Assembly (NCBI GenBank): GCA_037482215.1
Contig: CP148074.1
Coordinates: 1,674,001 to 1,738,000 of the forward strand
Origin: Pseudomonas mendocina
Lineage (GTDB): Bacteria > Pseudomonadota > Gammaproteobacteria > Pseudomonadales > Pseudomonadaceae
Direction: 5' to 3'
DNA: 64,000 nucleotides
Part shown: positions 1 to 64,000 of the stretch, piece after piece
Numbering within the stretch: position 1 is the stretch's first letter
How the letters are laid out: every line of letters starts with the position of its first letter
Notes under the pieces: generated by a model
Databases searched by the model: none
Seen by the model: the letters and a program-made list of their open reading frames with translations, nothing else
Told to the model about the DNA's origin: nothing
Made by a program: the position numbers and the translations under genes

Positions 1-1
1 G

Positions 2-631
2 GGTGCTCTGGCTGATGCTATCAACAAAGAAACTGGCAAAACTGGTATCTCGGCCATCTCCAAAGGCGGAGAGATTGAACTGGTTAGCTCCCGCGGTGAT
101 GCGATCGTGATCGGCGACTTCGCGGCAACTTCCGGTACTGCAACCATGACTGCTTATGACTTCTCCGGTGAGACAGCCATGAGCTCTGGCACTATCTCCG
201 CAGGTTCGGGCATGCGTGCTGATGGTCAAATCCGCTTTGAAGCAGCTGATGCCTTCTCACTGACTGGCATGGGCTCTGGGATGGCAACTAGCAGTGGTGC
301 AGTATTCAGTGAGCTGGACACTGTTCGCGAGATCGATATCAGTACTTCGACTGGCGCACAGGATGCTCTTGGTATCATCAACGGCGCGATCGCTAACATC
401 GACTCGCAGCGTGCTCAACTGGGTGCTGTACAGAACCGCTTTGAAAACACCATCTCCAACCTGCAGAATATCTCCGAGAACGCCTCTGCTGCTCGCAGCC
501 GGATTCGGGATACTGACTTCGCAGCGGAGACTTCGGAACTGACCAAAAATCAGATCCTGCAACAGGCTGGTACCGCTATCTTGGCTCAGGCCAACCAGCT
601 TCCACAGGCAGTGCTCAGCCTCTTGGGCTAA
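2..631 (+). CDS. fliC: Flagellin, C-terminal part (5' end outside window)
   Basis: Structural subunit of the flagellar filament, exported through the flagellar type III system and polymerised under the FliD cap. The reading frame is open from base 2, so the N-terminal D0/D1 region lies upstream of the window. Visible are the end of the surface-exposed variable region (Gly/Ser/Thr/Ala-rich, roughly the first 100 residues) and the conserved C-terminal helix region with the pattern NIDSQRAQLGAVQNRFE, followed by RIRDTDFAAETSELTK and the terminal LAQANQLPQAVLSLLG. This C-terminal signature is diagnostic for bacterial flagellin. FlaG and FliD follow on the same strand, as in other Pseudomonas. Very sure of family; the flagellin type (a or b) cannot be assigned from this fragment. 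Confidence 0.97.
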   Translation, partial: GALADAINKETGKTGISAISKGGEIELVSSRGDAIVIGDFAATSGTATMTAYDFSGETAMSSGTISAGSGMRADGQIRFEAADAFSLTGMGSGMATSSGAVFSELDTVREIDISTSTGAQDALGIINGAIANIDSQRAQLGAVQNRFENTISNLQNISENASAARSRIRDTDFAAETSELTKNQILQQAGTAILAQANQLPQAVLSLLG

Positions 632-649
632 GCATAATAAGCTAGACTT

Positions 650-678
650 CGGGGGGATGAGCTGAGCTCTTTCCCCCG
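650..678 (+). terminator. Stem-loop after fliC, probable terminator
   Basis: A C-plus-five-G arm (650-655) pairs with a five-C-plus-G arm (673-678), with a smaller GAGCT/AGCTC helix possible inside the loop. It sits 19 bases after the flagellin stop and just before the flaG ribosome binding site. No T tract follows, so it may act as a weak terminator or an RNA-stabilising 3' hairpin that lets fliC exceed flaG in expression. Confidence 0.45.
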
Positions 679-702
679 TTGCCTCATTCTGAGGAGAGGA
701 TT

Positions 703-1053
703 ATGGATACCAGATCTATTGCCAATACAGCTACAGCGTCAGTCACTGCTGACAGTCGCGTTTCTGGTACTACTGCTGGTGCAGCCCTCGCTGAACAGCA
801 GCGCAATGTGTTGAATGCTGGCCGTGGTTCTCGTGAAGATTTAGAAGCAGCGGTGGCTACAATTAGTGACTTTGTCCAGTCTGTAAGTCGCAGCCTTAAT
901 TTTTCCCTTGAGGAGGGTAGCGGTCGGGTGGTTGTTAAAGTCACCGACAGCGGTTCTGGCGATGTAATTCGGCAGATTCCTTCTGAGGAAGCGTTGCAGC
1001 TGGCTGAGAACCTTTCTGAGGTTCGCAGTCTGCTGTTCAAGGCCGAGGCCTGA
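703..1053 (+). CDS. flaG: FlaG family protein
   Basis: Small cytoplasmic FlaG-family protein of 116 residues. Genes of this family lie next to flagellin and the cap gene and affect filament length; the biochemical role is not settled. The N-terminal half is Ala/Ser/Thr-rich and low in complexity. The C-terminal half carries the family pattern: NFSLEEGSGRVVVKV followed by GDVIRQIPSEEAL, close to the end. The ATG at 703 is chosen because GAGGAGAGGA stands directly upstream; an ATG at 679 in frame has no such site. It lies between fliC and fliD, which fits a filament-length role. Confidence 0.9.
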   Translation: MDTRSIANTATASVTADSRVSGTTAGAALAEQQRNVLNAGRGSREDLEAAVATISDFVQSVSRSLNFSLEEGSGRVVVKVTDSGSGDVIRQIPSEEALQLAENLSEVRSLLFKAEA

Positions 1054-1063
1054 CCCACAAGGT

Positions 1064-1079
1064 TGGCACGGCTTTTGAT
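1064..1079 (+). promoter_or_regulatory. Sigma-54-type promoter candidate for fliD
   Basis: TGGCAC at 1064-1069, five bases, then TTGAT at 1075-1079 resembles the -24/-12 pattern TGGCAC-N5-TTGC(A/T), with A in place of the usual C in the -12 element. It lies about 50 bases before the fliD start. FleQ with sigma-54 controls fliD in P. aeruginosa, which supports the reading; the imperfect -12 element lowers confidence. Confidence 0.5.
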
Positions 1080-1128
1080 TGTTCTTCCCTAACAAGGATT
1101 GGCAGTCACATTTTTGGCGAGGTGAATC

Positions 1129-2862
1129 ATGGCTGGTATCTCAGGTCTGGGGTCAGGGATTGATATCCAGGAAATGGTCAGTAAGCTGGTGGCTGTGGAG
1201 CGTGCTCCTAAGCAAAACCAAATTACCAAGCAGCAGACTGCTGCTGAGTCCAAGATATCAGCCTTGGGCACATTGTATTCAGCTGTTAATGAGCTGGGCA
1301 CTGCACTGCAGAACCTGAATAAGGCCTCTGCATTTCAGAAACAGAGTGTATCGTCATCCAACTCATCGGTTTTAACGGTTACCTCTGACGGCAACATCCC
1401 GCCCAGCAAATTCAGCTTGCAGGTGCAACAGCTAGCCTCCAGCAGCAAGGTGGTGTTGCCCTCTGTTACGGGGGGCTCATCCGCTTCATTTAATACCGGC
1501 TCATTGTCCATCAGTGCTGGCGATAGCAGCATTGAGGTCAATATCACCGAACAGAACAACAGTCTGCTTGGCATTCGTGATGCTATTAATGCTGCGGGCG
1601 ATAGCAAAGGTATTAGTGCAAGTATCGTTACAGACTCGTCCGGCTCTCGGTTGGTGCTGAGCTCATCCAAAACGGGCGAGGGGAACGATCTTAAAGTCAG
1701 TGTCACTGAGGATGGTGCGGCCTCTGGCAGCAACTCGTTGAAGGCGCTGGGCTTTACTGGGGGTAGCAGCACGACCCAACTGCCGCAAGTTGAGGGTGGT
1801 GCGGCCGCGACCTTCAAACAGGGTACCCTGACAATTGCCAGTGGGGCTGTAAGCCTTGGTATTGATGTTGACGCCGAGGACTCTCTCGACGCAATCATGC
1901 AGAAAATCAATGCTGCCGGTGCATCCCAGGGCATCAGTGCTTCCATTGAAACCGTTAAGGATGGCTCTCGGCTGGTGATTCACTCCAGCAACGGTGAGGA
2001 CCTGACCGTCACTGCGAGCAGTGATGACAGCAGTGCAGGTAGCAACAATCTAAGCGCTCTTGCATCAGTTTCTGGCAGCAACAGTAAAACCATTGATACT
2101 GCTAAGTCTGCACTGTTTACGGTAGACGGGCTCGCAGTAAAGAAAGATTCCAACACCATCAGTGACGTTATTGATGGCGTGACAATCAAGCTGACAGGCG
2201 TTCAGTCTGCTGATGACATCGCTGCAAATAAAACTGTCGATATCACCGTCAGCCAAGATAGATCCGCTGTTCGTACAAACCTTCAGCAGTTCGTGGATGC
2301 TTACAACAAACTGATAAGCACAACTAACAGTCTGACCGTGGTGGTTCCTGCGGCGCAGGAAGGTGAAAACCCGGTTACCGGTGCATTGGTAGGGGACTCA
2401 TCTGTACGTAACCTTCTTGCAAGTTTACGCAAGGAGATGGTCAGTCTGAACACCAGTGGGACAGGTGTCAGTTCGCTGGCAGAGCTGGGTGTTACCACCC
2501 AAAAAGACGGCACCCTCAGCTTGGATAGCAGTAAACTCGATGCGTTTCTGGTTAACAATTTTGATCAGGCTGGCGAGTTCCTCACCGGCACTAATGGTCT
2601 GATGGGGCGTCTTGAGTCTGTCACTAAACCCTACTTGGGTACTGACGGCGTAATTAAGCAGCGTGACAGTGCACTTTGGTCGACTAAAGCCGATTTGAAG
2701 AAGCAGCAGGAAGTGCTGGATCTGCGTATTGAAAAATTCGAGACTCGCCTGCTTGCGCAATATCAGGCGATGGATAGCCTTGTCGCTCAACTCTCGCGTA
2801 CAAGCGAAAACCTCACTAATTCTTTAGCCAGCCTGCCTGGCGTAGTTAAACAGGATAAGTAA
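1129..2862 (+). CDS. fliD: Flagellar filament cap protein FliD
   Basis: Cap protein (HAP2) at the tip of the filament, which folds incoming flagellin; in Pseudomonas it can also bind mucin. 577 residues. The N-terminus [13 protein letters not shown] and the following coiled region to about residue 70 are typical FliD D0/D1; the C-terminus ends in the matching coiled region (about 500-577, rich in Leu, Gln and Glu). The middle holds two similar segments, about residues 115-208 and 223-313, each with the pattern IN/AAG.S.GISASI followed by GSRLV..SS, so the protein is roughly 100 residues longer than the P. aeruginosa protein as I recall it. The AGGTGA site before 1129 supports the start. The stop overlaps the fliS start (TAATG). 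Confidence 0.97.
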
Positions 2863-3254
2863 TGAGCAAGGCTCCGATTGACACCTATAAGCAGGTCAAC
2901 TTGAACCAAGAAGTTTCTCCGCACAAGACTGTTCAGTTACTGCTTGAGGGCGCTTTGCAACGTGTGATGTTAGCCAAGCATGCTCACACTGAGGGTGACA
3001 CCGAGATTCGTGGCTTGGCAGTAGGCACAACCATCACTATTTTGGGTGTGCTGCAGGCTAGTCTTGATAAAGAGCTCGGGGGTGATATCGCCGAGAATCT
3101 GGACTCGCTTTATGACTACATGACGCGCCGTCTGGCGGGAGTTTCCCTCGATAAGACACTGGACTCTCTGGATGAAGTGCAGACGCTGCTCGAGCAGATC
3201 AAGACTGCTTGGGATTCCATTGAGCCGGAAGCAGAAACCGCTCTGGAACGCTGA
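2862..3254 (+). CDS. fliS: Flagellin chaperone FliS (copy 1)
   Basis: FliS binds the C-terminal end of flagellin in the cytoplasm, prevents premature polymerisation and delivers it to the export gate. 130 residues, mostly helical. Family features seen: an N-terminal [24 protein letters not shown] with the conserved P-H-K-x-V-x-L-L-x-E-G-A pattern, and the later [12 protein letters not shown]. The start codon overlaps the fliD stop by one base, which indicates translational coupling. A paralog follows immediately. Confidence 0.95.
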
Positions 3255-3335
3255 TTTGGGTGTTTTCATCGCTAAAGTTTTTCGCTGCTAGGCCGATATT
3301 AGGAATATCCACTTAGTAACTAGCGAGAACATGCG

Positions 3336-3716
3336 ATGAACGCTCTGGCGGCCCTCAAGCAATATCAAACCGTCAATACACAGGCTCAGGCAATTGAAGC
3401 GAGTCCGCATCGCCTGATTCAGATGTTGATGGAGGGCGGTTTGACTCGAATCGCTCAGGCGCGTGGCGCAATGGAGCGTGGGCAGACTGCAATGAAGGGT
3501 GAGCTGATCAGCAAGGCCATCGGAATTATCGGTGGCCTACGCCAGGGGCTAAACCTCGAAGTCGGTGGCGAAATTGCCACCAATCTGGATAATCTGTACG
3601 AATATATGGCTGGGCGTCTGGTTGAAGCTAATGTGCACAATCAAGTCGAACCCCTGGATGAGGTGGCTGGCCTGTTGCGTAATGTGAAATCAGGCTGGGA
3701 CGCCATTGCGCAGTAA
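3336..3716 (+). CDS. FliS paralog (copy 2)
   Basis: Second FliS-family protein, 126 residues. It has the N-terminal YQTVNTQAQAIEASPHRLIQMLMEGGL and the family block LDNLYEYMAGRLVEAN. It shares the fold pattern of copy 1 but the sequences differ at most positions, so the duplication is old. P. aeruginosa also carries two fliS-type genes after fliD. One copy may serve flagellin and the other a different late export client; that division is inference. The spacer of 81 bases from copy 1 shows no clear promoter. Confidence 0.9.
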   Translation: MNALAALKQYQTVNTQAQAIEASPHRLIQMLMEGGLTRIAQARGAMERGQTAMKGELISKAIGIIGGLRQGLNLEVGGEIATNLDNLYEYMAGRLVEANVHNQVEPLDEVAGLLRNVKSGWDAIAQ

Positions 3717-3738
3717 TGCGTTGGTAGAGGAAGGTTTA

Positions 3739-4035
3739 ATGAGCTCATCTGTGCAGCGTCTTGAAGAAACCGGCAGTGCCCTGCGTCAGGCATTAGTCAG
3801 TCGGGACTGGGCAGCCATTGGTGAGTTGGATCTGCAATGCCGCCAGGCTGTTGATGAAGTCATGGTCGAATCAGTGGCGGATGAACAGCTGCTTCAGTCG
3901 CGTATGCAGGATTTGCTGGACTTGTATCGTGAGCTTGTAAGCGTCTGTCAGGCAGAGCAACGCCGCTTGGCTCAGGAAATGGTGCAGATCAATCAGTCCA
4001 AGCAGGGCGCCAAGGTTTATCAGTTCTTCAGCTAA
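3739..4035 (+). CDS. fliT: FliT-like flagellar export chaperone
   Basis: Small helical protein (98 residues from the ATG at 3739) at the position of fliT, whose product chaperones the cap protein FliD. Sequence similarity to enteric FliT is weak; the call rests on size, helical and Gln/Glu/Leu-rich composition (for example LYRELVSVCQAEQRRLAQEM), and its place right after fliS. The start at 3739 has GAGGAAGG about 5-12 bases upstream; an earlier in-frame ATG at 3706 would overlap the end of the fliS paralog. The last two-thirds are predicted long helices with coiled-coil character. Confidence 0.75.
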   Translation: MSSSVQRLEETGSALRQALVSRDWAAIGELDLQCRQAVDEVMVESVADEQLLQSRMQDLLDLYRELVSVCQAEQRRLAQEMVQINQSKQGAKVYQFFS

Positions 4036-4051
4036 ATTCGCTTTCTTTAAG

Positions 4052-4080
4052 GCCGGTGCCAAAATGCACCGGCTCCTCTC
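4052..4080 (+). terminator. Intrinsic terminator after fliT
   Basis: A perfect eight-base stem, GCCGGTGC at 4052-4059 and GCACCGGC at 4066-4073, closes a six-base loop and is followed by a pyrimidine run (TCCTCTCT). It lies 17 bases after the fliT stop and ends the fliD-fliS-fliT transcript before fleQ. Confidence 0.75.
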
Positions 4081-4171
4081 TGTATTTCTGCACTTATCAC
4101 AACTTCCAAAACTTATTGTTCAGCTGAGGTTTGCAACTGCTGCTGGTCAACGAGTTTTGTACGCCATAAAA

Positions 4172-4200
4172 TTGACATTGCCACCGAAATTGACTTTACT
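4172..4200 (+). promoter_or_regulatory. Sigma-70-type promoter candidate for fleQ
   Basis: TTGACA at 4172-4177, a 17-base spacer, and TTTACT at 4195-4200 form a good -35/-10 pair, about 78 bases before the fleQ ATG. In P. aeruginosa fleQ is transcribed by the vegetative sigma factor and repressed by Vfr, consistent with this arrangement. No Vfr site was identified with confidence. Confidence 0.6.
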
Positions 4201-4277
4201 AGTGGCTAATTAATATCGTTGACCCTGAAGGTTGGGTTAGTGACGCATTTTCCACTTCGGGAACAGCAGACTTACTT

Positions 4278-5747
4278 ATGTGGCGTGAGACGAAGATTCT
4301 CCTGATTGATGACAATAGCGATCGCCGTCGCGATTTAACGGTGATTCTGAACTTTCTTGGGGAAGATCATCTGGCGTGCGACAGCCAGAACTGGCGGCAA
4401 TGCGTTGCCGAGCTGGAGTCCAGCCGGGAAGTCCTTAGCGTTCTGCTTGGCGAAGTGAAGGCAAAAGGTGGCCTGCTTGAAGTGCTCAAGCAGCTTGCCG
4501 GTTGGGACTCGTTCATCCCAACTTTGCTGGTTGGGGAACAGATCTCCGTTGACTGGCCTGAAGAACAGCGCCGCAGCGTGTTGGCCAGCCTTGAGTTGCC
4601 GCTCAGCTACAACAAGTTGCTCGATAGTCTGCACCGTGCTCAGGTCTATCGCGAAATGTATGACCAAGCCCGTGAGCGTGGTCGTCAGCGTGAGCCCAAC
4701 CTGTTCCGCAGTTTGGTCGGTACCAGTCGTGCCATTCAGCAAGTGCGCAAAATGATGCAGCAGGTTGCCGATACCGAGGCCAGTGTATTGATCCTTGGGG
4801 AGTCGGGTACGGGCAAAGAGGTGGTCGCCCGTAATCTGCATTACCACTCCAAGCGCCGTGACGCGCCATTCGTGCCGGTCAATTGCGGGGCTATTCCCGC
4901 TGAGCTACTGGAAAGCGAATTGTTTGGTCATGAGAAGGGGGCCTTCACCGGTGCGATCACCAGCCGTGCTGGCCGTTTCGAACTGGCCAATGGCGGCACC
5001 CTGTTCCTCGACGAAATCGGTGATATGCCGCTGCCGATGCAGGTTAAGCTGTTGCGCGTGTTGCAGGAGCGTACATTTGAGCGTGTTGGCAGTAATAAGA
5101 CTCAGAATGCGGACGTGCGCATCATCGCTGCAACCCACAAGAATCTGGAACAGATGATTGAGGACGGCAGCTTCCGTGAAGATCTGTACTATCGACTGAA
5201 CGTCTTCCCGATTGAGATGGCGCCGCTGCGTGAGCGTATTGAGGACATTCCTCTGCTGCTCAACGAGCTGATTTCACGCATGGAAGTGGAAAAGCGCGGG
5301 TCGATCCGTTTCAACTCGGCGGCCATCATGTCGCTGTGTCGTCACGACTGGGCGGGAAACGTGCGTGAGCTGGCTAACCTCGTCGAACGCATGGCCATCA
5401 TGCATCCGTATGGTGTAATTGGCGTTGGCGAGCTACCGAAGAAATTCCGCCACGTCGACGATGAAGACGACGGGATGGTTGCCGGTATTCGTGAGGAGCT
5501 GGATGAGCGCTCGTCGTTGATGGCTGGTCTGCCGGGTGTGGATTCCGTGGCCATGTTACCGCCCGAAGGGCTGGACCTTAAGGATTACCTGGGCAACTTG
5601 GAGCAGGGGCTGATTCAGCAGGCGCTTGATGATGCCGGTGGCGTCGTGGCCCGAGCTGCTGAACGCCTGCGCATCAGACGTACCACGCTGGTCGAGAAAA
5701 TGCGCAAGTACGGCATGAGCCGCCGTGAAGATGAGGGTGATGAGTAG
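4278..5747 (+). CDS. fleQ: Flagellar master regulator FleQ
   Basis: Sigma-54 enhancer-binding protein at the top of the Pseudomonas flagellar cascade; it also binds c-di-GMP and controls exopolysaccharide and adhesin genes. 489 residues. N-terminal FleQ receiver-like domain (1-125) starts [12 protein letters not shown] but has LLGE where a phosphorylated Asp would be expected, as in other FleQ proteins. The AAA+ domain carries Walker A GESGTGKE (174-181), the sigma-54 contact loop GAFTGA, and Walker B LFLDEIG. A Fis-type helix-turn-helix ([16 protein letters not shown]) is at the end. It has its own promoter and terminator and activates the fleSR promoter just downstream. Length matches the family. 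Confidence 0.98.
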
Positions 5748-5787
5748 CGCCTGCCGCTTCTGTCAGCAACTTGGCGTTTCTCGCATG

Positions 5788-5828
5788 AATAAGGCCGAAG
5801 GTTAATAAAATCTTCGGCCTTATTTTTT
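5788..5828 (+). terminator. Strong intrinsic terminator after fleQ
   Basis: AATAAGGCCGAAG at 5788-5800 pairs perfectly with CTTCGGCCTTATT at 5812-5824 (13 base pairs, 11-base loop) and is followed by a T run. It ends the fleQ message and separates it from the sigma-54 promoter of fleSR. Confidence 0.9.
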
Positions 5829-5858
5829 AACTCATTGATTTATATCGATTAAATTTTA

Positions 5859-5873
5859 AGGCACGGGTATTGC
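5859..5873 (+). promoter_or_regulatory. Sigma-54 promoter of fleSR
   Basis: AGGCACGGGTATTGC keeps both invariant dinucleotides: GG at 5860-5861 and GC at 5872-5873, with the correct ten-base spacing, and TTGC in the -12 element. It lies about 55 bases before the fleS ATG. In P. aeruginosa fleSR is transcribed by RpoN with FleQ, so FleQ encoded just upstream is the expected activator. Confidence 0.85.
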
Positions 5874-5927
5874 TTTAGCTCTCTGCAAATGACTGTCTTC
5901 TGACGCCTCGTCACGCGAGAGAACACT

Positions 5928-7139
5928 ATGAGCGCAACTGCCGAACGCCATGATCCGAACCAGGCACTCTGCCGTGAAGCTGAGCACGTTAATCCTGTTG
6001 ATGTAGAGCAGGCCTACGCTCTATTCAATCAGGTATCCAGCCAGCTCAATACCTCATACGGCTTGCTTGAGGCGCGTGTGAATGAGCTCAAGGGGCAGCT
6101 GGAGCTGGCCAGCGCTCAGCGCCTGCAGGAGTTGGCAGAAAAAGAGCGTCTGGCACATCGTCTACAGAGCCTTCTCGATCTGCTGCCTGGCGGTGTCATT
6201 GTTCTGGATGCTCAGGGTGTTGTGCGTGAGGCCAATCCAGTTGCTTGTGCTCTATTAGGTAAGCCGCTGGTTGGCATGCTGTGGCGCGACGTAATTATCC
6301 GTAATTTTTCGCCCCGCGAAGATGATGGCCACGAAATCTCACTCAAGGATGGCCGCCGCTTATCCATTGCAACCCGCTCTCTGGATGGCGAACCAGGTCA
6401 GCTCATCTTGCTGAACGACTTGACCGAAACCCGTCGCTTGCAGGACCAATTGGCCAGGCATGAGCGATTGTCCTCCCTCGGTCGGATGGTCGCATCGCTG
6501 GCTCACCAAGTACGCACGCCGCTGTCTGCGGCGATGCTCTATGCAAGTCATTTGGCCGACGAGTCATTAACTGGTGAACAGCAGAAGCGTTTTGCTGCAA
6601 GACTCAAGGAGCGCCTATACGAGTTGGAGCATCAGGTGCGCGACATGCTGGTGTTTGCCCGTGGTGAGCTGCCAATGCCGGACCGTCTCTCTCCCAAAGC
6701 GTTGTTTGATGCCGTACGTAATGCATCTGAGCCCCATGTGCAGGGGCTGCAAGTCCGTTGGCAATGCGACAGCAACGTAGGTGAAGTGCTGTGTAATCGC
6801 GACACCTTGGCGGGTGCCGTGCTTAACCTGATTGAGAACGCGATCCAGGCTAACCCTGACGACCTTCTGCTGAAGGTCCATCTTTACGTTCGTGGCAACA
6901 CGCTGCGCCTGAGTGTTAGCGACAATGGTCCAGGCGTTGCTCAGGATGCTCTCGAGCGCCTCGGCGAGCCTTTTTTTACCACTAAGACAACAGGAACAGG
7001 CCTTGGACTGGCCGTTGTAAAGGCAGTGGCAAAAGCCCACAAAGGTGAATTGTTTTTGCGCTCTCGCCCTGGATTGGGCACCTGCGCAACGCTCAGCCTT
7101 CCGCTGATTTGTGCGCCGCAGGCTGTGTTTCAGGAGTAA
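5928..7139 (+). CDS. fleS: Flagellar sensor histidine kinase FleS
   Basis: Cytoplasmic histidine kinase that phosphorylates FleR to turn on the basal body, hook and late flagellar genes. 403 residues with no membrane segment. A coiled coil spans about 45-80; a PAS domain follows (about 82-165, LLPGGVIVLDAQGVVREANP). The phospho-accepting His is H193 in LAHQVRTPLS. The ATPase domain shows the N box NLIENAIQAN (300-309), G1 DNGPG (332-336) and G2 TGTGLG (355-360). It is intact and lies six bases before the chosen fleR start. Start at 5928 follows GAGAGAAC. Confidence 0.97.
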   Translation: MSATAERHDPNQALCREAEHVNPVDVEQAYALFNQVSSQLNTSYGLLEARVNELKGQLELASAQRLQELAEKERLAHRLQSLLDLLPGGVIVLDAQGVVREANPVACALLGKPLVGMLWRDVIIRNFSPREDDGHEISLKDGRRLSIATRSLDGEPGQLILLNDLTETRRLQDQLARHERLSSLGRMVASLAHQVRTPLSAAMLYASHLADESLTGEQQKRFAARLKERLYELEHQVRDMLVFARGELPMPDRLSPKALFDAVRNASEPHVQGLQVRWQCDSNVGEVLCNRDTLAGAVLNLIENAIQANPDDLLLKVHLYVRGNTLRLSVSDNGPGVAQDALERLGEPFFTTKTTGTGLGLAVVKAVAKAHKGELFLRSRPGLGTCATLSLPLICAPQAVFQE

Positions 7140-7145
7140 GTGGGT

Positions 7146-8540
7146 ATGAGCAATAAAATCCTTCTGGTAGAAGACGACCGGGCATTGCGCGAGGCTTTGG
7201 CCGATACGCTGAGCATCGCCGGGCATGATTATCGTGCTGTGGATTGTGCTGAATCCGCATTGCAAGCGTTGACTGAAGAAACCTTCAGCCTGGTGATCAG
7301 TGATGTGAACATGCCGGGCATGGATGGCCATCAGCTTCTGGCTCGGATTCGTCATAACTACCCACAGTTGCCGGTACTGTTGATGACTGCTTTTGCAGCG
7401 GTAGATCGGGCAGTCGATGCCATGCGCCTCGGAGCCGTCGATTACTTGGTCAAACCGTTTGAGCCTAAGGCCTTGCTGGCGCTGGTAGACAAGCATGCAT
7501 TAGGGCGAGTGAGTCCAGCTGATCAGGCCGGACCGGTGGCAGTGGAGCCTGCCAGCGTGCAATTGTTGGCGCTGGCGGCCCGCGTCGCGCAGAGCGATTC
7601 GACCGTATTGATTACTGGCGAATCCGGTACAGGTAAAGAGGTGTTGGCGCAGTACATACATCAGCAATCACCGCGCGCCAGCAAACCCTTTATTGCTATC
7701 AACTGCGCGGCGATTCCAGACAACATGCTGGAAGCCACCTTGTTTGGTCATGAGAAAGGTGCCTTCACCGGGGCCATTGCTAGCACGCCAGGCAAATTCG
7801 AACTGGCCGAGGGCGGCACGATCTTGCTTGATGAAATTTCTGAAATGCCCCTTGGCCTGCAGGCCAAATTGTTGAGGGTGCTGCAGGAGCGTGAAGTGGA
7901 GCGGGTGGGGGCACGTAAACCCATCACGCTAGATATCCGCGTCGTGGCTACCAGTAACCGCGATTTGGCGGCTGAAGTGGCAGCAGGGCGTTTCCGGGAA
8001 GACCTGTTTTACCGACTTTCAGTCTTTCCGCTGGCCTGGCGTCCTCTGCGCGAGCGCCCGGCAGACATTGTGCCGCTGGCTGAGCGTCTGCTGGATAAGT
8101 ACATGAAGAAAATGAATCACGGCCCAATACGCTTGTCCGCAGCAGCTCAAGCCTGTTTGCGCCAGCATGCGTGGCCCGGCAACGTGCGCGAGCTGGACAA
8201 TGCCATTCAGCGTGCGTTGATCTTGCAGCAAGGTGGGGTGATAGAGCCCGAAGACCTGTGTCTGGATACGGTGATCGGTTTGACCCCAATCAGCGCGCCT
8301 TTGCCGCCGTCCCCCGTATCAGCCGTTGCAACTGCGCCAGTGGCAAGTGAGGCGAGTGGCTTGGGGGATGACCTGCGCCGCCATGAGTTCCAGATGATTA
8401 TCGACACTTTGCGCGCCGAGCGTGGTCGACGTAAGGAGGCTGCTGAGCGGCTGGGCATCAGCCCGCGCACGTTGCGTTACAAGCTGGCGCAGATGCGTGA
8501 CGCCGGAATGGATGTGGAAGGTTATCTGTTCGCCAGTTAA
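7146..8540 (+). CDS. fleR: Flagellar response regulator FleR
   Basis: Sigma-54-dependent response regulator that activates class III flagellar operons after phosphorylation by FleS. From ATG 7146 it has 464 residues; a GTG at 7140 in frame is a weaker alternative because the GGAG of CAGGAGTAAG is better spaced from 7146 and family members begin close to KILLVEDD. The receiver domain has the acidic pair EDD and phospho-Asp D53 (SDVNMPGMDG). The AAA+ domain carries [14 protein letters not shown] and the Walker B ILLDEIS. A linker rich in Pro/Ala precedes the Fis-type helix-turn-helix (AAERLGISPRTLRYKL). Confidence 0.97.
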   Translation: MSNKILLVEDDRALREALADTLSIAGHDYRAVDCAESALQALTEETFSLVISDVNMPGMDGHQLLARIRHNYPQLPVLLMTAFAAVDRAVDAMRLGAVDYLVKPFEPKALLALVDKHALGRVSPADQAGPVAVEPASVQLLALAARVAQSDSTVLITGESGTGKEVLAQYIHQQSPRASKPFIAINCAAIPDNMLEATLFGHEKGAFTGAIASTPGKFELAEGGTILLDEISEMPLGLQAKLLRVLQEREVERVGARKPITLDIRVVATSNRDLAAEVAAGRFREDLFYRLSVFPLAWRPLRERPADIVPLAERLLDKYMKKMNHGPIRLSAAAQACLRQHAWPGNVRELDNAIQRALILQQGGVIEPEDLCLDTVIGLTPISAPLPPSPVSAVATAPVASEASGLGDDLRRHEFQMIIDTLRAERGRRKEAAERLGISPRTLRYKLAQMRDAGMDVEGYLFAS

Positions 8541-8555
8541 AGCGACCTAAAAGAA

Positions 8556-8581
8556 AAGGGCGAGTCACTTGGCTCGCCCTT
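8556..8581 (-). terminator. Terminator between fleR and lapD
   Basis: AAGGGCGAG at 8556-8564 pairs with CTCGCCCTT at 8573-8581, with an eight-base loop. On the minus strand the stem is followed by TTTTCTTTT-like sequence, so it is a standard terminator for lapD. On the plus strand it lacks a T run but may still stop fleR transcription. Confidence 0.8.
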
Positions 8582-8589
8582 GATCATCA

Positions 8590-10545
8590 TCAGCTTTTCC
8601 AGGGCTCCGGTGCACCCAGCAGACGGCCCATGGCGCCGTAAAGGCCCAGCTCCTTCAGCACAGCAAACTCACCCTCGGTTTCAACCATCTCTGCAATCAG
8701 TGGCAGGTCGATGCTGTTGGTGGCGCGGAATACGGCTTCAATAAACAGGCGTTTATCGCTTTCCTGATCAATTGCGCGGATGTAAGCCCCGTCCAGTTTC
8801 AGGTAGGCCAGACCCAAGTGGGTCAGGTTGCCGATCAAGCTGAAGCGCCCGCCGAAGTGTTGCAGGCCCAAGTTGCAGCCGCATTCCCGAACGCGTCGGC
8901 TTAGCTGGTCAAGCTCAGCGGGCGGCGGCAGATGGCGTTCATCCAACTCCAAGGTCAGCTGAGCCGTCTGTTGAGGATACTGCCTCAACAATTCAATCAG
9001 TGCGCTGAAGGCTTGAGGATCACGCACAGTGGCGCTGGACAAGCTCAAAGCTAATGGCGCTGGATGTTGCTGAAGATGAGTCAGGCTATGTTTCAGCATG
9101 GCCAAGTCAAAGCGATGCGCCCAGCCCAAACGCTCAATCCACGGCAGAAAACGGCCCGCGGCAATGGCTTCACCCTGAGGATCAAGCAAGCGTGCCAGTA
9201 CCTTATGGTGCAGCAGCTTGCTGCGTTCGGCGCATTGAATTACAGGCTGAAAGTACAGCTGCAATTTGCCCTGGGTAAGAGCCTCATCAATCCATTCGCG
9301 CCATTCGTGAAGGCTCTGGGTGGGTTGTGCACTGAAGTCATCCAGATGTGCCCAGTTACGTTCGCCGTCATTTTGTGACTGAGCCTGAGCCAGTGCCTGA
9401 TCGGCCCGGCCGATAACTTGAGCAGGTTCTTCACCGGGGCGGAATGTGGTTATCCCGACATGAGCAACCGGATTGCAATCGCTAGCGCCGGTTTGCAGCA
9501 AGGTCTGTAGGCCTTCATTAAGGTCATTAGCCAGCTGTTCAGCTTCCTCACTGCCTAAGCCGGGGGCGAGCAAACTGAACTCACCGCCACGGCTGCGTGA
9601 TGCCAGCCAGCCGGTGCGTTGATGTTGGCTAAGCATGCGTTTGAAGAGTTCGCCGATGGCGGCAATCAGCGCATCGGTGTGCTGGCCGCCAAAGCGCTGG
9701 TTGAGACCGGCCAGATCATTTACCCGGAGCAGGAACAGGTAGCCTTCGGTGTTTTGCTCGCTGGTGTCGAGTCGGTTGGTCAGGCTGATGTCGAATTGGC
9801 GGCGGTTTGCCAGGCCAGTGATGCTGTCCTGGTAGGCTTCTTCGCGCAGCTTCTCGCTGCGTGAGGCTTCTTCAGCAAAAAGTGTCTTGAGTTTGTCGAC
9901 CATCTGATTCATGGCGCTTACAACGCGCTTGAGTTCAGGGGTGCGCGGTACTTTGTTCAGGGTGAGAAATTCGCGGCGGCTGATGGCCTGAGCTTGTTGA
10001 ACCATCTTGTCGAGTGGGCTCAGTTGCTTGCGTAGCAACCATCCTCCCACTAGCGCACTGATGACGCCACACAGCAACAACCAGAGCAAAGTGCCAATGG
10101 CGCTGTCCCAAAGACGAGCCAGGGCAAAGTTCGGGTGGCTGATAACCTCAACGCGGGCGGCCTGTTCCCAGCCACGCATGATCAGGGCGTCACCGGGTTG
10201 GGGCTGCAAGTTGATTAATCGACTAAACCATGCCGGAACGGTTTCTGCGCTTGTGTCCGATATGTGGCGTTCTACTAGAACCTCATCGTCGGGAATGCGA
10301 ATCAGGCGGATGCTGGCGAAGTAACCGCTGTCGAAGATCGAGCTGATCATTAGTTCGGACATGGCCATGTCATCCACATGCGGGGTCAGGGAAAGCCCCA
10401 GGGCTGTGGCCGCATCCTGCGCGTGGGAGCGCAGCTGGCTGAGCTGTTGTTCACGCGAGCTTTCTACGCCGACGATAAAGCTGCCGGTAAAAGCCACCGC
10501 CAATAATAGGCAGATGGCGATAAAAAGCTGTTTGAGCAATGACAT
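8590..10545 (-). CDS. lapD: Inner-membrane c-di-GMP receptor LapD
   Basis: Inside-out signalling protein: cytoplasmic c-di-GMP binding makes its periplasmic domain sequester LapG, which keeps LapA-type adhesins on the surface. 651 residues: membrane segment 5-26, periplasmic LapD/MoxY-type domain (about 27-147), second membrane segment (148-171), HAMP (about 172-222), GGDEF-like (about 238-400) and EAL-like (about 420-651) domains. Both enzyme motifs are degenerate, as in known LapD: RGGEF at 319-323 instead of GG(D/E)EF, and KVLAR instead of EA(L/V)LR. It is therefore a receptor rather than an enzyme. It follows lapG by eight bases in one operon. Confidence 0.95.
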   Translation of the reverse strand: MSLLKQLFIAICLLLAVAFTGSFIVGVESSREQQLSQLRSHAQDAATALGLSLTPHVDDMAMSELMISSIFDSGYFASIRLIRIPDDEVLVERHISDTSAETVPAWFSRLINLQPQPGDALIMRGWEQAARVEVISHPNFALARLWDSAIGTLLWLLLCGVISALVGGWLLRKQLSPLDKMVQQAQAISRREFLTLNKVPRTPELKRVVSAMNQMVDKLKTLFAEEASRSEKLREEAYQDSITGLANRRQFDISLTNRLDTSEQNTEGYLFLLRVNDLAGLNQRFGGQHTDALIAAIGELFKRMLSQHQRTGWLASRSRGGEFSLLAPGLGSEEAEQLANDLNEGLQTLLQTGASDCNPVAHVGITTFRPGEEPAQVIGRADQALAQAQSQNDGERNWAHLDDFSAQPTQSLHEWREWIDEALTQGKLQLYFQPVIQCAERSKLLHHKVLARLLDPQGEAIAAGRFLPWIERLGWAHRFDLAMLKHSLTHLQQHPAPLALSLSSATVRDPQAFSALIELLRQYPQQTAQLTLELDERHLPPPAELDQLSRRVRECGCNLGLQHFGGRFSLIGNLTHLGLAYLKLDGAYIRAIDQESDKRLFIEAVFRATNSIDLPLIAEMVETEGEFAVLKELGLYGAMGRLLGAPEPWKS

Positions 10546-10553
10546 GTAGCCTC

Positions 10554-11246
10554 CTAGCCTTCGCCAATGGCGAAGCCTTCAGTTCGCATTTTTCTGAGCA
10601 GATCTTGCCAACGCGAAAGTTTTTTAGTGTCGCTTTTTTTGTTATTGGAACCCGGTAGATACAGGCCTTCAGCATTGAAGGAGTAAACAGGCAGCAGATC
10701 TCTGCGCTGTGAGGCCGGTAGAATGTCGTTAATCAGGTTATCCAGCACCAAAGGCTCAGAGGTGGGCGTGGCGTAGTAAGTCAGCACCATGTGCGCCTGG
10801 TTGTAATTCAATGCCTTAACGTAGGTGATGCGCAGCTTTTCGCTGGGGATCCCCAGGCGGCGCAGGGTGAAGTATTTGGCGATGGAGTAGTCTTCGCAGT
10901 CACCCGAGCCCTTCACCAGCATTTCCACGGGGGTGGCCCAATAATCTTTTTGCCGCCAGACGTTTATGTCGTCAGAGAAGCGAACCTGGCGATTAAAAAA
11001 ACGGTTGATGTCGTTGAGCTGTTCTCTTTCTTTAGTGCTCAGGCTGGCTTTGATCTGTTCTTCCCAATCGAGTATTCGCTGTTTGCCGCTGCCAAGGCTG
11101 CCGTACTGTCTCTCTGCATTTTGGATGATCAGGCCGAAATCCCAGTTGGCAACTGCACTGGCAAGGCCCAGTAGCAGAATGCAGCAGCCCAGCAGCGCCG
11201 CTTGGAAGCGCTGAAGCCATCCGCATGTAGTCTGGCAGGCCTGCAT
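10554..11246 (-). CDS. lapG: Periplasmic cysteine protease LapG
   Basis: Calcium-dependent transglutaminase-like cysteine protease that cleaves the N-terminus of LapA-type giant adhesins and releases biofilm. 230 residues. A hydrophobic export segment spans about 14-33. The catalytic triad is visible as C117 in SGDCEDYSIAKY, H152 in QAHMVLTYY and D169 in VLDNLIND. lapD follows directly, giving the protease and its c-di-GMP-controlled inhibitor in one transcript. No LapA/CdrA-type substrate gene is in the window. Confidence 0.95.
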   Translation of the reverse strand: MQACQTTCGWLQRFQAALLGCCILLLGLASAVANWDFGLIIQNAERQYGSLGSGKQRILDWEEQIKASLSTKEREQLNDINRFFNRQVRFSDDINVWRQKDYWATPVEMLVKGSGDCEDYSIAKYFTLRRLGIPSEKLRITYVKALNYNQAHMVLTYYATPTSEPLVLDNLINDILPASQRRDLLPVYSFNAEGLYLPGSNNKKSDTKKLSRWQDLLRKMRTEGFAIGEG

Positions 11247-11294
11247 AAACCGCGTCTCGATTAGCGGGAGGGTGGATGGAGAAGTTTAGTTTTT

Positions 11295-11300
11295 ATTGTA
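11295..11300 (-). promoter_or_regulatory. Possible -10 element of lapGD
   Basis: Reading the minus strand, TACAAT lies about 50 bases before the lapG ATG in an AT-rich stretch. A matching -35 is poor (TGGGTA at 17 bases). The 134-base gap before lapG holds nothing else that I can recognise. Confidence 0.3.
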
Positions 11301-11380
11301 CTAATATACCAACAGAGTACCCACTAGGCCCCTTGGGTGTACAACAGTCCGTACTTAATGGCGCTAGGTCGGTGGCTGGG

Positions 11381-11779
11381 TTAGCGTTTGCTCAGGGTCT
11401 TTTGTCTGAGGATATAGATGGTTACCAGAATGGCGCTGGTAAGCATGAACAGGCGTGCCCAGAACAGCGGGACCACGTAACAGGAAATACTGATGCTCAA
11501 CCACATCAGCCCGATGGCGTAGACCTTACCCTTGAGTGGAATGCCTTGCCCCTCAAGGTAGTCAACAATCCACGGGCCAAGGTGGCGGTGGTTGATCAGC
11601 CACAAATAAAACCGCTCTGAGCTGCGCATAAAGCAGGCAGCGGCAAGCAACAGGAAGGGCGTCGTTGGCAGGACAGGCAGGAAGATGCCGATGACGCCCA
11701 ACACGACGCTCAGCCAGCCAACGGCCAGCAGAGCGTAGCGAATCAGCGGATTACGCTGTTTTTGGATTTGTCGCGCCAT
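11381..11779 (-). CDS. ybaN: YbaN family (DUF454) inner-membrane protein
   Basis: Small membrane protein of 132 residues of unknown function. The family pattern GWLSVVLGVIGIFLPVLPTTP followed by FLLLAAACFMRSSERFYLWL is present near the N-terminus, then a loop (NHRHLGPWIVDY) and two more hydrophobic segments (about 88-105 and 107-122), giving three to four membrane spans. It is transcribed toward lapG and could share read-through with the UPF0149 gene 15 bases upstream. Confidence 0.88.
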   Translation of the reverse strand: MARQIQKQRNPLIRYALLAVGWLSVVLGVIGIFLPVLPTTPFLLLAAACFMRSSERFYLWLINHRHLGPWIVDYLEGQGIPLKGKVYAIGLMWLSISISCYVVPLFWARLFMLTSAILVTIYILRQKTLSKR

Positions 11780-11794
11780 AAGGGTGGCGCAAGC

Positions 11795-12382
11795 TTAGTG
11801 GTGACGGGGCTTCAGCAGCGCAGGTTTCTCTTCCGGTGCATTGCACAGCAAGAAGAGGGCGGTCAGCACGTCTGGGATTTGGTCGACCATGCTGTCTACC
11901 AAGTCGCGGTCACGGGCGATATCGGCAAACTCAGGTTGCTCATCGAACAAGCCGGAACCAACCATGATCGGCAACAGCAGTTCGCTGACTTCATCTTCAG
12001 CATCGTCAAACCATACGGCTTCGCGCAAGAAGACACCTTCCATAAAACCAATGCACCAGCCGCGCAGTTCGGACTCATCAGGATCATCACCCAGGTCCAA
12101 GTCGCATGGAACTTCAGGGTCATCATCACTGGCCAGTTGGCGGGCGATGTGAGCTTGCAGCTGGATCAAGGTGCCTTCGATTTCTTCGCGCTGGGCATCG
12201 TCACGGTATTTCGGTGTTTCCGAGAAAAGCGCGTCGATCCACTCGCGCTCCGGGACTTTCTCCGGGCAGATCGAGAGGGCAGTCAGATAGCCGTGGGCGG
12301 CAATGTAGTCCAGCGCTTCTTCATGCAACTCGTCAGCATCGAGGAAGGCTTGAAGGCGGGAGAGTTGCTCGGCGAAGGACAT
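11795..12382 (-). CDS. UPF0149/YecA-type protein
   Basis: Acidic protein of 195 residues from the UPF0149 (YgfB/YecA) family; the function of this subgroup is not firmly known. Visible features are the helical N-terminus with HEEALDYIAAHGYLTALSICP, the central RGWCIGFMEGVF block typical of the family (G-W-x-x-G-F), and the C-terminal FLLCNAPEE. No C-terminal SEC-C zinc motif is present, unlike some YecA proteins. Adjacent to ybaN on the same strand. Confidence 0.85.
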   Translation of the reverse strand: MSFAEQLSRLQAFLDADELHEEALDYIAAHGYLTALSICPEKVPEREWIDALFSETPKYRDDAQREEIEGTLIQLQAHIARQLASDDDPEVPCDLDLGDDPDESELRGWCIGFMEGVFLREAVWFDDAEDEVSELLLPIMVGSGLFDEQPEFADIARDRDLVDSMVDQIPDVLTALFLLCNAPEEKPALLKPRHH

Positions 12383-12516
12383 TGGGCGCTACCTTAAGGG
12401 AATAAACAACGGTGGATTCTAGTCCAGTAGAGCTTTAGCGGCCATAGCTACAGGACAATACCGGCGCATTTCGATGTAAAGCTGATCAGGCCCAGCCGTG
12501 GCCGTCGACAGGTGCG

Positions 12517-12522
12517 TATAAT
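12517..12522 (+). promoter_or_regulatory. -10 element of recQ
   Basis: A perfect TATAAT, 26 bases before the ATG at 12548. No good -35 is seen at 16-18 bases. Its position inside the longest open frame that could start at 12512 argues that translation begins at 12548. Confidence 0.5.
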
Positions 12523-12547
12523 GCGCGGCTTGTTTTGGAGACCCTTC

Positions 12548-14674
12548 ATGCTTGATCAGGCGCAACGCATCCTTAAAGACGTATTCGGCTACGACAGCTT
12601 TCGTGGTCGTCAGGGCGCCATTATCGAGCGTGTTGCCAGCGGCGGTGATGCACTGGTACTGATGCCCACAGGAGGCGGTAAGTCCCTGTGTTTTCAAGTC
12701 CCGGCTTTGCTGCGTGATGGGTTGGCGGTGGTGGTGTCGCCGCTGATTGCATTGATGGAAGACCAAGTCGCGACCTTGAATGAGCTGGGCGTGGCGGCGG
12801 TGGCGCTGAACTCCAGCCTCAGTACGGAAGAACAGATTGAGATCGCCGGACGCATTCGTCGTGGTGAAATCAAATTGCTTTACGTGGCGCCGGAGCGTCT
12901 GGTTCAGCCACGAATGCTGAGCTTTCTGGAAGGGCTGGAGATTGCCCTGTTTGCCATTGATGAAGCCCACTGCGTATCACAATGGGGGCATGACTTCCGC
13001 CCAGAGTATTTGCAGCTTGGTCAGCTCGCTGAGCTGTTTCCGGATGTACCGCGCATCGCCCTGACGGCCACAGCGGACATGCGTACCCGTGAAGAGATCG
13101 TCCAACGTTTACATCTGCAATCAGCGGAGCGCTTTCTTTCCAGCTTTGATCGGCCCAATATCTTTTACCGCATTGTCCCCAAAGAGCAGCCACGTAAACA
13201 GTTACTGAGCTTCCTCACTCCGCGTAAAGGGGATGCTGGCATCATCTATTGTCTGTCGCGTAAGAAAGTCGAGGAAGTGGCCAGTTTCCTCTGCGATCAG
13301 GGCTTTCCTGCATTGCCTTATCACGCAGGGCTCAGCAACGATCTGCGGGCCTATCACCAGAGGCGCTTCCTCAATGAGGAAGGCTTGATCATGGTGGCAA
13401 CCATTGCCTTTGGCATGGGCATCGACAAACCCAACGTGCGCTTTGTTGCCCACATGGATTTGCCAAAATCGCTTGAAGCCTACTATCAGGAAACCGGCCG
13501 GGCCGGGCGTGATGGTCTTCCGGCGGATGCTTGGATGACCTATGGCTTGCAGGATGTGATCTTCCTCAAGCAGATGCTCAATAACTCTGAAGGTGACGAG
13601 CGCCACAAGCGTATTGAACAGCACAAGCTGGATGCCATGCTGGCGTTGTGTGAGGAAACCCGCTGTCGGCGCCAGGCGCTGCTGAAGTACTTCGATGAAG
13701 AACTGGAAAAGCCTTGCGGGCACTGTGACAACTGTGTGGATGCCATCCAGACCTGGGATGCGACCGAACCGGCGCGGCAGGCGCTGTCGGCAATCTATCG
13801 AACAGGCCAGCGCTTCGGCGTGGGGCATTTAGTGGATGTCTTGCAAGGCCGTGAAAACGATAAGGTGCGCGATCTTGGCCACCAGCACCTGAGTGTGTTC
13901 GGCATCGGCAAATCCATGAATGATGGCGAGTGGCGCTCCTTGTTCCGGCAGTTGGTTTCAAGGGGATTGGTGGAGTTGGATCTGGAAGGCTTTGGTGGCC
14001 TGCGTTTGTCAGACTCCTGTCGTCCACTACTCAAGGGTGAGGTCAGCCTGCAATTGCGCAGGGACCTCAAGCCTCAGCAAAGTGCGAAGGCTTCAGGCAG
14101 CGCAGCGAGCCAGCTGGTTCGCAGTGATGAGAAAACCCTGTGGGAAGCACTGCGTACTCTCCGGCGTAAGCTGGCTGAAGAGCACAGCGTGCCGCCTTAT
14201 GTGATCTTCCCTGATGCCACTCTGCTGGAAATGCTGCGTAGCAAACCCTCGACACTGCCCGAGATGGCTCAGGTGAGCGGCGTTGGTGCGCGTAAGCTTG
14301 AGCGCTATGGCGAAGCTTTCCTCGAAGTACTTAACGGTGGTGAGGAAACGCCAAGAGCAGTGGCTGATCTGCGCCACGAACTGGTCAGTCTGGCCCGCGC
14401 CGGGATGACCCCGGCGCAAATCGCCAGCCAGCTAAGTTGCACCGAGAAGTCGGTGTACAGCATGCTCGCTGACGCGATTGGTCGCCAACAGTTGTCCTTG
14501 GAGCAAGCACTGGATCTGCCTGAGGAGCTGCTTGGGGAAATTCAGGATGCCTTCCTTGATGGCGAAGGGGAGCTGCCCCCAGTGGCTGAGATTATCGAGC
14601 AGTTCGCCGGCCAGGTTGACCCAGGTGTTCTGTACTGTGTGCGGGCTGCTTTACAGGCCGAGTTCGAGGCTTGA
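12548..14674 (+). CDS. recQ: ATP-dependent DNA helicase RecQ
   Basis: 3'-5' superfamily 2 helicase acting in RecF-pathway recombination and fork repair. 709 residues from ATG 12548, preceded by TTGGAG. Helicase motifs: Walker A PTGGGKS (40-46), motif II DEAH (138-141, in [17 protein letters not shown]), and the motif VI region [10 protein letters not shown]. The zinc-binding domain has four Cys (CEETRC and CGHCDNC). A winged helix and an HRDC domain (about 535-610, [20 protein letters not shown]) follow. A C-terminal extension of about 100 residues with a helix-turn-helix-like segment ([18 protein letters not shown]) matches the long Pseudomonas form (about 710 residues). Confidence 0.97.
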
Positions 14675-14786
14675 GCCAAGCTGGCATCCGTGACAGTGCA
14701 AGGTGTTCTTTCCGGTGGGGGAGGTCTTACTCGATGGTTGTACTTTTCGGCAGGCTTGTTTGATCTCTATTGTTATGGTTAGCTGG

Positions 14787-14797
14787 CTAATTATTAG
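14787..14797 (+). promoter_or_regulatory. Palindrome before marR, candidate operator
   Basis: CTAATTATTAG is a perfect inverted repeat around one central base, 24 bases before the marR ATG. MarR proteins usually bind AT-rich palindromes of this kind in their own promoter, so autoregulation of the marR-MFS pair is plausible. No experiment or motif database was available to confirm it. Confidence 0.35.
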
Positions 14798-14820
14798 TTT
14801 TGCTTCAAGAGCTGCTTTCC

Positions 14821-15255
14821 ATGTCGCACACTGATCAACACCGTTTTGCTATGCAAGTTGCACAACTCTCCCGCTCATGGCGAGCAGAGCTGGACCGTCG
14901 CCTGGTTAGCTTGGGGTTATCTCAAGCGCGTTGGCTGGTTCTTTTGCATTTGGGGCGTTTTGAAGAGTTGCCCACTCAACGTGAGTTGGCTCAGAGCGTG
15001 GGCGTCGAAGGGCCTACACTGGCACGCTTGCTTGACAGTCTAGAAGCCCAAGGGCTGGTGACTCGTTTGGCTGTCCCGGAGGATCGCCGGGCGAAGAAGG
15101 TCGCGTTGTGCCCTGAAGCCCGCCCATTGATTGAGCAGATCGAAGCGATCTCGGCTCAGCTGCGTAAAGAAGTCTTTGCGGGTATTGATGAAGAAGATTT
15201 GCGCCGCGCCCAGTCTGTACACGCTCAGGTACTGAGAAATCTGGAAAAGCGTTAA
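14821..15255 (+). CDS. MarR family transcriptional regulator
   Basis: Winged-helix regulator of 144 residues. The DNA-binding part is QRELAQSVGVEGPTLARLLDSLEAQGLVTRL, followed by the wing VPEDRRAKKVAL, which contains the D-R-R-x-K-x-V signature of MarR proteins. Flanking helices would form the dimer interface and ligand pocket. The ATG at 14821 is preferred over an upstream in-frame TTG at 14800. Its stop overlaps the start of the efflux gene (TAATG), so the two are co-translated; it most likely represses that pump in response to an aromatic or drug ligand (inference from the gene pair). Confidence 0.92.
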   Translation: MSHTDQHRFAMQVAQLSRSWRAELDRRLVSLGLSQARWLVLLHLGRFEELPTQRELAQSVGVEGPTLARLLDSLEAQGLVTRLAVPEDRRAKKVALCPEARPLIEQIEAISAQLRKEVFAGIDEEDLRRAQSVHAQVLRNLEKR

Positions 15256-16658
15256 TGGCTAATGATCTGCAAAGCTTGCAGCTACGTTTTGGCAAGCATT
15301 ACCCGCAGTGGTTATTAGCGGTGCTGATCATGGGCAGTATGACCATGGTGTTGTCTTCCACCAGCATCAACGTGGCACTGCCCGCAATCATGAGGGATTT
15401 TGCCATTGGCCGCCCGGTCGCTCAGTGGCTGTTCACCGGATACCTTGCTGCCATGACGGCGGGCCTGTTGGTGAGTTCATGGGCCCATGGCCGCTTTGGC
15501 GCAAGACTAACCGCCCAGTTTGGCCTTTTACTGTTTGTTGTCAGCTCTCTCTTAGCTCTGCTGGCGCAGGATGTCTGGCAGCTGATCGCGGTACGCATCG
15601 TTCAGGGTGCGTGCGCAGGCATTGTCCAACCTTTAGCCACCGTGCTGATCTTCCGTACCTTCGCCGAAGGCGGGCGGGGAATGGCATTGGGCCTGTATAG
15701 CTTGGGCATCATGATGGCGCCTTCCTTAGGGCCAGGAGTTGCAGGTTATTTAGTAGACCATTTTGGCTGGGAGGGCATTTTTTGGATGCCTTTGCCGCTG
15801 TGTCTGCTGGCATTTTTGGCTGGTCACTGGCTGCTCCCTAGCCAGCCGGATATGAATAAACCCTCATTCGATGGGCAAGCTTTTGTCTGGCTAAGCATCG
15901 CTCTTTTTGCCGGGCTAGGGTTTTGCAGTGAAGTGCAGCGTTTCCCATTGCATGAACTGCAGGTGTGGTTACCAGGCCTTGTTGCCATTGTGTCAGTGGC
16001 ATTGTTTGTGAGACGCAATCGTCGTTCGCCAGCTCCGCTGTTGCCTATGCACCTCTGGCGCCACCCTGGTTTTCGCAGTGCTAGCTGGGTCGCCTTGGCG
16101 CTGGGCTTTGGTCTGTACGGCTCGACCTATTTGATACCGCTTTATTTGCAGATGGCAGAAGGCTTTAGTGCTGGGGATGCAGGCCTACTGCTTCTGCCAG
16201 CAGGGTTGTTGATGGGTGTCGCGTCGTTTGTGGGGGGATTACTTAGTGATCGCTGGTCTGCCTCATTGTTACTTAGCTTGGGATTATTGGCATTTGCCCT
16301 TTCAGCTGCTGGGCTGGCGCTGATCTCGCCGGGTGCCTCCTTTCTGGTGCTGTGCCTCTGGGCTTGCCTCGGGCGTAGTGGCCTGGCACTCATGCTGCCT
16401 GCGCTGAGCACAGGGTCTCTGGATATGCTGGAGCCTGAAGAGTTGTCTCAGGGTACCGGAGCTATCACGTTTGTCCGGCAATTGGGTGGCGCGTTTGGGG
16501 TCAATTTGATGACCTTCTTTTTGGAGTGGCGCCACAGTGCCGAAGGGGCAGATCAGTTGGCTGAACTCGCCGCCTTTAAGCAAACGTTCTGGCTGGTTAC
16601 TGCGCTATTTTTGCTGGCGATACTGGCCGCTCGTGGTGTCCGATTGACAAGAAGCTGA
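15255..16658 (+). CDS. MFS drug efflux transporter (DHA2/EmrB type)
   Basis: Inner-membrane proton antiporter of 467 residues with about 14 hydrophobic segments, as in the EmrB/QacA group. The N-terminal half shows SSTSINVALPAIMRDF (motif D1-like), the loop WAHGRFGARLTAQFG (motif A-like), and GIVQPLATVLIFRTF with MAPSLGPGVAGYLVDHFGWEGIFW (motif C), all typical of drug exporters. It overlaps the marR gene by one base. No membrane fusion protein is next to it, so it may work alone. Substrate unknown. Confidence 0.9.
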   Translation: MANDLQSLQLRFGKHYPQWLLAVLIMGSMTMVLSSTSINVALPAIMRDFAIGRPVAQWLFTGYLAAMTAGLLVSSWAHGRFGARLTAQFGLLLFVVSSLLALLAQDVWQLIAVRIVQGACAGIVQPLATVLIFRTFAEGGRGMALGLYSLGIMMAPSLGPGVAGYLVDHFGWEGIFWMPLPLCLLAFLAGHWLLPSQPDMNKPSFDGQAFVWLSIALFAGLGFCSEVQRFPLHELQVWLPGLVAIVSVALFVRRNRRSPAPLLPMHLWRHPGFRSASWVALALGFGLYGSTYLIPLYLQMAEGFSAGDAGLLLLPAGLLMGVASFVGGLLSDRWSASLLLSLGLLAFALSAAGLALISPGASFLVLCLWACLGRSGLALMLPALSTGSLDMLEPEELSQGTGAITFVRQLGGAFGVNLMTFFLEWRHSAEGADQLAELAAFKQTFWLVTALFLLAILAARGVRLTRS

Positions 16659-16904
16659 CACCAACTAAATTTGCTCTCGTCCTTGTCATTTAATTGACCA
16701 TGCTGGTACTCTGATGCCATTATGGCATAGTGCCATTTTGGCTGATTTACAGCACTTGACTTGAATCTGCCAATTGCAATTCTGCTCGGGGTTGTACATG
16801 GAACGTTTCCCTACGCATTGTTTGAGCGCCTGACTGACGATCTATTGCCGGATGCATCTGTTGCTACAGAAGAGATCAAGGGCGTTCCACCGGGAGCGAT
16901 TTCA

Positions 16905-18959
16905 ATGGAAAAGGTTCGTCATCTACTGATTGGCCTGGCGTCCAGCTCAGTCCTCTACTCCGGCTTTGCGTCAGCATTGGGGTTGGGGGACATCACCCTG
17001 AACTCAGCGTTGAGTCAGCCGTTGGATGCCGAGATCAAGCTGATTAATACAGGTGATCTCGCCGACAATGACATACGTGTGCGTCTGGCACCTTCTGAGG
17101 TATTCAGTCGCGCTGGCGTAGACCGCTTAACGTTTTTCAACGATCTGCGCTTCACCCCGGTATTTAAAGGCGAGAACAGCGTGATTCGTGTGGTTTCGAG
17201 TCAGCCTGTAAGTGAGCCTTATCTGAATTTTATTATCGAGGTCGAGCGCCCGACTGGGCAGCTGTACCGCGAGTACACGGTCCTGCTCGACCCGCCAGGT
17301 TCTTCAGCTTACCAAAGCGTTTCTGCGGTGCAGTCCGTTTCTGCGGCGCAAACTGCAGCCCCAGCGCCGCGAATCGCGCCTGCACCTGCGGTCATGCCAA
17401 AGGCTGAACAAGGCAAGGGGTATAGCGTTGTCAGTGGTGATAGCCTCTGGAAGATCGCTTCACGCCACGCGCCTTCACCCAATGCCGTGCCTTCTTTGAT
17501 GGCTGACATCCATGCACTCAACCCACAAGCCTTTGTAGGTGGTGACATGAACCGCCTACGAGCGGGTGTGCAGTTGCGAATGCCTGATCGTGCGCAGATG
17601 CCTGACACTGTTCCGGCCCCAGTGGCAACTGTGCCAGCTCAGGTTGCTCAGGAGTCGGTCACTGAGCCAGTTGAACAGATTCAAGGTGTTGAGGCGTCAG
17701 CGCCTGTGCAGGCTATGGATGAAGCCAATGCTACAGCTGCCGTTGATCCTCTGTTGGCTGAGCAGGTTGCACAGGCTGCAGCACAGCAGTTGGCCCAGGC
17801 CGAGCAGACCCAGAAGCTTCAAGAAAACCTGAGTACTCTGGCAAGTCAGGTCCAGCAGTTACAAGAGCAAATGACAGCACGGGATCAGCAGATTGCTCTT
17901 CTCCAAGCTGAGTTGGCCGAACGTGAGAAAAGTGCAGCTGCTCCTCAGCCTGCAGTAGCAGAGCCTGTAGCTGCAACGACTGCTCAGGGCGCAGCGGCAG
18001 AGCGCAATTGGGTGGGCGGGGTAGCCGGTCTGTTGGGGCTCCTGATGGCGGGCGTCTTGGCGTTGCTGTGGCGTCGTAATCGCACGACCAAACCTGCTCC
18101 TGTAGCGGCTCAGAGCGTAGCGTTGAGCGCTGCTGGCTCGGCTGCTATTAGCCCTGTGTATGTCCGAGCATCGCAATCTGACACCGAAGCCACGGCTGCT
18201 GCCCGGCAGGCTGCGCCGGACGCTGATCCTATGCAGACGGCTAACGTGTATATCGCCTACGGGCACTACCGGGAGGCTGCGGCCACCTTGAATCAGGCCT
18301 GGGAGGCTGATCCGCAACGCGGTGATATTGGTTTCCGTTATCTGGAAGTTCTGGCTGAGTTAGGTGACGCTCAGCGTTATTTGGAGCTGGAGCCATTGGT
18401 ACGTGCAACGGGCTTTAGTGCTGTGCGCCTTGATGAGCTTAAGGCCAGCCATGCTCAATTGTTTGCCGAGCAGCCGGCTAATTTGTTGGCTGATGTAGAG
18501 CTGGATGATCCGGCCCCGAAATCCGTTCTGGCAGAAGCGCCTGATAGCCCGCTTAATCTGGATGACTTTACCCTTAATGCCGATTGGGATGCGGTCAATC
18601 CATTTGCGGCAGAGGCTCCGGCTAAGATCCAGCCGGTACAACACACCGCAGAAATTTTCGATTTGGCAGACAGCCGTGACGCACGCAGTCCATTCGCACA
18701 AACCATGCTAGTTGAAGAGGCCGGTCACGGTACCTGGAAAGATGACCTGAGTGCTGAGTTGTTGGAGCTGGATCTGAATCTTCAGGACGACGAGTTTGAA
18801 TCGTCAGTGAAGGGCAATATCGCCAAGCTGAACATAGCTCAAGCCTTTATCGACCAAGGCAACATTGACGGCGCATGTCAGGTGCTCAATGAAATCATCC
18901 TTGAGGGTGATGAGGCTGAGCAGAAGGAGGCGAGGGATCTGCTGGCACGTATCGCCTGA
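16905..18959 (+). CDS. FimV-like LysM/TPR inner-membrane protein
   Basis: 684 residues from ATG 16905 (RBS GGGAG; an upstream TTG at 16761 would add 48 residues before an obvious signal peptide and is rejected). Signal peptide 1-25 ending FASALG; FimV N-terminal domain (LGDITLNSALSQPLDAEI through YREYTVLLDPP); a LysM domain (YSVVSGDSLWKIASRHAP); a coiled coil (about 270-340, Gln/Glu/Leu); one membrane span (WVGGVAGLLGLLMAGVLALLWRR); then cytoplasmic TPR-like repeats and the FimV C-terminal block KLNIAQAFIDQGNIDGACQVLNEI. FimV proteins organise polar type IV pili and cAMP signalling. It is shorter than P. aeruginosa FimV (about 920 as I recall) and lies beside recQ/marR rather than between asd and truA, so it is probably a paralog. 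Confidence 0.88.
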   Translation: MEKVRHLLIGLASSSVLYSGFASALGLGDITLNSALSQPLDAEIKLINTGDLADNDIRVRLAPSEVFSRAGVDRLTFFNDLRFTPVFKGENSVIRVVSSQPVSEPYLNFIIEVERPTGQLYREYTVLLDPPGSSAYQSVSAVQSVSAAQTAAPAPRIAPAPAVMPKAEQGKGYSVVSGDSLWKIASRHAPSPNAVPSLMADIHALNPQAFVGGDMNRLRAGVQLRMPDRAQMPDTVPAPVATVPAQVAQESVTEPVEQIQGVEASAPVQAMDEANATAAVDPLLAEQVAQAAAQQLAQAEQTQKLQENLSTLASQVQQLQEQMTARDQQIALLQAELAEREKSAAAPQPAVAEPVAATTAQGAAAERNWVGGVAGLLGLLMAGVLALLWRRNRTTKPAPVAAQSVALSAAGSAAISPVYVRASQSDTEATAAARQAAPDADPMQTANVYIAYGHYREAAATLNQAWEADPQRGDIGFRYLEVLAELGDAQRYLELEPLVRATGFSAVRLDELKASHAQLFAEQPANLLADVELDDPAPKSVLAEAPDSPLNLDDFTLNADWDAVNPFAAEAPAKIQPVQHTAEIFDLADSRDARSPFAQTMLVEEAGHGTWKDDLSAELLELDLNLQDDEFESSVKGNIAKLNIAQAFIDQGNIDGACQVLNEIILEGDEAEQKEARDLLARIA

Positions 18960-18973
18960 CAGGGACCCTAAGC

Positions 18974-19010
18974 AAAACGCCCGCAATGCCTTAGGCTTGC
19001 GGGCGTTTTT
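18974..19010 (+). terminator. Intrinsic terminator after the fimV-like gene
   Basis: AAAACGCCCGCAA at 18974-18986 pairs with TTGCGGGCGTTTT at 18997-19009, 13 base pairs with a ten-base loop, then a T. It starts 15 bases after the stop codon. Confidence 0.9.
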
Positions 19011-19064
19011 GTTGATGAGGGTTGGGCGTATGATCGGGCCTCTTTTTCATGCGAGGCCTTAGTA

Positions 19065-19355
19065 ATGTCTAATCCTAAAGCTGAGGTGGTCATCACCTAT
19101 TGCACCCAATGCCAGTGGCTGTTGCGTGCTGCTTGGTTGGCACAAGAGCTGTTGTCGACCTTCTCCGATGATCTGGCTCGGGTCAGCCTGGAGCCCGCTA
19201 CTGGCGGAACCTTCAGAATCACCTGTGATGGTGTGCAGATATGGGAGCGTAAGGCCGATGGCGGTTTCCCTGAAGCCAAAGTGCTGAAACAGCGAGTGCG
19301 CGATGTCATCGATCCGCAGCGCGACCTCGGCCACAACGACCGGCCACGGACCTAA
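19065..19355 (+). CDS. Rdx/SelT-SelW-SelH family thioredoxin-like protein
   Basis: Small cytoplasmic protein of 96 residues with the redox motif C13-x-x-C16 in VITYCTQCQW, followed by the helix LLRAAWLAQELLSTF. The later TGGTFRITCDGVQIWERK and GGFPEAKVLKQRVRD are the usual blocks of the Rdx family (bacterial relatives of selenoproteins W and T, with Cys in place of selenocysteine). Biochemical role in bacteria is not established; a thiol-redox function is inferred from the motif. A TATGAT sequence at 19028-19033 may be its -10 element. Convergent with the EamA gene. Confidence 0.9.
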   Translation: MSNPKAEVVITYCTQCQWLLRAAWLAQELLSTFSDDLARVSLEPATGGTFRITCDGVQIWERKADGGFPEAKVLKQRVRDVIDPQRDLGHNDRPRT

Positions 19356-19360
19356 CCGGC

Positions 19361-20215
19361 CTAGTGTTTGACCAAACGGGCCGAGATGAATATGGCGCTG
19401 ACGATTAGCAGGCCACCGGCAAGCATGCGCAGAGTCGGCTGTTCGCTAAACAGCAGCCAAGCAAATGCAATTCCGTAAACCGGCTCCAAGGCAAAAATCA
19501 CCGCTGTGGTGCGTGCTTTGAGCACCCGCAGGCTGGCGACAAATAAGGTATGGGCCAAACCTGTGCAGAGAATGCCGAGCATGGCCATCCACAGCCAATT
19601 ATGTGCGCTTGTCTGCGGCAAGCTTGGCCACGCCAGTGGCAGAAACAGCAGTGCTACGGTGATGTTCTGATACAGCGCTGCTTGTGCAGGCTCCACACCT
19701 TGGGTCGACGCGCGGTTGAGTACCGACAGTAGGGCGAACAGGAAGCCTGAAAAGACTGCCCAGAGCAGACCACTTGTGGCCTGACTGCTCAGATCAAAGT
19801 GAGGCGTCACTAGCATCAAACCTAGGCAGACCAGGCCAATCATGGCGTACTCAATGGCGTTTGCCCGCTCACGCAGCAGCAGATTTTCCAGTAGCACGGT
19901 AAAGGCTGGAAAACTGGCAAATCCCAAGGTGGCGATTGCCACGCCGGAGACATTCACCGCCTCGAAAAATGCCCACCAATGTCCGCCCAGTAGTGCGCCA
20001 CCAAGGGCTAATGCAGCGGTTTGTTTGATGCCCAGATTGACCAATCTGACATTCCCGATCAGCCGGGCGAAGACTAGCAGGGCCAGCACTGCAAAGAGTG
20101 AGCGGCCTGCTGTAATAATTTCTGGCGCACTGTCGGCCAATTTGCCGAAGATGCCAGACAGGCCAAAGAGCAGGGCGCCAAGATGAATGGCCCAGAGTGC
20201 GTTGCTTGGTGTCAT
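19361..20215 (-). CDS. EamA/DMT family permease
   Basis: Drug/metabolite transporter superfamily member, 284 residues, with ten predicted hydrophobic segments in two EamA repeats. The N-terminal repeat begins ALWAIHLGALLFGLSGIFGKLAD; the second begins after ATSGLLWAVFSGFLFALLSVLNR. The late helix with AVIFALEPVYGIAFAWLLFSEQPT is the characteristic C-terminal EamA motif. Probable exporter of a small metabolite; substrate unknown. It overlaps csaA by four bases (start inside csaA end), so the two are co-transcribed. Confidence 0.9.
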   Translation of the reverse strand: MTPSNALWAIHLGALLFGLSGIFGKLADSAPEIITAGRSLFAVLALLVFARLIGNVRLVNLGIKQTAALALGGALLGGHWWAFFEAVNVSGVAIATLGFASFPAFTVLLENLLLRERANAIEYAMIGLVCLGLMLVTPHFDLSSQATSGLLWAVFSGFLFALLSVLNRASTQGVEPAQAALYQNITVALLFLPLAWPSLPQTSAHNWLWMAMLGILCTGLAHTLFVASLRVLKARTTAVIFALEPVYGIAFAWLLFSEQPTLRMLAGGLLIVSAIFISARLVKH

Positions 20216-20547
20216 GCCAGACGTGCTCCGTTGGGCAGCGGTCTATCGAATCCGGCTAGGACCACTTTGTTATCAGCATCATATACACCGGTCACCAAAA
20301 CCTCTGAGCGAACCCCTGCTATGCGTTTGGGGGCAAAGTTGCAGACGCACAACACCTGCTTGCCGATCAGTTCGGCGCAGGAGTAGTGCGCAGTAATTTG
20401 GGCGCTGGAGTTTTTAAGACCAAGTTCACCGAGATCGACTTGGAGTACGTAAGCCGGTTTGATGGCTTTTTCATTAACCTCGGCGCTCACAATAGTGCCA
20501 ACACGCAGTTCAACACGCTGAAAATCTTCCCATTCGATCTGAGGCAT
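20212..20547 (-). CDS. csaA: CsaA-type tRNA-binding/chaperone protein
   Basis: Dimeric OB-fold protein related to the tRNA-binding domain of methionyl- and phenylalanyl-tRNA synthetases; in Bacillus CsaA acts as a secretion chaperone. 111 residues, the usual length. Family pattern visible: FQRVELRVGTIVSAEVNEKAIKPAYVLQVDLGE, then SSAQITAHYSCAELIGKQVLCVCNFAPKRIAGVRSEVLVTG. Overlaps the EamA gene at the 3' end. An AraC regulator follows upstream on the same strand after an 81-base gap. Confidence 0.93.
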   Translation of the reverse strand: MPQIEWEDFQRVELRVGTIVSAEVNEKAIKPAYVLQVDLGELGLKNSSAQITAHYSCAELIGKQVLCVCNFAPKRIAGVRSEVLVTGVYDADNKVVLAGFDRPLPNGARLA

Positions 20548-20628
20548 GGACAGGCTCCCTGTAGGTTTGCGCCAGTTTAAATAGCAAGCCGTCTTGGTTC
20601 TGTCGCGGAACTTGCGGGTTTTGTCGCG

Positions 20629-21381
20629 TCAGTTGTGCTGTTGGCGCAGAGCCAGCGCTGAGCACCCATAGTGGCGACTAAGGGCTGCTGTGAAAGCGCT
20701 CTGAGAGTTGTATCCAACCCGTGCTGCGATTTCCCCAACTGCTAGTGACGTGTTAACGAGCAGCTCACGCGCCAGATGCAGACGACGGATACGCACATAC
20801 TCCATAGGTGTTTGCCCGGTTTGCTGAAGAAAACGCACATGAAAGCGTGCCGTAGACAGACCGGCCAGTTTGGCCAAGTCACTGACTTGCAGAGGATGGG
20901 CAGCATGACGGTCGATATGGGCATTCAAGGCGGCCATTGGCAGGCCAACGGTCAAGGGGGCGCCCAGTGTTTCGCTGCTCAGGCTGGCAAGCAGTAGTGC
21001 GCTACCTTGAGCGGCAATGACTGGATCACCGATTGGGCTGTTGGCTAACCAATTGACCAACTGGCTTTGGTGCGAGGTCAGGGTAAGTGTCGCGGTTTTG
21101 TCCAATAGGCGGCGCACCGCATTAGCATGTGCTCCCAGCTGGTGTTTGAGCCACTGTTCGGACGGCACGTCTAATACCAGGCAGCGACTGCCAGAAGGGC
21201 TGCCACAGGTATGCCGGGCCTCATGGGGAATAACCGAAAGGGTTTGGCTGATGACCTGACTGCCATGGCCTTCCACCTCAAAGTCCAATCGACCGCTCAG
21301 GCCAAACACCAACTGCGCATAGTCATGGCTGTGGCAGATTTTGTCGTGGGTGTAATGGCGTATCGAGAGTGGTGACGACAT
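20629..21381 (-). CDS. AraC family transcriptional regulator (cupin N-terminus)
   Basis: 250 residues from ATG 21381 (GGAAG upstream; an upstream TTG is less likely). The N-terminal part is a cupin-type sensor (HDKICHSHDYAQLVFGLSGRLDFEVEG), and the C-terminal 100 residues hold two helix-turn-helix motifs: LQVSDLAKLAGLSTARFHVRFLQQTGQTPMEYV and LAVGEIAARVGYNSQSAFTAALSRHYG. Probably regulates the adjacent csaA-permease pair or itself; effector unknown. The same order (permease, csaA, AraC regulator) occurs in P. aeruginosa as I recall. Confidence 0.92.
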   Translation of the reverse strand: MSSPLSIRHYTHDKICHSHDYAQLVFGLSGRLDFEVEGHGSQVISQTLSVIPHEARHTCGSPSGSRCLVLDVPSEQWLKHQLGAHANAVRRLLDKTATLTLTSHQSQLVNWLANSPIGDPVIAAQGSALLLASLSSETLGAPLTVGLPMAALNAHIDRHAAHPLQVSDLAKLAGLSTARFHVRFLQQTGQTPMEYVRIRRLHLARELLVNTSLAVGEIAARVGYNSQSAFTAALSRHYGCSALALRQQHN

Positions 21382-21542
21382 GGCAAAGCGCTTCCTGTGC
21401 AAGGCCGGACAGTCTATCAGGCTCAAGCTTGGGGGCAGGAGCTGGATAACAGGGCCGGATTGTCATTGCAATGACACTGCATTGTAACGATCAATTCACC
21501 GCTGCCTGCACACACTTGGCCAAAACGTGCAGGAGGCCGTTC

Positions 21543-22361
21543 ATGAACAGTGCCAACTTGACTAAGCCAGGACGCAAACAGCGGGTGCGTACGCTGTGGA
21601 TTTCCGATGTGCATCTGGGGACGCGTGACAGCCAGGCGGAACACCTGGCCGTGTTTCTAAAACGCTTTCATGCCGAAAAAATCTACCTGGTCGGGGACAT
21701 CATCGACGGCTGGAAGCTGCGCAGCGGGGTGTACTGGCCACAGAGCCACAGCAATGTTATCCGCCGCCTGCTGACAATGAGTAAGCGTGGTACGCAGGTC
21801 ATCTACGTGACCGGTAACCACGATGAGTTTTTAAGGCGTTACAGCACTCTGGTGCTGGGCAATGTGCAGTTGGTGGATGAGGCCGAGCATGTCACCGTAG
21901 ATGGGCGGCGTTTGTTGGTGATTCATGGCGATCAGTTCGATGTGATCACGCGCTATCACCGTTGGCTGGCATTTCTCGGCGATTCGGCTTACGAACTAAC
22001 ACTGACGCTCAATCGCTGGCTCAATTACTGGCGCAGACGTTATGGCTATGGCTATTGGTCACTGTCTGCCTATCTCAAACACAAGGTGAAGACGGCAGTG
22101 AACTTCATCAGCGATTTTGAACAGGCCATAGCCCATGAGTGTTCCCGGCGCGGTTTCAATGGCGTGGTCTGTGGTCACATCCACCATGCTGAAATACGCC
22201 AGATGGGAGCAGTGGAGTACATGAATTGTGGTGATTGGGTCGAATCTTGCTCGGCGTTGATCGAGCATCTGGATGGCAGTATTACTCTCTACCGGCTTGC
22301 GGATGACCCGGTTGCGCACCTCCACCGACAGCAGGCTAGTGCCACAGAGCCTGTAGCCTGA
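21543..22361 (+). CDS. UDP-2,3-diacylglucosamine diphosphatase-like metallophosphoesterase
   Basis: Calcineurin-like phosphoesterase of the LpxH-related group, 272 residues from ATG 21543, which has a perfect AGGAGG at 21531-21536. Metal-binding motifs in order: SDVHLGTRDSQ (D-x-H), GDIIDGW, VTGNHDEF (GNHD), VIHGDQFD and GHIHHAEIR. The extended linker with KHKVKTAVNFISDFEQA is typical of the YbbF/LpxH-like clade. Pseudomonas has a separate true LpxH, so the substrate of this one is uncertain; a cell-envelope phosphoester is likely. Divergent from the AraC gene. Confidence 0.88.
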   Translation: MNSANLTKPGRKQRVRTLWISDVHLGTRDSQAEHLAVFLKRFHAEKIYLVGDIIDGWKLRSGVYWPQSHSNVIRRLLTMSKRGTQVIYVTGNHDEFLRRYSTLVLGNVQLVDEAEHVTVDGRRLLVIHGDQFDVITRYHRWLAFLGDSAYELTLTLNRWLNYWRRRYGYGYWSLSAYLKHKVKTAVNFISDFEQAIAHECSRRGFNGVVCGHIHHAEIRQMGAVEYMNCGDWVESCSALIEHLDGSITLYRLADDPVAHLHRQQASATEPVA

Positions 22362-22407
22362 TCAGACTTCGCGAGGCAACGGTATGCCCGCGAATACGCG
22401 AGCTGGG

Positions 22408-23802
22408 TTATTCCTCAGTCTGTGGCGGGGTTTCGAGTTCGCGCGCAGCCTCTTTCAATACGCCCAAGACCCTGGCCTTGTCATAGCTACTGAGGTGATT
22501 GATATCCAGGCTCATGGTAAAACCCGGTAACTCATGCTCAATGTAACTGGAAGGCTTGTCTATGCAGTGGCGGAAGTCAGCCACCTGATAGATTTTTACT
22601 GGCCGGTTGAAGCCTTTCACCCAGATGTTGCCTTTGTCGTGGCAGACGATCTGGTCTTTGATCAGCGAATACGTCTCGTGGGAAATCAGGATTTCATCTG
22701 TATCCGCTGCGTTTTCCAGGCGGCTGGCCAGGTTCACTTCTCGACCAATGATGGTGTAATCCATGCGCGTATCGGCGCCAAAGTTGCCGACGGTGCAATA
22801 GCCTGTATTGAGGCCCATGCGAATTTGCAGGGGTTTAGTGATGCCTTGGCTGCGCCACTGCTGGCGTAAGATTTTCATCTGGTTGCGCATGGCAATGGCC
22901 ATCGAAACAGCATTTATTGCGTCATTCTTGGGGCCGTTACTGGCCGGGTCGCCGAAGAACACCATGACACTGTCTCCGACAAACTTGTCGATGGTGCCGC
23001 CATATTTGAGGCAGATTTGCGACATGGCATTGAGGTAGGTGTTAAGCAAGTCAGTCAGCGCCTCGGCCTCAAGCTCGTCGGACAGTTCGGTGAAGTCTTT
23101 GATGTCCGAGAAGAAAACGGTGAGCTTTTTGCGTTGCGTCTCCAGACGCACGCTGCGTTCGCCGCTGAATATCGACTCCCACACTTGAGGAGAAAGATAT
23201 TTGGCTAGGTTCTGAGCTAATTGAGCTGCTTTGTGCTTTTGCTCCAGCATGTCTTGGCTGACGCGCATGAGTTTAAGGCTCTGTTGGTGCACAAAGTAGG
23301 CAGTAACACAGATATGCAATGCACTAAAGGTTAGGCTAATCAAGGCTACTAGTGGTGGGGTGCTCAGGCTTTTTTCAATGTGCGTCACCGAAGAGCATAG
23401 GGATGCACTACTGATCGTCACAAGCATGGCAAGGCTTAGATAGCGTATACCGCCGGCTACCAGAGAGCTGAACGCCAGCAGCAGAACTGAAATCAGGCTA
23501 GGTACTATCGAAAACCCCAATAAGACCATTATGCAGCCTGTATTCAGGGCGTCGACAAACAGCAAACAAAGCCGAGTTTTTTCAGGAGCTTTTCGACGGA
23601 AATACCGGCACACATGGTGCGCGACATGTGGGTATATCAGTACATATGGGATCAGCCAGAAAGTTTCAAAGGTAAAGTACTGACTGACAATTCCTGCTGC
23701 AACTGTCGCGGCCATGGCCACGTAAGCCAGTGTGCGAGAGTAGTACTCCCGCATCGGCGGTGCCGGCAGATGATTGATCAGCGAAGTGCGCAAGGCATCC
23801 AT
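22408..23802 (-). CDS. cyaB: Class III adenylate cyclase CyaB
   Basis: Membrane adenylate cyclase that makes cAMP for Vfr. 464 residues from ATG 23802; a TTG at 23814 would add four residues. The N-terminal MASE2 domain has six hydrophobic segments (about 25-180). The linker ends AKYLSPQVWESIFSGERSV, and the catalytic domain contains VFFSDIKDFTEL (metal-binding Asp), GGTIDKFVGDSVMVFFGDP (second Asp) and MGLNTGYCTVGNFGADTRMDYTIIGREVNLASRLE. The arrangement matches P. aeruginosa CyaB (463 residues, as I recall). Since Vfr represses fleQ in P. aeruginosa, CyaB output may feed back on the flagellar block at the left of the window. Confidence 0.93.
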   Translation of the reverse strand: MDALRTSLINHLPAPPMREYYSRTLAYVAMAATVAAGIVSQYFTFETFWLIPYVLIYPHVAHHVCRYFRRKAPEKTRLCLLFVDALNTGCIMVLLGFSIVPSLISVLLLAFSSLVAGGIRYLSLAMLVTISSASLCSSVTHIEKSLSTPPLVALISLTFSALHICVTAYFVHQQSLKLMRVSQDMLEQKHKAAQLAQNLAKYLSPQVWESIFSGERSVRLETQRKKLTVFFSDIKDFTELSDELEAEALTDLLNTYLNAMSQICLKYGGTIDKFVGDSVMVFFGDPASNGPKNDAINAVSMAIAMRNQMKILRQQWRSQGITKPLQIRMGLNTGYCTVGNFGADTRMDYTIIGREVNLASRLENAADTDEILISHETYSLIKDQIVCHDKGNIWVKGFNRPVKIYQVADFRHCIDKPSSYIEHELPGFTMSLDINHLSSYDKARVLGVLKEAARELETPPQTEE

Positions 23803-23914
23803 GTCGAGGTGCAATCCCTACTATTTCGCCCGAACAAGAAGTTGAGTCGAGCTTCCAAAAGGCAGGGATCATAACCAAGGTGATGTGGCGGTGCTATTGC
23901 AACAGGTTGAACGG

Positions 23915-23946
23915 TTCAGCACTAATGATTTCTCATTAGTGCTGAA
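23915..23946 (-). terminator. Perfect 14-bp hairpin after the DUF962 gene
   Basis: A 14-base arm at 23915-23928 (TTCAGCACTAATGA) pairs perfectly with 23933-23946. On the minus strand the four-base loop reads GAAA, a stable GNRA tetraloop. It starts eight bases after the DUF962 stop (reading leftward). No T tract follows, so it may stabilise the 3' end or terminate with help. Confidence 0.6.
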
Positions 23947-23953
23947 GAAGGGG

Positions 23954-24271
23954 TTAGAACTTGATACGCCCGGTGAAGGCATCTTTAAGCATTACCCAAT
24001 CGCCCATCAGTGAATACAGTGGGTAGTCAAAGGTGGCTGGCCGATTTTTCTCGAAAACAAAGTGCCCAACCCACGCAAAACCGTAGCCAATGACGGGCAA
24101 GGTCAGCAACCACATCCAATGCTGGGTCAATACGGCATAGGCCGCTACAACAAGGATCAGTATGCTGCCGACATAGTGCAGGCGGCGGCAGATGGCGTTG
24201 CTGTGTTCTTGCAGATAATAAGGGTAGAACTCGGCAAAGCTGGTGAAGCGTTCTTGAGCCTTGGTACTCAT
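23954..24271 (-). CDS. DUF962/Mpo1-like membrane protein
   Basis: Small inner-membrane protein of 105 residues from ATG 24271, which follows a perfect AGGAGG. It matches the DUF962 family related to yeast Mpo1, a 2-hydroxy-palmitate dioxygenase. Conserved elements: FTSFAEFYPYYLQEHSNAICRRLHYVGS at the N-terminus with the first His pair, two hydrophobic spans (about 33-50 and 52-70), and GHFVFEKNRPATFDYPLYSLMGDWVM with the second His. Fatty-acid oxidation activity in Pseudomonas is inferred only. Same strand as cyaB with 151 bases between. Confidence 0.88.
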   Translation of the reverse strand: MSTKAQERFTSFAEFYPYYLQEHSNAICRRLHYVGSILILVVAAYAVLTQHWMWLLTLPVIGYGFAWVGHFVFEKNRPATFDYPLYSLMGDWVMLKDAFTGRIKF

Positions 24272-24413
24272 GACAGGCCTCCTGTTTTTGTTTATCAGTC
24301 TTGCAGCCACGCAGGCTTAATTGCAGTCTAGGCGTATGAACTGCCAAACCCACTGACATTTGGTGCCAGTTTAGTATCCTTTCGTTGCCACACCATTCTT
24401 ACAAGAACATCCC

Positions 24414-25427
24414 ATGACTGAACGCACCACATCTTCTAGTTGGGCCTCGGGTATTGTTGCTGCTCTTGAATACGATGGACTCGATGTACGCAGTCTTTTT
24501 GCCCAGTTGGGGTTGGATTACTCGGCATTGAGCAATCCGGATGCACGCTTTCCCCAAGATGCTATGACACGTCTATGGCAACTTGCTGTTGAGGTATCCG
24601 GTAATCCGGCCATCGGCTTGAACATGGCCAAGGTGTTGCGGCCTTCCTCGTTCAATGTGGTCGGTTACGCACTGATGAGCAGTCGTAATCTAAGGGAAGG
24701 CATCATTCGGTTGGTGCGTTATCAGCGCATTATTGCCGAAGGGGCTGACATCAGTTTCGTCCCTGCTGTGGATGGCTATGAAATTCGCTTAGCCGTGCAC
24801 GGTGACCGTATTCCTGCGGCTCGGCAGAGCACAGAGGCCTCTATGGCTTATTACGTGGCGTTTTGCCGATGGGTCACCGGTAAGCCATTACGCCCACGAT
24901 ATGTGCGTTTGATGGGGGCAGCACCCAAAGATCTGGCGCCTTACGACAAAGTTTTCCAGTGCCCCATCACATTTAATGCTGATCACTACGTATTGGTATT
25001 TGAAACCGCTGACCTTGAGGCGCCGCTACCGTCGGCCAATGAAGCTCTGGCCCAGTTGCATGACCGTTTTGCCGGTGATTATCTGGCACGTTTCGCCGGT
25101 AGCCGGGTGACCCATCAGGTGCGGCAGGTGTTGTGTCGCCTGTTGCCACAGGGCGAACCGAAGCGTGAGACGGTTTCGCAAGCCTTGCTGCTTTCTGAGC
25201 GAACACTGCAGCGCCGGTTACAAGAGGAAGGAACCAGTTACCAACAACTGCTTGACGATACCCGCCGTGAGTTGGCGGTTCAGTATCTGGATCAGGTATC
25301 GCTGACCTTGCTGGAGATTTCTTATCTGCTTGGTTTTTCGGATCCGAGTAACTTTTTTCGCGCTTTCCGCCGTTGGTTTGATGCAACGCCCGGTGAGTAC
25401 CGGGCACGTCTGCATCAGGCTCAATGA
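24414..25427 (+). CDS. AraC family transcriptional regulator (ligand-binding N-terminus)
   Basis: 337 residues. The N-terminal arabinose-binding-like region (about 1-225) begins SSWASGIVAALEYDGLDVRSLFAQLGLD and resembles the OruR/ArgR-like regulators that include OxyR-independent fatty-acid sensors in Pseudomonas. The C-terminal DNA-binding part has RETVSQALLLSERTLQRRLQEEGTSYQQLL and SLTLLEISYLLGFSDPSNFFRAFRRWF followed by GATPGEYR-type ending (ATPGEYRARL). Ligand and targets unknown. Its 3' end overlaps the convergent trkH gene by seven bases. Confidence 0.92.
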   Translation: MTERTTSSSWASGIVAALEYDGLDVRSLFAQLGLDYSALSNPDARFPQDAMTRLWQLAVEVSGNPAIGLNMAKVLRPSSFNVVGYALMSSRNLREGIIRLVRYQRIIAEGADISFVPAVDGYEIRLAVHGDRIPAARQSTEASMAYYVAFCRWVTGKPLRPRYVRLMGAAPKDLAPYDKVFQCPITFNADHYVLVFETADLEAPLPSANEALAQLHDRFAGDYLARFAGSRVTHQVRQVLCRLLPQGEPKRETVSQALLLSERTLQRRLQEEGTSYQQLLDDTRRELAVQYLDQVSLTLLEISYLLGFSDPSNFFRAFRRWFDATPGEYRARLHQAQ

Positions 25428-26875
25428 CGCCAGAAGGCGGGCAGCATCAGTACCAGTACCGTTAGGATCTCTAAGCGGCCCAGCAGCATACCGACCGTTA
25501 GCATCCACTTTGCCGCATCCGGCAGGCTGGCAAAGTTGCCAGCCGGACCAATGACAGGCCCCATCCCCGGGCCTACACCGGATACGGTACTGGCGGCACC
25601 AGTCAAAGCGGTGATCCAGTCCAGCCCGCAGAGCGTCAGCCCCAGTGCCAGAACAGCAATGGTGATACTGAAAAAGAAGGAAAAAGTCAGGATCGAGCGG
25701 ACAATATCTTCATCCAGATTGTGCCGGTTGTACTGCTGTTTGATCACCGCGCGGGGGTGAATCAATAGCATCAAGTTAGCCTTGAGCAGGGTGTAGGCGA
25801 CCTGAAAACGGAAGATCTTCAGCCCGCCTGCCGTGGAGCCAGAGCAGCCGCCGATAAATCCCAGGTAGAAGAACAGCATGCTGGCAAAGCCACCCCACAG
25901 GGTGTAATCACCCAAGGCAAAGCCGGTGGTGGTCATGATTGAGGTGGTATTGAACGCCACATGGCGCAAAGCGTCATACCAAGGCATGTCTGTGGTCAGC
26001 CAGTACCAGGTGCCGAGGATGGCCCACGTACAGAGTAGGATTGTGATCAAACCGCGTACCTGCTGATCACGTAGCAAAGCCTTGAAATTACCGCGTAATA
26101 CACCGGCAAATAGCATGAATGGCAGACTGCCGAGGATCATCAGAACAATAACGACCCAATGCACCGCAGGGGTAGTCCATTTGGCCAGAGACTGATCAGA
26201 TGTGGAAAAACCACCCGTGGAAATGGCTGACATGCTGTGGTTGATTGCATCAAACACACTCATTCCGGCCAGCCATAGCGCTAGAAACCCCAGAGTGCTG
26301 ACGCCAACGTAAGCGGCCACCATATATTTAGCCACCATGTGTGAGCGCGGCATGATCTTTTCGGAGCGGTCAGAGGATTCCGTCTGGAACAGGCGCATCC
26401 CCCCGATGCGCAGCATCGGCAAAATGGCCACCGCCATGGCGATAAAACCGATACCGCCTAGCCAGTGCAGTACAGAACGCCAGATCAGAATACCTGGCGA
26501 CATATCATCCAGGCCCTGCAAAACAGTGGCTCCGGTGGCCGTAATGCCGGACATGCTCTCGAATACAGCATCGGTAACATCCATGTGCTGCGACAGCATA
26601 AAGGGCAGTGAGGCGAACAGTCCTACTAGCACCCAGCTGGATACTGTCAGCAGGTACATATCCCGTGGGCGCAGATGCACATCACGGGCGCGACCATAGA
26701 GCACCATGCCCAGGCCAGACATAAAGGTAATTACGCTGGACCAGAGAAACGGGTTGATCTCATCTGGCCGGGAAAAGATCGTCAGCGTCAGCATTGGGAT
26801 AACCATGCTGATGGAAAGCGTCAGCAAAAATATGCCGTTGATGAATGTAATGATCCGTAGGGTTGGCCAAGCCAT
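25421..26875 (-). CDS. trkH: TrkH-type potassium transporter, copy A
   Basis: Membrane subunit of the Trk potassium uptake system, working with cytoplasmic TrkA (not in this window). 484 residues, ten to twelve hydrophobic segments. The four pore loops of the selectivity filter are visible: SGITATGATVLQGLD, SAISTGGFSTSD, TTTGFALGDY and SGVGPGMGPVIGPAGN. The Ser/Gly-rich block IGGCSGSTAGGLKIFRFQ is typical. Start MAWPTLRIITF. The gene lies 70 bases downstream of a second, clearly related copy on the same strand. Confidence 0.95.
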   Translation of the reverse strand: MAWPTLRIITFINGIFLLTLSISMVIPMLTLTIFSRPDEINPFLWSSVITFMSGLGMVLYGRARDVHLRPRDMYLLTVSSWVLVGLFASLPFMLSQHMDVTDAVFESMSGITATGATVLQGLDDMSPGILIWRSVLHWLGGIGFIAMAVAILPMLRIGGMRLFQTESSDRSEKIMPRSHMVAKYMVAAYVGVSTLGFLALWLAGMSVFDAINHSMSAISTGGFSTSDQSLAKWTTPAVHWVVIVLMILGSLPFMLFAGVLRGNFKALLRDQQVRGLITILLCTWAILGTWYWLTTDMPWYDALRHVAFNTTSIMTTTGFALGDYTLWGGFASMLFFYLGFIGGCSGSTAGGLKIFRFQVAYTLLKANLMLLIHPRAVIKQQYNRHNLDEDIVRSILTFSFFFSITIAVLALGLTLCGLDWITALTGAASTVSGVGPGMGPVIGPAGNFASLPDAAKWMLTVGMLLGRLEILTVLVLMLPAFWRH

Positions 26876-26945
26876 TTAACAAAAGTCCATGTCGTGAAGA
26901 CGAAGCGTTATAGAGTCTAGTCAGGTCAATGTGTTCCGGGGCCAA

Positions 26946-28400
26946 TCAATGCCGCCAGAACGCCCGGGTTAGTAATACCAACACAGTAAGAATTTCTAAG
27001 CGTCCCAGCAGCATGCCGAGGCTGAGCAGCCATTTGGCCGCGTCCGGAAGACTGGCGAAGTTGCCGGCTGGGCCAATAATAGGGCCCATGCCAGGGCCAA
27101 CGTTGCACACGGCGGTCACTGCTCCGGTGAGTGCAGTTGTCCAATCGAGTCCGACGGCAGCCAGTCCCAAGGCGATGACACCGATGGTGATGGCGAAAAA
27201 AAACGAGAAGGTAATCATCGAACGGACGATGTCTTCGTCGATGGTGTGATTGTTGTAGCGCTGTTTGATCACCGCACGGGGGTGTATCAGTTGCTGCAGG
27301 TTGGCTTTGAGCAGGACATAAGCCACCTGTACACGGAAGATTTTCAGTCCTCCGGCAGTTGAGCCAGAGCAGCCGCCGATAAAGGTCAGATAGAAAAACA
27401 GCAAAATCGCGAAGCTGCCCCATGTGGTGTAGTCGCCCAAGGCAAAACCGGTGGTGGTGACGATTGAAGTGACGTTTACCGCCGAAATTCTGAAGGCATC
27501 CAGCCAGCTGTTGTTCGAGTTCAGCCAATACCAAGTGCCGAGAACCAGCCAAGTGACGATCAGGAAGGCCAAAAAACCGCGTACCTGCTGATCCCGGAGC
27601 ATGGCCTTACGATTGCCTCGTATGGTGGCGACATACAAGGTAAATGGCAGGCTGCCGCTGATCATCATGACAACGGCAACCCAGTGCACCGCGGGTTGCT
27701 GCCAATGGGCCAGTGATTGGTCTGAAGTGGAAAAACCACCGGTAGAAATAGACGCCATCGTGTGGTTGATCGCATCGAATGGGCTCATGCCTGCAGCCCA
27801 AAAGGCCAGAAAGCCAATAATCGTCAGCGCCAGGTAAGTGCCCAGGATGTACTTGGCTGCCATATGCGAGCGCGGCATAACCTTTTCACCCCAGTCTGAT
27901 GACTCCGTCTGGAACAAGCGCATGCCACCCACCCGTAGCAGCGGCAGGATGGCCACGGCCATGCCGATAAAACCAATCCCACCGAGCCAGTTCAGCATCG
28001 AGCGCCAGATCAAAATGCCCGGTGAGGCCGTGTCGAGCCCGACCAGAACTGTTGACCCTGTCGTGGTAATACCGGACATCGTCTCAAAGAATGCGTCGGT
28101 GTAGCCCATATGCTGGACCATGGTCAGTGGCAGCGCGGCGAAAATACAGACCACCAGCCAGCTGGCTGTGGTGAGCAGGTACATGTCCCGAGGGCGTAAA
28201 TGGGCTTCTTTCGGACGGCCGGGCAGAATCATGGCAATACCCGCGGCTGCGGTGGCCAGGCTCGACCAGATAAAGGCGTTGAGGTCATCGGTGCGGGAGT
28301 AGACCAGCAGCGTCAGCATGGGGATCAACATGCTGATGGCGAGCGTGATCAGGAATATGCCGAGGATGAAAGCGATAATACGCAGGGTCGGCATGGACAT
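26946..28400 (-). CDS. trkH: TrkH-type potassium transporter, copy B
   Basis: Second TrkH protein, 484 residues from ATG 28400 (an ATG six bases further in is equally possible; a far upstream ATG at 28448 lies over a probable promoter). The filter loops are SGITTTGSTVLVGLD, ASISTGGFSTSD, TTTGFALGDY and CNVGPGMGPIIGPAGN. It matches copy A along the whole length, including the end DAAKW-L-GMLLGRLEILTVLVL, with differences mainly in membrane segments. The first-filter residues differ between the copies (ATGAT versus TTGST), so kinetic or ion-preference differences are possible. Family assignment is firm; the division of labour is inference. Confidence 0.95.
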   Translation of the reverse strand: MSMPTLRIIAFILGIFLITLAISMLIPMLTLLVYSRTDDLNAFIWSSLATAAAGIAMILPGRPKEAHLRPRDMYLLTTASWLVVCIFAALPLTMVQHMGYTDAFFETMSGITTTGSTVLVGLDTASPGILIWRSMLNWLGGIGFIGMAVAILPLLRVGGMRLFQTESSDWGEKVMPRSHMAAKYILGTYLALTIIGFLAFWAAGMSPFDAINHTMASISTGGFSTSDQSLAHWQQPAVHWVAVVMMISGSLPFTLYVATIRGNRKAMLRDQQVRGFLAFLIVTWLVLGTWYWLNSNNSWLDAFRISAVNVTSIVTTTGFALGDYTTWGSFAILLFFYLTFIGGCSGSTAGGLKIFRVQVAYVLLKANLQQLIHPRAVIKQRYNNHTIDEDIVRSMITFSFFFAITIGVIALGLAAVGLDWTTALTGAVTAVCNVGPGMGPIIGPAGNFASLPDAAKWLLSLGMLLGRLEILTVLVLLTRAFWRH

Positions 28401-28552
28401 GAGTGGGCCCGGTGGCTGGTTGCAGTGGGCGCATTCTACCCTTCCCATGGTTGCCTTTGCAGCTATCGCTTTATGGCGCTTTACAAGCGTTTGGCGATGA
28501 ATAAAATTGTGCGCCTGCGCCGGAGCTCTCCGGTTTCTGAGTCGACCACATC

Positions 28553-28924
28553 ATGTCTGATAACAATCCGTGTCTCACGTGCGGTGCATGCTGCGCGTTT
28601 TTTCGTGTGTCTTTTTTCTGGGGTGAGTGCCAGTCCGCAGGTGGAACCGTGCCGGATGACAAGGTGGTGCAGATCAGTCCGCATCGTGTCGCTATGATCG
28701 GTACGGATGCCAAGCCGGTGCGTTGCACGGCCTTGATGGGTACTGTTGGTGAGGGCGTGCGATGCACCCTGTACGAGCACCGTTCGACACCTTGCCGCGA
28801 GTTTGAGGCGTCTTGGGTTGATGGGGTGCATAACCCCCGTTGTGATGATGCACGCCGCGCCCATGGTTTGCCGCCGTTGACGCCACCGCAGCAGCCGGAG
28901 ATGTCTCCGGATCGTGTGGCTTGA
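28553..28924 (+). CDS. YkgJ family cysteine-cluster protein
   Basis: 123 residues with the YkgJ-type metal-binding cluster. Cysteines appear as PCLTCGACCAFF near the start (C7, C10, C13, C14), C61-type in KPVRCTALMG, RCTLYEHRSTPCREFE and PRCDDARRAHG. The C-x2-C-x2-CC and C-x3-Y-x4-R-x-x-x-C-R-x-F pattern is characteristic and may hold zinc or an iron-sulfur cluster. Function unknown in most bacteria. It is transcribed away from trkH copy B. Confidence 0.9.
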   Translation: MSDNNPCLTCGACCAFFRVSFFWGECQSAGGTVPDDKVVQISPHRVAMIGTDAKPVRCTALMGTVGEGVRCTLYEHRSTPCREFEASWVDGVHNPRCDDARRAHGLPPLTPPQQPEMSPDRVA

Positions 28925-28968
28925 GCCTAATAGGGCTGACATTCGGGAATTTTGTCCGAGTGTGGTGT

Positions 28969-29005
28969 TCAGGTATTAGAATGATGCAATTTCTCTGATA
29001 CCTGA
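28969..29005 (+). repeat. Inverted repeat before the nitroreductase gene
   Basis: TCAGGTAT at 28969-28976 and its complement ATACCTGA at 28998-29005, 21 bases apart, ending eight bases before the ATG at 29014. It would fold over the ribosome binding region in RNA or could serve as a split operator. Confidence 0.4.
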
Positions 29006-29013
29006 GGTTTCCA

Positions 29014-29568
29014 ATGGATGCTCTTGTTGCGCTGACTGACCGGGTTTCGGTTCCGCGCTTAGTTGCGCCTGCTCCTGATGCAGCGCAGCGTGAATTGCTT
29101 TTTCAAGCTGCTTTACGTGCGCCGGACCATGGTCAACTGAAGCCTTGGCGTTTTCTGATCATTGAAGGCGAAGGGCTGGTTCAGCTAGGCGAGCTGTTTG
29201 CGGCATCACTGCCGGTGGACAGCGCCCCGGAGCTTCTCAACAAAGCCCGGAATATGCCATTGCGTGCACCCTTGATGGTGGTTGTCATTGCTTCTGTCAC
29301 CGAGGGCCACAAGGTTCCGGTACAGGAGCAAGTGCTGGCCGCAGGTTGTGCCGCTCATGCCATGTTGTTGGCGGCCCATGCTCAAGGCATCGGGGCGGTT
29401 TGGCGTACAGGGGATATGGCCTATAACCCGAATGTGCTTACAGGTCTGGGATTGCAGGCCAACGAGCAACTGGTGGGCTATCTCTATCTTGGAACGCCTG
29501 AGAAAGAGCCGAGAACTGCTCCTCGGCCCGATATCACACCGTTTGTTAAAGCGTGGCCGCTGGTTTAA
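29014..29568 (+). CDS. Nitroreductase family protein (YdjA-like)
   Basis: FMN-dependent nitroreductase-fold oxidoreductase, 184 residues, the size of the minimal E. coli YdjA type. Visible flavin-site elements: RAPDHGQLKPWRFLIIEGEG near residue 35, APLMVVVIASVTEGHKVP, and the C-terminal GIGAVWRTGDMAYNPNV with LVGYLYLGTPEKEPRTAPRPD. Natural substrate unknown. Its 3' end overlaps the convergent histidine kinase gene by 23 bases. Confidence 0.92.
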   Translation: MDALVALTDRVSVPRLVAPAPDAAQRELLFQAALRAPDHGQLKPWRFLIIEGEGLVQLGELFAASLPVDSAPELLNKARNMPLRAPLMVVVIASVTEGHKVPVQEQVLAAGCAAHAMLLAAHAQGIGAVWRTGDMAYNPNVLTGLGLQANEQLVGYLYLGTPEKEPRTAPRPDITPFVKAWPLV

Positions 29569-30877
29569 GCGGCAGCCGCAACGTCGCGATAAAACCACCT
29601 GCAGCATGGTTGGCCAGGATCAACTGGCCGCCATGCCGCTCAGCTGCACGACGGGCTATTGCTAACCCAAGTCCATGACCATTGGCGCCTTGATCCGGTG
29701 CACGGAAGAAGGGTTCGTGAAGGCGCGCCAGGTGTTCTTCAGCGACGCCAGGGCCGTGATCGCGGACGCTTAAGCGGATCTCGTCACCCTCTTGGCGAGC
29801 TATCAGTTCAATCGGTTTATCAGTCGGGCTGAAGCGCAGGGCGTTGCGCAGGAGATTCTCCATGGCGCGCTGGAGCATATCTGGCCAGCCTGAAAGTGCC
29901 AGATGTGCTTCACTCTCGACACGTATTTGCTGCTCAGGTGCCTCAATGCGGGCATCCTCTTGCAGCTTACTGAGCATCTCGCGTACGTGGATGGTTTGGA
30001 TGCTGCCGGGCTCCGCATCCAGCCGGGCCAATGCCAGGATTTCACTAATCAGTGCTTCCAGGCGGTCACATTCTTGGGTCAGACGCGGCCAGTACTTTTC
30101 GCGTTCGGCCGGATCGGCTCTCTCACTCAGCGCCAGGGCTATACGCAGCCGAGCTAAAGGTGAGCGCAGCTCGTGTGATACATCGCGCAGCAGCTGCCGC
30201 TGGCTGCCAATCAGCCCCTGTACCCGTTCGCCCATGCGGTTAAAGTCGGCAGCTAGAGTGCCCAACTCGTCCCGTCGTTTGGCCAGCTCTGCCAGGCTGC
30301 TCTGCTGGTAGGCGGTTTGTCCCAGATCATGCACGGCGCCGCGCAAGCGATTGAGAGGGCGGGTGATGGAGAGGGTCAGCCACAAACTAATCAGGGTTAC
30401 CACCAGCAAGGCAATGCAGATTGCACTAACAGGCCAGAGCAGGCTTTGCCGCTGCCATTCAAGCACCTCTGGCATTGGGATGCGGTAGATGAAAAGGTAC
30501 GTTTCACCGGTCTGGGGACTGGTGTAATCCAGACTCAGTCGCCGCCAAGGCAGGCGTTTTTCATTACGGTGCCGGGCCTCATAGGCGGCTGCCCGTGGCG
30601 GGAAGGTGCCTTTGACAACGGGGGCGCCGTTCTCGTCCAGAACCTGAACATCAACCCGATGCTCACGCTTGCGTTGTTCCAGCAGGTTCTGTGAGTCCTT
30701 GGGGCCATTATTTTCGTAGTGCTGCGTCCACTGCTCGGCAAGCCCCTTGAGTGCAGGGTGCTGGCTAAGCAACCAGGCGTCTTGATTGATAACACGCCCA
30801 AGCAGGAGTGAAAAACCGGCGGCAAGGGCGATGGCCAGCCAAAAGCTTGCAAAAACACGCCAGAAAAGTGAACGCAC
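29546..30877 (-). CDS. CpxA-like sensor histidine kinase
   Basis: Inner-membrane sensor kinase of 443 residues starting at GTG 30877 behind GAAGGAG. Membrane segments at about 7-27 and 148-170 flank a periplasmic sensor of about 120 residues. HAMP follows (ITRPLNRLRGAVHDLG). The phospho-accepting His is H235 in LLRDVSHELRSPLARLRIAL. ATPase motifs: NLLRNALRFSP, DHGPGV, FFRAPDQGANGHGLGLAI. It is the last gene of an operon with a response regulator and a Spy/CpxP-type protein and would phosphorylate that regulator. A strong terminator lies just before its start, so its expression may be limited. Confidence 0.93.
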   Translation of the reverse strand: MRSLFWRVFASFWLAIALAAGFSLLLGRVINQDAWLLSQHPALKGLAEQWTQHYENNGPKDSQNLLEQRKREHRVDVQVLDENGAPVVKGTFPPRAAAYEARHRNEKRLPWRRLSLDYTSPQTGETYLFIYRIPMPEVLEWQRQSLLWPVSAICIALLVVTLISLWLTLSITRPLNRLRGAVHDLGQTAYQQSSLAELAKRRDELGTLAADFNRMGERVQGLIGSQRQLLRDVSHELRSPLARLRIALALSERADPAEREKYWPRLTQECDRLEALISEILALARLDAEPGSIQTIHVREMLSKLQEDARIEAPEQQIRVESEAHLALSGWPDMLQRAMENLLRNALRFSPTDKPIELIARQEGDEIRLSVRDHGPGVAEEHLARLHEPFFRAPDQGANGHGLGLAIARRAAERHGGQLILANHAAGGFIATLRLPLKPAATL

Positions 30878-30900
30878 GGCAACTCCTTCAGCAACACATG

Positions 30901-30933
30901 AAAAAGGCCCGTCACACGAAGAGTGTGACGGGC
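30901..30933 (-). terminator. Intrinsic terminator between spy and the kinase gene
   Basis: GCCCGTCACAC at 30907-30917 pairs perfectly with GTGTGACGGGC at 30923-30933, five-base loop. On the minus strand the stem is followed by five T (bases 30905-30901). It lies between the spy stop and the kinase start, inside what otherwise looks like one operon. Confidence 0.85.
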
Positions 30934-30952
30934 TTTGGGTTAAACCCGAAAT

Positions 30953-31363
30953 TTACTGGGCTTTTTTGTCCTTCTCAGCTTTCCACGCTTCAAACTCCAA
31001 GCGTTCGGCGCGGCGCTCCTGCATTTGCTTTTGACGCTCGTCAAACGCTTTTTGCTGCTCGGGCGTGAGTACGGCACGGATCGCACTTTGCTGTTTGTCA
31101 CGGGCCGCTTTCAGTTCATCCTCCATCGCTTTCTTATCAGCGGCAGAAAGCTTTTCCAGGTAGCGCTGGGTGATTTCGTGCCGGGATTTCATACCTTCTG
31201 CCATGGCTTGGCGAACGGTGCGGTTCTGTTCGCGGCTGAGGTCCAGCTCTTTATCGAAGCGAGGGCCAAAGTCGCCGCCGCGGTGGTGACCACCTTCTGG
31301 CATGGCCATGGCCAGTGCTGGCAGGGTCAGGACAATCAGGGCAGCGGTAAGGGTCTTGCGCAT
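30953..31363 (-). CDS. Spy/CpxP family periplasmic protein
   Basis: Periplasmic stress chaperone or kinase-modulating protein, 136 residues. Signal peptide 1-20 (LTAALIVLTLPALAMA). The rest is helical and strongly charged, with two LTxxQ-like family positions: SREQNRTVRQAMAEGM and LTPEQQKAFDERQKQM. In E. coli CpxP binds the CpxA sensor and holds it off; the neighbouring CpxA-like kinase suggests the same feedback here (inference). A CpxR-like box lies about 83 bases upstream of its start. Confidence 0.88.
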   Translation of the reverse strand: MRKTLTAALIVLTLPALAMAMPEGGHHRGGDFGPRFDKELDLSREQNRTVRQAMAEGMKSRHEITQRYLEKLSAADKKAMEDELKAARDKQQSAIRAVLTPEQQKAFDERQKQMQERRAERLEFEAWKAEKDKKAQ

Positions 31364-31445
31364 GGTGTTTCTCCTTCTCTGAGCCCGGTGGATAACCGGA
31401 TGAGCTCAGTTTAGGGCGGTCAAGGTCAAGCGCAGTCAGGGCTGA

Positions 31446-31461
31446 GTAAAGCTTTGGTAAA
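31446..31461 (+). promoter_or_regulatory. CpxR-type box upstream of spy
   Basis: GTAAA at 31446-31450, six bases, and GTAAA at 31457-31461 match the direct-repeat CpxR consensus GTAAA-N(4-8)-GTAAA known from enterics and used in P. aeruginosa. It lies between the regulator stop and the spy start, and points to activation of spy by the regulator encoded immediately upstream. Confidence 0.6.
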
Positions 31462-31468
31462 GAGCGTG

Positions 31469-32146
31469 TTAAACCGCGTAGTAATAGCCCCGGCTGCGCA
31501 GTGCCAGAATGCGCTGGCGGCCATCGCTGTGCGGGCCGAGCTTTTTGCGCAGGTTGCTGACATGCATGTCCAAGCTGCGGTCGTACAGGGTGAGCTTACG
31601 GCCTAGGGCCAGTTGCGCCAGCACCTGTTTATCCACGGGTTCACCGGGTTGCTGGAGCAGGGCCTCAAGAATGCGACTTTCGGACAGCGTCAGGGTCACC
31701 TCATGCTCACCAATGCTGACCGTGCCCCGTGCCTGGCTGTAGTGCAGATCACCCAGGTCAAACTGGCTGTTCTGCACAGGGCTGTGGCTGCGGCGCAAGA
31801 CGGCGCGTAAGCGAGCGGTCAGCTCGCGTGGGTCACAGGGCTTGGCTAAGTAATCATCGGCCCCTAGCTCAAGCCCGAGGATGCGGTCTAAGGGTTCTCC
31901 CCGGGCAGAGAGCATAACTACAGGGAGCTCTGGGTAGTCGCTGCGTAGCTTTTTCAGCAATTCCAGGCCGCTGCCGTCCGGAAGCATGACATCCAGCACG
32001 ACAGCTTCTGGCGTAACCCCTGCCAACATTTGGCGGGCGCTTGCACCGTCATGGCAGGCATTGACTTGAAATCCCTCCTGAGTGAGCCAGCTGCTCAGGA
32101 GTTCGCACAGTTCAACGTCGTCATCAATCAGTAGCAGGTTAGTCAT
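31469..32146 (-). CDS. cpxR: CpxR-like OmpR family response regulator
   Basis: 225 residues. Receiver domain: acidic pocket DDD (8-10), phospho-acceptor D52 in VVLDVMLPDGSG, Lys in DDYLAKP. C-terminal winged helix of the OmpR/PhoB type (VTLTLSESRILEALLQQPGEPVDKQVLAQLALGRKLTLYDRSLDMHVSNLRKKLG). This sequence, the downstream Spy/CpxP gene and the CpxA-like kinase define a Cpx-type envelope-stress system; in P. aeruginosa the equivalent CpxR activates mexAB-oprM. The gene symbol follows that synteny. Confidence 0.9.
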   Translation of the reverse strand: MTNLLLIDDDVELCELLSSWLTQEGFQVNACHDGASARQMLAGVTPEAVVLDVMLPDGSGLELLKKLRSDYPELPVVMLSARGEPLDRILGLELGADDYLAKPCDPRELTARLRAVLRRSHSPVQNSQFDLGDLHYSQARGTVSIGEHEVTLTLSESRILEALLQQPGEPVDKQVLAQLALGRKLTLYDRSLDMHVSNLRKKLGPHSDGRQRILALRSRGYYYAV

Positions 32147-32149
32147 GGG

Positions 32150-32533
32150 TCAGTTGAGCCACTCTCGGCGTGTACGGCGGCCGCCGCGCAGCAATGCACC
32201 AATGATGACGCCTAGCAGGGCCGAGCCTGCGCCGATTGCGTACCAGGTTTGCTGTTCAGTGATTAGTGGTGGTGGAGCACTGTCAGCTTGAGCTTGCTTA
32301 AGCTGTTGGCGCAGTCGCTGGTTCTCGTTGCGCTCGGCCAGTAACTGGGCCTCTTGTTCAGCGGTTTGTTTTTGCAGCTGTACTTCCAGTGCCGAAGGTG
32401 CTGGCGCTGCTGGGGCTGTTGCCACTGGCAGCGCCGCAGAGGGGATTTCAGATGGTGCAGGAGCCGCTTCTTCCGCGAGCGTTGCGCAAGGAGCAGATAA
32501 AGCAGTTAGCAAAATCAGTGAACCTAATCGCAT
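32150..32533 (-). CDS. Hypothetical signal-peptide membrane protein
   Basis: 127 residues of unknown function, three bases from the cpxR start on the same strand. Signal peptide about 1-20 (ILLTALSAPCATLAEE), an Ala/Pro-rich stretch (21-48), a coiled coil (about 50-85, Gln/Glu/Arg-rich: LQKQTAEQEAQLLAERNENQRLRQQLKQAQ), then a membrane segment (AIGAGSALLGVIIGALLRGG) and a short Arg-rich cytoplasmic tail. This layout resembles SH3-domain-lacking relatives of TIGR04211/YgiM proteins, but I cannot assign a family with confidence. Confidence 0.8.
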   Translation of the reverse strand: MRLGSLILLTALSAPCATLAEEAAPAPSEIPSAALPVATAPAAPAPSALEVQLQKQTAEQEAQLLAERNENQRLRQQLKQAQADSAPPPLITEQQTWYAIGAGSALLGVIIGALLRGGRRTRREWLN

Positions 32534-32574
32534 CGGAAATCCTTATTTTTCTGTAATTGGCAGACGTCAGGGAA

Positions 32575-32874
32575 TTACGGCAATACGAGTTTGAATGGTT
32601 TAACCACGACCGAGCTGTATACCCCAGCAGCACGATAAGGGTCAGCATCTGCCCACTGCTGAGCAGCAATTAGGGAGTCGAACTCAGCCACTATCAGGCT
32701 GCCGGAGAAGCCAGCAGGGCCTGGGTCGTTGCTGTCTACTGCTGGGTGAGGGCCCGCAATCAGCAGGCGGCCTTCAGATTTCAGTTGCTCAAGGCGGGCC
32801 AGATGAGCAGGGCGAGCATCCAGTCGGCTTTGCAGTGAGTTTTCGGCATCGGTAGCAATGATTGCGTAGAACAT
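32575..32874 (-). CDS. yciI: YciI family protein
   Basis: Small ferredoxin-like fold protein, 99 residues. Family features: [43 protein letters not shown] with the conserved R-x-x-H and G-P, and [30 protein letters not shown] with the D-P-Y motif. Active-site His and Asp (H29-type and D-P-Y) suggest an unknown enzymatic role. First gene of the leftward cluster leading to the Cpx-like system. Confidence 0.93.
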
Positions 32875-33022
32875 CTCAGTCCTTAAATCGTTGAGTGCCA
32901 GTCCGCAGGCCTAAATACAGGTTGCCAGACATTAGCTTGTCGGAGAAATGGTGCGGTGGGCCAGCAAGAATCCTGATCTGCCTGCATAATAACAAACATG
33001 AATGACTGGAAAAGTGTTCCTT

Positions 33023-33886
33023 ATGGAAGTTGATTTGCATTGCCACAGTACCGCCTCAGACGGTTCGCTCAGCCCTACGGCGCTGGTCACCCGTGCCCAT
33101 GAGCGCGGAGTGCGCGTGCTGGCCTTGACAGATCATGACACGATTGAAGGGTTGGACGAGGCGGCTGCGGCGGCTTCGAGGCTCGGCATCGAGTTGGTCA
33201 ATGGCATTGAGCTGTCTTGTACCTGGGGCGGCGCCACTATCCATGTTTTGGGATACGACTTTTCCCCTGATGCTCCTGCGTTACAAGCTGCCATAACCGA
33301 GCTACACGAGGGGCGCTGGTTACGCGCGGCTGAAATTGCCAAACGGTTAGCTGGTAAAGGAATGCCGGGGGCATTAGAGGGGGCGCGTGAGATTCAGCAA
33401 ACCTTAGGTGACAGCGGTAATGCACCTGCACGCCCTCATTTCGCAGATTTTTTGGTGCGTGAGGGGTATGTTAAAGACCGCGCCGAGGCTTTTCGCAAAT
33501 GGTTGGGCGCTGGCAAACTTGGCGATGTGAAGCAGCATTGGCCGGAGTTGGCGCAAACGGTCGATACCTTACGTCGCTCAGGGGCTTGGGTCAGTTTGGC
33601 TCACCCTTGGCATTACGATTTCACCCGCAGTAAAAGGCGGAAGCTGGTGGCAGATTTCGTCGCCGCGGGTGGTCATGCATTAGAAGTGGTTAATGGGATG
33701 CAGCCTGCTGAGCAGGTCGGAACGTTAACCATTCTGGCGCGAGAATTCGGTATGTTCGTGAGTGCTGGTAGCGACTTCCACGGGCCGGGGCAGTGGTCAG
33801 AGTTGGGCATGTATCGCCCGGTGCCTGATGATTTGCCGCTGTTGTCGGGACGTTTTCGCCAGGTTAAACAACCCATAGCAATCTGA
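33023..33886 (+). CDS. PHP-domain phosphoesterase (RNase AM/TrpH type)
   Basis: Metal-dependent phosphoesterase of the polymerase-and-histidinol-phosphatase family; E. coli relatives remove 5' nucleotides from 3'-5' adenosine bisphosphate or RNA ends. 287 residues from ATG 33023. Metal-binding motifs: VDLHCHSTASDG (HxH), LTDHDTIEG, ELSCTW with Glu, ARPHFADF, LAHPWHYDF and GSDFHGPGQ. The alternative start at 33002 is rejected because a CATAAT -10-like sequence lies just before it and no RBS fits. Upstream of the Sua5-like gene by 13 bases. Confidence 0.92.
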   Translation: MEVDLHCHSTASDGSLSPTALVTRAHERGVRVLALTDHDTIEGLDEAAAAASRLGIELVNGIELSCTWGGATIHVLGYDFSPDAPALQAAITELHEGRWLRAAEIAKRLAGKGMPGALEGAREIQQTLGDSGNAPARPHFADFLVREGYVKDRAEAFRKWLGAGKLGDVKQHWPELAQTVDTLRRSGAWVSLAHPWHYDFTRSKRRKLVADFVAAGGHALEVVNGMQPAEQVGTLTILAREFGMFVSAGSDFHGPGQWSELGMYRPVPDDLPLLSGRFRQVKQPIAI

Positions 33887-33899
33887 TCAGGGATCGAGC

Positions 33900-34529
33900 G
33901 TGAGCCAGTTTTTTCAAATACATCCGGAAAATCCCCAGCCACGTCTGATCAAACAGGCGGTGGACATCATTCGCAATGGCGGGGTGGTGGTGTACCCGAC
34001 TGACTCGTCCTATGCGCTTGGCTGTCAGCTTGGGGATAAGAGCGCGCTGGAGAAAATCCGTCGTCTGCGTCAGTTGGACGACAAACATAATTTCACCTTG
34101 GCCTGCTCAGATCTCTCCCAGTTGAGCACCTTTGCCAAGGTGGACACAGCTGCTTTCCGTCTGCTTAAAACCTACACGCCGGGTCCATATACGTTCATTC
34201 TTAACGCCACCCGTGAAGTGCCACGCATTATGCTGCATGCCAAACGCCGCACCATCGGCATGCGTGTACCACAACACCCGATAGCCATGGCGCTGCTGGC
34301 TGAGTTGGGCGAGCCGATGATGAGTGTCAGCCTGATTTTGCCGGGGGAATCTTTGCCCATGAGCGATCCTTACGAGATGCGGCAGATGCTGGAGCATCAG
34401 GTGGATCTGGTCATTGATGGTGGCTATGGCAATTTGGAGGCCTCGACTGTGGTCAGCCTGCTTGAGGATGAGCCCGAGGTGCTGCGCGTAGGCTGTGGCG
34501 ATCCGACGCCGTTTGGCGGCGAACGCTGA
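33900..34529 (+). CDS. Sua5/YciO/YrdC family protein
   Basis: 209 residues, GTG start. RNA-binding YrdC fold: GGVVVYPTDSSYALGC, LRQLDDKHNFTLACSDLSQLSTFAK, TPGPYTFILNATREVPRIMLHAKRRTIGMRVP and STVVSLLEDEPEVLRVGCGD. It is the YciO subgroup (PTDSSYALG in place of the PTETVYGLG of TsaC), so threonylcarbamoyl-AMP synthesis is possible but not assured; a separate TsaC is expected elsewhere. Likely co-transcribed with the PHP gene and scpA. Confidence 0.9.
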   Translation: MSQFFQIHPENPQPRLIKQAVDIIRNGGVVVYPTDSSYALGCQLGDKSALEKIRRLRQLDDKHNFTLACSDLSQLSTFAKVDTAAFRLLKTYTPGPYTFILNATREVPRIMLHAKRRTIGMRVPQHPIAMALLAELGEPMMSVSLILPGESLPMSDPYEMRQMLEHQVDLVIDGGYGNLEASTVVSLLEDEPEVLRVGCGDPTPFGGER

Positions 34530-34548
34530 GCTTGAGCCGAGTATCCGA

Positions 34549-35376
34549 ATGAGTGAAGCCACTGCCCAAGAGCATCAAGACCCGCAGGCCAATGCCCAGC
34601 AGGAACTGCCGTTTGCGCTGGTTTACGGTGAGGCGCTGACCGAACTGCCGCAAGACCTGTACATCCCGCCGGATGCACTGGAGGTTTTCCTGGAGGCGTT
34701 CGAAGGGCCGCTAGACTTGCTGCTCTATCTCATCCGCAAACAGAACATTGACGTGCTGGATATTCCGGTGGCGGAAATCACCCGCCAGTACATGAGCTAC
34801 GTCGAGCTCATGCGTACTGTGCGTCTGGAGCTGGCTGCTGAGTATTTGGTGATGGCGGCCATGCTGGCCGAGATCAAATCGCGCATGCTGCTGCCGCGCT
34901 CAAACGAAGCGGATGCTGAAGAAGATGACCCGCGTGCTGAGCTGATTCGCCGGTTGCAGGAGTACGAACGCTTTAAGGCGGCCGCTGAAGGCATTGATGG
35001 CCTGAGTCGGGTGGGGCGCGACATTACCGTACCGCGCCTTGATGCACCTGAAGCCCGGGCGCGAAAACTACTGCCTGATGTCAGCCTCGAAGAGCTACTG
35101 GTGTCCATGGCAGAAGTGCTGCGACGCGCTGATATGTTCGAAAGCCATCAGGTGACCCGTGAGGTGCTGTCTACCCGCGAGCGCATGAGTGAGGTGCTGG
35201 AGCGTCTCAAGGGCGGGGCGTTTGTACCTTTTGTCAGCTTATTTACTGCCGAGGAAGGTAAGCTCGGTGTAGTGGTGACATTTATGGCAGTGCTTGAGTT
35301 GATCAAGGAGTCGCTGGTTGAGTTGGTACAGAACGAAGCGTTTGGGCCAATCCACGTAAGGGCGCGGGCTGAATAG
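34549..35376 (+). CDS. scpA: Segregation and condensation protein A
   Basis: Kleisin subunit of the SMC-ScpAB condensin. 275 residues from ATG 34549. Signature N-terminal kleisin block VFLEAFEGPLDLLLYLIRKQNIDVLDIPVAEITRQYMSYV, with LAAEYLVMAAMLAEIKSRMLLPR following, and a C-terminal winged helix (KLGVVVTFMAVLELIKESLVELVQNEAFGPIHVRA). About 40 extra N-terminal residues precede the kleisin block. scpB starts two bases after its stop, so expression is coupled. Confidence 0.95.
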   Translation: MSEATAQEHQDPQANAQQELPFALVYGEALTELPQDLYIPPDALEVFLEAFEGPLDLLLYLIRKQNIDVLDIPVAEITRQYMSYVELMRTVRLELAAEYLVMAAMLAEIKSRMLLPRSNEADAEEDDPRAELIRRLQEYERFKAAAEGIDGLSRVGRDITVPRLDAPEARARKLLPDVSLEELLVSMAEVLRRADMFESHQVTREVLSTRERMSEVLERLKGGAFVPFVSLFTAEEGKLGVVVTFMAVLELIKESLVELVQNEAFGPIHVRARAE

Positions 35377-35377
35377 T

Positions 35378-36202
35378 ATGAATCTGAGTGACCCCCAAGA
35401 GCTTGCCAGTTTGCTTGAGGCATTTTTATTAGCCTCTGGAAAGGCGACTTCTCTAGAGCGCTTATACGAATTGTTTGAAGAAGGTGAGCGGCCTGAGCCA
35501 GATGTGTTCAAACAGGCTCTGGAGCACCTGAGTAAGTCCTGCGAAGGGCGGGCTTTTGAGTTGGTGGAAGTGGCTTCCGGTTACCGCTTACAGGTGCGTG
35601 AGCGCTTTGCACCGTGGGTCGGCCGTTTGTGGGAGGAGCGCCCGCAACGTTATTCCCGCGCCATGTTGGAAACTCTGGCGTTGATTGCCTATCGCCAGCC
35701 AATCACCCGGGGCGAAATTGAAGATGTACGCGGGGTGGCGGTCAACAGCCAGATTGTCAAAACCTTGCTGGAGCGAGAGTGGATTCGTGTGGTGGGCTAC
35801 CGAGATGTACCGGGAAAGCCGGCTATGTTTGCCACTACCCGGTCGTTTCTCGATCACTTCAACTTGAAGAGTCTCGACGAATTGCCGCCGCTGGCTGCCC
35901 TGCGTGAGATGGAGCCTGAACCAGTGCTGGCGTTCGAGGTGGATCCAGCCGTGCCGGAAGGCTTGCAGGCCCGCGCCGATCTGGCGGCAGCAGACGAGGA
36001 AAATCCTGAAGAGTCAGAGGAAACCAGCTTCAGCAGCCTGTTGGCAGAGCTGGATTCCATGGAGCAGGGGCTGAAAACAGACTTCGACGATTTGCCAGTT
36101 CTTGCACTCGAGTCTGAGGACGAGGAATCGCTCGAAGACAACGCTGATGACGTGAATGGAGAAGAGGCGCTGATTGATGACGAGCCTCCGCACAGCCACT
36201 AG
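35378..36202 (+). CDS. scpB: Segregation and condensation protein B
   Basis: Dimeric winged-helix partner of ScpA in chromosome condensation. 274 residues. Two winged-helix domains occupy about 5-165, with the marker YSRAMLETLALIAYRQPITRGEIEDVRGVAVNSQIVKTLLEREWIRVVGYRDVPGKPAMFATT. The final 80 residues are an acidic, probably disordered tail (for example LALESEDEESLEDNADDVNGEEALIDDE), typical for Pseudomonas. Directly follows scpA and precedes a DUF1289 gene and rluB. Confidence 0.95.
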   Translation: MNLSDPQELASLLEAFLLASGKATSLERLYELFEEGERPEPDVFKQALEHLSKSCEGRAFELVEVASGYRLQVRERFAPWVGRLWEERPQRYSRAMLETLALIAYRQPITRGEIEDVRGVAVNSQIVKTLLEREWIRVVGYRDVPGKPAMFATTRSFLDHFNLKSLDELPPLAALREMEPEPVLAFEVDPAVPEGLQARADLAAADEENPEESEETSFSSLLAELDSMEQGLKTDFDDLPVLALESEDEESLEDNADDVNGEEALIDDEPPHSH

Positions 36203-36235
36203 GCATGTCGCGTCTTAAGGTAAAACGGAGGCTGG

Positions 36236-36415
36236 GTGAAAAATCCGTGCATCAAGGTCTGTAAGTTCGACGGTGAGATCTGCTGTGGTTGTGGCCGCAG
36301 CAAGGCCGAAATTAAAGCGTGGAAGAAGCTCGATAAGCAGGAGCAGCGGGCAGTACTGGCGCAGGCCGATATGCGATTACTGACTTTGTCGGCCTTAAAT
36401 CGGCGTAGAAAGTGA
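36236..36415 (+). CDS. Small DUF1289 family protein
   Basis: 59 residues starting at GTG 36236, with CGGAGG five bases upstream. The sequence opens VKNPCIKVCKFDGEICCGCGRSKAE, the Cys pattern C-x3-C-x6-CC-x-C of the DUF1289 family (C5, C9, C16, C17, C19), followed by a basic helical tail KAWKKLDKQEQRAVLAQA and the end NRRRK. It may bind zinc or iron; function unknown. It sits between scpB (33 bases) and rluB on the same strand, which fits co-transcription. It is easily missed because of its size and GTG start. Confidence 0.88.
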   Translation: MKNPCIKVCKFDGEICCGCGRSKAEIKAWKKLDKQEQRAVLAQADMRLLTLSALNRRRK

Positions 36416-36468
36416 CGGTTTGCTGCCAGCCAACTAAGCTCAACCGTGCGTCAATCCAATAATTCGCG

Positions 36469-36474
36469 TATGAT
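36469..36474 (+). promoter_or_regulatory. Possible -10 element of rluB
   Basis: TATGAT about 63 bases before the rluB ATG; no convincing -35 at the usual distance. A small hairpin (AACAGG at 36486-36491 with CCTGTT at about 36501-36506) lies between it and the GGGAGG ribosome site. Confidence 0.35.
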
Positions 36475-36536
36475 CCGGGCCCCTCAACAGGTCAGAGTGG
36501 CCTGTTCTTCACCAGAAAACACCGGGAGGTGCCCAG

Positions 36537-37643
36537 ATGAGTGAAATCGAAGAAACCCGTCCTGCAGGCGAAAAACTGCAAAAAGTCATGGCCCGTATGG
36601 GCATGGCATCGCGTCGTGAAATCGAAGCCTGGATTACAGCCGGTCGCGTCAAGGTCAATGGTGAAACCGCCACCTTGGGTATGCGAGTCGATCTGCATGA
36701 CGCCATTGCTGTCGACGGTAAAGTAATTCGCCGCGAAGAGCGCGCCGAAACCGTACGCCGCGTCATTATTTACAACAAGCCGGAAGGTGAAATCTGCACC
36801 CGTGACGATCCGGAAGGCCGTCCGACGGTGTTTGATCGTCTGCCGCGTCCGCGTGAAGGCCGTTGGATCAACATCGGTCGTTTGGACATTAACACCACTG
36901 GCTTGCTGATGTTCACCACAGACGGTGAATTGGCGAACCGCCTGATGCATCCCTCCTACCAGATGGACCGTGAATACGCAGTGCGTGTGCGTGGCGAAGT
37001 CACCGAGGAGATGATAGAGCGCTTGAAAACCGGCGTAATGCTGGAAGATGGCCCTGCGAAGTTTACCGACATCCAAGAAGCTCCAGGTGGTGAAGGCTTT
37101 AACCACTGGTACCACTGTGTGGTAATGGAAGGTCGTAACCGTGAGGTGCGCCGTCTGTGGGAGTCTCAAGGTCTAGTGGTCAGCCGTTTGAAGCGCGTGC
37201 GTTTCGGACCGGTCTTTATGACATCTGATCTGCCCATGGGGCGCTGGCGTGAAATGGGTCAGCGTGAAGTGGACATCCTCAGCGAGGAAGTCGGGCTCAA
37301 GCCTGTTGCACTGCCGGAAATGAAAGAAAAGGCCCGCGACAAGCTCGATCGCATGCAGCGTAAAGCTGCCAAGCCTGTTCGTGGTGAGCGTCCTGCGCGC
37401 ACTTTGCGTCCGGCCAAAGGCGAGCCTGCAACGACTGGCCGTGGCCGTCCATCCCGCAGTGAGCAGGGTAAGGGTACACCAGTTGCTGAGCGTCCGAGCG
37501 ATGTGGCCAAAAAGCGTCAGCGTCCTGCTGTTGAGCTCGCCGATCGTCCAGCACGTAAGCCTGCTGGAGCCGATAAGCGCCGCAGCCAACCTGCTCGTGA
37601 AGGCCAGCGCCCTGGTTTTGGCCGCGGCCGTAAGCCTGAGTGA
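36537..37643 (+). CDS. rluB: 23S rRNA pseudouridine synthase RluB
   Basis: Makes pseudouridine 2605 in 23S rRNA. 368 residues. N-terminal S4 RNA-binding domain ([31 protein letters not shown]), then the RsuA-type catalytic domain with [27 protein letters not shown] (catalytic Asp in RLDINTTGL). A basic, Arg/Lys/Pro-rich tail of about 110 residues (from about 260, with repeats like [23 protein letters not shown]) is likely unstructured RNA-binding material, commonly seen in Pseudomonas RluB. Ends at a strong terminator. Confidence 0.95.
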
Positions 37644-37658
37644 TTAAGCGGCACCCGT

Positions 37659-37688
37659 AAAAAAGGCGACCTGATGGTCGCCTTTTTT
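37659..37688. terminator. Bidirectional terminator between rluB and the GGDEF gene
   Basis: AAAAAAGGCGACC at 37659-37671 pairs with GGTCGCCTTTTTT at 37676-37688, four-base loop, with A and T tracts on both sides. It serves rluB on the plus strand and the convergent diguanylate cyclase gene on the minus strand. Confidence 0.93.
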
Positions 37689-37704
37689 ATCACCTCTACT
37701 GTGC

Positions 37705-38631
37705 TTAACTCGCCATAGAAAGACGGTTGCGTCCTGCTCGTTTAGAGGCATACATCGCACAGTCTGCCCGGTGCATCAGTTGGTCCTTGGATTCACCTGC
37801 TTCCAGCTCGGCACAGCCCAAGCTGATAGACAATTTCATTGCCTCGCCGTCCACAAGGTACTGGGTGTTCATAACAGACTGGCGCAAACGCTCGCCAACC
37901 ATTGATGCTGCCTCCTTGCCGGTGTTGGACAAAAGGACCAGAAACTCCTCTCCGCCAACTCGGAAAACCATGTCGACGTTACGCAGGCTGGTTTTGATTG
38001 CGTTGGCCACGGCCTTCAGGGCCTGATCACCGACACTGTGACCATAGTTGTCATTGATCTGTTTGAAGTGGTCAATGTCGATCATCAGGATTGAAAGCGG
38101 TTGCAGGTTGCGCCGCGCAATATCGATCTCACGATTAAGGGCCTGATCCATGGCGATCCGGTTGCCTGTTTCGGTTAGTGGGTCTCGCAGGGCTGAGTGG
38201 ATCGCAATGCGATAGAGTAGGGCATTGCGCAGCGGGTAAACCAGGCTGGCCAATAAGGATTCAAGCTGACCTAGCTCTTCCTCTGTAAAGCGCACTTTGC
38301 GGCGAAATGTCAGTTCGCCAAGGTACTGGTCTTGATGATTCAGGTGGTAGCTGGCGCTGTGGTTGCTCCGCTCACCCAGCTCAAGGCGCAGGTCACAAGA
38401 TGCCAGCTCGAACGTCAGGGATGACAGCGGAATCAGCTGTTGAATGTCGCTGAAGAACATTTCGATGATTCGCTCAACCTCCAACGAGGTTTGCAGTCGC
38501 AAACTCAATTGTTGGCGCAGCTGCGCCAAGCTCACCGGTTTGAGCGGCGACTTTGCACGCTTAGTAAATCCAAGGCGTTGCAATTTAGCGGTATCAAAAT
38601 CGATTGTATTGGATGGTGTGCGCGGTGCCAT
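37705..38631 (-). CDS. Diguanylate cyclase with N-terminal GAF-like region
   Basis: 308 residues, cytoplasmic. The C-terminal GGDEF domain (about 140-305) is of the active type: VGGEEFLVLLSN carries GGEEF, and DPLTETGNRIAMDQAL plus LMIDIDHFKQINDNYGHSVGDQALK carry the substrate and metal sites. The N-terminal 130 residues (QLRQQLSLRLQTSLEVERIIEMFFSDIQQLIPL and later) resemble a GAF-like sensor but without clear ligand residues. No I-site RxxD was recognised before GGEEF. Produces c-di-GMP, which FleQ and LapD in this window would sense. Start preceded by GAGGTAGAG. Confidence 0.92.
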   Translation of the reverse strand: MAPRTPSNTIDFDTAKLQRLGFTKRAKSPLKPVSLAQLRQQLSLRLQTSLEVERIIEMFFSDIQQLIPLSSLTFELASCDLRLELGERSNHSASYHLNHQDQYLGELTFRRKVRFTEEELGQLESLLASLVYPLRNALLYRIAIHSALRDPLTETGNRIAMDQALNREIDIARRNLQPLSILMIDIDHFKQINDNYGHSVGDQALKAVANAIKTSLRNVDMVFRVGGEEFLVLLSNTGKEAASMVGERLRQSVMNTQYLVDGEAMKLSISLGCAELEAGESKDQLMHRADCAMYASKRAGRNRLSMAS

Positions 38632-38794
38632 GAAGCTCTACCTCTAACCGAAACGCGGCAATACTTTTGTATAGCTAGTTTCGTGCCAACCTTATAAACC
38701 ATTGAAATATAAGGATTTATTAAGATTTAGAGGTGTGTGGTGGCAAATTGATGCCGGATAAATGTCGGCTTGAAGGGAATATAGATGCCGCTGA

Positions 38795-38825
38795 AACTGC
38801 CGCCGACGGAAAACCGGCGGCAGTT
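38795..38825 (-). terminator. Hairpin after yciK
   Basis: AACTGCCGCCG at 38795-38805 pairs with CGGCGGCAGTT at 38815-38825 (11 base pairs). It begins seven bases beyond the yciK stop reading leftward. No T run follows on the minus strand, so it is a weak terminator or a 3' stabilising hairpin. Confidence 0.6.
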
Positions 38826-38831
38826 CACCGT

Positions 38832-39572
38832 TTATTGCGCGTCGAACGCTTGGCCATTGACGCCTTTGCTGTCCGGGCCCATTAGGTAGAGGTAAACCGG
38901 CATGATTTCCTCGGGCAGCGGGTTGTTTTGCGGGTTTTCGCCGGGATAAGCCTGGGCGCGCATATCAGTGCGGGTGGCGCCGGGGTTAACGCTGTTAGCG
39001 CGGACGTTGCTGATGCCTTCGACCTCATCGGCCATGACTTGCATCAGGCCCTCGGTGGCGAATTTGGACACGGCATAAGCGCCCCAATAAGCCCGACCTT
39101 TGCGACCAACGCTACTTGAAGTGAAGATCACAGAGGCGTCTTCTGAGAGCTTCAGCAGGGGCAGCAGGGTACTGGTGAGCATGAACATGCCGTTGACGTT
39201 GACTTGCATGACGCGCATGAAGTTATCGCCGGATAGCTGCTCAAGAGGTGTGCGCGGTCCAATAATTGAGGCGTTGTGTAAGAGACCGTCAACTTTACCG
39301 AACTCAGCTTCAATCATTGAGGCGAGTTCGTCGTATTGGTGCGGTAACGCTGTCTCCAGGTTGAACGGGATGACTGCAGCCTGCGGATAGCCCGCAGCTT
39401 CGATTGCGTCATAAATCCGGGTCAGGTGATCTTCGGTTTTACCCAGAAGCAACACGGTTGCACCATGGGCTGCGTAGCTCATGGCAGCGGCAGCACCAAT
39501 GCCGCGGCCAGCACCGGTGACGAGTATCACCCGGCCTTTAAGCAGGTCTGGGCGGGCAGTGTAATCAAACAT
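38832..39572 (-). CDS. yciK: YciK family short-chain dehydrogenase
   Basis: Short-chain dehydrogenase/reductase of 246 residues. The cofactor site is VILVTGAGRGIGAAAAMSYAAHGATVLLLGK and the acid-proton pattern LHNASIIGPRTPL replaces NNAG (the YciK mark), with catalytic Ser in VIFTSSSVGRKGRAYWGAYAVSKFA (Y-x3-K in YAVSK). Substrate unknown. Follows mupP and ubiG in a leftward operon, 48 bases after mupP. Confidence 0.93.
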   Translation of the reverse strand: MFDYTARPDLLKGRVILVTGAGRGIGAAAAMSYAAHGATVLLLGKTEDHLTRIYDAIEAAGYPQAAVIPFNLETALPHQYDELASMIEAEFGKVDGLLHNASIIGPRTPLEQLSGDNFMRVMQVNVNGMFMLTSTLLPLLKLSEDASVIFTSSSVGRKGRAYWGAYAVSKFATEGLMQVMADEVEGISNVRANSVNPGATRTDMRAQAYPGENPQNNPLPEEIMPVYLYLMGPDSKGVNGQAFDAQ

Positions 39573-39620
39573 GAAAAAGCCTCATTGGTTCAGGGCTGGT
39601 GTCTATGGGGCAGCGAGGGT

Positions 39621-40292
39621 TCAGCAACCGCACTGAGCGCGCTCAAGGATGTCGCGCAGTTCCATTGGATGATCCACCACCACATCGGCACCCCAATTGC
39701 GTGGGTTGTCTTGAGGGTGGATGTAGCCGTAACTGACTGCGGCGGTCTTGCAGCCGGCAGCACGGCCAGCTTCGATATCGCGCTCGTCATCGCCTACGAA
39801 CAGAGTGGCCTGCGGGGGGATGCCCATTTTTTCGCAAGCCAGCAGGATCATTTCCGGGTCGGGTTTGCTGCGGCTGACGTGGTCGGGGCACACCAAAACC
39901 GCCGAGCGCTCTGCCAGTCTGAGCTGCTGCATAATCGGTTCTGCGTAGCGGACTGGTTTGTTAGTGGCCACGCCCCAGGTCAGCTTGGCTTGCTCGATTT
40001 CATTGAGCAACTGGTTGATGCCATCAAACGGGCGAGTCAGTACGGCGCAGTGAGTCTGATAGCGCTCAAGGAACTCCAAGCGTAAGGCTTCAAAGCCTTC
40101 GGTATCTGGTTGTATGTCGAAGTTAGCGGCCACCATGGCACGAGCGCCGCCGGATACATTATCGCGAATCAGTTTGTCAGCAATCGGTTGCATGCCACGC
40201 GCTTCGCGCATGGCATGGCAGATGGCAATAAAGTCGGGGGCGCTGTCGAGTAGCGTGCCATCCATGTCAAAAAGTACTGCTCGTAAACGCAT
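39621..40292 (-). CDS. mupP: MupP, N-acetylmuramic acid 6-phosphate phosphatase
   Basis: HAD-superfamily phosphatase of 223 residues. In P. putida and P. aeruginosa this gene next to ubiG encodes MupP, which dephosphorylates MurNAc-6-phosphate in the recycling route that bypasses fosfomycin. Motif [14 protein letters not shown] (D9, D11), motif II-III region [10 protein letters not shown] with Lys, and motif [20 protein letters not shown] are intact. It begins five bases after the ubiG stop. Phosphoglycolate phosphatase (Gph) is the older name for such proteins and cannot be excluded by sequence alone. Confidence 0.88.
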
Positions 40293-40297
40293 GCCCC

Positions 40298-40996
40298 TTA
40301 TTCCTCACGCAGGGTCTGAATCATGTAGTTGACGTCTACATCAGGCGCCAGCTTGTAGTGTCTGGTCAGAGGGTTATAGGTCAGGCCGATGATGTCTTTA
40401 ACTTGCAGGCCAGCAGCACGGCACCAAGCACCCAGCTCGGATGGGCGGATGAATTTCTTGAAGTCATGGGTGCCGCGTGGAAGCAGGCGCATGATGTATT
40501 CGGCACCGATGATGGCGAACATATACGCCTTGGGGTTGCGGTTGATGGTGGAGAAGAACACCTGGCCGCCAGGTTTGACCATCTTGTAGCAGGCGCGGAT
40601 GACTGAAGCTGGGTCTGGCACGTGCTCCAGCATTTCCAGGCAGGTAACGACATCAAACTGGCCTGGCATCTCTTCAGCCAGTGCCTCGGCAGTGATCTGC
40701 CGGTATTCGACTTGAACGCCAGACTCCAATTGGTGCAGTTGCGCCACGGCTAATGGCGCTTCGCCCATATCGATACCTGTCACATTGGCGCCGCGCTGCG
40801 CCATCGCCTCGCTTAAGATGCCGCCGCCGCAGCCAACATCCAGGACTTTCTTGTCCGCCAGGCCTACGCGTTGGTCAATCCAGTTGACGCGCAATGGATT
40901 GATGTCATGCAGTGGCTTGAACTCGCTTTCACGGTCCCACCAGCGGTGAGCCAATGCTTCGAATTTGGCGATTTCGGCGTGATCAACGTTGCTCAT
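40298..40996 (-). CDS. ubiG: Ubiquinone biosynthesis O-methyltransferase UbiG
   Basis: SAM-dependent methyltransferase for both O-methylations in ubiquinone synthesis. 232 residues, the expected length. N-terminal [37 protein letters not shown] is the UbiG family start; SAM motif I is [16 protein letters not shown]; motif post-[11 protein letters not shown]; later [15 protein letters not shown] and [34 protein letters not shown] precedes the ATG. First gene of ubiG-mupP-yciK. Confidence 0.96.
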
Positions 40997-41128
40997 AAGG
41001 TTCCCTGAATCTGTATGCGGCGAGGGCGCGAGCTAAATTGCTCATGTTGCCAGTTTAGTCGGGTCGCGTGGGTATCAGTTGCATAACTGATGTATGTCAG
41101 TTTGTCGCAGGAATTTGCATTTCGGTGC

Positions 41129-42454
41129 CTACGATGTGAGTCCGACAATTCGGCTCCCCCACATTCGGGCATTGTGGGTGATCCGCTCTTCGTCCATGCG
41201 GGTGAGTTTTCCGCTGTCTAATAAGTGTTTGCCGCCTACCCAAAGGTGTTCAGTACAGGTCCTTCCACCGGCATAAATCAGTTGTGATAGCGGATCATAG
41301 ATGGGCTGCTGTCCCATACCATCGAGGTTGAATACTGCCAGATCAGCGAGTTTCCCCAGTTCCAGTGAGCCGGTCTGTTCATCAAGGCCAAGGGCGCGAG
41401 CGCCATTGAGTGTTGCCATGCGCAGTGCTCGGTGGGCGTCCAGGGCGCTGGCGGAGCCGTGCACTGCCTTGGCTAGCATGGCAGCTGTGCGGGTTTCGCC
41501 GAGTAGATCAAGGTCATTGTTGCTGGCGGCGCCGTCCGTGCCGATGGCGACGTTGACGCCTGCTTGCCAGAGCCTTTCCACCGGGCAAAAGCCGCTGGCC
41601 AGTTTCATATTTGATTCTGGGCAGTGGATGACGCTGGTATTGCTGGCGACCAGTAACTCAAGGTCGTCATCATCTATTTGGGTCATGTGCACGGCCTGGA
41701 AACGCGGCCCCAGGAGGCCCAGGCGTGCAAGGCGGGCCATAGGGCGTTCGCCGCGCTGCTCCAGGCTTTGTTGAACTTCCAGTGCTGTCTCATGGACATG
41801 CATATGGATGCCGGCGTCCAGTTCCTCAGCCAGTATTAGGATGTTTTCCAGTTTGTCATCGCTGACCGTGTAGGGCGCGTGGGGACCAAAGGCGATTTTC
41901 AGGCGCGGGTGGTGGCGCATGTCGTCGAACAGTGTCACTCCCGTGCGCAGGGATTCAGCAGCATCCCGGGCGCCTGGAATGGGAAAGTCCAACACGGGGA
42001 TGGTGATCTGTGCGCGGATTCCGCTCTTGTGAACCTGCTCGCAGGCGGCCTGTGGAAAGAAGTACATATCAGAGAAGCAGCTAATGCCACCTTTGATCTG
42101 TTCAGCAATCGCCAGCTCGGTGCCATCTTGCACGAATTGCTCGTTAACCCATTTGGCCTCGGCTGGCCATATGTGTTTTTCCAGCCAGGTCGACAGTGGC
42201 AGGTCATCGGCTATACCGCGGAACAGGGTCATGGCGGCATGCCCGTGGGCGTTAACCAGTCCAGGTGTCAGGAGCCTGCCCGGTAACTCAAGAGTTTGCC
42301 GGGCTTGATATTTCAGTGCCTCTTCACGTGGAGCAATAAGGGTAATTTTACCGTCTAGAACCCCTAGCGCGTGTTCCTTGAGCAGTACGCCTGCCGGCTC
42401 GACGGGGATCAGCCAACTTGGCAGAAGCAGCAGGTCAAGTAGTGGGCGATCCAT
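41129..42454 (-). CDS. mtaD: TRZ/ATZ family hydrolase, probable MTA/SAH deaminase
   Basis: Amidohydrolase of 441 residues. In P. aeruginosa the gene at this place converts 5'-methylthioadenosine to 5'-methylthioinosine, which a phosphorylase then turns into methylthioribose-1-phosphate. Metal site: [16 protein letters not shown] (HxH), [25 protein letters not shown], and [14 protein letters not shown] with the catalytic Asp. Also the N-terminal [16 protein letters not shown]. It is intact. The next enzyme for its pathway, MtnA, appears to be decayed on the opposite strand immediately beyond its start. Confidence 0.9.
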
Positions 42455-42561
42455 GGGGGAATTCCGAGCCTATTAAAGAAGAAAGGGAGTGTATAGGGGA
42501 ACGCCTGAAGCATGAAGTGTACAGGCCAGTTTCACATGCCGGTTCCGGTATGACTGTGCCT

Positions 42562-42894
42562 GCAGGGGGCGACTATATAGTGACGCGGTTGGTCCGATTT
42601 GTTCCTATCAGCTAGCCATACGGCCATGCATCACGGGGGCGGGGTGATGGTGACCTCTCCCAGTGCACTGATATGACTAAAGGCTATGGTGGTGACGTGA
42701 TTGATGCTGTGTATCCGCTAAAGAGTGGGGCAGAGCCACGCACTGTGGTGGCGGGAGGAGAGGTTTTTAGTCCTTCTTTTGATGTAATGCCTGCAGATCT
42801 GATTGATTTTATGGTGACTGAGAGGGAAGTTGGCATCGCCCTGATGACGAAAAATGGCACAACTCATGTGTCGTCAGTGCCTGCATTGACCTAG
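42562..42894 (+). pseudogene. mtnA: Relic of mtnA (methylthioribose-1-phosphate isomerase), 3' third
   Basis: Between the deaminase gene and gyrA, where Pseudomonas carries mtnA, the plus strand holds pieces of the MtnA C-terminal region in three frames. Frame a (42562 on): AGGDYIVT resembles GADRIxANGD. Frame b (42606 on): YQLAIR resembles TYQLAVN. Frame c (42623 on): AMHHGGGVMVTSPSALI then a stop resembles AMHHG-x3-MVxAPxSTID. Frame a again (42673-42894): VVAGGEVFSPSFDVMPADLIDF then MVTERE resembles the C-terminal VFNPAFDxTPADLI-x3-TE. At least three frame changes and deletions separate them, and the N-terminal part of the enzyme is not recognisable upstream. The enzyme would interconvert MTR-1-P and MTRu-1-P in methionine salvage. 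Confidence 0.75.
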
Positions 42895-42911
42895 GTTGCC
42901 CTTCATGCGTT

Positions 42912-42945
42912 GTACGCTGCACGGTAAGGGATAGGTGCGGCGTAC
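42912..42945 (+). terminator. Hairpin after the mtnA relic
   Basis: GTACGCTGCAC at 42912-42922 pairs with GTGCGGCGTAC at 42935-42945 (11 pairs, one G-T), 12-base loop, then TGTTTGTGG. It probably was the mtnA terminator and still separates the relic from the gyrA leader. Confidence 0.6.
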
Positions 42946-43127
42946 TGTTTGTGGTAAGCTCCGGCGGTTTCAGGGGGCCTTTAAAGGTGCCTCTTACCAG
43001 CGCTGATAGATGGCATAACTGATTGATTTGTCGTGAGTCGCTGTAAGCCGTAAGGCTGAGCGACTGGCTCCCTGTCATTCAGGACGAATGGCGCGGAGTT
43101 TTACCAGAAAAAGGAACCAGGCTACTC
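42946..43127 (+). other. gyrA leader region
   Basis: No gene is seen here. The stretch contains an AAAAAGGAACC ribosome site just before the gyrA ATG at 43128. A promoter must lie in it, but no -35/-10 pair stood out strongly enough to place. Together with the relic, the gap from 42455 to 43127 has no intact gene. Confidence 0.5.
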
Positions 43128-45902
<2,775 letters not shown>

Positions 45903-45907
45903 TCTAT

Positions 45908-45929
45908 CGGGGCGGCTTAGGCCGCCCCG
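45908..45929 (+). repeat. GC-rich hairpin after gyrA
   Basis: CGGGGCGGC at 45908-45916 pairs perfectly with GCCGCCCCG at 45921-45929, loop TTAG. No T run follows; together with the next hairpin it forms the end of the gyrA transcript. Confidence 0.7.
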
Positions 45930-45943
45930 CTGGTGTAGTGTCT

Positions 45944-45978
45944 GGCGGGCCGTGGAATTCCACGGCCGCCCTATTTTT
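45944..45978 (+). terminator. Terminator between gyrA and serC
   Basis: A 20-base perfect palindrome at 45948-45967 (GGCCGTGGAATTCCACGGCC) is extended outward by GGC/GCC with one bulge and followed by CTATTTTT. It ends 15 bases before the serC start, so serC transcription either starts within or reads through it. Confidence 0.65.
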
Positions 45979-45992
45979 GAGCGAGAGTGGAT

Positions 45993-47078
45993 GTGAGCAA
46001 GCGAGCCTTTAACTTCTGCGCCGGCCCGGCCGCGCTTCCTGAAGCAGTGTTGCAACGCGCCCAGGCTGAACTCCTGGATTGGCAGGGTAAAGGTCTGTCA
46101 GTCATGGAAATGAGTCACCGTAGTGACGAGTACACCGGCATTGCCGCTAAGGCCGAGCAGGATCTGCGCGACCTGATGAGTATTCCGAACAACTACAAGG
46201 TGCTGTTCCTGCAAGGTGGTGCCAGCCAGCAATTTGCTGAAATTCCGCTGAACCTGTTGCCTGAAGATGGTGTGGCTGACTATGTCGATACCGGCATCTG
46301 GTCGAAAAAGAGCATTGAGGAAGCCAGCCGCTTCGGTAATGTCAATGTAGCCGCCAGTGCCAAGGCCTATGACTACTTTGCCATTCCGGGTCAGAACGAG
46401 TGGAAGCTCTCGAAAGACGCTGCTTATCTGCACTACGCCAGCAACGAAACCATCGGTGGTTTGCAATTTGACTGGATTCCAGAGGTGGGTGACGTGCCGC
46501 TGGTGACAGATATGTCATCGGACATTCTTTCCCGTCCTGTGGACGTGTCCCGTTATGGCCTGATCTACGCGGGCGCACAGAAGAACATAGGCCCGAGTGG
46601 TCTGGTGGTGGTGATTGTTCGGGAAGACCTGCTCGGCCGTGCCCGTAGCAGCTGTCCGACCATGCTCAACTACAAAATCGCCGCCGATAACGGCTCCATG
46701 TACAACACGCCGTCGACCTTTGCCTGGTATCTATCCGGCTTGGTCTTTGAGTGGCTGAAGGAGCAGGGCGGTGTCGAGGCGATGGAGAAACTGAACCGCG
46801 CCAAGAAAGACCTGTTGTACAAGGCCATCGACAGCAGCGAGTTCTACAGCAATCCGATCAGTGTTAATGCGCGTTCGTGGATGAACGTCCCGTTCCGTCT
46901 TGCTGACGAGCGCTTGGACAAGCCTTTCCTGGCGGGTGCTGATGCTCGCGGTCTGCTCAACCTGAAGGGGCATCGTTCTGTTGGTGGCATGCGTGCCTCC
47001 ATTTATAACGCTGTAGGGCTGGATGCGGTCGAGGCGTTGGTTGCCTACATGGCGGAGTTCGAAAAGGAGCACGGTTGA
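45993..47078 (+). CDS. serC: Phosphoserine aminotransferase SerC
   Basis: PLP enzyme that converts 3-phosphohydroxypyruvate to phosphoserine and serves in pyridoxal phosphate synthesis. 361 residues with GTG start at 45993 (GAGAG upstream); an in-frame GTG at 45987 would add two residues and is less likely given the family start SKRAFNFCAGPAALP. Lysine for PLP is K197 in IYAGAQKNIGPSGL. The conserved LFLQGGASQQFAEIPLNL and RARSSCPTMLNYKIAADNGSMYNTP are present. Stop overlaps the pheA start (TGATG). Confidence 0.96.
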   Translation: MSKRAFNFCAGPAALPEAVLQRAQAELLDWQGKGLSVMEMSHRSDEYTGIAAKAEQDLRDLMSIPNNYKVLFLQGGASQQFAEIPLNLLPEDGVADYVDTGIWSKKSIEEASRFGNVNVAASAKAYDYFAIPGQNEWKLSKDAAYLHYASNETIGGLQFDWIPEVGDVPLVTDMSSDILSRPVDVSRYGLIYAGAQKNIGPSGLVVVIVREDLLGRARSSCPTMLNYKIAADNGSMYNTPSTFAWYLSGLVFEWLKEQGGVEAMEKLNRAKKDLLYKAIDSSEFYSNPISVNARSWMNVPFRLADERLDKPFLAGADARGLLNLKGHRSVGGMRASIYNAVGLDAVEALVAYMAEFEKEHG

Positions 47079-48172
47079 TGTCGGAACAGGAGCTGCAAGC
47101 CCTTCGCGTGCGTATCGATAATCTGGATGAAAAGATTCTCGAGCTGATCAGTGATCGTGCCCGCTGCGCTGAGGAAGTTGCGCGGGTCAAGATGAAAGAG
47201 CTGGCTGAAGGTGAAAAGCCTGTTTTCTATCGCCCCGAGCGTGAAGCTCAGGTGCTCAAGCGCATCATGGAGCGAAATCAGGGGCCGCTGGGCAATGAAG
47301 AAATGGCGCGGCTGTTTCGCGAAATCATGTCGTCTTGCTTGGCGCTAGAAAACCCGCTGCGCGTTGCTTATCTCGGTCCGGAGGGGACATTCTCCCAGGC
47401 CGCGGCAATGAAGCACTTCGGCCATGCCGTTATCAGTGTGCCCATGGCTGCCATTGATGAGGTGTTCCGCGAAGTGGCCGCTGGTGCGGTTAACTTCGGT
47501 GTGGTTCCAGTTGAGAACTCGACTGAAGGGGCAATCAACCACACCCTCGACAGCTTCCTTGAGCATGATCTGGTCATTTGCGGTGAGGTTGAGCTGCGCA
47601 TTCACCATCACTTGTTGGTGGGCGAAAATACCAAAACTGACAAGATCACAAGAATCTACTCCCATGCCCAGTCCTTAGCTCAATGCCGTAAGTGGTTGGA
47701 CGCGCACTACCCAAATGTTGAGCGTGTAGCCGTTTCCAGCAATGCCGATGCTGCCAAGCGTGTCAAAAGTGAGTGGAACAGTGCGGCGATTGCTGGTGAC
47801 ATGGCAGCTAAGCTCTACGACCTGAATAAGCTTGCTGAGAAGATTGAGGATCGTCCGGATAACTCCACGCGTTTCCTTATTATCGGTAATCAGGAAGTTC
47901 CGCCAACGGGTGATGACAAGACGTCAGTCATTATCTCTATGCGTAACAAGCCGGGTGCTCTGCATGAGCTGCTGGTGCCATTCCACAATAATGGTATCGA
48001 CCTGACCCGCATCGAGACGCGCCCGTCCCGCAGCGGCAAATGGACCTATGTGTTCTTTATTGATTTCGTTGGCCATCACCGTGATCCGCTGATCAAGGAT
48101 GTGCTGGAGAAAATCAATCAGGAAGCCGTGGCCGTGAAGGTCTTGGGTTCATACCCAAAAGCAGTACTTTAA
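47078..48172 (+). CDS. pheA: Bifunctional chorismate mutase/prephenate dehydratase (P-protein)
   Basis: Makes phenylpyruvate from chorismate. 364 residues from ATG 47078, which overlaps the serC stop and has AAAGGAG upstream. Chorismate mutase occupies about 1-90 (LRVRIDNLDEKILELISDRARCAEEVARVK). The dehydratase follows (RVAYLGPEGTFSQAAAMKHFG, VPVENSTEGAINHTLDSF, ISRFLIIG-like NSTRFLIIGNQEVP). The ACT domain for phenylalanine feedback (about 275-364) contains KPGALHELLVPFHNNGIDLTRIETRPSR. A continuous operon of aromatic amino-acid genes follows. Confidence 0.96.
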   Translation: MSEQELQALRVRIDNLDEKILELISDRARCAEEVARVKMKELAEGEKPVFYRPEREAQVLKRIMERNQGPLGNEEMARLFREIMSSCLALENPLRVAYLGPEGTFSQAAAMKHFGHAVISVPMAAIDEVFREVAAGAVNFGVVPVENSTEGAINHTLDSFLEHDLVICGEVELRIHHHLLVGENTKTDKITRIYSHAQSLAQCRKWLDAHYPNVERVAVSSNADAAKRVKSEWNSAAIAGDMAAKLYDLNKLAEKIEDRPDNSTRFLIIGNQEVPPTGDDKTSVIISMRNKPGALHELLVPFHNNGIDLTRIETRPSRSGKWTYVFFIDFVGHHRDPLIKDVLEKINQEAVAVKVLGSYPKAVL

Positions 48173-48245
48173 TTTGCCCTATGGGCTCTCAGTCACTCGC
48201 CTTACAGGGGGCCTGAGAGCTGCAAGCTATGCGTGAGGCTTTGCA

Positions 48246-49352
48246 ATGACTGATTTTCTTGCCCTGGCTCAGCCGGGCGTGCAGCAACTGTCCCCTTATG
48301 TTCCGGGTAAGCCTGTCGATGAGCTGGCCCGTGAGTTGAATCTTGATCCTGCTGGGATCGTTAAACTGGCGAGTAATGAAAACCCGCTGGGCCCGAGCCC
48401 GAAAGTGCTTGAGGCTATTCGTGCGGAGCTGGCCGAGCTAACCCGCTACCCGGATGGCAATGGTTTTGAGCTGAAGAGCCGCTTGGCTGCTCGCTGTGGG
48501 GTAGGCATTGATCAGGTCACGCTGGGCAATGGCTCCAACGATATTCTTGATCTGGTGGCGCGTGCTTATTTGGCGCCGGGCGTTAATGCTGTGTTCAGTC
48601 AATACGCTTTTGCGGTCTATCCGATTGCGACCCAGGCTGTTGGTGCCCAGGCGAAAGTGGTCCCGGCAAAAGACTATGGCCATGACCTTGAGGCCATGCT
48701 TGCGGCAATCGACTCGAACACCCGTGTCGTGTTCATCGCCAACCCGAATAACCCGACTGGTACCTGGTTTGGTCCTGATGCACTGGAGACTTTCCTTTCT
48801 AAAGTGCCGAAGGATGTTCTCGTGGTTCTGGATGAGGCGTATATCGAGTTTGCTGAAGGTGACGAGCTGCCGGATGGCCTCAAATACCTGGCTCGCTACG
48901 ATAACTTGCTGGTTTCGCGCACGTTCTCAAAGGCCTACGGCCTTGCTTCGCTGCGCGTTGGCTATGCCCTGAGCTCGGCGCAAATTGCTGACGTGCTGAA
49001 CCGAGTGCGCCAGCCTTTCAACGTCAACAGTCTGGCATTGGCTGCGGCGTGCGCTGCGCTGGATGACGCGCAGTACATGCAAAAGAGCCGTGAGCTGAAT
49101 GATGCAGGTATGGCGCAGCTTGAGGCGGGGTTGCGTGAGCTGGGGCTGAGCTGGATTCCATCGAAGGGCAACTTTATTGCCGTGGATTTTGGTCGTGATA
49201 CTGCAGCCATCAACCAAGCGCTGTTGCGCGAAGGTGTGATTGTGCGACCGGTTGCAGGTTACGGTATGCCCAACTTTCTACGCGTTTCGATTGGTTTGCC
49301 AGCAGAGAATGCCCGCTTCCTTGAAGCGTTGGCCAAGGTGTTGAGCGCGTGA
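48246..49352 (+). CDS. hisC: Histidinol-phosphate aminotransferase HisC
   Basis: PLP aminotransferase of 368 residues; in pseudomonads the copy beside pheA and tyrA/aroA (HisC2) may also transaminate aromatic keto acids, a role supported only by context. Key elements: IVKLASNENPLGPSPKVLEAI, TLGNGSNDILDLVARAY, FIANPNNPTGTW, VVLDEAYIEFA, and PLP Lys K229 in SRTFSKAYGLASLRVGYAL. The tyrA-aroA start overlaps its stop (GTGA). Confidence 0.95.
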   Translation: MTDFLALAQPGVQQLSPYVPGKPVDELARELNLDPAGIVKLASNENPLGPSPKVLEAIRAELAELTRYPDGNGFELKSRLAARCGVGIDQVTLGNGSNDILDLVARAYLAPGVNAVFSQYAFAVYPIATQAVGAQAKVVPAKDYGHDLEAMLAAIDSNTRVVFIANPNNPTGTWFGPDALETFLSKVPKDVLVVLDEAYIEFAEGDELPDGLKYLARYDNLLVSRTFSKAYGLASLRVGYALSSAQIADVLNRVRQPFNVNSLALAAACAALDDAQYMQKSRELNDAGMAQLEAGLRELGLSWIPSKGNFIAVDFGRDTAAINQALLREGVIVRPVAGYGMPNFLRVSIGLPAENARFLEALAKVLSA

Positions 49353-51604
49353 GTGATTCTGATGTTGCTGTAACTCAAGTGCAATCTGCTACTCCTAAGC
49401 TTGGCCGCCTAGTGGTGGTTGGGCTGGGTCTTATTGGCGGTTCCTTTGCCAAAGGACTGCGTGAGCTCGGCCTCTTTGATGAGGTGGTTGGCGTTGATCT
49501 GGATGCAGAATCGCGCCGACTGGCGGTTGAACTGGGCGTTGTGGACCGTTGCGAAACCGATCTTGAACTAGCTTGTAAAGGCGCAGCTGTGATCCAGCTA
49601 GCTGTGCCGATTCTGGCCATGGAAAAGCTCCTGGCTGAGCTGGTCAAGCTTGATCTGGGTGGCGCTGTGTTAACGGATGTGGGCAGTGCTAAGGGCAATG
49701 TCGTCCGGGCTGCGCGCCGTTGTTTTACTGGCAATGATGTGCGCTTTGTTCCTGGTCATCCTATTGCTGGCTCTGAGCAGAGTGGTGTTGAAGCGGCCAA
49801 TGCTCAACTATTCCGTCGGCATAAAGTTATCTTGACGCCATGTGAGTTCAGTGACGATTCCGCTTTGCAGTTGGTCGATGGTTTGTGGCGTGCCTTGGGG
49901 GCTGATGTCGAGCATATGGACGTTGAGCACCACGATGAGGTGCTTGCGGCAACTAGCCATCTACCGCATCTGTTAGCTTTTACCTTGGTTGACTCGCTGG
50001 CCAAGCGCAGTGAGAACCTTGAAATCTTTCGTTACGCTGCTGGCGGTTTTCGTGATTTCACGCGAATTGCCGGCAGTGATCCGGTGATGTGGCATGACAT
50101 CTTCCTCGCTAACCGTGAGGCGGTGCTGCGCACGCTGGATGTATTTCGCGACGATCTCGACGCTTTGCGCGACGCGGTTGAAGCAGGGGATGGGCATCAA
50201 CTTCTGGGCGTATTTACTCGCGCTCGGGTTGCCCGTGAGCATTTCGGCAAAATTCTGGCCCGTCGGGCTTATGTGGACGCTATGCACGCGAATGATCTGA
50301 TTTTTCTGGCAAACCCTGGTGGCTCTATATCCGGTCGAATCCGCGTACCGGGTGACAAATCCATCTCTCATCGCTCCATCATGCTGGGGTCGCTGGCCGA
50401 AGGCGTTACCCGCGTAGAGGGCTTTTTGGAGGGCGAGGATGCGCTGGCTACGTTGCAAGCGTTCCGCGACATGGGGGTGGTGATTGAAGGGCCGCATCAT
50501 GGTCGCGTCACGATCCACGGCGTTGGCTTGAATGGTCTTAAGGCTCCGGCCGGCCCGTTATATATGGGGAACTCAGGGACTTCTATGCGCCTGCTCTCTG
50601 GTCTTTTAGCTGCGCAGCCTTTTGATACCACCCTGACCGGTGATGCGTCGCTGTCCAAGCGTCCTATGAATCGCGTAGCCAAGCCGTTGCGCGAAATGGG
50701 GGCGGTCATTGAAACGGGGCCTGAGGGGCGTCCGCCGCTGACCATTAAGGGTGGCCAGCGCCTGACCGGTATGGAGTACGAGATGCCAATGGCCAGTGCT
50801 CAGGTTAAGTCTTGCCTGCTGCTGGCTGGTCTCTATGCGGCCGGTCGCACGGCGGTAACTGAGCCGGCACCTACGCGCGATCATACCGAGCGTATGCTGC
50901 GAGGTTTTGGTTATCCGGTCGAGGTGTCGGGCAGTACTGCAAGTGTCGAGTCAGGGCATAAGCTGACTGCGACTCATATTGAGGTTCCGGCGGATATCTC
51001 CTCGGCTGCATTCTTCCTAGTGGCAGCGAGCATTGCTGAGAACTCGGAGTTGGTCTTGGAGCATGTGGGAATCAACCCGACACGTACTGGTGTTATTGAC
51101 ATCCTCAAGCTCATGGGCGGCGATATCACTCTAGAAAATCAGCGTGAAGTTGGCGGCGAGCCGGTGGCAGATATTCGCGTGCGCAGCGCCAAACTCAAAG
51201 GAATCGACATTCCTGAGGATCTGGTCCCGTTGGCGATCGACGAATTCCCGGTGCTGTTCGTTGCGGCTGCTGTTGCGGAAGGGCGTACCGTCCTGCGCGG
51301 TGCTGCTGAACTGCGGGTGAAGGAGTCGGATCGTATCCAGGTGATGGCTGATGGTCTGATCGCTCTGGGCGTGAAGGCTGAGCCGACTCCAGACGGTATT
51401 ATTATTGAAGGCGGCAGCATTGGTGGTGGTGAAGTCTGGGGGCATGGTGATCACCGTATTGCCATGTCATTCAGTATCGCCTCGCTGCGCGCGACTGCGC
51501 CAATCCGCATACATGATTGCGCTAACGTGGCAACCTCGTTCCCGAACTTCCTAGCGTTGTCGGCGCAGGTCGGTATTCGGGTCGCTGAAGAGGGCAAGGC
51601 ATGA
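49349..51604 (+). CDS. Fused prephenate dehydrogenase/EPSP synthase (TyrA-AroA)
   Basis: Single protein of 751 residues joining two steps of aromatic synthesis, a fusion known in Pseudomonas. The dehydrogenase domain (about 1-310) has NAD site [17 protein letters not shown], with DVGSAKGN and [21 protein letters not shown]. The 3-phosphoshikimate 1-carboxyvinyltransferase domain starts near residue 320 with [47 protein letters not shown] and [12 protein letters not shown] follow, as do the late RVKESDRI and [15 protein letters not shown] blocks. GTG start overlapping hisC. Its stop overlaps the cmk start (ATGA). Confidence 0.96.
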
Positions 51605-52287
51605 TTGTTGCTCCAGTCATCACCATTGATGGCCCAAGTGGATCAGGCAAAGGCACCGTCGCTGGGTTGCTGGCAAGAAAAATGGGCTGGAATCTGTTGG
51701 ATTCTGGCGCACTTTACCGTTTGCTGGCCTTTGCGGCGGGTAACCATCGAATCGACCTGACCAATGAAGAGGCTTTGAAGTTACTGGCTGCGCATCTTGA
51801 TGTGCAGTTTGTGGCGGCTGGTGATGGTCAGGAGCAGCGCATTATCCTGGAGGGCGAAGAGGTCACTAGTCTGATTCGTAATGAGCAGGTGGGGGCCGGG
51901 GCTTCTCAGGTCGCATCACTGCCTGCTGTGCGGGATGCATTGTTACAGCGGCAGAAGGCTTTTCTGGAAATGCCTGGGCTTGTGGCGGATGGACGCGACA
52001 TGGGGACTGTGGTGTTCCCGGATGCGCCGCTGAAGATATTTCTGACCGCTAGTGCTGAGGAAAGGGCGCGTCGTCGGTACTTACAGTTGAAGGCAAAGGG
52101 AGATGATGTTAATCTCGCGAGTCTTCTCGAAGAGATTCAGGCGCGCGATGAGCGCGATACCCAGCGTGCAGTGGCCCCACTCAAGCCAGCGGCTGATGCA
52201 ATTTTGCTGGATTCCACTGAGTTGACCATCGAGCAAGTGCTTGAACGAATTCTTCATGAGGCCGCAAATCGCGATCTTGTGGAATGA
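51601..52287 (+). CDS. cmk: Cytidylate kinase
   Basis: Phosphorylates CMP and dCMP. 228 residues. P-loop [19 protein letters not shown] (GPSGSGKGT at 11-19 region), nucleotide-binding [47 protein letters not shown] (substrate Asp and Arg residues), and the lid [25 protein letters not shown]. It overlaps the fused gene by four bases. rpsA follows at 151 bases, as in many bacteria. Confidence 0.96.
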
Positions 52288-52379
52288 CAGGGCCTCAATT
52301 GCATTAAGTTGATCGGCTCGCCGAGAGGTTTTCGAGAATCCAGTCATTGTCTCGCAAGCCTCTTTATATATGAACGTAC

Positions 52380-52399
52380 CCACATTGTCTGGAATGTGG
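52380..52399 (+). promoter_or_regulatory. Hairpin in the rpsA leader
   Basis: CCACATT at 52380-52386 pairs with AATGTGG at 52393-52399, loop of six. It lies 40 bases before the rpsA ATG in an AT-rich leader. S1 controls its own translation in other bacteria, so this could be part of that site; there is no direct evidence. Confidence 0.35.
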
Positions 52400-52438
52400 T
52401 TTGGGCGGATTCCCTGCCCTAAATTTACAGGAATTAAA

Positions 52439-54124
52439 ATGAGCGAAAGCTTTGCTGAACTGTTTGAAGAAAGCCTACAAACCCTGAACCTTCAGGCAGG
52501 CTCGATCATCACCGCTATCATCGTGGACATCGATTACCAAGCTGGTTGGGTAACTGTTCACGCTGGTCTGAAGTCCGAAGGCCTGATTCCTCTGGAGCAG
52601 TTCCAGAACGAAGCTGGCGAGTTGACTATCAATGTCGGTGACGAAGTTCACGTTGCTCTGGACGCGGTTGAAGATGGTTTCGGTGAAACCAAACTGTCCC
52701 GTGAAAAAGCCAAACGTGCCGAGTGCTGGATTGTTCTGGAAGCAGCTTTCGCCGCTGAGGAAGTGGTTAAGGGCGTTATCAACGGTAAGGTTAAAGGCGG
52801 CTTCACTGTCGACGTTAACGGCATCCGTGCGTTCCTGCCAGGTTCCCTGGTAGATGTCCGTCCGGTGCGTGATACCACTCACCTGGAAGGCAAAGAACTC
52901 GAGTTCAAAGTTATCAAGCTGGACCAGAAGCGCAACAACGTTGTCGTTTCTCGTCGCAGTGTTCTGGAAGCCGAGAACAGCGCCGAGCGCGAAGCTCTGC
53001 TGGAATCCCTGCAGGAAGGTCAGCAAGTCAAAGGTATCGTCAAGAACCTCACCGACTACGGCGCGTTCGTGGATCTGGGTGGCGTCGACGGCTTGCTGCA
53101 CATCACCGACATGGCTTGGAAGCGCATCAAGCATCCTTCCGAAATCGTCAACGTTGGTGACGAAATCGACGTTAAAATCCTCAAGTACGATCGCGAGCGC
53201 AATCGTGTTTCTCTGGGCCTCAAGCAGCTGGGTGAAGACCCATGGGTTGCTATCAAGGCACGTTACCCAGAAAACACCCGCGTTACTGCACGCGTAACCA
53301 ACCTGACCGATTACGGCTGCTTCGCCGAGCTGGAAGAGGGTGTTGAAGGTCTGGTTCACGTATCCGAAATGGATTGGACCAACAAGAACATCCATCCTTC
53401 CAAAGTCGTTAACGTTGGCGACGAAGTTGAAGTTATGGTTCTGGATATCGACGAAGAGCGTCGTCGTATTTCCCTGGGTATCAAGCAGTGCAAAACCAAC
53501 CCATGGGAAGATTTCTCCGGCCAGTTCAACAAGGGTGACAAAATCTCCGGCACCATCAAGTCGATCACCGATTTCGGTATCTTCATTGGTCTGGATGGCG
53601 GCATCGACGGCCTTGTTCACCTGTCCGACATCTCCTGGAACGAAGTAGGCGAAGAAGCTGTACGCCGCTTCAAGAAAGGCGACGAGCTGGAAACTGTTAT
53701 CCTGTCCGTAGATCCAGAGCGTGAGCGCATCTCCCTGGGTATCAAGCAACTGGAAGAAGATCCGTTCTCCGACTACGTTGCTGTTAACGACAAAGGCACT
53801 ATCGTTCGCGGTACTGTCAAAGAAGTCGACGCTAAGGGTGCTGTAATCACTCTGGCTGATGGTATCGAAGCCACTCTGAAAGCCTCCGAAATCAGCCGTG
53901 ACCGCGTTGAAGACGCTCGTAACGTGCTGAAAGAAGGCGAAGAAGTTGAAGCTAAGATCATCAGCGTTGATCGTAAGAGCCGCGTAATCAGCTTGTCGAT
54001 CAAGTCGAAAGACGTTGAAGACGAAAAAGAAGCCATCAAAGAAATGCGTAAGCAGGAAGTTGAAACTGCTGGTCCGACCACCATTGGTGATCTGATCCGT
54101 GCGCAGATGGAAAACCAGAACTAA
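52439..54124 (+). CDS. rpsA: 30S ribosomal protein S1
   Basis: RNA-binding ribosomal protein needed for initiation on structured mRNAs. 561 residues from ATG 52439, preceded by CAGGAATTAAA; an ATG at 52370 is upstream of the family start [13 protein letters not shown]. Six S1 repeats are visible; repeats 3-6 carry the regular spacing with [83 protein letters not shown], and the end [14 protein letters not shown]. Codon use is strongly biased, as expected for a highly expressed gene. Confidence 0.98.
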
Positions 54125-54141
54125 GTTCGGGTTATCTTCTG

Positions 54142-54169
54142 AAAAGGGCGACTTCGGTCGCCCTTTTTT
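54142..54169 (+). terminator. Terminator of rpsA
   Basis: AAAAGGGCGAC (54142-54152) and GTCGCCCTTTT (about 54157-54167) form an 11-base stem on a TTCG tetraloop, followed by T residues. Textbook strong intrinsic terminator. Confidence 0.95.
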
Positions 54170-54277
54170 GTGCTTGAAATTTTATAACACATTGTTTTAT
54201 AGGCTGTTCAAATCCGATCAGGCATGCTAAAAACAACTTACCTAGTGATCTAGCCGCTTGAAAAAGAAGGGAAAATC

Positions 54278-54568
54278 ATGACCAAGTCGGAGTTGATCGA
54301 GCGCATAGTCTCCCAGCAGGGACAGCTCTCGTCTAAAGATGTCGAGTTGGCAATCAAAACGATGCTTGAGCAGATGTCCCAGGCGCTCTCTACAGGTGAC
54401 CGCATTGAAATTCGCGGTTTCGGGAGCTTTTCACTTCATTATCGAGCTCCACGCATCGGTCGCAATCCAAAGACGGGTGACTCGGTAAGGCTTGATGGTA
54501 AGTACGTCCCTCATTTCAAGCCTGGTAAGGAGCTGCGCGACAGGGTCAATGAAGAAGAGGAAGCTTGA
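54278..54568 (+). CDS. ihfB: Integration host factor beta subunit
   Basis: DNA-bending histone-like protein working with IhfA. 96 residues. Signature [33 protein letters not shown], then [50 protein letters not shown] with the conserved R-N-P-K-T-G loop. Marks the left boundary of the O-antigen locus in Pseudomonas. A hairpin (AGAGGAAGC/GCTTCCTCT, 54556-54580) overlaps its stop codon. Confidence 0.96.
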
Positions 54569-54580
54569 TAGGCTTCCTCT
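54556..54580 (+). terminator. Hairpin at the ihfB stop codon
   Basis: AGAGGAAGC at 54556-54564 pairs with GCTTCCTCT at 54572-54580 across TTGATAG, overlapping the TGA. No T run follows. It may end the ihfB message before the O-antigen genes. The rest of 54581-54804 holds no gene that I recognise. Confidence 0.4.
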
Positions 54581-54804
54581 TGCACCCTGTGCGTGAGCAG
54601 CCATCGTTCTGTTACTGTTCCGCAAATCTAGATTAAAGTGCTCTTGGCATAATCGTGGGCTGCTGTAGAGCTAGTTGTGAGCCGTTTGTGTAATTAGGTA
54701 TCACTGCGTCATCAACATCAATAGAATTGTTTAAACTAAAAGACATCACCAGATTCAATGGATTGTCTGGCGGTCGTTCATTTATTTTATACGTAGGCAA
54801 TCGA

Positions 54805-55881
54805 GTGAAAATACTGGTTACCGGTGGGGCAGGGTTTATTGGCTCAGCAGTTATTCGACACATCATTGATCACACAAGTGACTATGTCATAAACGTTGAT
54901 AAATTAACCTATGCAGGCAACCTAGAGTCATTGCTTTCTGTAGAGCATAGCCCCCGTTATTCGTTTGAAAAGGTCGATATCTGTGATCGTGCTGAAATCG
55001 ACAGAATCATGCAGGAATATCAACCTGATGCGATTATGCATTTGGCTGCGGAGTCCCATGTTGATCGCTCAATCAGTGGACCGTCAGAATTTATCCAGAC
55101 CAATATTATTGGTACATATACCTTGCTTGAGGCCAGCCGGAATTATTGGTCCTGTTTGAGTGATGAGCGCAAATCTGCATTCCGCTTCCACCATGTTTCT
55201 ACTGATGAAGTGTATGGTGATCTGGAGGGGCCAGAGGACTTATTCACTGAAACTACGCCATATCAGCCCAGTTCGCCCTACTCTGCGAGTAAAGCCAGTT
55301 CTGATCATTTGGTGAGAGCCTGGGCGCGGACATATGGTCTGCCGGTCTTGGTTACAAACTGTTCCAATAACTACGGGCCATATCATTTCCCCGAAAAATT
55401 GATACCACTGATGATTCTTAACGCGGTAGAGGGTAAACCTTTGCCTGTATACGGCAAGGGTGATCAGATTCGTGATTGGCTGTATGTAGAAGACCATGCA
55501 CGGGCATTGTATAAGGTCGTTACCGAGGGGGTGGTGGGCGAAACTTATAATATTGGTGGCCATAACGAGAAGCAGAATATTGAGGTTGTCCATACACTCT
55601 GTAAGCTTCTTGATGAATTGCTACCTGATTCGCCCTATCGGCCACATGCTCAATTGATAACCCATGTACAGGATCGTCCAGGTCACGACCTGCGCTATGC
55701 GATTGATGCAAGCAAGATTCAGCGTGAATTGGGTTGGACCCCGGATGAGACGTTTGAGTCCGGAATTCGCAAGACAGTAGCTTGGTATCTATCTAACGCA
55801 GAATGGGTTGCTCACGTTAAGAGTGGTAGTTACCAAAACTGGATGGAGCAGAATTATTCTCAGCGTGACAAGCGCCCATGA
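54805..55881 (+). CDS. rmlB: dTDP-glucose 4,6-dehydratase RmlB
   Basis: Second step of dTDP-L-rhamnose synthesis. 358 residues from GTG 54805, where the family start [20 protein letters not shown] begins; an in-frame ATG at 54727 adds 26 non-homologous residues. NAD site GGAGFIG (7-13), catalytic STDEVYGDL (T-D-E), and [15 protein letters not shown] (Y-x3-K). Also [19 protein letters not shown]. The DNA from here to about 61,000 is visibly more AT-rich than the flanks, as is common for O-antigen loci. Stop overlaps rmlD (ATGA). Confidence 0.95.
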
Positions 55882-56771
55882 AAATTCTACTACTAGGTAA
55901 GGGCGGTCAGGTTGGATGGGAACTGCAGCGATCCCTTACCGCGCTGGGGGAGCTGGTTGCGCTCGATCGACAGCCAGTTGGCTTACTGTGTGGTGATCTG
56001 AGTGATTCTGATCGTCTTCGCGACACGGTTCGGCACGTGCAGCCTGAGATTATCGTCAATGCTGCTGCCTACACAGCAGTTGATAAGGCAGAGTCTGAAC
56101 CGGATCTTGCTTATCAGGTAAATGCAAAGGCCTGCCAGGTGCTTGCCGAGGAGGCCTGCGCTTTAGGTGCTTGGTTGGTTCATTACTCGACGGATTATGT
56201 TTTTAACGGAGCCGGGAACACCCCATGGGTTGAGTCGGACCATGTAGATCCATTGAATCAATATGGCGCAAGCAAATTAGCTGGTGAGCAGGCCATCATT
56301 GCGTCGGACTGTAAGTATCTTATTTTTCGTACCTGTTGGGTTTATGCGGCCCGTGGGTCGAACTTCGCCAAAACAATTTTGCGTTTGGCCGGCGAGCGTG
56401 AATCGCTGAATATCATTGCCGACCAGATAGGTGCACCAACAGGTGCCGAGCTTATTGCAGATGTCACTGCACTTGCTCTTACTCAAGCAATGAAGAATCC
56501 TGATCTGTCAGGTACTTATCATCTTGCTGCTGCTGGAGAGGTTTCTTGGTATGGCTATGCGAATCATATTGTCCAGACCGCCAAGAAGTTGGATATACCG
56601 CTAAAAGTTCAAACGATTTATCCCATTGCAACCTCTGAATATCCCACACCAGCCGCTCGGCCGCATAACTCGCGCTTAAACACTCAAAAACTGCGGGACG
56701 CTTTTTCAATTCATTTGCCGGATTGGCAAGTTGGTGTAACTCGCATGCTTATGGAAGTACTGAAGAAATGA
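55878..56771 (+). CDS. rmlD: dTDP-4-dehydrorhamnose reductase RmlD
   Basis: Final step to dTDP-L-rhamnose, using NADPH. 297 residues. Dinucleotide site [34 protein letters not shown] block [23 protein letters not shown]; catalytic STDYVFNG and [13 protein letters not shown] (Y-x3-K); late [15 protein letters not shown]. Four-base overlap with rmlB at the start and with rmlA at the end. Confidence 0.95.
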
Positions 56772-57658
56772 CCTTAGCGAATCGTAAAGGAATCATACTG
56801 GCAGGTGGTTCGGGTACTCGATTACACCCTTTGACGCTGGGTGTGTCGAAACAGATGCTGCCTATTTATGACAAACCTATGATTTATTATCCGCTGTCAG
56901 TACTAATGCTGGCGGGTATGCGTGAAGTTTTGGTGATTTCTACCCCAGAAGATTTACCAGGATTTCGCCGTCTATTAGGAGACGGCAGCCAATTTGGTAT
57001 CAAGCTGAGTTATGCCGTCCAACCCAGCCCTGATGGGCTAGCCCAAGCCTTTATCATTGGTGAAGAGTTTATCGGCAATGATCCGTGCAGCCTCATTCTA
57101 GGTGACAACATTTTCTACGGGCAGCATTTTTCAGATTACCTGCGCTCTGCGGGAGAAAAACAGCATGGCGCAACGGTGTTCGGTTATCACGTTTCTGACC
57201 CAGAGCGATTTGGTGTTGTGGAATTTGATGCTAAGGGTCAGGCCTTGAGCATTGAAGAGAAGCCAATAAACCCAAAGTCCAATTATGCGGTTACAGGATT
57301 ATATTTCTATGACAATCAAGTAATCGATATCGCTAAGGCAATCAAGCCTTCTGCGCGTGGTGAACTTGAAATAACAGATGTGAATCGCGCATACCTCGAG
57401 CAGAACGCCCTAAATGTCGAGCTTCTAGGTCGTGGATTTGCTTGGCTAGATACTGGAACACATGAGTCGCTCTTACAGGCCAGTCATTTTGTCCATACCA
57501 TCGAACATCGGCAGGGCCTGAAGGTCGCATGTCTTGAAGAAATTGCCTTTAACAACGGCTGGATTACTGCTGATCAAGTGCTTGCCCAGGCAGCGTCGAT
57601 GAAGAAAACGGGCTATGGGCAGTACCTGCTAAAGCTACTGAACGAGTCTGAGCAGTAG
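56768..57658 (+). CDS. rmlA: Glucose-1-phosphate thymidylyltransferase RmlA
   Basis: First step of dTDP-rhamnose synthesis. 296 residues from ATG 56768, which overlaps the rmlD stop. Nucleotide-binding [43 protein letters not shown] is at the N-terminus; later [14 protein letters not shown] (metal Asp), [34 protein letters not shown], and [17 protein letters not shown]. Length and motifs match the RmlA family. No rmlC follows: the next gene is the glycosyltransferase. Confidence 0.96.
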
Positions 57659-57772
57659 ATGATTTGAGTTAATGAGACCTTCATACACTCTGAGGCCATC
57701 AGTGTTTGCTTGATTGGCCGCATCAGTAGAAACTGCAGATCAATGAAAATGTGATTGTGGAGCAGCCGCTAG

Positions 57773-58783
57773 ATGACAGTTTTGTGGCTCATGGCCACTG
57801 TTCTGATTGTTTCTTGTATTTTTACTCGTTTGGCTTTTCGTTATGCGCTTAGCAAGCGAATGATGGATATGCCGAATGAGCGTAGCTCACATACTCTGCC
57901 CACACCACGCGGTGGTGGTGTGGGTTTTGTTATTGCTTTTTCTCTCGCGCTGTTCGTCTGCCTCGCAACGGATCCAACCATACATAAGTTGGTTTGGGTG
58001 CTGATCGTTGCAGGGGGCGGTGTGGCATTGATTGGCTTTGTAGATGATCATTCCTCGGTGCCGGCTCGGTGGCGTCTACTCGGACATTTTCTAGTAGCTG
58101 TGTTTTCTCTTTATTGTCTTGGTGAGCTACCAGTTCTTGATGTTGCTGGAGTAGTGATCATTGAAGGCTGGCTGTCCTGGCTTCTTGCTCTCTGCTTTCT
58201 AGTGTGGCTTCTTAATCTGTACAACTTTATGGACGGTATTGATGGGCTAGCCTCCATCGAAGCGATCAGTGTTTGTTTGGCGATGGGCGGTATTTACTTA
58301 GTCTCTGAGGCGGAGCATCTTGTCAATGTGCCTGTACTGCTTGCCTCCTCTGTTATGGGGTTTCTTGTGTGGAACTTTCCTCCGGCAAGGGTCTTTATGG
58401 GGGATGTGGGTAGTGGTTTTCTCGGATTCAGTCTTGGCATTCTTGCCCTGCATGCAGGGCAGAGCGACCCTGTATTGCTCTACTGCTGGTTAATAATGCT
58501 GTCGGTATTTATCGTAGATGCAACGTATACGCTGCTACGAAGGATGATCCGCGGGGATCGGTTTTATGAGCCCCATCGTACCCATGCGTACCAGAAAGCT
58601 GCTCATATCTACGGACATAAAGTGGTTAGCTTAGTTGTGTTGTCTATCAATGCGCTTTATTTGTTCCCTCTGTGCTTATTGGTTGTGCTCAAAATCTGTG
58701 ATCCTCTGGTAGCGCTGACTATATCTTTCATATCCATTCTAATGTTGGTTTACATCTGGGGGGCAGGAGAAAAAGCTGCATAG
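57773..58783 (+). CDS. wbpL: WbpL-type initiating glycosyltransferase (GlcNAc/FucNAc-1-phosphate transferase)
   Basis: Polytopic enzyme of the WecA/MraY family that moves the first sugar phosphate onto undecaprenyl phosphate to start O-antigen synthesis. 336 residues with about ten to eleven hydrophobic segments. Motifs: GFVDDHSSVPARWRLLGH (D-D-x-x-x-x-P), VWLLNLYNFMDGIDGLAS (N-F-M-D-G-D/I), and PPARVFMGDVGSGFLGFSLG (the late Asp and Gly motifs). HAYQKAAHIYGHKVV is the His-rich cytoplasmic loop. In P. aeruginosa wbpL also starts synthesis of the A-band polymer. GGAG upstream of ATG 57773. Confidence 0.93.
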   Translation: MTVLWLMATVLIVSCIFTRLAFRYALSKRMMDMPNERSSHTLPTPRGGGVGFVIAFSLALFVCLATDPTIHKLVWVLIVAGGGVALIGFVDDHSSVPARWRLLGHFLVAVFSLYCLGELPVLDVAGVVIIEGWLSWLLALCFLVWLLNLYNFMDGIDGLASIEAISVCLAMGGIYLVSEAEHLVNVPVLLASSVMGFLVWNFPPARVFMGDVGSGFLGFSLGILALHAGQSDPVLLYCWLIMLSVFIVDATYTLLRRMIRGDRFYEPHRTHAYQKAAHIYGHKVVSLVVLSINALYLFPLCLLVVLKICDPLVALTISFISILMLVYIWGAGEKAA

Positions 58784-58878
58784 CCAATTCTTGCTATCGG
58801 ATAGGTAGAGCTATACCAGGTGTTATGCGATTGTGCTTGGCAAGAGATGTGTACCACCAATGGAGAATAATAAGATTT

Positions 58879-60876
58879 ATGGACAGGTTTAAAAAAAGTC
58901 TTTTGGCTATGCCGAAAAGCAAAAAGCGTATTTTGCAGGTGGCGACGGATATTGTTTTGGTCTGGATGGCGTTATGGCTTGCGTTTATAGTTCGTCTTGG
59001 GGCTGCTGATTTATTCGGTCCACCTTTCAAATATGCTTGGCTATTTATACTAGCGCCAGTGGTATCAATTCCTTTATTTATTAGGTTGGGGATGTATCGT
59101 GCAGTTATGCGGTATTTTGGTAATGATGCACTCATCGCAATCATAAAGGCTGTTACTTTATCTTCTCTGATGTTGGCCGTAATTGCTTATTTCTTCGAGT
59201 CCAGCGACCAGCCGATACCCCGGTCTGTCATTTTCAATTATTGGTTTTTGGCACTTGTAATCATTGGTGGGCTGCGTTTATGTATGCGCCAGTATTTTAT
59301 GGGGGATTGGTTTACTGCGTCACCCAATGCACTACTGGACAGTATGGACTTTCAGGAGCGCAAGGTCGCTATCTATGGTGCAGGGGTTGCCGGTAATCAA
59401 CTGGTGGCCGCGCTGAGAATGGGGCGCTTTTTGAAGCCAGTTGCGTTTATTGATGATGATCCCAGTATTGCCAATCGCACTATTGCTGGGCTGCATGTCT
59501 ATAAACCTAGTGGAATTGAGGCAATGATGGCTACAACTGGGGCGCAGGAAGTTCTTCTGGCTTTACCTTCAATATCCCGTAGTCGCCGCCATGAAATACT
59601 GAGTGTGCTGGAGCGCTTTCCTTTGCACGTACGAAGTGTTCCTGACTTGACAGACTTGGCTAGTGGAAAGGTTAAAGTTGAAGACATAAGGGAAGTTGAT
59701 ATTGCGGATTTGCTGGGCCGTGACTCCGTTCCAGCTTCACCTAGTCTGCTCAGAAGTTGTGTTACTGACAAAGCAGTTATGGTCACGGGGGCCGGAGGTT
59801 CGATTGGTTCTGAACTATGCCGCCAAATCTTAGCACTAGAGCCTCGGCTTATAGTTTTATATGAGCACAGTGAGTTCAATCTCTACAGTATCCACAAGGA
59901 GTTGGAGCAGCTCGTAATCGCTTCATTTTCCGAAGTTCAGCTGGTTCCCATTCTGGGATCTGTCAGTAATTCGAAGAAATTATTGGATGTGATGAAGACG
60001 TGGCGGGTTCAAACGCTCTATCACGCTGCAGCCTATAAACAGGTACCCATCGTTGAACAGAACATCGCTGAGGGTGTTCTCAATAACGTGATGGGGACTT
60101 TATATACCGCTCAGGCTGCACTTTGTGCTGGAGTGGAAAATTTTGTTCTCATCTCGACTGATAAAGCTGTTCGGCCTACCAACATCATGGGGACTACCAA
60201 GCGTTTAGCTGAAATGGTTCTGCAGGCATTGAGTCGGGAGTTGGCTCCCACGCTCTTTGGCGACCCATCTAACATATCTCATGTTAACAAGACGCGCTTC
60301 ACCATGGTTCGCTTTGGTAACGTACTGGGTTCTTCAGGTTCGGTGATACCTCTTTTTCGCCAACAAATTAAAGCAGGTGGCCCGGTTACTGTTACGCATC
60401 CTGAGATCACACGTTACTTTATGACGATACCGGAAGCTGCGCAGTTGGTTATACAAGCGGGATCAATGGGGGAGGGGGGAGACGTATTCGTTCTTAATAT
60501 GGGAGAGCCTGTGAGAATTCTCGGTTTGGCTGAAAAGATGGTTCAGTACTCAGGCTTATGCGTCCGATCAGATGAAAATCCCGCCGGTGATATCGAGATT
60601 AAGTTTACGGGGTTGCGCCCTGGTGAAAAGCTTTATGAAGAACTTTTAATTGGTGAAGATGTTTCTGCTACAGAGCATTCGATGATTATGAAGGCTAACG
60701 AGGAGTACCTTCCTTGGGGTACATTTAAGTCAAAGTTAGCTGAATTGCTTGAGGCAGTTGATCGGGAGGATTACCAGAAATTGCGTTTGTCGTTGGTTGA
60801 TATGGTAACCGGGTATACGCCTGAGGCAAGCATTGCAGATCTGACCTATAGACAAAAGAACATCCGTATTGAATGA
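58879..60876 (+). CDS. wbpM: WbpM, membrane UDP-GlcNAc 4,6-dehydratase
   Basis: Membrane-bound NAD(P)-dependent dehydratase/epimerase that makes UDP-6-deoxy sugars for N-acetylfucosamine/quinovosamine type sugars. From ATG 58879 it has 665 residues, equal to the P. aeruginosa protein as I recall. About four membrane spans occupy the N-terminal third (from RILQVATDIVLVWMALWLAFIVRLG). A first Rossmann-like region has KVAIYGAGVAGNQLVAALRMG; the catalytic domain has VMVTGAGGSIGSELCRQILALEP, STDKAVRPTNIMGTTKRLAE (catalytic Lys/Met) and TRYFMTIPEAAQLVIQAG. wbpM marks the right end of the O-antigen locus. It is followed by 222 bases of AT-rich sequence. Confidence 0.95.
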   Translation: MDRFKKSLLAMPKSKKRILQVATDIVLVWMALWLAFIVRLGAADLFGPPFKYAWLFILAPVVSIPLFIRLGMYRAVMRYFGNDALIAIIKAVTLSSLMLAVIAYFFESSDQPIPRSVIFNYWFLALVIIGGLRLCMRQYFMGDWFTASPNALLDSMDFQERKVAIYGAGVAGNQLVAALRMGRFLKPVAFIDDDPSIANRTIAGLHVYKPSGIEAMMATTGAQEVLLALPSISRSRRHEILSVLERFPLHVRSVPDLTDLASGKVKVEDIREVDIADLLGRDSVPASPSLLRSCVTDKAVMVTGAGGSIGSELCRQILALEPRLIVLYEHSEFNLYSIHKELEQLVIASFSEVQLVPILGSVSNSKKLLDVMKTWRVQTLYHAAAYKQVPIVEQNIAEGVLNNVMGTLYTAQAALCAGVENFVLISTDKAVRPTNIMGTTKRLAEMVLQALSRELAPTLFGDPSNISHVNKTRFTMVRFGNVLGSSGSVIPLFRQQIKAGGPVTVTHPEITRYFMTIPEAAQLVIQAGSMGEGGDVFVLNMGEPVRILGLAEKMVQYSGLCVRSDENPAGDIEIKFTGLRPGEKLYEELLIGEDVSATEHSMIMKANEEYLPWGTFKSKLAELLEAVDREDYQKLRLSLVDMVTGYTPEASIADLTYRQKNIRIE

Positions 60877-61047
60877 TCTTTGATCTATTTTTGCGGTTTT
60901 TGAAATCAAATGTATAGTATTCAGAGTTCTCTTAAAAGATCATGGTTGTGCCGGTATTGGCATAATGTCCTGTGTTAATTAAAGAATTGTGATGCTTTGG
61001 ATTTTTAATCTTTCTCTTTTTTGACTCTCCATGGCAGTGGATTAGTG

Positions 61048-61078
61048 TCTGGGCGTGAGTTGAATACTCACTCCCAGA
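61048..61078 (+). repeat. Long hairpin in the comEA leader
   Basis: TCTGGGCGTGAGT at 61048-61060 and ACTCACTCCCAGA at 61066-61078 pair with one mismatch (C against T), five-base loop TGAAT. It ends 20 bases before the comEA ATG, with AAAGGA between. Purpose unknown; may control translation or be a wbpM terminator without a T run. Confidence 0.55.
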
Positions 61079-61098
61079 AACTTTGAAAGGATTCAGCT

Positions 61099-61422
61099 AT
61101 GAGAAAGATGATCGTATCAATTGCTTTCGCTCTGTGTGCTGCTGTTACAGCTTCTGCTGTCTGTGCTGCAGAAGCCCTATCCCCAAAAGCGCCATCGGAG
61201 AGCAGTCAGCCTGTTGTGGCTGTTTCAAAGATTAATCTCAATACGGCAAATGCAGAAGTTTTGCAGCGGGAGTTGTCAGGTGTAGGCGCGGTTAAGGCAC
61301 AAGCCATTGTGAGCTATCGTGAGCAAAACGGAAATTTTGAGTCCGTCGAAGAGCTCTTGGAAGTGAAGGGAATTGGCGAGGCTCTGCTTGAGAAAAACCG
61401 CGAAAAAATATCCGTGAATTAA
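61099..61422 (+). CDS. ComEA-family helix-hairpin-helix protein
   Basis: 107 residues. Signal peptide 1-23 (MIVSIAFALCAAVTASAVCAAE). The mature part has two helix-hairpin-helix motifs: INLNTANAEVLQRELSGVGAVKAQAIVSYRE and FESVEELLEVKGIGEALLEKNREKISVN. Proteins of this kind bind double-stranded DNA in the periplasm; ComEA in naturally transformable bacteria pulls DNA in. Whether this species is transformable cannot be told. The gene follows wbpM in P. aeruginosa too. Confidence 0.94.
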   Translation: MRKMIVSIAFALCAAVTASAVCAAEALSPKAPSESSQPVVAVSKINLNTANAEVLQRELSGVGAVKAQAIVSYREQNGNFESVEELLEVKGIGEALLEKNREKISVN

Positions 61423-61430
61423 GTGCTTCA

Positions 61431-61455
61431 AAGAGGCCGGATTTCCGGCCTCTTT
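61431..61455 (+). terminator. Terminator after comEA
   Basis: AAGAGGCCGG (61431-61440) and CCGGCCTCTT (61445-61454) form a perfect ten-base stem with loop ATTT, followed by a T run. Eight bases after the stop. Confidence 0.92.
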
Positions 61456-61601
61456 TTGTTTGTGACGATCATGGAATTGCCCTCGAGAGAAGAACATTTG
61501 CTTTGTATTAGCTGCTGCTATTCAGCGTTTTGATGGTGGGTAGATTGCGCGATCGGCTGATTACAATGCTATGAACACTAACCGTTAGAGGGAACTCCGC
61601 T

Positions 61602-62408
61602 ATGCACAATCGCATGATGATCACCGGTGCGGGCTCAGGATTAGGGCGCGAGATCGCCTTACGCTGGGCTCGTGAAGGCTGGCAGCTGGCTCTATCGGAT
61701 GTAAATGAGCCTGGACTTGTCGAGACATTGCAGAAAGTCCGCGAGGCCGGTGGTGACGGTTTTATCCAGCGTTGTGATGTCAGAGATTTCAGTCAGCTGA
61801 CTGCTTTGGCTCAAGCCTGCGAAGAAAAGTTTGGCGGTATAGATATCATCGTCAATAACGCAGGTGTTGCATCTGGCGGTTTCTTCAGTGAGCTGTCCTT
61901 AGAGGATTGGGACTGGCAAATTGGTATAAACCTGATGGGTGTGGTGAAAGGCTGCAAGGCGTTTTTGCCACAACTGCTCAAGAGCAAAGGCAAGATTATC
62001 AATATCGCTTCGATGGCTGCTCTGATGCAGGGACCGGCCATGAGCAACTATAACGTTGCTAAAGCCGGTGTTGTGGCGCTTTCTGAAAGCCTTTTGGCTG
62101 AGCTGAAGATGCAGGAAGTGAATGTGCATGTGGTGTGTCCGTCATTCTTCCAGACAAACCTATTGGATTCTTTCCGTGGGCCTACGCCAGAGATGAAGGC
62201 TCAGGTGGGTAAACTGCTTGAGAGTTCCCCCATCAGTGCCGCAGACATTGCTGACTACATCTATCAGGATGTGGCTAAAGGTCAATTCATGATCCTGCCA
62301 CATGAGCAAGGGCGGATGGCGTGGGAAATTAAGCAGAAAAACCCACAGATGATCTATGACGAGATGACTGCAATGGCTAATAAAATGCGAGCGCCTCGTA
62401 CCAAGTGA
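61602..62408 (+). CDS. Short-chain dehydrogenase/reductase
   Basis: 268 residues. NAD(P) site MMITGAGSGLGREIALRWAREGW, DVNEPG for cofactor choice, IIVNNAGVASGG, catalytic Ser in IINIASMAALMQGPAMSNYNVAKAGVVAL (Tyr/Lys as Y-N-V-A-K). C-terminal extension YIYQDVAKGQFMILPHEQGRMAWEIKQKNP is common in a Pseudomonas SDR group. Substrate unknown. GAGGGAACTCC precedes the ATG. Confidence 0.92.
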   Translation: MHNRMMITGAGSGLGREIALRWAREGWQLALSDVNEPGLVETLQKVREAGGDGFIQRCDVRDFSQLTALAQACEEKFGGIDIIVNNAGVASGGFFSELSLEDWDWQIGINLMGVVKGCKAFLPQLLKSKGKIINIASMAALMQGPAMSNYNVAKAGVVALSESLLAELKMQEVNVHVVCPSFFQTNLLDSFRGPTPEMKAQVGKLLESSPISAADIADYIYQDVAKGQFMILPHEQGRMAWEIKQKNPQMIYDEMTAMANKMRAPRTK

Positions 62409-62462
62409 TCTTTCTTAGCACCTATTCCTGAGTTATTGCAGAGGCTGGATGTTTGTATAAGA

Positions 62463-62496
62463 GCCGTCAGCAGCCTAGGGGCGGGATGCTGACGGC
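62463..62496. terminator. Hairpin between the SDR and UPF0270 genes
   Basis: GCCGTCAGCA at 62463-62472 and TGCTGACGGC at 62487-62496 form a perfect ten-base stem with a 14-base GC-rich loop, between two convergent genes. T runs are weak on both sides (CTCTTATA on the minus strand). Confidence 0.5.
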
Positions 62497-62507
62497 CATG
62501 TGCTGAT

Positions 62508-62759
62508 TTATTCGTCTAGAGATTCCTGCAATGCCGCTAGCCACTCTTTTGGAACATCACGTTTCAAGGCCAGTTGGCACTGCTGGCTTTCCGGATCGAA
62601 GATGATCACGGCTTCTCCGCGTTCAAGGGCGCGGCGTACGCGCTCTGTACGGGTCGTCAGCGGTGTTTCATCGCCATTATCGGTTCCATCCCGGGTGACG
62701 AAGTCTTCTATAAGGCGGGTTAAGGTTTCGGGTTCGAGCAAGTGATGCGGAATCAGCAC
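62508..62759 (-). CDS. UPF0270/YheU family protein
   Basis: 83 residues with GTG start at 62759. The family pattern is clear: LIPHHLLEPETLTRLIEDFVTRDGTDNGDETPL at the N-terminus and ERGEAVIIFDPESQQCQLALKRDVPKEWL near the end. Function unknown; E. coli YheU is similar. Downstream of dacB on the same strand with 51 bases between that contain a perfect hairpin. Confidence 0.92.
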   Translation of the reverse strand: MLIPHHLLEPETLTRLIEDFVTRDGTDNGDETPLTTRTERVRRALERGEAVIIFDPESQQCQLALKRDVPKEWLAALQESLDE

Positions 62760-62775
62760 AACAATATCTCCGGAG

Positions 62776-62804
62776 TCTGCGTCGTGTTGTCGACACGACG
62801 CAGA
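62776..62804 (-). repeat. Perfect 12-bp hairpin between dacB and the UPF0270 gene
   Basis: TCTGCGTCGTGT at 62776-62787 and ACACGACGCAGA at 62793-62804 pair perfectly with a five-base loop. It lies right after the dacB stop and 16 bases before the UPF0270 start on the transcribed minus strand; no T run follows, so attenuation or RNA processing is as likely as termination. Confidence 0.65.
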
Positions 62805-62810
62805 TGCTTG

Positions 62811-64000
62811 CTAGCGCGCGGCGTTAATCTTGGGCTGACGGTGCAGGTCCAGCAGTACCTGATCCAGAATCGAAGAAGCCCCCCACGGCCGTGGGTCATT
62901 CAGAATGCTCACTACTGCCCAGGTTTTGCCATTGCTGTCACGGCTGAAGCCGGCAATTGCGCGAACGTTGTTTAGGGTGCCTGTTTTGATTCTAGCCTCT
63001 CCCTTGAGCGGACTATTTTGCAATCGCCGTCGCATAGTGCCGTCCATGCCAGCCAAGGGGAGGGATGCCATGAACTCTGCAGCGTAGGGGCTTTTCCAGG
63101 CCGCTTGCAGCAGTTGCGCGAGTTCGCGGGCACTGACTCGCTCTGCTCGTGACAGGCCTGAACCGTTCTCCATGACCAAGTGCGAGGCGTTGATGCCTTT
63201 GCGGGCCAGCCAACTGCGTATGGCCCGTTGTGCGGCCATGCTGTCGTCGGTATCGGTGCTGGTACGGTAGTGTGCCCCGATACTGAGGAAGACCTGCTTG
63301 GCCATGGTGTTGTTGCTGTATTTGTTGATGTCGCGAATAACTTCGGCAAGGTCTGGCGAGTATGCCCGGGCCAACAGGCGCGCTTTGTCTGGTACAACAC
63401 CCAGTCGATTCTGGCCAGAGATGGTGCCACCCAGCTCTTGCCATGTACTGCGGATGACGCCAGCGGCGTAGCTAGGATGGTCAAGCAGCGCGATGTAGGT
63501 CTGGGAACTGCAACCCTCAGCCAATTGGCCAGAAACAACTACGCGGGTGCCGTTCAAGTCGGTCACAGGGCTATAACGCACATCGGGCCAGCCAGGACAT
63601 TTGGCTGCCGGTAGCGGCTTGACTTGGTTGTCTATTTGGATCGAGGCAATTGGCGGCTCGGCGGCTACGTAGACTTTTCCACCCTCGGTTCGTGTGATAA
63701 AGCGCAGGGCTTTGAGGTTCACCATGAGTGAGTCTGGTGGCACGAGGAACGGCTTATATGCGTCGCCACCGTCGTCGTTGAATTCGGTGTGCTGAGGTTG
63801 GGCAAAGTAGTTGCGATCGAGAATCAGGTCGCCGTGAATTTGCTGAACGCCGTTGGCTCTCAGGTCACGCATCAGTAACCAGAGCTTCTCCATGTTGAGT
63901 TTGGGGTCACCGCCGCCTTTCAAATACAGGTTACCGCTGAGCACTCCGTTACGCAGTGTGCCATCGGTATAGAACTCAGTCTTCCACTGATAGTTTGGGC
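62811..64000 (-). CDS. dacB: D-alanyl-D-alanine carboxypeptidase/endopeptidase PBP4, C-terminal part
   Basis: Periplasmic low-molecular-mass penicillin-binding protein that trims peptidoglycan cross-links; its loss induces AmpC beta-lactamase in P. aeruginosa. The frame is open from base 64000, so the signal peptide and the SxxK active site lie outside the window. Visible are LSGNLYLKGGGDPKLNMEKL, the second motif S-x-N in KYSNNTMAKQVFLSIG, VMENGSGLSRAERVSARELAQLL, and the third motif K-T-G in ARIKTGTLNNVRAIAGFSRD. The visible part is intact. The mature end is LHRQPKINAAR. Confidence 0.95.
   Translation of the reverse strand, partial: PNYQWKTEFYTDGTLRNGVLSGNLYLKGGGDPKLNMEKLWLLMRDLRANGVQQIHGDLILDRNYFAQPQHTEFNDDGGDAYKPFLVPPDSLMVNLKALRFITRTEGGKVYVAAEPPIASIQIDNQVKPLPAAKCPGWPDVRYSPVTDLNGTRVVVSGQLAEGCSSQTYIALLDHPSYAAGVIRSTWQELGGTISGQNRLGVVPDKARLLARAYSPDLAEVIRDINKYSNNTMAKQVFLSIGAHYRTSTDTDDSMAAQRAIRSWLARKGINASHLVMENGSGLSRAERVSARELAQLLQAAWKSPYAAEFMASLPLAGMDGTMRRRLQNSPLKGEARIKTGTLNNVRAIAGFSRDSNGKTWAVVSILNDPRPWGASSILDQVLLDLHRQPKINAAR

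Follow-up and report, generated by a model that had tools for sequence, protein, structure and literature searches.

The window, by which we mean the whole 64,000-nucleotide stretch of Pseudomonas mendocina DNA analyzed here, carries an intact mtaD beside a decayed mtnA. Our full best explanation, to which we give a probability of about 0.85, is that the entire MTA-to-methionine route was lost here step by step, with mtaD left. On this reading, the window itself is a commonplace case of a complete salvage route disappearing in steps. The features are as follows, with positions in the window except for the last, which lies elsewhere in the window genome (G000).

41129..42454, minus strand: mtaD, an intact amidohydrolase of the MTA/SAH/5'-deoxyadenosine deaminase type, 441 aa (open reading frame, NF006549, PF01979, dN/dS).
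42455..42517, no strand: mtaD upstream region common to relatives, its right edge close to the deletion's left border (alignment to the P. anguilliseptica locus, L032).
42546..42889, plus strand: mtnA remnant, C-terminal third with shifted frames and stops, firm from 42596 (about codon 257) and weak before (tblastn, DNA alignment).
42912..42945, no strand: hairpin of 11 pairs (one G-U) with a 12-base loop, arms 42912-42922 and 42935-42945 (folding).
43128..45902, plus strand: gyrA, intact, the flank that fixes the synteny with relatives (open reading frame, relatives' loci).
G000:C1:2573764-2574312 (L153:3765-4313), minus strand: MtnD orthologue without metal ligands, 182 aa (PF03079, position).

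MtaD scored 707 bits against NF006549 (cut-off 540) and also matched PF01979; the NCBIfam name of the family is TRZ/ATZ family hydrolase only. Against five relatives, its dN/dS was 0.06-0.10, within the range found among those relatives, at high dS values of 1.3-1.9. The gene is intact, as the sequence-only reading had held, and constrained, and it is a deaminase as judged by sequence. MtaD may act in the clearance of MTA, SAH or 5'-deoxyadenosine, and the gene is kept under selection, presumably for a role that has ceased to lead to methionine.

The same reading had described a decayed C-terminal third of mtnA in shifting frames, and both tblastn, which it had suggested, and DNA alignment to L032 confirmed this. 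Two segments of the window were matched by the MtnA proteins of relatives, 42658-42831 (MtnA residues ~281-340) and 42821-42886 (~338-359), with a best combined E of 4.5e-9 for the MtnA of G014 as query; the second segment lies in a different frame from the first and contains two internal stops. Local DNA alignment to L032 also matched 42596-42636, starting near codon 257, and 42778-42889. A longer alignment to L032 began at 42546, with weak homology before 42596 that leaves the left edge uncertain, and it contained 12 gaps of 1-6 bases, several of them not multiples of three. The recognizable mtnA pieces in it are spread over all three frames, which makes the earlier description of four fragments a fair one. 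One open frame across the whole IF-2B domain is absent from the remnant, which holds only the C-terminal part in three frames with stops, and by its sequence the window mtnA is a pseudogene.

On the mtaD side, 42387-42517, comprising the start of mtaD and its upstream region, still aligned to L032, and the interval from 42517 to 42596 spans 78 bases in the window vs 845 in L032. The net loss of about 770 bp, covering the mtnA upstream region and the first ~230-256 codons, would most simply be one deletion. In the alignment to L032, the codon of the Cys that we take to be catalytic in MtnA falls in the missing part, while the region of the presumed catalytic Asp lies in a weakly alignable stretch and is unreadable. 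An assembly or sequencing error, with mtnA intact in the cell, might explain the several one-base gaps relative to a relative's sequence, but we consider it extremely improbable given the ~770 bp net loss, the stops and indels spread through diverged sequence, the two intact flanks, and the one-contig genome. Differences between the remnant and L032 were concentrated at third codon positions (59/114, against 30/111 at first and 32/114 at second positions), and this excess indicates that mtnA was constrained during part of the divergence, with the share due to L032's own branch inseparable.

The hairpin after the remnant is real in the sense that it folds as the sequence-only reading had described. 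Its interpretation as a leftover terminator is possible at best, as no clean T run follows it and the same place in four relatives folds into other structures. The G+C content of the window (1-64000) is 54%, compared with 60-62% in the loci of three relatives, and in the DNA tree G000 has the only terminal branch marked as long. Together, these point to a fast, AT-drifting lineage, and with the long branch and odd base composition the tree position of G000 is unsure.

Named loci were fetched with the window MtaD, taking the best 80 of 567 relatives. The five nearest MtaD proteins among these 80, at 82-84% identity, belong to Pseudomonas sp. HMWF032, P. anguilliseptica, two gammaproteobacterial MAGs, and P. 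guineae. An mtnA match adjoins mtaD in 79 of these 80 loci, and mtaD, mtnA, and gyrA occur together in 77. In L088, mtnA was not seen, and its mtaD match begins 258 bases from the end of the available stretch; a gyrA match was absent from L082 and L089.

G000 is a single contig of 4,757,970 bases with a completeness of 100, and a profile search of the whole genome returned no matches to the IF-2B domain PF01008. A second mtnA elsewhere in G000 was rejected on this basis, in line with the earlier suspicion that none exists. Across the genus, an IF-2B match was observed in 395 of 398 genomes, including genomes without the route; those without a match were G000 and two drafts, G320 and G402 (86% and 77% completeness). 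With the set restricted to a completeness of 90% or more and a contamination of 5% or less, the figure was 384/385. In a sample of 59 genomes, mtnA was kept in 25 of the 26 that have no MTIP.

A genome-wide search for mtnB, mtnC, and MTIP/MTAP found none of them over cut-off in G000. There were no matches to TIGR01694 (MTIP/MTAP) or to MtnC, and MtnB had one match, at E 3.8e-6, below cut-off. The only PF01048 (PNP_UDP_1) match, of 77.6 bits, fell within a frame of 501 residues; all 21 genomes compared have a PF01048-matching frame in the range of about 490-620 residues, and we took these frames as AMP nucleosidase on their length alone. The MtnD orthologue was found by a 30-bit PF03079 match in the order aroC, transporter, ARD protein, alkA, while full-route genomes have mtnB, mtnD, and mtnC side by side at the aroC-transporter site. 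At the positions H, H, E, H, which we take to be the metal ligands of ARD (MtnD), it has Q, C, Q, F. The idea that a working MtnD is still present, based on the PF03079 match, was rejected because these ligands are lost.

With MTIP, MtnC, MtnB over cut-off, and the MtnD ligands all missing, the route appears to have been lost as a whole and not at mtnA alone. The sequence-only reading had proposed a salvage route either broken or rerouted, and only the first half of this stands: a rerouting around MtnA alone was set aside because MTIP, MtnC, and MtnB over cut-off are missing too. Its suggestion that methylthioribose-1-phosphate would be a dead end is also not supported, as MTIP/MTAP, the producing enzyme, is itself without a match, and G000 would have no known enzyme making this compound except for a possible side activity of PpnP. 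These absences come from HMM searches, which an unrelated isomerase or phosphorylase could escape. That such an isomerase replaced MtnA and salvage still runs, as the earlier reading had also suggested, is nevertheless very unlikely. Its favorable points are that mtaD is kept and constrained and that PpnP, found in 12/12 genomes searched, could in principle phosphorolyse methylthioinosine (a guess), but the missing enzymes would leave the new isomerase without any known partner.

To place the loss in sequence, 15 named relatives were searched for PF01048, MtnC, and the MtnD ligands. A PF01048 protein comparable in size and score to confirmed MTIP was present in 11 of them, MtnC over cut-off in 3, and all MtnD ligands in 6. 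In HMWF032, P. anguilliseptica, and P. guineae, an MTIP-like protein and a site-intact MtnA occur with a ligand-less MtnD, and MtnC over cut-off is absent. Because the P. anguilliseptica group keeps the upper enzymes in this way, the lower half of the route (MtnC and the MtnD ligands) seems to have gone first, and MTIP and mtnA would have followed later in the window lineage. Both the order and the cause of the loss are inferred from few living relatives.

A trigger, weakly inferred, could have been loss of the main source of MTA, as G000 has no high-scoring spermidine synthase match. Only two of 12 genomes, G019 (full route) and G444, had a PF01564 match above 100 bits, and the other ten (G000, G434-G436, G014, G008, G012, G001, G017, G003) reached about 20-33 bits only. 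However, each of the 12 had at least one PF01564 match over the curated cut-off of 22.9, so an absence of spermidine synthase cannot be claimed; the weak matches may be other or divergent aminopropyltransferases. G444 also counts against the link, as it lost MTIP despite a 140-bit PF01564 match. In this genome (Pseudomonas sp. 5P_3.1_Bac2; L256, G444:C25:166500-170000), we observed only two short PF01048 pieces (39.7 and 29 bits), both within a frame of 221 residues where MTIP may be decaying, as well as a long PF01048 frame and an MtnA without R54, C166, and D246. In the window genome, MtaD might now deaminate trace MTA, 5'-deoxyadenosine, or SAH, and its products might leave the cell or undergo phosphorolysis by an enzyme of broad specificity, for example PpnP; both steps are guesses.

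PMC6302742 describes the MTI-type salvage of P. aeruginosa as deamination of MTA followed by phosphorolysis. The loci studied here resemble that system in their mtaD-mtnA-gyrA order and, for relatives with the full pathway, in the order aroC-transporter-mtnB-mtnD-mtnC; the difference is that in G000 mtaD alone is intact of the route genes. The remaining enzymes of the P. aeruginosa route are MtnA, MtnB, MtnC, and MtnD. Most E. coli, according to PMC6302742 and PMC10986504, have no MTA salvage and export methylthioribose. G000 would be similar as a bacterium that clears MTA without recycling it, but E. coli uses a nucleosidase, whereas the first step in G000 would be deamination, with the 501-residue frame as its sole PF01048 match. 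The DHAP shunt, as outlined in PMC10986504, runs through a nucleosidase and either MtnK or MtnP, followed by MtnA and Ald2. Keeping MtnA without the lower enzymes, as may hold in the P. anguilliseptica group, would resemble this shunt, yet it needs the MtnA that the window genome is missing.

The retention of mtnA elsewhere in the genus was examined at five positions, R54, C166, D246, N256, and K257 (numbered on G011), which we take to be active-site residues of MtnA; in an alignment with the solved MtnA structures 1t9k and 6a34, the residues at C166, D246, N256, and K257 were identical. Within the 59-genome sample, which includes G000, MTIP/MTAP was found in 33 genomes, MtnC in 29, MtnB over cut-off in 28, and a PF03079 match in 58. 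All 58 genomes with mtnA have an MtnA frame of at least 356 residues. All five residues were intact in 33/33 genomes with MTIP vs 5/25 without it (G002, G009, G023, G039, and G051). At least one residue was lost in the other 20 MTIP-less genomes, whose proteins we call site-lost MtnA; C166 was lost in 18/25 (17 Gly, 1 Ala) and N256 in 19/25. Among the 20 site-lost proteins, R54 persists in 18 and K257 in 16, while D246 is present in 15 and replaced by Glu in the remaining five. Two of the 20, from G030 and G037, lost only N256 and may be active. Adding the 15 named relatives, whose site was read without K257, gives 73 genomes with mtnA: 44 with MTIP and an intact site, none with MTIP and a lost site, 6 without MTIP and intact, and 23 without MTIP and lost.

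The 33 MTIP genomes share 209 invariant columns, of which 101 are also invariant in all 20 site-lost sequences; among the 209, changes are most frequent at N256 and C166. By sequence, the pattern is that of an active site dismantled within a kept scaffold, and at about 50-92% identity to intact MtnA, the fold of the site-lost proteins is not doubted. Six loci resembling P. straminea/P. flavescens (L053, L056, L061, L064, L087, and the G001 locus L191) also have an MtnA without the RGAPAIG motif, in an open frame, at about 52-58% identity to intact MtnA.

It was observed that constraint on MtnA after the loss is weaker, still clear, in these sequence comparisons. The median dN/dS of site-lost MtnA was 0.209 over 76 pairs (0.038-0.487), compared with 0.070 over 294 pairs of MTIP genomes, and the four closest site-lost pairs gave 0.146, 0.108, 0.047, and 0.088. 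The G444 MtnA against three MTIP relatives gave 0.24-0.31, and constraint may be weaker soon after the loss. The relatives show two of the marks expected of a pseudoenzyme, catalytic residues lost in an open frame and purifying selection on the protein. It is doubtful that the frame stays open only for transcription into gyrA, or that these genes are slowly dying. This account is favored by mtnA preceding gyrA in the same orientation in 77/80 named loci (exceptions L082, L088, and L089) and by the raised median dN/dS, but the closest pairs, at 0.047-0.146, indicate that residues are kept and not just frame openness, the 101/209 shared columns point the same way, and in the window genome gyrA is present and mtnA absent.

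The losses appear to be recurrent. On the gyrA and mtaD trees, which omit gyrA of G012, G016, and G023 and mtaD of G045 and G057, the minimum number of state changes was 10 or 9 for MTIP and 9 or 7 for the MtnA site. Fisher tests that ignore kinship gave p 2.9e-11 for MtnA and 3.1e-14 for MtnD. In the sign test on the DNA tree, there were 8 independent pairs, with MtnA changing the same way in 5.3 on average and the opposite way in none (median p 0.06). The protein tree gave 5 independent pairs (median p 0.25). Both sign tests are weak, their contrasts being one-directional but few.

MtnD followed a similar course. Its ligands were intact in 29/29 genomes with MtnC vs 2/28 without it, where 26/28 frames had lost at least one ligand (counts that omit G003, with no PF03079 match, and G007, with a match at a contig edge). 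The median dN/dS of ligand-less MtnD was 0.63 over 16 pairs (0.155-0.856), inflated partly by distant pairs and upstream-extended frames (G025, G045, G051); five close pairs gave 0.155-0.232, but G025/G045 gave 0.379. The G000 MtnD against four relatives gave 0.24-0.30 at dS 1.3-1.6, above the 0.13-0.18 found among those relatives, which suggests weaker constraint on it in G000. MtnA and MtnD are separable, as G000 has the MtnD relative without mtnA and G003 has mtnA without a detected MtnD. At G034:C1:2864926-2865494, mtnB lies in two overlapping pieces, each under cut-off, with the rest of the route full; this split is an error or a fresh pseudogene.

We tentatively propose, at somewhat less than even odds, that after MTIP loss Pseudomonas repeatedly made MtnA into a pseudoenzyme, with the catalytic cysteine and nearby site residues disappearing while selection retains the protein. 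Its role next to mtaD would probably be that of a regulator responsive to sugar phosphates or nucleosides, or of a partner protein, comparable to eIF2B alpha, with a pseudo-MtnD also kept and the window genome as a natural knock-out. A serious rival to this preferred guess, although we think it unlikely, is that site-lost MtnA is still an enzyme, one whose substrate has changed or whose cysteine has moved (R247 to C). A Cys at 247, adjoining D246, is present in 12/20 site-lost sequences, R54, D246, and K257 are mostly kept (18/20, 15/20, and 16/20), and the 5/25 MTIP-less genomes with all five residues suggest that site function may persist without MTIP. On the other hand, 6/18 of the C166-lost proteins have no Cys at 247, G039 has both cysteines, and the P. 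straminea-like MtnA is also without the RGAPAIG motif and D246. For the sensor or partner role, which is our guess by analogy, eIF2B alpha offers a precedent for an MtnA-fold protein in sensing, its ancestral catalytic site binding sugar phosphates according to PMC8187479; it differs in being eukaryotic and a subunit of a complex, while site-lost MtnA has no known partner or ligand.

The annotation of these proteins was examined in public homologues of the site-lost MtnA of G017, with 8000 candidates scored. C166 was missing in 71 of the best 120 of 3909 under threshold, including proteins of P. costantinii, P. fluorescens, P. synxantha, P. lactis, P. trivialis, and P. gingeri, and the names shown among these 120 were methylthioribose-1-phosphate isomerase, except for P0040 ('hypothetical protein'). 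No earlier report on site-lost MtnA or MtnD in Pseudomonas was found in searches of open-licence PMC papers. Together, the sequences suggest a repeatedly evolved pseudo-MtnA that is still annotated as the isomerase.

Losing a salvage route is nothing unusual, but the survival of mtnA beyond the route in most of the Pseudomonas examined, often with a dismantled active site in an open frame, is. As a caution, MTA salvage is not predictable from mtnA alone. If site-lost MtnA has another job, the isomerase annotation would be wrong in many genomes. If the pseudoenzyme proposal is true, a bacterial counterpart of the enzyme-to-sensor change in eIF2B would become testable, with the window genome serving as a natural deletion strain.
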